Positions 1 to 21,483 of a stretch of 21,483 nt of DNA are shown here, in pieces. How positions within the stretch are numbered: the first letter of the stretch is position 1; each line of letters starts with the position of its first letter. A model generated the notes under the pieces. It saw nothing but the letters and a program-made list of their open reading frames with translations. It searched no databases and had not been told where the DNA came from. This DNA comes from a virus. Location: positions 1 to 21,483 of the IMG/VR virus record IMGVR_UViG_3300009285_000752; one strand, 5' to 3'. A program made the translations under genes and the position numbers.

Positions 1-2
1 CA

Positions 3-308
3 GAGTATCAAAAGATGTTACAAGCAAAGCGACAGCGTGCTATACTTGGCAAGAATAACATAAAGGCAACAGTTTTGAGACATTATGGAGGAGGAGCGCT
101 TGCTTGTGTCCGTTGTGATTACTCTGATATAAGAGCCTTAAGCATAGACCATATTAATGGAGACGGAGCGGAGCATAGACGCATTCTAAAATTAGGTGGC
201 GTAAATCTTTATAGATACCTACTAGATAATGACTGCCCAGAAGGCTATCAAACATTATGTATGAATTGCCAGTTTATCAAGCGATATGAGAATGATGAGA
301 ATGTATAG
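3..308 (+). CDS. HNH homing-type endonuclease, 5' partial
   Basis: A small HNH nuclease of the kind scattered through phage genomes, which nicks or cuts DNA and spreads by homing. The protein has a CVRC zinc pair, then SIDHING (the HNH His in its DH), then LCMNCQFIKR, which supplies the second zinc pair. The first ATG is at 15, but the frame is open to the window edge and has no ribosome binding site before that ATG. The paralogue at 21026-21436 carries about 40 more N-terminal residues, so this gene most likely begins outside the window. The two copies share the 14 residues GYQTLCMNCQFIKR exactly and are alike in DNA over that stretch. It sits 18 bases upstream of the scaffold gene, a common spot for intron-less homing genes between structural genes. 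Family assignment is fairly sure; activity is inferred. Confidence 0.8.
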   Translation, partial: EYQKMLQAKRQRAILGKNNIKATVLRHYGGGALACVRCDYSDIRALSIDHINGDGAEHRRILKLGGVNLYRYLLDNDCPEGYQTLCMNCQFIKRYENDENV

Positions 309-326
309 GATGGAGGTAGAAGTAAT

Positions 327-911
327 ATGGCTGACAATAATGAGCTGACCTTCTCATTAGATAGTAAGGATGGCACTCTAACAGCGAAGGATGCTAAAGG
401 GGTTGAAGTTCGTTATGTTAAGGAGTCTGATTTACTGGCAGTTAAGGGAAGCAAGGAGAACGCTGTTAGGGATGCTGAGACTGCTAAGACTCAGGCAATT
501 GCTGAGGCAAATAGCAAAGTCGATGCGGCTTTATCAAGAGCTCTCCAAGCTGAGGCTAGAGTATCTAGTCTGGAAGAACAGATAGCACAGAGTGGTGGAA
601 GTGCTGCCGAGCTGGTAAAAGCAAAAGCAGACCTTGAGGCTGCCAAGAAAAGCAGTGAGGCGCTGGGCAACAAGCACCTGGAATTGAAGAGGAATGTTAT
701 AGTAGCAACTTATGGCGTTCCTCTCGCAACAGTAGCCACTAAGAATTTGGCTGCTCTTGACCTATACGAGGAAGCATTGAAGGCAGTCATGGGAGATAAG
801 AGATTGGGCAATTTTGCTATAGGTAGCGGAGGTGGGGGCGGAACGGGTGCTCTTCAAGGGAAGTCCCCAATAGACTTAGCTAGAGACGCTTACGCATCGT
901 CAAACAAGTAG
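327..911 (+). CDS. Capsid scaffolding protein
   Basis: Probable internal scaffold that guides procapsid assembly and is removed before packaging. Of 194 residues, about 45-125 are rich in Ala, Glu, Lys and Gln with heptad-like spacing, predicting a long coiled coil. A Gly-rich linker (GSGGGGGTG) and a short basic-acidic tail (IDLARDAY) follow, as expected for a capsid-binding C-terminus. It lies directly upstream of the major capsid protein, the usual scaffold position. GGAGG lies 10 bases before the ATG. Scaffold sequences diverge quickly, so the call rests on composition and position rather than on a motif. A minor virion protein is the alternative. Confidence 0.75.
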   Translation: MADNNELTFSLDSKDGTLTAKDAKGVEVRYVKESDLLAVKGSKENAVRDAETAKTQAIAEANSKVDAALSRALQAEARVSSLEEQIAQSGGSAAELVKAKADLEAAKKSSEALGNKHLELKRNVIVATYGVPLATVATKNLAALDLYEEALKAVMGDKRLGNFAIGSGGGGGTGALQGKSPIDLARDAYASSNK

Positions 912-951
912 TGGAGAATTCATATAGTAATAAATAAAGGAGGAAAATAAA

Positions 952-1932
952 GTGGCCTGGACATTAGCTGAGCTTAGCAAGATAGAAACTGACACTCTGC
1001 GTAAGTCTGTCATTGATGGGCTTTTACTGGAGTCTAACTTGCTTGAGCTCTTACCATGGGAGACAATTGGCAAGCTCGCTACAACTGTAGTCCGCTATAA
1101 GGACTTGCCCAGCTTTGGCTACAGAAAAATAAACGAGGGCTTTACTGAGTCTACCGGACACTTTGAGCAGAAGGTTGAAACCATCAGTCTTGGTGGTCTT
1201 GACATAGATACTGACAAAGCTCTTGCTAGAGCAAGTAACACAATTGCTGACGCCAGAGCAATTCAGCAAACAATGGCTTTGAAGTCAGCCGCTTACCAGT
1301 TCAACTGGAAGTTCATTGCTGGTAATCCTAACTCAGACCCGGAGGAGTTCAAGGGAATAAGACTTCGTGTAGATGACATCTATGACGAGGGCTTCACTGA
1401 CCAGAAGTTCGCCTGTAATGATGTGGACACAGGCATCCTGAATAGTGCGACTACTATCCACGCTTTCCTGAATGACCTGGATAAGCTCATCTACGCTATT
1501 GATGGGCACAATCCAGATTTTCTACTCATGAATAAGAAGATGTTGCTGGCGCTTAGAGCGGCACTCAGACAGGAGAAACTGCTGAACAATTCTCAGGATA
1601 TGTTCGGTAGAGTCATTGACATGTATGGTAGCACTCGTCTGGTTGACATTGGAGTCAGAGCTGACCAGACTACAGAGATTATCCTGAATACTGAGACTAC
1701 AGCCGGAGCAGCTTCTGGTGGAACAGAATGCACCAGTATCTATGCTGTGAAGTTCGGCATTGGAGATAAGCTGTGGGGCATCCAGGAGTATCCGATGGAG
1801 ATTACTGATTTAGGAGAACTTCAGACTGCTCCTGTTTACCGCACAAGGGTCGATTGGCCGCATGGACTCGCTGGAGTAACTCCTCGCAGTATGGCTCGTA
1901 TGTATGGCATAGTGCCGGACAATTCAGCCTAG
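952..1932 (+). CDS. Major capsid protein (HK97-type fold)
   Basis: Main shell protein, 326 residues. The start is GTG at 952, eight bases after GGAGG. The text matches a phage capsid family whose N-terminal helix (about 5-40) is followed by a YRKINEGFTESTG-like E-loop region and a conserved GNPNSDPEEFKGI segment near residue 125. The C-terminal half holds alternating helix and strand segments such as GIGDKLWGIQEYPMEITDLG and RTRVDWPHGLAG. Neighbours support it: scaffold before, two cement-like proteins after. The pairing with Bbp16-like cement proteins resembles the capsid module of Bordetella podovirus BPP-1 and relatives; that placement is an inference from gene order and resemblance, not from alignment. 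Confidence 0.88.
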   Translation: MAWTLAELSKIETDTLRKSVIDGLLLESNLLELLPWETIGKLATTVVRYKDLPSFGYRKINEGFTESTGHFEQKVETISLGGLDIDTDKALARASNTIADARAIQQTMALKSAAYQFNWKFIAGNPNSDPEEFKGIRLRVDDIYDEGFTDQKFACNDVDTGILNSATTIHAFLNDLDKLIYAIDGHNPDFLLMNKKMLLALRAALRQEKLLNNSQDMFGRVIDMYGSTRLVDIGVRADQTTEIILNTETTAGAASGGTECTSIYAVKFGIGDKLWGIQEYPMEITDLGELQTAPVYRTRVDWPHGLAGVTPRSMARMYGIVPDNSA

Positions 1933-1963
1933 TAGTGAGGAAATGAATGAAGGAGGAAGATAG

Positions 1964-2653
1964 ATGCCATACGATGCTAACTTAGTTCTTAGAGGACATT
2001 ACGCTGGCGCCTATGTAGACCTTGACCCAAGTGATGTAGCTCCTACATCCCTTACCGTCAATAGTGACGGCAATAGTGTGGTTGACTTAGGTGTAGCAGG
2101 CTCAGGAGCATTGGGTCTGGACTGTATAGTCCTGCTACACGATGACCCTACTACATACCTGGATACTTGCGATATAGTCATCCAGGACTCAGACCACTTG
2201 ACTGATGGCTGGCAGAACTTGCTGTCATTCCCTCGCCTATACTGTTACATGAGGGAAGTGCTTGTCGTTAACGCTACTACAGCTTTCTTAGGAACTGACA
2301 TCGGGTTAGTCCTGACAGCAACTACTAACTTGGCAGTAGGAAACATTCGTGAAATCAGTAGGAACTTGCTGGTAAAGAACGCAGCCGGTAAAATCTTTGT
2401 TGAGATGACTGGTGCTGGAGATACCTACGCAACTGCTGGCGACACACTGACAGCTACTGCAGGAACAGGCATAGGAACACAAGGCGCTGCAGCCAGAAGA
2501 ATTGACCAGTTGGTAACACTTGTTCGCAGGTTCTCAACTTCCAAGCGTTATATCAGGTGTAGCATAACAGTATCCGCTGGTGGGAACTTTGGAGACGTGG
2601 ACATACTAGTAACTGGTTCTCAACACAGCCACGTTAATAACTTATATCATTAA
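1964..2653 (+). CDS. Capsid cement protein, Bbp16-like (copy 1)
   Basis: Probable decoration protein that clamps capsid subunits from outside. It begins MPYDANLVL, as the next gene begins MPFDANLVL, and both end with a related block (RRFSTSKRYIRCSITVS here, RRFDSNKAFIRAKIDIT there), so they are paralogues. The 229 residues are strand-rich with few helices, fitting the jelly-roll expected of Bbp16-type cement proteins. The motif QDSDHLTDGWQNLLSFP recalls the D-x-x-W-x-x-L strand of that family. This copy is about 90 residues longer than its neighbour; the extra part is a central insertion around residues 95-165. GGAGG lies seven bases before ATG. Family call is by resemblance and position after the capsid gene. 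Confidence 0.65.
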   Translation: MPYDANLVLRGHYAGAYVDLDPSDVAPTSLTVNSDGNSVVDLGVAGSGALGLDCIVLLHDDPTTYLDTCDIVIQDSDHLTDGWQNLLSFPRLYCYMREVLVVNATTAFLGTDIGLVLTATTNLAVGNIREISRNLLVKNAAGKIFVEMTGAGDTYATAGDTLTATAGTGIGTQGAAARRIDQLVTLVRRFSTSKRYIRCSITVSAGGNFGDVDILVTGSQHSHVNNLYH

Positions 2654-2664
2654 GGAGGAGTAAG

Positions 2665-3078
2665 ATGCCTTTCGACGCTAATCTAGTTTTACATGACGGC
2701 ACCACAATTACTGCTGACGTAACTCCGACCTCAGCTACAAGAACAAGTGGCAGTGCTGTGCTTAACATTCCTGGAGGGACACCTGCGAAGGGATTAGCTG
2801 CAGTGCTAGTGGTGGGCGCTGACCTCGCTGAGGCGAGTGATACGCTCCAAGTAACTATTGAGGAGTGCGCTACAGTTAACGGCACCTATGTAGAAGTCGC
2901 CAGATTCCCATTACTTACGAAGGGAACAGGCATGCCGGGAACTTATGTCAGACGCTTTGACTCTAACAAAGCTTTCATCAGAGCCAAGATAGACATAACT
3001 GACGCTGACGCTGGAAGTGACTTTACAGTAGCCAACGTCTATATCCTGCTAGCCTATCACCCGTTCATTTTACTGTAG
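2665..3078 (+). CDS. Capsid cement protein, Bbp16-like (copy 2)
   Basis: Shorter paralogue (137 residues) of the preceding gene, with the same MPxDANLVL start and the same C-terminal RRF...K.FIR block. Mostly beta-strand, no Cys, no membrane segment, as expected for a virion decoration protein. The gap to the upstream stop codon is 11 bases and contains GGAGG six bases before the ATG. Length is near that usual for Bbp16-type cement proteins, so this copy may be the ancestral form and the longer one a derived version for a different site on the capsid. Role is inferred from position and paralogy. Confidence 0.65.
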   Translation: MPFDANLVLHDGTTITADVTPTSATRTSGSAVLNIPGGTPAKGLAAVLVVGADLAEASDTLQVTIEECATVNGTYVEVARFPLLTKGTGMPGTYVRRFDSNKAFIRAKIDITDADAGSDFTVANVYILLAYHPFILL

Positions 3079-3087
3079 GAGGAGTAG

Positions 3088-3393
3088 ATGGCTGAGACAA
3101 TTTATGGTTTTGAAGCTGGATACATCGTTACTACAGATGAGCGTGGTAACAAGACTAGGCATGCTATAGCAGACGTTCTGAGGGCAGCTGATATACCAGC
3201 ACTTACCTATTCTCAGGTCGCTGCTATCAAGACACTGGCAAACTTAGTAGCAGTTCTCATCAGGACTCTGATAGACAAAGAAGTATTGAACGAGTCTTTC
3301 TTGGAGGATGACGACTTTGACCTGGACGCTATCATAGCAGTAATTGAGAACATTGGAGGCTCTTATCACGAGCCAGACATTCTAGGAACATAG
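3088..3393 (+). CDS. Hypothetical virion-block protein
   Basis: Not recognised. 101 residues, GGAGG five bases before ATG, nine bases after the previous gene, so part of the same operon. The N-terminal third has short strands (IYGFEAGYIVTTDERGNKTRHAI); the rest is helical and acidic, with a hydrophobic helix around KTLANLVAVLIRTLIDKEVL and an acidic run EDDDFDLDAI. No Cys and no true membrane segment. Position after the cement genes suggests a small head-completion or head-tail protein, but nothing in the sequence proves it. Confidence 0.7.
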   Translation: MAETIYGFEAGYIVTTDERGNKTRHAIADVLRAADIPALTYSQVAAIKTLANLVAVLIRTLIDKEVLNESFLEDDDFDLDAIIAVIENIGGSYHEPDILGT

Positions 3394-3510
3394 TAAGACA
3401 GTTCGCTTGCCCGGTCGATTAGGAGAGCGACAAGGATAGACTGATTGGGATTAAGTTCTGAGTTAGCTATCCTAGGGCAGTAAAAAGTAATGCTATAAAG
3501 GAGAAAAGAA
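3394..3510. other. Intergenic region with nested inverted repeats
   Basis: 117 bases without a gene. TCGCT (3403-3407) can pair with AGCGA (3426-3430). TGCCC (3408-3412), which would lie in that loop, can pair with GGGCA (3475-3479), giving a possible pseudoknot. AGGATAG (3433-3439) pairs perfectly with CTATCCT (3467-3473). An extended -10-like TGCTATAAA lies at 3491-3499, but it has no -35 partner and overlaps the ribosome binding site of the next gene. May be an RNA element in the leader of the gene at 3511, or a processing site. Confidence 0.4.
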
Positions 3511-4125
3511 GTGCAGACAAAAATAAGAGGTGTGAATGAGTCCGGTGTTGAAGGCGACTTGAAGCAGCAAAATGGTATGCTTTATACGCTTCCTTATCAT
3601 GTTATCTGGACGGCCAAAGGATATGGTAAGCAAGCGATGGCTACCTCAGCTGTTGCTTCACTAATCGTTCGTCCTACTGATACTGCAATCGCCACCCTGT
3701 TTAATGTGAGTGGTAGTGGTGTCAACTTGGTCATAGAACGAGCCTTCGCACATAACTTGGTAGCCGTAGCTAACTCAGCCTTTGCTATCTGGTTGTGTGT
3801 TCATCCTGCTGGAATGGCTCTACCCTCCAACAACATCACAGTGCGTAACAGCACTAACGGTAAAGCTGCAGGGGGCAGTAATACCTACTTTGACAATGGA
3901 GCTACCGTTCTTGATGACGGCTGGTTTCCATGGCTAAGTGCTGATGGACATACTGTGGCTGTTACTACGCCTGGTGGTGTCGCCATAGCTGAAATAGGTG
4001 GTCGCATCATCATCCCGCCAACAGGAGGACTTTCGCTATCAGTGGTCAGCGTCACTGCTGCTGTAACCACTACCTGCGGCTTCCATTGGTTTGAAGTGCC
4101 GACAGGGGAGCTCGTCCTGAGCTAG
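3511..4125 (+). CDS. Hypothetical beta-rich virion protein
   Basis: Not recognised with certainty. 204 residues, GTG start with AAAGGAG about eight bases upstream. The protein is strand-rich, low in charge and rich in Thr, Val, Ala and Gly. It has stretches such as SGSGVNLVIERAFAHNLV and GGRIIIPPTGGLSLSVVSVTAAVTTTCGFHWFEVP, typical of exposed jelly-roll virion proteins. It is set apart from its neighbours by structured intergenic regions on both sides (3394-3510 and 4126-4279), suggesting separate control of its level, as would suit an abundant decoration or fibre protein. A head fibre or decoration role is inference. Confidence 0.7.
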   Translation: MQTKIRGVNESGVEGDLKQQNGMLYTLPYHVIWTAKGYGKQAMATSAVASLIVRPTDTAIATLFNVSGSGVNLVIERAFAHNLVAVANSAFAIWLCVHPAGMALPSNNITVRNSTNGKAAGGSNTYFDNGATVLDDGWFPWLSADGHTVAVTTPGGVAIAEIGGRIIIPPTGGLSLSVVSVTAAVTTTCGFHWFEVPTGELVLS

Positions 4126-4257
4126 ACCTAGTTACCCGGTAATCTGAGGGAGTAGGATGAAGTAGCAACCTTATCCTACTCCCTTCCATAAAAGGAGTAA
4201 GAAAAAAACAAGATTGCGCTGGCAGTATAACCCAACCCCACCCCTTAGATGGGAGTG
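4109..4257. terminator. Hairpin cluster after the virion gene ending at 4125
   Basis: Three inverted repeats lie in and beside a 154-base gene-free stretch. A 5-bp stem AGCTC/GAGCT (4109-4113, 4119-4123) overlaps the stop codon. A perfect 12-bp stem (4147-4158 with 4173-4184) has AAG/CTT inside (4160-4162, 4170-4172). A 6-bp stem with one bulge (4239-4244, 4251-4257) is followed by the next ribosome binding site. The 12-bp hairpin is the strongest in the + block. It is not followed by a T-run on either strand, so it may be a processing or stabilising hairpin rather than an intrinsic terminator. Confidence 0.5.
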
Positions 4258-4279
4258 AAATGAACTAAAGGAGAAAGAA

Positions 4280-4462
4280 ATGCCAAATCCAGAAATGATG
4301 AAGTTATCAAAAGACTCAGGAGATGCTCAAAAGAAAGCTGCCATCTCTTCTTGTATCGCTACAGAAGTCAAGAATGGTCATCCACAAGACCAAGCTGTAA
4401 GGATGTGTATGGAGATGATGCGAGAGAGGACAGGCGAGCCTAAACCTGAAGGAGTTGAGTAA
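4280..4462 (+). CDS. Small helical protein with Cys-rich repeat-like motif
   Basis: 60 residues, AAAGGAG before ATG, stop overlapping the next start (TAATG at 4460-4464). The core KKAAISSCIATEVKNGHPQDQAVRMCMEMMRE resembles a short two-helix motif frequent in phage proteins (KxxISxxIxxxxxxGKPQxQAVAIA), here with Cys at two hydrophobic positions. In other phages such motifs occur alone or as tails of structural proteins; function is unknown. Translationally coupled to the next gene. Confidence 0.65.
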   Translation: MPNPEMMKLSKDSGDAQKKAAISSCIATEVKNGHPQDQAVRMCMEMMRERTGEPKPEGVE

Positions 4463-4656
4463 TGACATATAGAAGAGACCCTGGTGTAAGTCCAGATGTA
4501 GGAGTTCGCTCCTTCAAAGTTAATGTCCAGAACATTGACTTAGTCGTTACAGCTATAGAAACAGCTACTCAAAATCTTCAAGAAGCTGTTGAAGAGCTAA
4601 AGAAAATCAGAGAGGGAACTGGGTTGATTCTTGGTCAGGAAATAGAGGAGGTCTAG
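4462..4656 (+). CDS. Small hypothetical protein, C-terminal coiled coil
   Basis: Not recognised. 64 residues. The ATG overlaps the previous stop (TAATG), so it is read by coupled translation. The first 25 residues are extended and basic; residues about 27-60 (LVVTAIETATQNLQEAVEELKKIREGTG) form an amphipathic, coiled-coil-like helix. The gap to the next gene is one base. Likely a small virion or assembly protein, judged only by context. Confidence 0.65.
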   Translation: MTYRRDPGVSPDVGVRSFKVNVQNIDLVVTAIETATQNLQEAVEELKKIREGTGLILGQEIEEV

Positions 4657-4657
4657 C

Positions 4658-5191
4658 ATGAGTCTAGAAGATATTGAGCGAGCAGTAAAAGACCTTAGTG
4701 AACAGACTGACAGACTCTCCCTACGGCAGGAGTTCCTCTTTAAGCCATTTGGTAAGGGAGTGTTGACGACAGACGGTGTCCAGTATTCCACAGCAATTAC
4801 CACTTCTACAGATGGCTACGAGGAAGTAGAGTTAGTAACTATCAAGCAGCCAAACATAACCATTTGGGAACTGTTTGAATTGGAGTTCGGGCTGACGATG
4901 AGAATTAAGTCTAGTGGCGCTGCTGAGTCAGTCTTGTGGAAGTTTCAAGGGTCAGATGACAATGGAAACTGGGAGGACTTAATAGCTGAACAGACAAGAG
5001 CAGCTAGCGCTGCTGCTTACGCTGACATCTCAGCGTTGGGCAGATGGAAGCCTACAGGTAGCCTTCTGGGATTACAGAAGAATATCTATGTCAGAGGTGT
5101 TGTGAAGTCTGGTGCTGCTGGGGGAGAGACAGCATCTGCTGGAATGAAAAGCTCCAGTTATATCATTGCCAAGTATATGAAGAAGGTGTAG
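4658..5191 (+). CDS. Virion protein with coiled N-terminus and cement-like beta domain
   Basis: 177 residues, with ribosome binding site GAGGAGG just before ATG. The first 27 residues (SLEDIERAVKDLSEQTDRLSLRQEF) form a helix with heptad spacing, possibly for oligomerisation or particle anchoring. The remainder is strand-rich and contains WKFQGSDDNGNWEDLI followed later by KNIYVRGVVKSG. This spacing recalls the D-x-x-W-x-x-L and (Y/F)IR strands of the two cement proteins at 1964 and 2665, so it may share their fold. The resemblance is by eye only. Role in the particle is inferred from gene position. Confidence 0.65.
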   Translation: MSLEDIERAVKDLSEQTDRLSLRQEFLFKPFGKGVLTTDGVQYSTAITTSTDGYEEVELVTIKQPNITIWELFELEFGLTMRIKSSGAAESVLWKFQGSDDNGNWEDLIAEQTRAASAAAYADISALGRWKPTGSLLGLQKNIYVRGVVKSGAAGGETASAGMKSSSYIIAKYMKKV

Positions 5192-5206
5192 GACAGGAAT
5201 CTATAG

Positions 5207-5863
5207 ATGCAGACACTTCTTGAAAGAGAACAGCAACTCAGCCAGTTTGGAGAGTTCGGGCTAGACCCTAGTCTAGTTCTTTATGTCCCGCTATGGAAGA
5301 GAGATGCCTCTATTTTTATGTCAGAAGATGCTTACGGGCATCTCTGCACTAGGACTGGTGCTTTGTGGAGACCTGATGGGCATTCCTTTGATGGTGATGA
5401 CCTTATTAACTTAGGCACTGGGATGAGCACCAAGTTCACCAATAAGTTCACAATCTTGGTGCGGATGAAGACAACTGGCGACTTTACAGGGCTTCAGTCC
5501 TTGATTGGGCAGAATACCGCAACCCAGTTTATTTTCGGGATAGACCAAGCTAACAAAAGGTTGAGAGCCATCTTCACGGATATTGTGGTAGCTTGGTGGT
5601 ATTCCACTGCTGATTTAATAGATACTAATGTTTGGGCATTGGTCGGGCTTGTTTATGACGGAGCAACCTGGACATTTTACATCAACGGAAATGCAGCAGG
5701 TTCAGGTTCGGTTAGTGGTAGTGTCGCAACACTGACAGAGGCTTTACTGTCTGGGTATTCTGGACAGTTGAATTACTTCACCGGTTTAATAGATGCGATA
5801 TGGCTCTACAATCGTGCCTTACTGGCTGGGGAAAACCAAAATATCTATCAAGTTACTAAGTAG
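5207..5863 (+). CDS. Concanavalin A-like lectin / LamG-type virion protein
   Basis: 218 residues. From about residue 24 the text follows the LamG/concanavalin-like jelly roll: SLVLYVPLWKRDAS, then FDGDDLINLGTG, FTILVRMKTTG, IGQNTATQFIFGID, then the strand pair NVWALVGLVYDGATWTFYINGNAAGSG and the closing LNYFTGLIDAIWLYNRALLAGE. The closing signature (G.ID....YNRAL...E) is diagnostic of this fold in phage and bacterial surface proteins. The first 20 residues are helical and may attach it to the particle. Such proteins bind glycans, so a receptor-binding or head-decoration role is likely. The ribosome binding site (GGACAGGAATC) is weak. Confidence 0.82.
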   Translation: MQTLLEREQQLSQFGEFGLDPSLVLYVPLWKRDASIFMSEDAYGHLCTRTGALWRPDGHSFDGDDLINLGTGMSTKFTNKFTILVRMKTTGDFTGLQSLIGQNTATQFIFGIDQANKRLRAIFTDIVVAWWYSTADLIDTNVWALVGLVYDGATWTFYINGNAAGSGSVSGSVATLTEALLSGYSGQLNYFTGLIDAIWLYNRALLAGENQNIYQVTK

Positions 5864-5881
5864 GGGTATCAGTGATGAGAA

Positions 5882-6073
5882 ATGAGCCTAGTCAAGTGTC
5901 AGGAGTATGAGTGCGGGGACATAATAGAAAGCACTGACGAGAAGGCTTGTATTAGGCACGCTAGACATCACGGAAAAAGCTATAAGGAGATTAACTGGGA
6001 ATTAGTAATAGAGGAGGTGTATTATCCCATACCTAAGGATAAGACAGGACATTGCGATACCACTGACCAGTGA
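5882..6073 (+). CDS. Small Cys/His-rich protein, probable zinc-binding
   Basis: 63 residues. Cys and His are spaced as a possible zinc site: KCQEYECGD, then KACIRHARHHGKSY. The only in-frame start is ATG 5882 because a stop lies at 5876-5878. Its ribosome binding site is poor. The 3' end overlaps by about 50 bases the frame of the next ORF, whose GGAGGT lies inside this gene at 6013-6018. Reading on by a +1 shift at its TGA would fuse it to that ORF (QDLPDNATP), so the two could be one gene with a frameshift. Function unknown. Confidence 0.6.
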   Translation: MSLVKCQEYECGDIIESTDEKACIRHARHHGKSYKEINWELVIEEVYYPIPKDKTGHCDTTDQ

Positions 6074-6290
6074 TTTACCTGATAATGCTACTCCAGCACA
6101 AATAAAGGCAACATTGCCTCTGGAACTTCAGAGTATCATCGCTGACTACTACCAGAAAATCCAGAAGTGTAAGAGCTATGCTGTCAAGATAAACGGGGGG
6201 CAAGCTAACGAGGAATTGAGCATAACCGCAACCTATGAAATCTGCAGACATGACATTGGAAAGACTTGTAGCTCTCAGAAGGAGATATAG
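6024..6290 (+). CDS. Hypothetical protein with no standard start codon (probable ATC start)
   Basis: An open frame runs from 6012 to TAG at 6288-6290 and reads as a real protein (DLPDNATPAQIKATLPLELQ, SIIADYYQKIQKCKSYAVKI, then LSITATYEICRHDIG). It fills a 217-base hole in the annotation and ends one base before the next ATG. There is no ATG or GTG in frame, and the only TTG (6114) would remove the N-terminal third. A strong GGAGGT at 6013-6018 sits six bases (counted from GGAGG) before ATC 6024; ATT 6021 is too close. The same arrangement precedes the ATPase gene at 17284. Alternatives: +1 frameshift from the preceding gene, or TTG 6114 with a shorter product. Product 88 residues, soluble, two Cys pairs, unknown function. 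Confidence 0.55.
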   Translation: MPYLRIRQDIAIPLTSDLPDNATPAQIKATLPLELQSIIADYYQKIQKCKSYAVKINGGQANEELSITATYEICRHDIGKTCSSQKEI

Positions 6291-6551
6291 ATGGCGGGAG
6301 AAAGAGTTAGCTACAAAGAACTAGCAATGAAAGTAGATACTCATCTAGAATATATCAAGGAGCATCTTGAGCATATTGATAAGCACCTAGAGGATCTTAA
6401 TGGGGAAGTTGCTCAGACTTGTCTTGATATCGAAGCAAGTAAAGGTAAAATCTCAAGGAATGATAATTCTATCAAGTGGCAGTGGAGAGCTTTCCTATTC
6501 TTGATGACTCCTATAATAGGGGCGCTTGTCTACTTAGCGATACGCTCATGA
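6291..6551 (+). CDS. Membrane-anchored coiled-coil protein, XhlA/holin-accessory-like
   Basis: 86 residues. A long helix with heptad repeats (VDTHLEYIKEHLEHIDKHLEDLNGEVAQTC) is followed by a single C-terminal membrane segment (WRAFLFLMTPIIGALVYLAIRS, about 65-86). This layout, cytoplasmic coiled coil plus C-terminal anchor, is that of XhlA-type proteins and related phage lysis accessories. AAGGAGATATAG gives a ribosome binding site, with the ATG immediately after the preceding stop. No endolysin is nearby, so a lysis role is only suggested by architecture; a membrane-tethered injection factor is another option. Confidence 0.65.
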   Translation: MAGERVSYKELAMKVDTHLEYIKEHLEHIDKHLEDLNGEVAQTCLDIEASKGKISRNDNSIKWQWRAFLFLMTPIIGALVYLAIRS

Positions 6552-6599
6552 TACTCACTTCATACGAGGGCGGGGCTATAACAGAATTGTGGAGTAGCA

Positions 6600-7892
6600 G
6601 TGGCAAGAACACTTAGCGCAGCACTTCTCACGGCGCAGCAAACAGCATCCAAAACACCAGCTGTTCGGGTTCTGATTAACGGCGTTGACTACTCCAGTCG
6701 TGGCCTCTTTGTAGAACACCATGAAGAGCCTTACAGAGACTGGGCAACAATCATCCTAAACAATGCTGACAGGGGGCTAGATGGCGTAGCTACACTTAGC
6801 AGTAATTTACTTGGCTACAGATTCAGAATTGCTTATGGCTACTACACAGGTGAAATTGTAGCTGAGCCTAATGGAGATGGCGCTGGTAATGAATATGTAG
6901 AAAGCGCTGACTTGTGGGTGAAGGCTCAGAAGATGGTTAGCAGTCCTGGTCAGCTTGAGTGCCTTCTGTATTGTGAAGGGCAGTGGGATTATCTCAGAGA
7001 ACAAAGGCTCATGGCTTTGCCTGCCGTTGGGGAATTTGAGAAAGGAGACCCTGATGACGCAGGGAATGACCCTTACTACTTAGGTGTCTTTGACAAGACT
7101 AAGACAGTCTATCAGCTGATTGAGTCAGTAATTGAAAATGCTATGGGCTGGACACTTAATGCTTTTGCCGGAGTTCAAGATGCTATTATAAATAGTTTCT
7201 ATCCTTACTTCTCAATAGAAGAACTTCCTAACGCTGGTGATGTTCTTAGCGGAGATGGCGGTGGCGGTCGCAGTATTGGGCTGATAAGAATGACCAAGTG
7301 CTATCTGAGGGCAAAAGCTAATCTGATATGGGAGCTTGTATTTCCAGAGTCAGGTAATACAGTTGATGAAACATACTTTTCCGCTTCACTCTTTACTGCG
7401 GGCAACTTTTCAATTGGTATAGATTACGTCATTCATACAATTGGGACAACTGACTTTACACTTATCGGGGCAGTCTCTAATACTGTCGGCTTGAAGTTCA
7501 CAGCAACAGGAGCTGGTAGCGGAACAGGCACAGCTACAGCTTATCATTTTATTGAGTATGCCGAGCAACTTAATCTTGTTACTCCTAACAGGATTGTAGT
7601 CTTTGCTAATAACCCAAATAAGCTGGAAGCATGGCCGGAGCCTGTAATGGTAGCAGATACTGGAGCGTATGACGCTACCCATCCTGGTCAGCCTGACCTC
7701 GGTAACTATACTGAAGTTATTGATTTTACTCTGGATGGGACAATTACTACTCAGGGGGATGCTAACCTTAGGGCTGAAGCAATACAGACTAGAGCTAAGG
7801 CAGAAACGATGGCTTGTTACCTGATAGTCCCTCACGACTGTAGAGTAGAACTGTATGATAGAGTAGAAGTAGATGACCAGAGAGGACACTAA
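6600..7892 (+). CDS. Tail / baseplate-hub-like structural protein with GTTDFT insert
   Basis: 430 residues, GTG start with GGAG five bases before. The N-terminus (MARTLSAALLTAQQ, then PAVRVLINGVDYSSR) matches a widespread group of phage tail-tip/baseplate proteins. After mixed strands to about residue 215, residues about 267-313 form a GTTDFT-type module (GIDYVIHTIGTTDFTLIGA then TATGAGSGTGTA), a short beta repeat found in many unrelated phage and bacterial surface proteins. The protein stops at YDRVEVDDQRGH, where relatives are expected to continue through a terminal beta region. That region seems to appear at the C-terminus of the next gene (see findings). The stop overlaps the next ATG (TAATG). 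Part of the particle's distal tail by inference. Confidence 0.68.
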   Translation: MARTLSAALLTAQQTASKTPAVRVLINGVDYSSRGLFVEHHEEPYRDWATIILNNADRGLDGVATLSSNLLGYRFRIAYGYYTGEIVAEPNGDGAGNEYVESADLWVKAQKMVSSPGQLECLLYCEGQWDYLREQRLMALPAVGEFEKGDPDDAGNDPYYLGVFDKTKTVYQLIESVIENAMGWTLNAFAGVQDAIINSFYPYFSIEELPNAGDVLSGDGGGGRSIGLIRMTKCYLRAKANLIWELVFPESGNTVDETYFSASLFTAGNFSIGIDYVIHTIGTTDFTLIGAVSNTVGLKFTATGAGSGTGTATAYHFIEYAEQLNLVTPNRIVVFANNPNKLEAWPEPVMVADTGAYDATHPGQPDLGNYTEVIDFTLDGTITTQGDANLRAEAIQTRAKAETMACYLIVPHDCRVELYDRVEVDDQRGH

Positions 7893-9130
7893 TGGCAACT
7901 GAAAACTTTACAACTTACACTGAGGTTGACCCAAATGCTAGAGTTGAGGTAGCTGCTGACTATATTGACTGGGTAGCTATTACACGGCAAGAGTCTGCCT
8001 ATGTTTATCAGGACTTTGGGGCTAACTACTTTGCTGGAGGATTTGAACACAAACCTCAGGTATATGTAAGTGGGTCTGCATCTGGTAGAGCTACTCATTG
8101 GATGTTAGCCAACGCCATAGGCGATACTCAGGCTCTACTGTCAGGTGATATTTTTTACTTATACACTTATCCTTCAGGTGGAAACTGGGTTATTGAACTT
8201 GTAGAACGGGATAATGGTGTTTCTTATACTACCAGTTCGTCAGGTCATCCTCTTGGAAGTGGGAACATTCGTTATCTCAAAATAATCCGTGATGAAAGTA
8301 TAGGAACTTACGGAACACTTTATTGCTACATATATTCTGATTTTGCCAGGACTATCCTTCTCGCTACCTTAGCCTTAACTCTTCATACATCTACAAAGGA
8401 CTTTCGCTATCTGTATGGCTTCTCCTCAATAAATGATGGGACAGGTGGCACTACTCATAGTGCTCGCACCGCTCTTCTAACATTAACGGCTTATTCCAGT
8501 CCAACAGTAACTACCCAAGCCGTTACTGCTATCTCAGGCACTACTGCTACTGGCAGTGGAAATATAACCAGTCTAGGTGTCCCTAATCCTACCCAGCACG
8601 GACACTGCTGGTCAATAAATCCAACTCCTACAATCTCAGAGCCATTAGTCCCGACAAGTAATGGTGGAAGAACTGAGAATGGGGCAGCCTCAGCCACTGG
8701 AGCATTTACCTCAGCTATGACTGTGTTAGTGGCTGGGACTAAATACTATGTCCGAGCCTATGCTACTAATGCTGAGGGGACAAGCTATGGAGGTCAAGTT
8801 GAGTTCTGGGCTAATAAAGGAACAGTCTTTCCTACTGACCCTCTTACCCGAGTTACCAGCATTATCCATCGCTACGATAGAAGAAATGCTATTTACCAAC
8901 TTGAACTACTTCTTGGCGATACTACATCAGCACTTGCTCTCCCATACGAGTCATCAGCAGCAAGAGCTACTGCCGAAAAGAAACAAGAACAGGACTCCAC
9001 TCCTATCATTGAAGAGGCTGTTGAGAAGTCTGTAGCAAAAGCTAAAACTCCAACACCAACTGTAGAGGATATTATAAGAAGGTCATTAGCGTGGAGAGAA
9101 GAGCGAAGAAAGAAGTCCCTGCTTAAGTAG
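7892..9130 (+). CDS. Adhesin: beta sandwich, Fn3-like domain, baseplate-like C-terminus
   Basis: 412 residues, translated by TAATG overlap with the preceding gene. Residues about 1-200 are a beta sandwich (NFTTYTEVDPNARVEV onward) like phage lectin domains. Residues about 204-306 form an Fn3-like domain whose TKYYVRAYATNAEGTSYG strand is typical of Fn3-like modules in Bacteroidota and phage surface proteins. Residues 319-343 (TRVTSIIHRYDRRNAIYQLE then LLLGD) look like the closing strands of a baseplate-hub protein, not an adhesin. The last 60 residues are charged and helical (EEAVEKSVAKAKT, then IIRRSLAWREERRKKSLLK). The mix suggests receptor-binding domains inserted into a tail protein now split in two. 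Host-cell binding is the likely role. Confidence 0.7.
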   Translation: MATENFTTYTEVDPNARVEVAADYIDWVAITRQESAYVYQDFGANYFAGGFEHKPQVYVSGSASGRATHWMLANAIGDTQALLSGDIFYLYTYPSGGNWVIELVERDNGVSYTTSSSGHPLGSGNIRYLKIIRDESIGTYGTLYCYIYSDFARTILLATLALTLHTSTKDFRYLYGFSSINDGTGGTTHSARTALLTLTAYSSPTVTTQAVTAISGTTATGSGNITSLGVPNPTQHGHCWSINPTPTISEPLVPTSNGGRTENGAASATGAFTSAMTVLVAGTKYYVRAYATNAEGTSYGGQVEFWANKGTVFPTDPLTRVTSIIHRYDRRNAIYQLELLLGDTTSALALPYESSAARATAEKKQEQDSTPIIEEAVEKSVAKAKTPTPTVEDIIRRSLAWREERRKKSLLK

Positions 9131-9138
9131 AGGCAACA

Positions 9139-9393
9139 ATGAAGAGGCTGAAAGACTATGATGAGTTTAGTCAGGGAATACCTCGTAGCAAGAAAATGGT
9201 TGACATGGGAACTGGTAGAGTTCATGTCGTTGGGGGAAGTTATGTTAAGCTGGAGGATTTTTTAGCCATGCAGCAGACGCTTCAAGATAAGATAAATGAG
9301 CAGATAGGACTGATGGAACTGATACTAAAAACACTTCGTATTTTGGCTATACGAGTTACTGATGTAGACCCTAACGACGAGGAGGATGACTAG
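9139..9393 (+). CDS. Hypothetical helical protein
   Basis: Not recognised. 84 residues. The first 40 are mixed; the second half is an amphipathic helix (EDFLAMQQTLQDKINEQIGL then MELILKTLRILAIRV) ending in an acidic tail (DPNDEEDD). There is no clear ribosome binding site. Its stop (TAG 9391-9393) overlaps the GTG start of the next, membrane-protein gene, so the two are coupled. It may accompany the small membrane proteins that follow in a lysis or injection cassette; this is inference from position only. Confidence 0.6.
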   Translation: MKRLKDYDEFSQGIPRSKKMVDMGTGRVHVVGGSYVKLEDFLAMQQTLQDKINEQIGLMELILKTLRILAIRVTDVDPNDEEDD

Positions 9394-9596
9394 TGAATAA
9401 GTTGAAGGAGATTTACGCAGGACTTTTACTCATCTTTGCTCTTAGCTGGATACTACTGCATCTCATTTACATCGCTAAGTGGAAGAAAGTAGTTTTTGGC
9501 GAGAATAATAAGTGGATACTGCGAGCTGAGCTTGTTTTAGTAAGTTTAGCAGTCTTGCTAGGAATTGAACGCTTCGTAAAGGACTTAAAGGAATGA
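9393..9596 (+). CDS. Two-helix membrane protein, holin candidate
   Basis: 67 residues, GTG start inside the TAGTG overlap with the gene before. Two membrane segments: about 8-26 (YAGLLLIFALSWILLHLIYI) and about 43-60 (LRAELVLVSLAVLLGIERF), with a short basic loop (KWKKVVFGENNK) between and a charged C-terminus (KDLKE). Size and layout fit class II holins, which form membrane lesions that release lysis enzymes. No endolysin gene lies in the window. The next gene also has two helices, so the pair could be holin and antiholin; this is inferred only from topology. Confidence 0.65.
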   Translation: MNKLKEIYAGLLLIFALSWILLHLIYIAKWKKVVFGENNKWILRAELVLVSLAVLLGIERFVKDLKE

Positions 9597-9766
9597 AAAG
9601 ATATACTATGGAAAGATACAGAATGCAGTTAATCTTTGGTCTTCCTATACTAGCATTTGCTATTGCTGCCATGCTGTGGACTGAAATTGATAGAGCATTT
9701 CTTGGCGGAATTATAGGCGGCTTCACTACTTACTTCTTCAGGAAAAGCCCACCAAAGGAGGAATAA
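9593..9766 (+). CDS. Second small two-helix membrane protein
   Basis: 57 residues, found by direct reading. ATG 9593 overlaps the previous stop (ATGA), with AAAGGA just upstream as ribosome binding site. It opens MKRYTMERYRMQ and has a first membrane segment LIFGLPILAFAIAAMLW (about 13-29). A Gly-rich second segment FLGGIIGGFTTYFF (about 36-49) and a basic-acidic tail (RKSPPKEE) follow. The stop directly abuts the ATG at 9767, and the GGAGG of that next gene lies inside this gene's last codons. It closes the only hole in this part of the operon. Holin or antiholin-like; partner of the preceding gene by inference. Confidence 0.7.
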   Translation: MKRYTMERYRMQLIFGLPILAFAIAAMLWTEIDRAFLGGIIGGFTTYFFRKSPPKEE

Positions 9767-11494
9767 ATGACAAAGACAATAGCACATTATCTTAACGACC
9801 TCAGACTGGATTTGAAAGACAGCGGAGCACTCTGGAGCGACCCTGAACTAACTAGATGTGTTGAGAAGTCTGTTGCTGATTACAGTCGCTTTGCTCCTCG
9901 TGAAATGAGCAAAGAGGTTACTATTGACGCTGAAGTAGAGGACGAGTCATTTACTACTCCAACTGCTGAGGATACTGACTACTTTATTACTACTTGGGAC
10001 ATCTCAGCAGTGAATGACGGCGGCACGGCTATAATGGCTAAGATAAGACCTGATGTTCCTCGCCCCGTCAAGATAACAGTTACTGACGCTAACACCAGCA
10101 TTACTCAGCTAGTCATCATTGTTAAGGGTTACGACGCTGATGGTAAGTATATTGAAGAATTCTTCTACTTAGAGGGAGGACTTGTTCAGACAGGGCAACA
10201 TTACTTTTCCTTAGTTACTGAGGTTGAAATTGATGAGATAACAGGTAGAGGCGCTGCCGACACAATGATTGTAGGGACGAGCAGTATAAATGGTATCTAC
10301 GTCCAGCTTGCTAACAAGCCAATCAAATCAGCGTCAGAAGCAATCACTGGAAGTGCTCTAGATACTGATTATGAAATGGATTACGCTGGCGGAAGAATAG
10401 CAGTAAAGGCTGGCGGTAATCTAGCAGCCAACACTGCTTATACAATAGACTACACTAAGAGCAGACTTGACATTGACCTTACTACAATTATTGATGACCT
10501 CATCAAGGTTGACAGAGTAGAGTATCCCACAGGAAAAGTTCCTCAGCAATTCTCTAAGATAGAAGTCTGGGGAAATGTAATGACACTGACTGGAGGTTAC
10601 GAGTCTCAGAAAGAAGTTACTGACGCTGAGCATCTTATTATCAAGTATCTTACTTCTCACAGCGCTCCGAATGCTCAGTCCCCCGGTTCATATCCTAGTT
10701 ATCTGGATACTACAATTCAACTAGCAGCTTCTGCTTATGCTCTATTCATTAAGGCGCTACAGTATGACCACCAGGCTGTTACTGACCTTGCTAGTGTAAG
10801 GACAGAGCTTGCCAGAGTTACAGTGCTTGTAACTGCAACAACAGGGAAGATTGATTTGGCGCTGACTAAGGTTGCTCTCTATCTGGAGACTAACGGAACT
10901 ACAGACAATGCCAAAGACAGGCTTGCTGAGATTACTGACATTGAAGCTTACTTGAGAGATTTAATTATTAAGCTGTCTGATGGCACAGGAGCAATAGCGA
11001 CACTCAATGCCGCGTTGGATAATGTAGATACTATAGACTTTGCTGACGTTACAAATGGTGCTGCAAAGATGGCGTCAACAGGACATCCTCTTATCAACAC
11101 TGTAAATGATGGAGCAAGAGTAGCTGAGAACTACAGGGAGTATGCTCAGGCTAAGGGAGAACTGGCTAATGCTAGAATTCAACAAGCAATGGGATATTTT
11201 CAGGAAGTCGTTGCCAGATTAGATTTCCTTCGTAGCTTTATTGAGGAGTCAGCTGGATGGAAAGGTATGGGTGAGACTTTCATTGGAGAAGCAACAGCAC
11301 TCATAAATGAAGTAAATAGTATTATTGCTGAGGCTGCTCAATATCAGGAGACGGCTAGCAATGATATGATGTTAGCTGATAGGTTCAAGCAAGAAGGGAT
11401 TGAGAGAAGAAATGAAGCGTGGATGATTTGGGCATCACCTTCGCAGATTTCTCCTCAATATGCTTTGGGACAAAGAAGTCAACAGAGTAGCTAG
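9767..11494 (+). CDS. Head-tail adaptor-like / long virion protein
   Basis: 575 residues; GGAGG lies just before ATG. The N-terminus (IAHYLNDLRLDLKDSGALWS then DPELTRCVEKSVADYSRF) matches the start of phage head-tail adaptor (gp6/connector-like) proteins: two helices with a W-S/T-D-x-E-L turn. Residues about 55-200 are an inserted strand-rich region (VKITVTDANTSITQLVIIVK, then GYDADGKYIEEFFYLEGG). The familiar adaptor text resumes around 245-350 (IDDLIKVDRVEYPTGKVP; then YLDTTIQLAASAYALFIKAL). The last 200 residues are almost all helix, with heptad-like stretches (QAKGELANARIQQAMGYFQE). Typical adaptors are 100-250 residues, so this is a large multi-domain version, perhaps forming the neck plus extensions. 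Last gene of the + block. Confidence 0.65.
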   Translation: MTKTIAHYLNDLRLDLKDSGALWSDPELTRCVEKSVADYSRFAPREMSKEVTIDAEVEDESFTTPTAEDTDYFITTWDISAVNDGGTAIMAKIRPDVPRPVKITVTDANTSITQLVIIVKGYDADGKYIEEFFYLEGGLVQTGQHYFSLVTEVEIDEITGRGAADTMIVGTSSINGIYVQLANKPIKSASEAITGSALDTDYEMDYAGGRIAVKAGGNLAANTAYTIDYTKSRLDIDLTTIIDDLIKVDRVEYPTGKVPQQFSKIEVWGNVMTLTGGYESQKEVTDAEHLIIKYLTSHSAPNAQSPGSYPSYLDTTIQLAASAYALFIKALQYDHQAVTDLASVRTELARVTVLVTATTGKIDLALTKVALYLETNGTTDNAKDRLAEITDIEAYLRDLIIKLSDGTGAIATLNAALDNVDTIDFADVTNGAAKMASTGHPLINTVNDGARVAENYREYAQAKGELANARIQQAMGYFQEVVARLDFLRSFIEESAGWKGMGETFIGEATALINEVNSIIAEAAQYQETASNDMMLADRFKQEGIERRNEAWMIWASPSQISPQYALGQRSQQSS

Positions 11495-11515
11495 CTGGCA
11501 CAGGGATGCGTCAGT

Positions 11516-11560
11516 ATCAGAGTCTTTGGCTGTTAGTTGCTACCAGTCTTAGACTCTGAT
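11516..11560. terminator. Hairpin between convergent gene blocks
   Basis: ATCAGAGTCT (11516-11525) pairs perfectly with AGACTCTGAT (11551-11560), a 10-bp stem with a 25-base loop. It lies exactly where the + block (stop at 11494) and - block (stop at 11533) meet. The right arm lies inside the last codons of the - strand gene. Position fits a bidirectional terminator shared by both transcripts. No T-run follows either arm, so factor-independent termination is not certain. Confidence 0.55.
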
Positions 11561-11811
11561 TGCTTCCACTTGTCATAAGTTCCACACTCTAACCCGCCAT
11601 CCAGCAGACACCACTTATCTACTAAGTCGCACACGTCTGTTCCCTCAATATACTCGTCAGACTCGGCGCAGTAACCGCTTGTGTTGCGAGCATGAGGACA
11701 TTTGGGATTGTTAGGGTAAAGTTCCTCCATCATTTCCTTTGCTATTCTTCTTTCAGTAGCTTGCCAGTTAGGACTATCTTCAACCCTGTTGCCCCAGATG
11801 TCCCTAGCCAT
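11533..11811 (-). CDS. Small Cys-rich protein
   Basis: 92 residues from ATG 11811, chosen because AAGGAGGAG lies a few bases upstream; longer frames to 11955 would overlap the 49-codon gene before it and lack a binding site. The protein has seven Cys in its second half (KCPHARNTSGYC, then DVCDLVDKWCLLDGGLEC), suggesting a metal-binding or disulphide-rich fold; no known family recognised. The N-terminal 30 residues form a charged helix (NWQATERRIAKEMMEELY). It is the last gene of the - block, following the polymerase and one small ORF. Confidence 0.65.
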   Translation of the reverse strand: MARDIWGNRVEDSPNWQATERRIAKEMMEELYPNNPKCPHARNTSGYCAESDEYIEGTDVCDLVDKWCLLDGGLECGTYDKWKQSESKTGSN

Positions 11812-11836
11812 CTTTCTCCTCCTTCTTTCCTTATTG

Positions 11837-11986
11837 TCACTTGCTGTCCTTTCCGTGCTTATACCCATGTATAAAAGCATCAATAAATAACTTTCTCTCC
11901 ATCTCTCTCTGCTTATCAAGAATGCTACGAAGCCACTCCCAATGCTCTTGCGCAAGCTCTAATGAAGTTTTAAGTTTCTTTGTCAT
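11837..11986 (-). CDS. Small helical protein downstream of DNA polymerase
   Basis: 49 residues, found by direct reading. ATG 11986 overlaps the TGA of the polymerase gene (ATGA), and GAGAGGTGG lies inside the polymerase end as ribosome binding site. The product is a single charged amphipathic helix (LKTSLELAQEHWEWLRSILD then KQREMERKLFIDAFIHGYKH). Translational coupling and co-location suggest a small accessory to replication; no function can be assigned. It stops 26 bases before the next gene's ATG. Confidence 0.65.
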   Translation of the reverse strand: MTKKLKTSLELAQEHWEWLRSILDKQREMERKLFIDAFIHGYKHGKDSK

Positions 11987-13692
11987 TTCCACCTCTCTGA
12001 GCGTTCTACATTTACTGGAGTAGGAACAGGAGCAAGTGTTTCTAGCTCATCTATTGGAAAGATTACATCTCCGTCTGCTGTAATACTGTCATGAACCGTT
12101 ACGGCAAGAGGAAGCTTATGGTCGCTACAGATGATGAGCGCTCTCTTGATAACTTCGCCATCAGACCCGAGGATGGGGTAATTCGCTCCCTTCCTTTCCA
12201 TCGCTTTAATATCAAGTTTGATTTTTTTTCTGTTCGGGTCAAAAATAGACTTACCTCGTTCATAAATCCATTCTTCTGGAATAGCAATCTGCCTACCGAA
12301 AAGTGTTGGAAGACTCTTACCGTTGCTGATAGCGTAGCGTTTAGCTTCCCTCAACCATTCGGCAGCATCTGGGTAAGCATCAAACCAATCGTCAATTAGC
12401 TCGCTACACCATCTTAAGTTTTTAGTCTTAAGCTGTTTTGCGACAGTGTGAGGGTCTCCTCCATAAGGGATTGTGTAATTAAGTATTTTAGCTATTGAAC
12501 GAGGCTTATGAGTTTTACCTGCTGTGCTCAGATGAATGTCTCCTCCATCCTTACCATCATAGTAGACTCGCTTCATCTCAGCGTCGTCACTCATGAACAT
12601 CAGAAATCTAAGGTGAAGCTGGCTGTAATCAAGTGTTGTAAATGTGCCCGTATCAGGAATGAAGATGTGTCTGCAGTCTATTCCGACGCGAGATGACTCC
12701 GCAGGGATGTTCTGCATGTTGAAGTCGCTAGACTTGGTGCGTCCAACCTCAGTATCTAGACCATACGAAGTATAAATCCTGGACTTATCTCTGAGCGGGT
12801 AAATATACTTAGTGAGGATGCTGTTAGCTCTCTTGTATCCAAGCACAACAGCTGCTAGAGGGTCATCCAGCAATTCTAGAGTCTCCTCATCAGTCTTCAG
12901 CTGTTTCTTGGACTTAGTGAAAGGAAGAAAGTTTCCTCTCTTTGCTAAGATGTAACCTGTTTGCTGCCCACTACCTGGGTTGAAGTCATGCTCAGTCTCA
13001 CAGATGCTCTTATAATAATCCCTGTCAACCTCAAGACGCTTTTCCATCACAAGTCTAGCTGTTTGGTCAATAGCAAGTCCTCTTTGACTCATGTCTATCA
13101 GCACAGGCACGACTTTCATCTCTGCATCAAGATAGTCAGGAGACAGACTCAGTGATGACATCTGAGGGTGAAGATGACGATAAAGTGCTAGTGTTACCAT
13201 AGCGTCATTAGCACATTTCTTAGCTACTAGGTCATGAGGAAGTTCCAGCATGGACTTCGCACCATACTCGTCTAGCATATCCTTAGCATCTTGCGCTTCT
13301 CTTCCAATTTCCCCCGCAAGGTCAGAAACCCGCGCTCTTGTTCTACCTAAGAGCCTTGCTTCTACAAGAACATCAGCAATGTTACTCTCGTCAAATGAGA
13401 AGTTCTGGAAGATGAGAGGGAGCACTCTTACATCAAACATTACGTTAGCAAAGACTTTCAGAATGGCTGGGTTCTGCATGAGCGATACAAGCATCTCAAT
13501 CTCAAGGTCAGACTCAGGATAACAGTCAAACCACCAAGCTTCAGATGGGCTGGTGGCGATAGCGAAGCCAATGGGTAACTTTTCCTTCAGACTAATCGTC
13601 TCAGTGTCTATCGCAATAAGTGACGGAGGGGAGTCTACCAGTTGCTGATAGAAGAGGCTCTTAGAGACTTGTTGACTTCCAAAATACTTCAT
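11983..13692 (-). CDS. polA: DNA polymerase, family A, with 3'-5' exonuclease domain
   Basis: 569 residues; replicates the phage genome. Exonuclease domain about 25-175: IDTET (D29, E31), FANVMFD (N83, D87) and AND (D163). The usual Tyr four residues before the last Asp is Lys. Polymerase domain about 190-569: TEVGRTKSSDFNMQNIP; motif A LDYSQLHLRFL (D355); O-helix R398-S-I-A-K402-I-L-N-Y406-T-I-P-Y410-G; motif C VHDS (D535). Three positions stand out: His360 where the family has the steric-gate Glu (E710 in E. coli), Tyr406 at the 762 position (as in T7, linked with virulent phages and dideoxynucleotide acceptance), and Ser536 instead of Glu. There is no 5' nuclease domain. ATG overlaps the previous stop (ATGA). 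Confidence 0.95.
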   Translation of the reverse strand: MKYFGSQQVSKSLFYQQLVDSPPSLIAIDTETISLKEKLPIGFAIATSPSEAWWFDCYPESDLEIEMLVSLMQNPAILKVFANVMFDVRVLPLIFQNFSFDESNIADVLVEARLLGRTRARVSDLAGEIGREAQDAKDMLDEYGAKSMLELPHDLVAKKCANDAMVTLALYRHLHPQMSSLSLSPDYLDAEMKVVPVLIDMSQRGLAIDQTARLVMEKRLEVDRDYYKSICETEHDFNPGSGQQTGYILAKRGNFLPFTKSKKQLKTDEETLELLDDPLAAVVLGYKRANSILTKYIYPLRDKSRIYTSYGLDTEVGRTKSSDFNMQNIPAESSRVGIDCRHIFIPDTGTFTTLDYSQLHLRFLMFMSDDAEMKRVYYDGKDGGDIHLSTAGKTHKPRSIAKILNYTIPYGGDPHTVAKQLKTKNLRWCSELIDDWFDAYPDAAEWLREAKRYAISNGKSLPTLFGRQIAIPEEWIYERGKSIFDPNRKKIKLDIKAMERKGANYPILGSDGEVIKRALIICSDHKLPLAVTVHDSITADGDVIFPIDELETLAPVPTPVNVERSERWK

Positions 13693-13853
13693 ACTAACAC
13701 CGGCGCATTAGGAGTTCCAGGTTCTTCGGGTCTTCTCTCTGTGCCACAGTATAGACAGTGCCATACAGTAGCAGACTCACTATCTGGCACTGTATCCTCA
13801 GCATGAGGAGTAATTACTTGGCACTTCTTACACTTGAGCGGATGAACCCTCAT
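13689..13853 (-). CDS. Zinc-ribbon protein
   Basis: 54 residues from ATG 13853. The C-x2-C pair in LKCKKCQ (residues 8 and 11) and WHCLYCGTERR (33 and 36) form a classical two-knuckle zinc ribbon; the tail is Pro-rich (EEPGTPNAP). An upstream TTG at 13907 was rejected because it is the -35 element of a candidate promoter. The ribosome binding site GAGGAAGAAG is a little distant. The stop overlaps the polymerase start (ATGA), so this is the first gene of a polymerase transcript. It may bind nucleic acid or the polymerase, by context only. Confidence 0.75.
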   Translation of the reverse strand: MRVHPLKCKKCQVITPHAEDTVPDSESATVWHCLYCGTERRPEEPGTPNAPVLV

Positions 13854-13867
13854 TAGCTTACTTCTTC

Positions 13868-13920
13868 CTCTGTTCAGAGTTTTATTACTACTATAGAGCA
13901 AAGTCAAAAAGGAATTGACT
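13868..13920 (-). promoter_or_regulatory. Candidate promoter and operator before the zinc-ribbon/polymerase genes
   Basis: On the - strand TTGACT (13907-13902) and TAAAAC (13884-13879) are 17 bases apart, a plausible sigma70-type promoter with a weak -10. The -35 is half of an inverted repeat (AGTCAA 13902-13907, TTGACT 13915-13920, spacer 7). A palindrome CTCTGTTCAGAG (13868-13879) lies at the expected start of transcription. Both could be operator sites. The 67-base space between the methyltransferase stop and this region holds no other gene. Confidence 0.45.
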
Positions 13921-13974
13921 AGCCCACCACCAACTTGCTTTCAGCACCCCGCCCCTAGTATACGTCGTCTTCGG

Positions 13975-14799
13975 TCAACTTTTAATTAAAGTAATAAGGT
14001 CTTCATCATCAACAGTCTCCAGTCCATGAGCTCTGTTTATTCCTGCGTAGCCCCCGCCTCTAGCGAACCATTTATTTCTTTCTACTAGCTCAAATCCTAT
14101 CCTAAGACAATCTCGCTCAGCCCTATCCCCAAGTTTAACTCTTTTTCCTGCTTCCATCCTATCCTTGATGATAATGGTCATAGTTCCTCCTACAAGCAGG
14201 GAGTTGTAGAATTTCTTATAGATTTTTTCCATCTTCTGGAAGTAAATAAAGTCATTCAAGTTGCCTATATTGTCAGGATGCTTAGTATAGAGTGTTGCTG
14301 ACCCGTAGCCTAAATTAGTTGAGGTTTTATCCATCTTACCGTCAGCGTCGCCTTTCTTCTTCAAAAGTGAGCCGTATGGCGGCGAGAAAATAAAGTGATT
14401 AAATAAGCCAGGAGGCAGCGGAAGTATTTTGCTGCAGTCTCCTGGTATCAGCATAGCCATCTCATCAGCTTTAGGAACAGTTCTACTTATACCGTTAATG
14501 TTCTGCTCAATTATTCCTTGGTAGTGCTCTTCTAGCTCAATCATAATGACTGGACGCCCAATTGTGAGTGCTACAAGGATTGTGCCGGTGCCGGCAAATG
14601 GGTCAAGGATTGTCTCACCTTCTTCGCTAACGAATTCCACTAGTGCTTTTATCATCAGCATGTGGGCTTTGGCAATGTGCTCCCCAGGGTCAGAAAAGGG
14701 GAATAGAAGTGCCCTGATGTTTCTGTCGCTAGGAAACAGAACTCTGCCAAACTCATCACGAGGAAAGTTCTCTGCGAATAGCTTACCTATCTTATTCAA
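13975..14799 (-). CDS. DNA methyltransferase, amino-group (N4-cytosine or N6-adenine)
   Basis: 274 residues. The SAM-binding motif I is LDPFAGTGT (66-73), motif II ends in IELE (88), GDCSKIL (120-126) fits motif III, and the catalytic motif IV is SPPYG (139-143). SPPY favours N4-cytosine over the DPPY seen in most N6-adenine enzymes, but does not settle it. The order, with motif I before IV and a motif X-like helix (HIAKAHMLMIKALVEF) in front, fits a solitary phage enzyme. No restriction endonuclease is beside it. The start is TTG 14799, overlapping the previous TGA (TTGA), with AAGG at the right distance. Likely protects the phage genome from host restriction. Confidence 0.9.
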   Translation of the reverse strand: MNKIGKLFAENFPRDEFGRVLFPSDRNIRALLFPFSDPGEHIAKAHMLMIKALVEFVSEEGETILDPFAGTGTILVALTIGRPVIMIELEEHYQGIIEQNINGISRTVPKADEMAMLIPGDCSKILPLPPGLFNHFIFSPPYGSLLKKKGDADGKMDKTSTNLGYGSATLYTKHPDNIGNLNDFIYFQKMEKIYKKFYNSLLVGGTMTIIIKDRMEAGKRVKLGDRAERDCLRIGFELVERNKWFARGGGYAGINRAHGLETVDDEDLITLIKS

Positions 14800-14987
14800 A
14801 TAATATCCTTTTCAACTTCACTGATAATCTTGTCTATCATGTTCGCAAAGTATACCGAGTCTAAAAACCATTCGTTAGTTATACACTTTGGTAGGAGGTC
14901 TTCAATTACAGCCTCCAAAGTAGTTCGCACAGAATTTTCATCAAACAGTTGGAGTCTCTCTTCCGGCTGGTTAGTGTATTCTCGCAT
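14796..14987 (-). CDS. Small acidic hypothetical protein
   Basis: 63 residues from ATG 14987, chosen because GGAG precedes it by five bases. A start at 15077 would lie deep in the upstream gene and add an unlike N-terminus. The product is helical and acidic (LEAVIEDLLPKCI, then SVYFANMIDKIISEVEKDII). The stop overlaps the TTG start of the methyltransferase, so that enzyme's translation depends on this gene. Function unknown. Confidence 0.65.
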   Translation of the reverse strand: MREYTNQPEERLQLFDENSVRTTLEAVIEDLLPKCITNEWFLDSVYFANMIDKIISEVEKDII

Positions 14988-15003
14988 TTCATCTCCTTCT
15001 GAA

Positions 15004-15321
15004 TTAGTCCCCGTTTTCCTCATAGTAGATTTCTTCTCCCAGTTGACTAGCTCTTTCAAACTCCCTTCTTGCTCCATCCGAATCTAACCAGTTTCTTAGC
15101 ATATAAATAGCATCGCATCTTGATAAGATTTCTAAGTCCCCCTTAATGAAGTGGTCATCGATAGCTGGGTTACCCATGAAAGCGCTGTTCAAATGAGGGC
15201 AAATGACAGCGTAACCCTTCTCCCAGAGTCTGTAAGCCGCATTCCTAGCGTGGATTATATTATCAAAAATTTCAGCTTCTGTCTTCCCTCTATACTTGCC
15301 CGCTACATAGATTAATTTCAT
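15004..15321 (-). CDS. DUF4406 / nucleoside 2-deoxyribosyltransferase-like protein
   Basis: 105 residues. The text carries the family marks: YVAGKYRGK at the N-terminal nucleotide loop, CPHLNSAFM (41-49), IKGDLEILSRCDAIYML (59-75), and the SDGARREFE block whose Glu87 matches the catalytic Glu position of deoxyribosyltransferases. Members of this superfamily act on the N-glycosidic bond of nucleosides; phage members are usually assigned to nucleotide metabolism, but the exact reaction is seldom known. GGAG lies nine bases before ATG. It is placed between the ERCC4 nuclease and the methyltransferase. Confidence 0.85.
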   Translation of the reverse strand: MKLIYVAGKYRGKTEAEIFDNIIHARNAAYRLWEKGYAVICPHLNSAFMGNPAIDDHFIKGDLEILSRCDAIYMLRNWLDSDGARREFERASQLGEEIYYEENGD

Positions 15322-15324
15322 CTT

Positions 15325-16137
15325 TTATAACTCCTCAATTCCAATAGCTTCCAGCAATTTCTTAGCCGTAACAGCTCCTATGCCTTCTATTTCCGTAAGC
15401 TCTTTAATACTCGCAAATACTAAGTCATAGATAGATTTATAACCAGCTTCGTAAAGGGCAGTTGCTTTCTTTTCTCCTACGTCAATGTGATAGATGATGC
15501 TGAGTGCCATCAGCCCCCGAATAAAAGGATTCTGTTCCCTGATGCTGATACGCTTACCCTCGTCATTCTTTTCTCCTAATGTAATACGAGGGATGTAGTA
15601 GCGGTTTAGTGTCTTGTGCTCAGACTCAGGCTTTTGGCAATTGCGGTAAATAGAGGCTATTGCCTTGGCGGTTCCCACATAATTCCACGTCTGGAAAGTA
15701 TTGACGCCAGCTTCCTTCAATCTGTATAACCAGGCAAAGAATAAGTCAGCACTGACATCGTAAGCATGCTCGCTGAACAGATATCCGTTAGGAGCAACTC
15801 TGTATGCGAAGAGTGTAGATGGTCTGCCTTTCATTCTGACACTGACAGACTCCAAGCTCTTATCCTTCCGTGTAATTGGGGTGTCTGTAATGATGCCTTC
15901 AATTATCATATTGTTATCATCTGCCGACTCGTAGTAGCGTCTTAGTTCATCTTCCATACTGTCTATGTTACTGAGCAGTTCTCCTCCCTGAACACGATTG
16001 AACTGGACAGTGCCTTGCTCTCCTCCGAAGTAGTAGTCCGCTCGGCTACTCTGATTAAGCGGTAAGACAGAGACTGGTGCGGATTGCTCAAGTAAATGAA
16101 CAATCTCCTCTGGTTCGGCTACATCAACAAGAATCAC
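15325..16137 (-). CDS. ERCC4-type nuclease with C-terminal HhH repeats
   Basis: 270 residues, GTG start with AAGGAG five bases before. The N-terminal 1-110 resembles the ERCC4 (XPF/MUS81) nuclease: ADYYF (D34) stands for GDY, followed by GTVQFNRVQGGELLSNID and NNMIIEGI. In the canonical family the central motif is ERK; here it reads NRV (47-49), so two usual catalytic residues are changed. The C-terminus (about 218-265, GEKKATALYEAGYKSIYDLV then EIEGIGAVTAKKLLEAI) is a pair of helix-hairpin-helix motifs that bind DNA. The middle (110-205) is not recognised. Likely a structure-specific DNA processing enzyme, or a DNA-binding relative if inactive. Confidence 0.78.
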   Translation of the reverse strand: MILVDVAEPEEIVHLLEQSAPVSVLPLNQSSRADYYFGGEQGTVQFNRVQGGELLSNIDSMEDELRRYYESADDNNMIIEGIITDTPITRKDKSLESVSVRMKGRPSTLFAYRVAPNGYLFSEHAYDVSADLFFAWLYRLKEAGVNTFQTWNYVGTAKAIASIYRNCQKPESEHKTLNRYYIPRITLGEKNDEGKRISIREQNPFIRGLMALSIIYHIDVGEKKATALYEAGYKSIYDLVFASIKELTEIEGIGAVTAKKLLEAIGIEEL

Positions 16138-16146
16138 AGCTACTCC

Positions 16147-16371
16147 TTAGACTTCTGTAGAATTCTTAAAATCTATGGCTCTATCCCACTGTATTACTAC
16201 GGCTAGGAAGAGAAGACAGATAGCAAACTCGTAGCGAAGTTTATCTCTACGAAGCTCTATTGTCAACGCAATCTGTGGCAGTTTAAGAATGGCAAAAACT
16301 ATCCAGAAATGCTTAACCTTAAACCACTTAGACTGTAAAGGGGAACTGTCTGAGCTTACTGGCTTTCTCAT
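16147..16371 (-). CDS. Small membrane protein
   Basis: 74 residues from ATG 16371, preferred over GTG 16380 because AGGTGG lies about five bases upstream. Two hydrophobic segments: about 21-38 (HFWIVFAILKLPQIALTI) and about 49-62 (FAICLLFLAVVIQW), separated by a charged loop (ELRRDKLRYE). The gene begins inside the end of the ATPase gene, so it is translationally coupled. No family recognised. Confidence 0.6.
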   Translation of the reverse strand: MRKPVSSDSSPLQSKWFKVKHFWIVFAILKLPQIALTIELRRDKLRYEFAICLLFLAVVIQWDRAIDFKNSTEV

Positions 16372-16372
16372 T

Positions 16373-17284
16373 CTATCCACCTCTCATTATAGATTGTAGT
16401 TCAAGAAGCCCGTCATAGCTAGGTTCGGGAAGTTCAAGCCCGACCGCTTTCATTCCCATTCCAGCGAGTCCGCATTTCAGACTGATCTTAGCTCTTGGCA
16501 CAGGCTTATTGTAGTCAGGATTTCCTACACCTTTTACAGTCTCTTTCCTCTTATCAATCTCAGTGTAGCACCATAGCACTATATCATCCAGCGTAACTGT
16601 GTGCTTGAAGCCATCAGGCTCAACCTCCCCTGTCGCGTAGGACTCAAGTCTTTCTCCAACAAGTTTAGTAGCATAGATGTCTTTGGGGTAGTGGGTCATG
16701 ACTAGATTCTTGCCCAACGAGCGAACAGTGTAAATTAAGTCCCGCATGCGATTGTTAGGAAATTCTACAGGCTGGAGTTTCTCCCTAAAGTCCTTGTGCT
16801 CAGGCTTGATACCTTGAGAAATCTGTATCTCTTGCTTCTCCTGAAGTAATGACTGATGACAGATAAACCATAATTGTGTGGCAGAGTCCAGCATGATAGT
16901 CTTTACTGCAGAGACTCTTCCTACTGTTACTATGTCAGTAACTATCTCCTGCCACAATTCCTTAATGCCTGTTACTTGACGAGGGAAGCGCACAGATACT
17001 CCTTGCTGTTGCTGAATACCAAGCATCTTTTCTAATTGAATAGGAGCGAGGTATGGCTTAGAGACTACGTCCCAATCAGTCCACTTTAACTTACTGACGT
17101 TTTCTCCAGCATCGCACTTTCTGATACGAAGAGGCTTATCACTTTTCTTAGCTTCATCCTCAAGTCTCCAAATTGCTCTATCAAAGCCACCTAAGTCTAG
17201 GTCAAGATGAAACAGCGGCTTCGGCCAAGACAAACCTATGCTAGACTTGCCTGAGCCTTCAAATCCCCAAATTGAGCCTATGAT
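16373..17284 (-). CDS. AAA/RecA-like phage ATPase (ATC start)
   Basis: 303 residues when read from ATC 17284. The N-terminus IGSIWGFEGSGKSS holds a full Walker A (G7-x4-G12-K13-S14), then FHLDLDLGGFDRA; KTIMLDSATQLW gives Walker B (D about 133), and LVMTHYPKDIY is a sensor-like strand. This is the phage nucleotide-binding ATPase family (AAA_24/RecA-like) often found beside exonucleases. Between the preceding in-frame stop (about 17313) and the Walker A there is no ATG, GTG, TTG or CTG. The first TTG (17233) would delete the Walker A. GGAGGT ends five bases before ATC 17284. ATA 17281 is a second choice. It lies between the Cas4-like and ERCC4 nucleases, suggesting a recombination or end-processing set. 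Confidence 0.82.
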   Translation of the reverse strand: MIGSIWGFEGSGKSSIGLSWPKPLFHLDLDLGGFDRAIWRLEDEAKKSDKPLRIRKCDAGENVSKLKWTDWDVVSKPYLAPIQLEKMLGIQQQQGVSVRFPRQVTGIKELWQEIVTDIVTVGRVSAVKTIMLDSATQLWFICHQSLLQEKQEIQISQGIKPEHKDFREKLQPVEFPNNRMRDLIYTVRSLGKNLVMTHYPKDIYATKLVGERLESYATGEVEPDGFKHTVTLDDIVLWCYTEIDKRKETVKGVGNPDYNKPVPRAKISLKCGLAGMGMKAVGLELPEPSYDGLLELQSIMRGG

Positions 17285-17294
17285 ATTACACCTC

Positions 17295-17486
17295 CTACAT
17301 TGTTCTTTTAATTATCAAAAGGACAGCGGATACAACATACCAGATTACGCCCCCTATGAAGGCGTCTAGCTGATTGTTAAAGCAGTCTACAGCATCCTCT
17401 TTCCTCTTAAACATCAAGATTGTTCTAACAGACCCTATGAATGCTCCAACGATAGGTAATCCCCAGTAAAGCCATCTTCTGTTCAT
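17295..17486 (-). CDS. Two-helix membrane protein
   Basis: 63 residues, with AGGAT seven bases before ATG 17486. Membrane segments are about 5-25 (WLYWGLPIVGAFIGSVRTIL) and about 43-59 (FIGGVIWYVVSAVLLII), with a charged loop carrying KRKEDAVD between. The stop TAG (17297-17295) overlaps the GGAGG that serves the ATPase gene, so the two are translated in sequence. No family recognised. Confidence 0.62.
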   Translation of the reverse strand: MNRRWLYWGLPIVGAFIGSVRTILMFKRKEDAVDCFNNQLDAFIGGVIWYVVSAVLLIIKRTM

Positions 17487-17496
17487 GTTTTACATC

Positions 17497-18270
17497 CTAC
17501 CAAAGTTCCTTTATGTCCTTCTCTGCTTGCTCAAAATCAGGAATTACTTTGTGCTCAGTAGCGCCCAACCCCTCCCCCCGTATAGGACGCTGAGAAGTGT
17601 CTCCTTGCTTACTGCTCATCGTAGCAATAGTATTACATAGCATTCTATATTTACAGTTCTCACAAGCCCACTTGGCTGCAGTTGTAAATGGAGTAGGAAC
17701 TGTCTCTGTTTCTAAAGCCTTCTTGTATAGGTCTCTTCTTGAAATTATCCATCGCCAGTTATCTTCAAGCTCTTCCTGCTCAAAGTAGATTGTCTCAGAG
17801 ATAATCTTAGCTACTGGTCTTTCAGCTAAGTAGATAACTGCCAAATCATAAGACTCCTTTCCCATAATGAAGGCTCCGCCCTTCATGTAGGTAACCCAAG
17901 TATCAGGTAGGTCGCCTTCTTGGTAACGCTTGATTCCCGCCCTAGTAGACTTCATTTCAATCAATCGTTCAACACCTGCTAAGCTTGCTGGTATAACACC
18001 ATCAGGTCTGTAAGTTATCTCATCTTTTACATACAGAGGAGTATCAATAGATGAATGAGTCATTACCTCCTGTAACCCGTAACCAGTAGCGAAAAGCAGC
18101 AGCTCGGTATCTGTTGGCTCTATTGGAGCTCTCAAATCAAGATAGGCTTTTGTGAGACAATAATTCAGTGATGACAAGTGTATTCCTTCACGAGGCGTAA
18201 GAAGATTGTATTTCTCAGCAAGAGCGTCAAGGATTAGTCTATCTAGTTCTGGATTAATTTCTCTTCTCAT
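17497..18270 (-). CDS. Cas4/RecB-like Fe-S exonuclease (PD-(D/E)XK)
   Basis: 257 residues. The PD-(D/E)XK core is YRPDGV (D90) and LIEMKST (E105, K107), with a following WVTYMKGGAF strand-helix that matches the downstream helix of Cas4/RecB nucleases. A single N-terminal Cys (C38 in SLNYCLTKAY) and the C-terminal WACENCKYRMLC (C203, C206, C212) can bind a 4Fe-4S cluster, the Cas4/AddB arrangement. ATG overlaps the previous stop (TAATG), with GGAG five bases before. No CRISPR or cas1 is present, so this is a phage recombination or replication nuclease acting on DNA ends. The C-terminal 40 residues are less conserved and charged. Confidence 0.88.
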   Translation of the reverse strand: MRREINPELDRLILDALAEKYNLLTPREGIHLSSLNYCLTKAYLDLRAPIEPTDTELLLFATGYGLQEVMTHSSIDTPLYVKDEITYRPDGVIPASLAGVERLIEMKSTRAGIKRYQEGDLPDTWVTYMKGGAFIMGKESYDLAVIYLAERPVAKIISETIYFEQEELEDNWRWIISRRDLYKKALETETVPTPFTTAAKWACENCKYRMLCNTIATMSSKQGDTSQRPIRGEGLGATEHKVIPDFEQAEKDIKELW

Positions 18271-18515
18271 TACTTCTCCTTTGTAGCGGGTATCCTCAGT
18301 GGAAAGACTTTCTTATTCCTTTCTAGCCATGCTGAGTATTGCTCATAGGCATTATTAGCAGCGTCACTAGCAGCCCAAGCAGTAGCCCAGGCAGCCTCCT
18401 CTGCCTCCTCTGCCTCTAACCACTTGAGGACTTCTTCCTCAGAACCTAATAACTGGTTATCATTCTCTTCTGTCTTAGCCCACTCTTCAGTATGCTCATT
18501 TCCTTTCTGTATCAT
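18270..18515 (-). CDS. Acidic, Ala- and Trp-rich hypothetical protein
   Basis: 81 residues with a strongly biased composition: residues about 25-65 read as Glu/Ala-rich helix with five Trp (LKWLEAEEAEEAAWATAWAA, then YEQYSAWLERNKK). ATG overlaps the TGA of the upstream gene (ATGA) and the stop overlaps the next ATG (TAATG), so it is firmly part of the operon. No family recognised; possibly a partner of the adjacent nuclease. Confidence 0.65.
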   Translation of the reverse strand: MIQKGNEHTEEWAKTEENDNQLLGSEEEVLKWLEAEEAEEAAWATAWAASDAANNAYEQYSAWLERNKKVFPLRIPATKEK

Positions 18516-18832
18516 TCTACCCTCCGGTATAACTGCCCCTTAGCCTCATTGTGAGCGATGGTGTCTTGGGCTATCTGTCTATCACGACTGGTTATTGCTT
18601 TACCTTGATAAGCTATCCAAGTCGGAATTGCTTTTAGCATTTCCTCATCACTCAGCACTTCAAGCTGGACTGGCTCTACTGGAAGATAGCCAGCCTTTAT
18701 AAGCGTTTGGGATAGCTCAGTGACTACCAGCGCTCCAGTAATCGCTCCAGTAGTTCTCGCCCCAAATTGTTTCTCAAGCTCCCGCAGTTCGGCATAGATA
18801 AAGCGATTGAGTTTCTCTTCTGCTTTACTCAT
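18512..18832 (-). CDS. Hypothetical helical protein
   Basis: 106 residues, ATG 18832 with AGGAGGT upstream. Mostly helical (EEKLNRFIYAELRELEKQFG; later DEEMLKAIPTWIAYQGKAIT). A central Ala/Gly/Thr-rich stretch (TTGAITGALVVTELSQTLIK) could be a buried helix but is too short for a membrane anchor. Overlaps both neighbours by a few bases. Not recognised. Confidence 0.65.
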   Translation of the reverse strand: MSKAEEKLNRFIYAELRELEKQFGARTTGAITGALVVTELSQTLIKAGYLPVEPVQLEVLSDEEMLKAIPTWIAYQGKAITSRDRQIAQDTIAHNEAKGQLYRRVE

Positions 18833-19058
18833 ATCTACCTCCTATAGGTTCTGGCTTTTTCTCCCCATATTTCCAGTATCTTAAAAGTAGCTTTACCTTA
18901 CTACATCTTTGACATAAGTATTTATCCTTTTGCCAGCATAGTTCATAGCAGTATAAGCCACCCATCATTCCAGTATAGACTTCCCTCCCGTATTCTTTTG
19001 GATAGGTGAGAAGATAATGCCACTTATGTATTCCGATTAAACACAATAAACTATTCAT
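18825..19058 (-). CDS. Small zinc-binding protein (CxxxGxHKW type)
   Basis: 77 residues. The N-terminus LLCLIGIHKWHY followed by a CQRCSK knuckle matches a common short phage/bacterial zinc-protein pattern in which C-x4-H-K-W and a C-x2-C pair make one metal site. Two further Cys (CYELC) lie between. The ribosome binding site GGGAGAAGG is very close to the ATG. Overlaps the next gene. Function unknown. Confidence 0.68.
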   Translation of the reverse strand: MNSLLCLIGIHKWHYLLTYPKEYGREVYTGMMGGLYCYELCWQKDKYLCQRCSKVKLLLRYWKYGEKKPEPIGGRYE

Positions 19059-19082
19059 CCTTCTCCCTTTGAGGCAGGTAGG

Positions 19083-19274
19083 CTAGCAGTCATTAATAGC
19101 TGTATCTGGGGTGAATCTAGTATAATCCTGATGACTGATTACATTACCCTTGCTATCGTAGGTTACGCTTTTATGTTTTGAGCAGACCCTTGATGTAGTC
19201 TCTGATGGCATACCACATACGGGGCACAAGTGGTAGGAATAAATAAAGATATACCCGTCAGCCAGTTCTATCAT
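19083..19274 (-). CDS. Small zinc-finger-like protein
   Basis: 63 residues. LCPVCGMPSETTSRVCSKHK offers a C-x2-C ... C-x2-H metal site at about residues 17-35; the rest is short strands (YIFIYSYH; VTYDSKGNVISHQDY). Last residue is Cys. The ribosome binding site (AAGG) is distant. It belongs to a run of three small Cys-rich genes (19426 to 18825). No family name can be given. Confidence 0.6.
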   Translation of the reverse strand: MIELADGYIFIYSYHLCPVCGMPSETTSRVCSKHKSVTYDSKGNVISHQDYTRFTPDTAINDC

Positions 19275-19303
19275 CTCATCCAGCCTTTCCTATATTCTCT
19301 GCC

Positions 19304-19426
19304 TCATTCACACTCCCAGTCTTGCTTTGATATCTTACACTCGTAGGTTATCCGCTTAGAAGTCTCTGTTTTCATAAGCCCCAAGCAATCGCTGCAGCCT
19401 TTACATTTCAGGCGTTTCCGTTTCAT
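19304..19426 (-). CDS. Very small Cys-rich protein
   Basis: 40 residues, found by direct reading. KCKGCSDCLGL carries three closely spaced Cys, with CKISKQDWEC near the end, a likely metal knuckle. It opens very basic (MKRKRLK). AAGGA abuts the ATG, which is too close for good initiation, so the start may be wrong or expression low. It is the first gene downstream of the structured region in the direction of the - block. Moderate confidence, based on Cys spacing and operon fit. Confidence 0.45.
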   Translation of the reverse strand: MKRKRLKCKGCSDCLGLMKTETSKRITYECKISKQDWECE

Positions 19427-19468
19427 TCCTTTTTGGACAGACACTATTTTAATATGTCCTTTCTATTC

Positions 19469-19986
19469 AGGTTAGGGGAGGGCTGGCTCAGAGCGGATAG
19501 TATATTCCTTTTGCCTTGCTGTCCTCACCCTAACCTTTACCTGAGCCTACTGGATTACCAACTTCCTATCAAGGAGTCAGCGCCATTACCAATCAAGGTA
19601 ATGGCTACCACTCGGCTCAGGACTTACTGCCAGCCTTGACATTCAAGAGAACTAACGCTCTATATGCCCATTTTATTATTGCCCTTTTCAGGGTGGCTGG
19701 CAGTTCCTGCCCTCTACCTACCTGATGTAGCATACAAAGCAGGCTCACTCTTATGACGAATCTTGCCATTTAGTAGTATTCATCAGGTAAATAGTTGGCT
19801 TTGGGCAGGCTTGCTGGCTCGTTGCTAATTCACCTTCAGTTGAACTTACAGCCCGGCACGATAGTCGGATTACCACTCCACTCATCTGCCGCCGACACTC
19901 GGACATACTCTTCGTCATCTTGACTGGGAGAACACTTACGGCATAGCTTTCCCAGTAAGGATGGACTACTCCCTGGACACCAGCGA
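19469..19986. ncRNA. Candidate large structured noncoding RNA
   Basis: The gene-free stretch 19427-20014 contains a series of long perfect inverted repeats. H1: 19469-19477/19528-19536 (9 bp), continued by GAGG/CCTC. H2: 19540-19547/19614-19621 (8 bp), enclosing H3 19582-19590/19597-19605 (9 bp, 6-base loop). H4: 19626-19635/19695-19704 (10 bp). H5: 19706-19712/19803-19809 (7 bp), enclosing H6 19719-19727/19781-19789 (9 bp). H7: 19923-19929/19950-19956 (7 bp). A possible 7-bp closing stem is 19811-19817/19980-19986. GGCTCAG occurs twice (19485 and 19614) and both copies can pair with 19541-19547, a switch, pseudoknot or between-molecule contact. The strand is open: four end wobbles (H1, H7, closing stem, inner hairpin 19681-19694) favour +, while H6 extends by five pairs including two wobbles only on -. 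Length and complexity recall ROOL/GOLLD-type phage RNAs, but no family match can be claimed. Confidence 0.72.
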
Positions 19987-20014
19987 AGCTATTCAGTTGT
20001 TAAGATTCTCTGTC

Positions 20015-20179
20015 TTATCCTCTCCCTTTAATCTCACTTTCAATATCCGGGTCAAGCCTTTGGTAGTCGGTCTTATTGCTCATCAGTCTGTAAAACTGCC
20101 GAACTGCCGTCTCAATACTCCGCTCTAACTTTTCCCTAGCTTCCTGTTCCTTCTGTTTTGCTTTCTCCAAATCACTCAT
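20015..20179 (-). CDS. Small coiled-coil protein
   Basis: 54 residues, found by direct reading. GGAG lies six bases before ATG 20179. The product is one charged helix (LEKAKQKEQEAREKLERSIE then TAVRQFYRLMSNKTDYQRLD). It lies 33 bases downstream of the putative OB-like gene and immediately before the structured RNA region. Its clear binding site and clean frame make it a real gene. Function unknown; perhaps an accessory of the preceding DNA-binding candidate. Confidence 0.68.
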   Translation of the reverse strand: MSDLEKAKQKEQEAREKLERSIETAVRQFYRLMSNKTDYQRLDPDIESEIKGRG

Positions 20180-20212
20180 TTTGGTCTCCTTTCAGCCTTA
20201 GCTTATGGCTTA

Positions 20213-20884
20213 CTAACTGGGTAGCTGGAAAACTCCATTCTCGTCCACAATCACTTTACCCAGTTTTAGTAAGGCGTTGATAAGGCTTTTGTCAGAGATG
20301 GAACGCTGGAGCGCTGCGTCCTTCCTTATACGAGCGTCGTCGAAAGCCCACTTGTTAAACTGAGCCCGAGTCTTGCCGATGAGATTGTCTTCAGCATATT
20401 CTGCTGTAGAACTACCGGTAACAATTTCTCCTCCGGAACTGACGCCATCAACACTTTCTATAACCCAAACCGGAGTCGGCACCATCTTATCTGGATACTC
20501 ACTTGGGTCAGCATCCTTACTCCAGATTGGTTTGGGTGCTGGTCTACCATCCTGCCCATCACAGAATACCAAGACCACAGTCTTACCCTTAGCATCCTTG
20601 ATGTCGTCACCCGGCGGTAACAGCTTTGCTAGTGAGTCGGCAAAGTAACCAAACCTGGACTTGTGCTTATTAGAAAGCCCTAAATTGATTACTGTGGTGG
20701 CAAAGTTATAGGGCGAGACGGCGATTATATCATCCAGGTCTTTAAAGTTTAGCTCAATCCTGGTGCCGGCGTAGCCCGTAGCTGGGGATGTAATGTAGCC
20801 GTCAAAGACACCAGTAAATTTCCTTAGTGGATTATCAAAGTCGCTGTCAACTAAGCCGCGAATAGAAACTAGGTCATCTGTCAT
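20213..20884 (-). CDS. Hypothetical protein, possibly OB-fold-like ssDNA-binding
   Basis: 223 residues with an excellent binding site (GGAGG eight bases before ATG 20884). The first 110 residues are strand-rich: KFTGVFDGYITSPATGYAG, RIELNFKDLDDIIAVSPYNF, NLGLSNKHKSRFGYFADSLA, then a short linker and GKTVVLVFCDG. This order (F-x-G strand, long beta hairpin, S-x-x-G-x-F-x-x-S-L helix, GK-V strand) resembles a phage group thought to bind single-stranded DNA through an OB-like fold. The C-terminal 80 residues are helical (DNLIGKTRAQFNKWAFDDAR) and may be a winged-helix-like module. As the first sizeable gene of the - operon, a replication role is reasonable but not shown. Confidence 0.6.
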   Translation of the reverse strand: MTDDLVSIRGLVDSDFDNPLRKFTGVFDGYITSPATGYAGTRIELNFKDLDDIIAVSPYNFATTVINLGLSNKHKSRFGYFADSLAKLLPPGDDIKDAKGKTVVLVFCDGQDGRPAPKPIWSKDADPSEYPDKMVPTPVWVIESVDGVSSGGEIVTGSSTAEYAEDNLIGKTRAQFNKWAFDDARIRKDAALQRSISDKSLINALLKLGKVIVDENGVFQLPS

Positions 20885-20913
20885 TATTCTTCCTCCTCAT
20901 TTTCTTTCTTCAT
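20884..20913 (-). CDS. Nine-codon leader ORF
   Basis: ATG 20913 to TAA 20884 encodes MKKENEEEE, with GGAAAG a few bases upstream. The stop overlaps the ATG of the next gene (TAATG), and the Glu codons GAGGAGGAAGAA also form that gene's ribosome binding site. It may simply be a by-product of the purine-rich binding site, or a leader that couples translation. Confidence 0.3.
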   Translation of the reverse strand: MKKENEEEE

Positions 20914-20954
20914 CTTTCTTTCCTTCAATTAGTTTTCTACTTAGTTGAATAAGT

Positions 20955-20969
20955 TTAATGCAGTTTCAT
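20955..20969 (-). CDS. Four-codon leader ORF
   Basis: AAGGAGGTG lies three bases before ATG 20969, a near-perfect ribosome binding site, yet the frame reads only MKLH and stops. It sits just downstream of the promoter at 20995-21024. Minimal ORFs with strong binding sites act in some transcripts as leader or ribosome-loading sites; here this is only a suggestion. Confidence 0.35.
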   Translation of the reverse strand: MKLH

Positions 20970-20994
20970 TGCCACCTCCTTAGTTACATAATAT

Positions 20995-21024
20995 ATTATA
21001 CCACGAAGCGTTCACACCAGTCAA
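20995..21024 (-). promoter_or_regulatory. Sigma70-like promoter P1 of the - strand block
   Basis: On the - strand TTGACT (21024-21019), an 18-base spacer, and a perfect TATAAT (21000-20995). Transcription would begin near 20988 and read the leader ORFs and the gene at 20884. It shares ACTTGACT, the spacer end CTTCGTGG and TATAAT with the promoter at 21443-21472, so the two are copies. Confidence 0.8.
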
Positions 21025-21025
21025 G

Positions 21026-21436
21026 TTAGAGACGATTGCCGTATTCTTGCTTTTCTTCACGCTTTATAAACTGGCAATTCATACAAAGCGTTTGGTAGCC
21101 GGTTGGATAATTTCGTTTTCTGAGACTACTATAATTTCTATTAGAGTCGTTCCTTCGTAAAGTCCTTTCTTTATATCCTTTCCCATCTATGTGGTCTACA
21201 CTTAGCGCTCGTATGTCAGTAAAACCGCACTTTACACAAGCGAGCTTCCCGTTCCCGTAGTGCGTTAAGACCGCAATCTTCGCACGAACTTTAGAAGTTT
21301 TTGACGCAGCATACTTACGACTCTTCCTTATTTCTTGCTCTTCAATAGATAAGCGTGGCGCAAGCGAGTCCCAGAAGTCCTTTTCTTCCTCTGTTATCTC
21401 ACTCTTTTTAATCCTGATGATGTCATATTTACCCAT
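21026..21436 (-). CDS. HNH homing-type endonuclease (leaderless transcript likely)
   Basis: 136 residues from ATG 21436. The zinc pair CVKC, SVDHIDG (HNH His) and LCMNCQFIKR match the paralogue at 3-308; the shared end GYQTLCMNCQFIKR is identical. The N-terminal 60 residues are helical and basic (SIEEQEIRKSRKYAASKTSK), a likely DNA-binding part. A start at 21472 is wrong because it would be the TTG of the promoter -35. The A of ATG 21436 lies seven bases after the TATAAT of that promoter, about where transcription should begin, and there is no ribosome binding site; the message is probably leaderless. The gene lies between two copies of the same promoter, which fits insertion or duplication by homing. 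Confidence 0.82.
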   Translation of the reverse strand: MGKYDIIRIKKSEITEEEKDFWDSLAPRLSIEEQEIRKSRKYAASKTSKVRAKIAVLTHYGNGKLACVKCGFTDIRALSVDHIDGKGYKERTLRRNDSNRNYSSLRKRNYPTGYQTLCMNCQFIKREEKQEYGNRL

Positions 21437-21442
21437 TAAATA

Positions 21443-21472
21443 ATTATACCACGAAGAGCCGGCAATAGTCAA
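21443..21472 (-). promoter_or_regulatory. Sigma70-like promoter P2 of the HNH gene
   Basis: On the - strand TTGACT (21472-21467), an 18-base spacer, and TATAAT (21448-21443), preceded by AC as in P1. The spacer ends CTTCGTGG exactly as in P1. The predicted start of transcription falls on or next to the HNH ATG. Confidence 0.8.
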
Positions 21473-21483
21473 GTAAAGTTATC

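Follow-up and report, generated by a model that had tools for sequence, protein, structure and literature searches.

A modular structured RNA in the replication operon of an uncultured phage recurs among unrelated phages

The 21,483-base stretch analysed here, the window, is the whole of IMG/VR record IMGVR_UViG_3300009285_000752, which is classed as linear, and a gap of 588 bases within it (19427-20014) almost certainly holds a conserved structured RNA. The RNA occupies 535 nt of the minus strand (19469-20003, delimited by fold z-scores, homologues and module coordinates), lies between two co-directional operon genes of a bacterial virus that has not been cultured, and consists of a leader followed by module M1, hairpin S2 and modules M2, M3 and M4. 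Computation establishes that it is conserved and occurs in unrelated phages, and fixes its strand, its extent, the order of its modules and their base pairing. As the best overall explanation, on which we stand evenly poised, we propose a phage RNA of a class absent from Rfam that would be processed from its operon and serve as a stable structural RNA.

The structural operon of the window runs rightward and the replication operon leftward, with the gap inside the latter. Upstream of the RNA is a 54-aa ORF (20015-20179, minus strand) that stops ~25 nt ahead of the M1 stem; downstream is a 40-aa ORF (ATGAAACGG..., 19304-19426, minus strand) whose start codon, read from the sequence, falls 42 nt past M4. 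No promoter or terminator signal in the window rose above chance, and no intrinsic terminator (a GC-rich stem followed by a T run) was found, in keeping with an earlier note that had judged the region unlike a terminator. The same operon encodes, upstream of the RNA, a 148-aa HNH endonuclease homologue (21026-21472, minus strand; phrog_2255, E 7e-9). A 274-aa protein at 13975-14799 (minus strand) matches DNA methyltransferases over only ~residues 41-102 and is perhaps a split or unusual methylase. ARAGORN reported no tRNA in the window.

The earlier note, made from the letters alone, had described the gap as holding a candidate ornate phage RNA of ~520 nt, perhaps of a new class, in a region with no convincing reading frame, and had named a coding frame conserved across the region as one finding that would speak against it. 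None of the six frames of the gap exceeds 82 codons (longest stop-free runs of 26-82 codons, 5-17 stops per frame), no ORF in it is shared with a relative phage, and no conserved open frame emerged. The perfect stems reported there were verified (AGGTTAGGG/CCCTAACCT, CCTGAGCC/GGCTCAGG, ACTGCCAGCC/GGCTGGCAGT and GCCATTACC/GGTAATGGC), and the structure does exceed chance, with fold z-scores against dinucleotide shuffles of -6.74 on the plus strand and -6.00 on the minus strand and 0 of 100 shuffles folding as well. The estimated length was nearly right. The strand, which according to the note wobble pairs do not settle, is the minus strand, since relatives fix both strand and extent. Among 47 loci examined, the nearest ORF of at least 100 aa lies on the RNA's strand upstream in 42/45 and downstream in 37/42, and UUGG/CCGA variants of the M1 pseudoknot require a G-U pair that is present on the RNA strand only, which identifies the sense strand.

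Homologues proved decisive for these assignments. Searching IMG/VR with the DNA polymerase and neighbouring proteins returned a single close relative, IMGVR_UViG_3300009285_000433 (41,629 bp), the one match of the upstream 223-aa and downstream 257-aa genes. Gene order is the same and most proteins are 77-96% identical; those flanking the RNA are 77-90% identical, whereas the RNA is alike in its module motifs only. Because only these short motifs of the relative's gap match the window, the RNA evolves much faster than its neighbours. The gap was read by joining the contig ends, that is, by taking as circular a contig whose record is classed as linear. This relative (G001; L002:8673-9175 plus L003:1-1600) carries an expanded array of ~1.5 kb with duplicated parts of M1 and M2; motifs such as AGCCAGCAAGCCTGCCC are likewise present in duplicate. 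The array also contains a small ORF, and a hairpin resembling GACAAGAGCYAGACAAAGACGAGATAAGTCTGGC occurs in it three times. Across 84,980 bacterial and archaeal genomes, AGCCAGCAAGCCTGCCC occurs in 44 stretches, none with adjoining modules, and we regard these as chance matches.

Exact motif scans covering 2.9 million viral contigs extended the family far beyond close relatives. The first match, L012, comes from a phage that is unrelated in other respects and packs the entire array into ~400 nt. The motif CCAGCCACCC..GAAA..GGGC retrieved L065, L072, L073 and L074, and the motif GCTGGTGTC-N40-69-CGAGCCAGC retrieved at least 47 distinct copies judged to be members by leader, loop, downstream motifs and non-coding setting; a second, independent motif, AGCTACCCGAAAGGGC, added ~15 more. 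The modules recur in more than 50 IMG/VR phage fragments besides the window and its close relative, a total that is a lower bound; these are metagenomic homologues of the sort that the earlier note had called for. Loci L008, L009 and L011 were judged chance matches, and L234 and L235 are left out of the count. Short members, with M1 alone or M1 and M2, are frequent.

Among cellular genomes, one of the class Dehalococcoidia, matched by the M2 model R2 described below, contains an 11-kb phage contig with M1, M2, M3 and M4 in order (M1 54.4 bits, E 6.7e-16) together with tape-measure and tail genes. This hints at hosts in Chloroflexota, with the caveat that binning may mislead. Four weak M1 matches in Chloroflexota genomes lack the UCGG/CCGA pair and were rejected. 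A search, run without a positive control, of 348 Bacillota, 299 Pseudomonadota and 194 Woesearchaeota-phylum genomes gave no member. A match in Serratia phage KNP4 (E 0.04) fails the M1 model and is attributed to chance, and blastn against named phages and plasmids returned nothing convincing. The excluded L234, whose genome belongs to the same taxonomic order as the Dehalococcoidia one, has an isolated M2-like hairpin at ~1495-1570 (GAGCCAGCC...GGCTGGCTC) near an integrase-like gene, which could be an attachment-site relic.

The RNA of the window begins with an unpaired leader conserved among homologues, UUAACAACUGAAUAGC (19988-20003, minus strand), which has stops in all three frames (TAA, TGA and TAG). 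The leader motif precedes M1 in 12/55 loci, and three-frame stops are found in 17/55 leaders before M1 versus 54/471 control post-stop sites. Such stop-rich leaders suggest a need to prevent ribosomes from entering the RNA, whichever mechanism holds.

Module M1 (19809-19990, minus strand) is closed by an outer stem of AGCUUCGCUGG (19980-19990) and CCAGCAAGC (19809-19817) that encloses a pseudoknot. Across the family, M1 is a GCUGG/CCAGC stem with a covarying outer part, inside which lie UGUC, a short P2 stem and the pseudoknot (A)UCGG/CCGA. The search pattern fixes GCUGG/CCAGC, so that only the outer pairs and the pseudoknot count as evidence for M1. Outer-stem pairs 1-4 covary (p from <1e-4 to 0.013); the pseudoknot is present by complementarity in 27/29 copies; and the pair beside UCGG/CCGA, a site located through the sequence AUCGG alone, is Watson-Crick in 26/36 copies versus 14.6 in shuffled sets (p<1e-4). 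In the window the putative pseudoknot joins AUCGU (19858-19862) to ACGA (19819-19822), a compensated version of AUCGG/CCGA within the GCUGG/CCAGC stem. The window module is atypical: it is strongly enlarged, by ~100 nt relative to the usual size, and for this reason the M1 model R1 scores it weakly, at 15.5 bits (E 0.057).

Between M1 and M2 lies hairpin S2, CUGCCC...GGGCAG (19707-19808, minus strand), identified through homologues; it is common to the window, L012 and G001 and was unseen in most other members. Module M2 (19626-19704, minus strand) has a 10-bp stem, ACUGCCAGCC/GGCUGGCAGU, around a GAAA-capped hairpin, ACCCUGAAAAGGGC (19681-19694). The family form is a CCAGCY/RGCUGG stem that encloses ACCCGAAAGGG and a second hairpin, with ACU closing the module. 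The Y-R pair is Watson-Crick in 32/35 copies versus 20.3 in shuffled sets, and over the entire module 92.0% of cells are paired versus 85.8% when shuffled, with a covariation score of 0.187 versus 0.088 that is lost when partners are slid. The window carries both the GAAA-type hairpin and the covarying Y-R stem, and its M2 scores 34.8 bits with R2, a model in whose training set this copy was included.

Module M3 (19540-19621, minus strand) is a stem, CCUGAGCC-GAG...AGUA-GGCUCAGG, with an inner hairpin, GCCAUUACC/GGUAAUGGC. Its family form, CCUGAGCC-GAG...GUA-GGCUCAGG, mostly follows straight after M2, and copies are few for covariation. The pattern CTGAGCCGAG...GGCTCAG occurs in 8 loci including the window and in none of 530 kb of control loci. 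This arrangement bears on the GGCTCAG repeats at 19485 and 19614, both of which the earlier note had seen as potential partners of CTGAGCC at 19541, perhaps forming a switch. The elements at 19541 and 19614 do pair, as the two arms of M3 in those 8 loci; the copy at 19485 falls in M4, at a position for which the family has the consensus ACCAG-CCCC, and is probably a coincidence. The three-way pairing is not conserved, so that conservation lends the proposed switch no support.

Module M4 (19469-19536, minus strand) follows M3 in the window and adjoins the ribosome site of the next gene. It comprises AGGUUAGGG-UGA and a long stem closed by CCCUAACCU. In the family the stem ends in GGG-UG, and YNAG usually stands ahead of the 3' arm CCC; the 3' arm of the window is shifted 5 nt in register relative to this consensus. 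Four stem pairs vary in identity among 18 members while remaining Watson-Crick in 18/18, and in 17 aligned loci 96.1% of cells are paired versus 71.7% shuffled, with a covariation score of 0.667 versus 0.185. The AG directly before the 3' arm, which is outside the search pattern, is present in most members and in 0/14 stems from 204 control stretches. A Shine-Dalgarno-like sequence lies downstream of M4 in nearly all M4 loci. Covariation in M1, M2 and M4 beats both shuffled and slid controls. The shuffle tests ignore relatedness, although they cover a diverse set of loci and are matched by the slid controls; the model E-values are rough.

Covariance models provided a further line of evidence, R1 being built from 28 copies of M1 and R2 from 29 copies of M2, sets that were collected separately. 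R1 recovers copies outside its training set, ones that escaped the search pattern or were retrieved by another route, in G001 (38.7 bits, E 2.8e-9) and L012 (29.3 bits, E 2.6e-6). R2 matches 24 distinct places in RNA-bearing loci but nothing in 52 control loci that add up to a similar length; many of these matches are its own training rows, and the strength of the result comes from the adjacency of M1 and M2 and not from the count. M1 indeed adjoins M2 in loci retrieved via M2 alone (L202, L212, L223 and L228). With the two models, members can already be picked out of viral DNA that lacks annotation, which makes the real extent of the class measurable.

How the RNA acts is a matter on which we favour, tentatively, an excised molecule working in trans. 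It would be transcribed as part of the operon mRNA, be freed from that transcript by processing, and then persist as a stable RNA with a structural role, as a scaffold or as a particle working in trans, instead of switching a single gene. The neighbours of members are diverse (Sak4, exonuclease, Erf, RecT, methylases, HNH, capsid, terminase and tail chaperone), which makes a switch for one gene or pathway unlikely, and the fixed order of the four modules and their conserved junctions favour an excised particle. Against it, many short members that begin a few nt past a stop codon and end just ahead of a Shine-Dalgarno sequence suit a cis element equally well, and M1 of the window is enlarged and a weak match to R1.

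A cis-acting intercistronic mRNA element, one that sets mRNA processing, 3'-end stability, translation restart or antitermination in phage operons, is a close rival, to which we give real weight while placing it below an even chance. It draws support from one-module forms and from the close packing of the RNA between a stop codon and a ribosome site: the M1 stem starts at most 40 nt from the stop codon upstream of it in 30/47 loci, M4 stands directly ahead of Shine-Dalgarno-like sequences in nearly all, and the flanking ORFs share its strand as counted above. The three-frame stops enriched in leaders would keep ribosomes off the structure, and the neighbours include both early and structural genes. 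However, several unrelated phages keep all four modules in one order with conserved junctions, which exceeds what a processing hairpin needs, and the window lacks any promoter or terminator signal above chance.

The occurrence of the same modules between unrelated genes of unrelated phages, the frame-independent leader stops and the duplicated modules of G001 could also reflect a mobile or selfish RNA cassette, or an intron relic, that spreads from phage to phage by inserting itself between their genes. We consider this improbable, as most loci have no recurrent adjoining recombinase or endonuclease gene and the window matches neither the group-II-D1D4-1 model nor any Rfam intron. Hairpins of the form GGGGUGAAAGUCCCC in a few members recall domain I of group II introns, which we take as a lead only. 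We see an even prospect that the RNA represents a previously undescribed, widespread class of large modular RNA of uncultured phages, probably including Chloroflexota phages, exchanged between unrelated phages, with four conserved domains that would either assemble into a particle with a defined tertiary or multimeric structure or bind one host factor in common. Its small natural variants (M1 alone, M1 and M2) and simple consensus make it possible to take out individual modules and to fold and test them.

The size, phage setting and multi-stem layout are similar to those of ROOL and GOLLD, and the earlier note had raised divergent membership of a known class; we find this very unlikely for ROOL, GOLLD and any other catalogued RNA. 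When the window and 14 member loci were scanned with Rfam 15 (4227 families), no family reached its gathering score, group I and group II introns, HEARO, riboswitches and GOLLD included, and nothing credible appeared at lax thresholds (E up to 10 in the window region) or in relatives. The ROOL model found nothing at E<=10 in the window and five relatives, a search without a positive control, in which the control genomes lacked ROOL too. GOLLD and ROOL often lie near tRNA islands, but ARAGORN found single tRNAs in 5 of 60 loci (4 distinct) and no island. Single M1 pattern matches do arise by chance in coding DNA, but these score at most 24 bits with R1 and lack M2, versus 30-64 bits for most members, and with the M1, M2 and M4 covariation controls also passed, the probability of a chance structure or artefact is negligible.

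Two kinds of small structure were observed in or beside the arrays. tRNA-like elements, at L231:1037-1124 (minus strand) and between M1 and M2 of L118 (reverse complement, ~9545-9615), have a D-arm, a T-arm (GGTTCAAATCC and GGTTCGAGTCC) and apparent 6-base anticodon loops; ARAGORN labels the L231 element 'tRNA-???' with a two-base anticodon, and both have the appearance of mimics, not of tRNAs that decode. Hairpins GGGGUGNAAGUCCCC, whose 7-base loops (UGAAAGU) are of the T-loop type, recur at L072:990-1015 and L002:8971 and in L076, L218 and L217.

Among known systems, GOLLD and ROOL resemble the M1-M4 RNA in size and setting only. ROOL (RF03087) is a large, multi-stem, pseudoknotted RNA of phages and prophages with no known function (PMC12286853); it shares the multi-stem layout, pseudoknot, phage setting and approximate length (ROOL env-120 is 659 nt), and differs in that its model finds no match here, whereas the present modules are separable, also occur alone and do not have tRNAs as regular neighbours. 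GOLLD, another large and ornate RNA of phages to which no function has been assigned (PMC12286853), has no Rfam match here and, at 800 nt, is far longer than most members. Both form structural particles in vitro (PMC12286853). An octameric RNA cage is the hallmark of ROOL. Group II introns are structured RNAs in similarly dense phage genomes (PMC12350094), with no intron match above cut-off in our loci. The ToxI pseudoknots of type III antitoxin RNAs are also pseudoknotted units in phage-related loci (PMC5772629); in contrast, the M1-M4 units are unlike each other, keep a fixed order, have no recurring downstream toxin family and match nothing in Rfam. Judged against Rfam 15 and the open-access literature, the M1-M4 RNA is probably a new class by sequence and structure, of a kind, the ornate large phage RNA, that is already known. 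Alongside GOLLD and ROOL, an additional class whose modules can be separated offers a tractable route to why dense phage genomes keep long RNAs.
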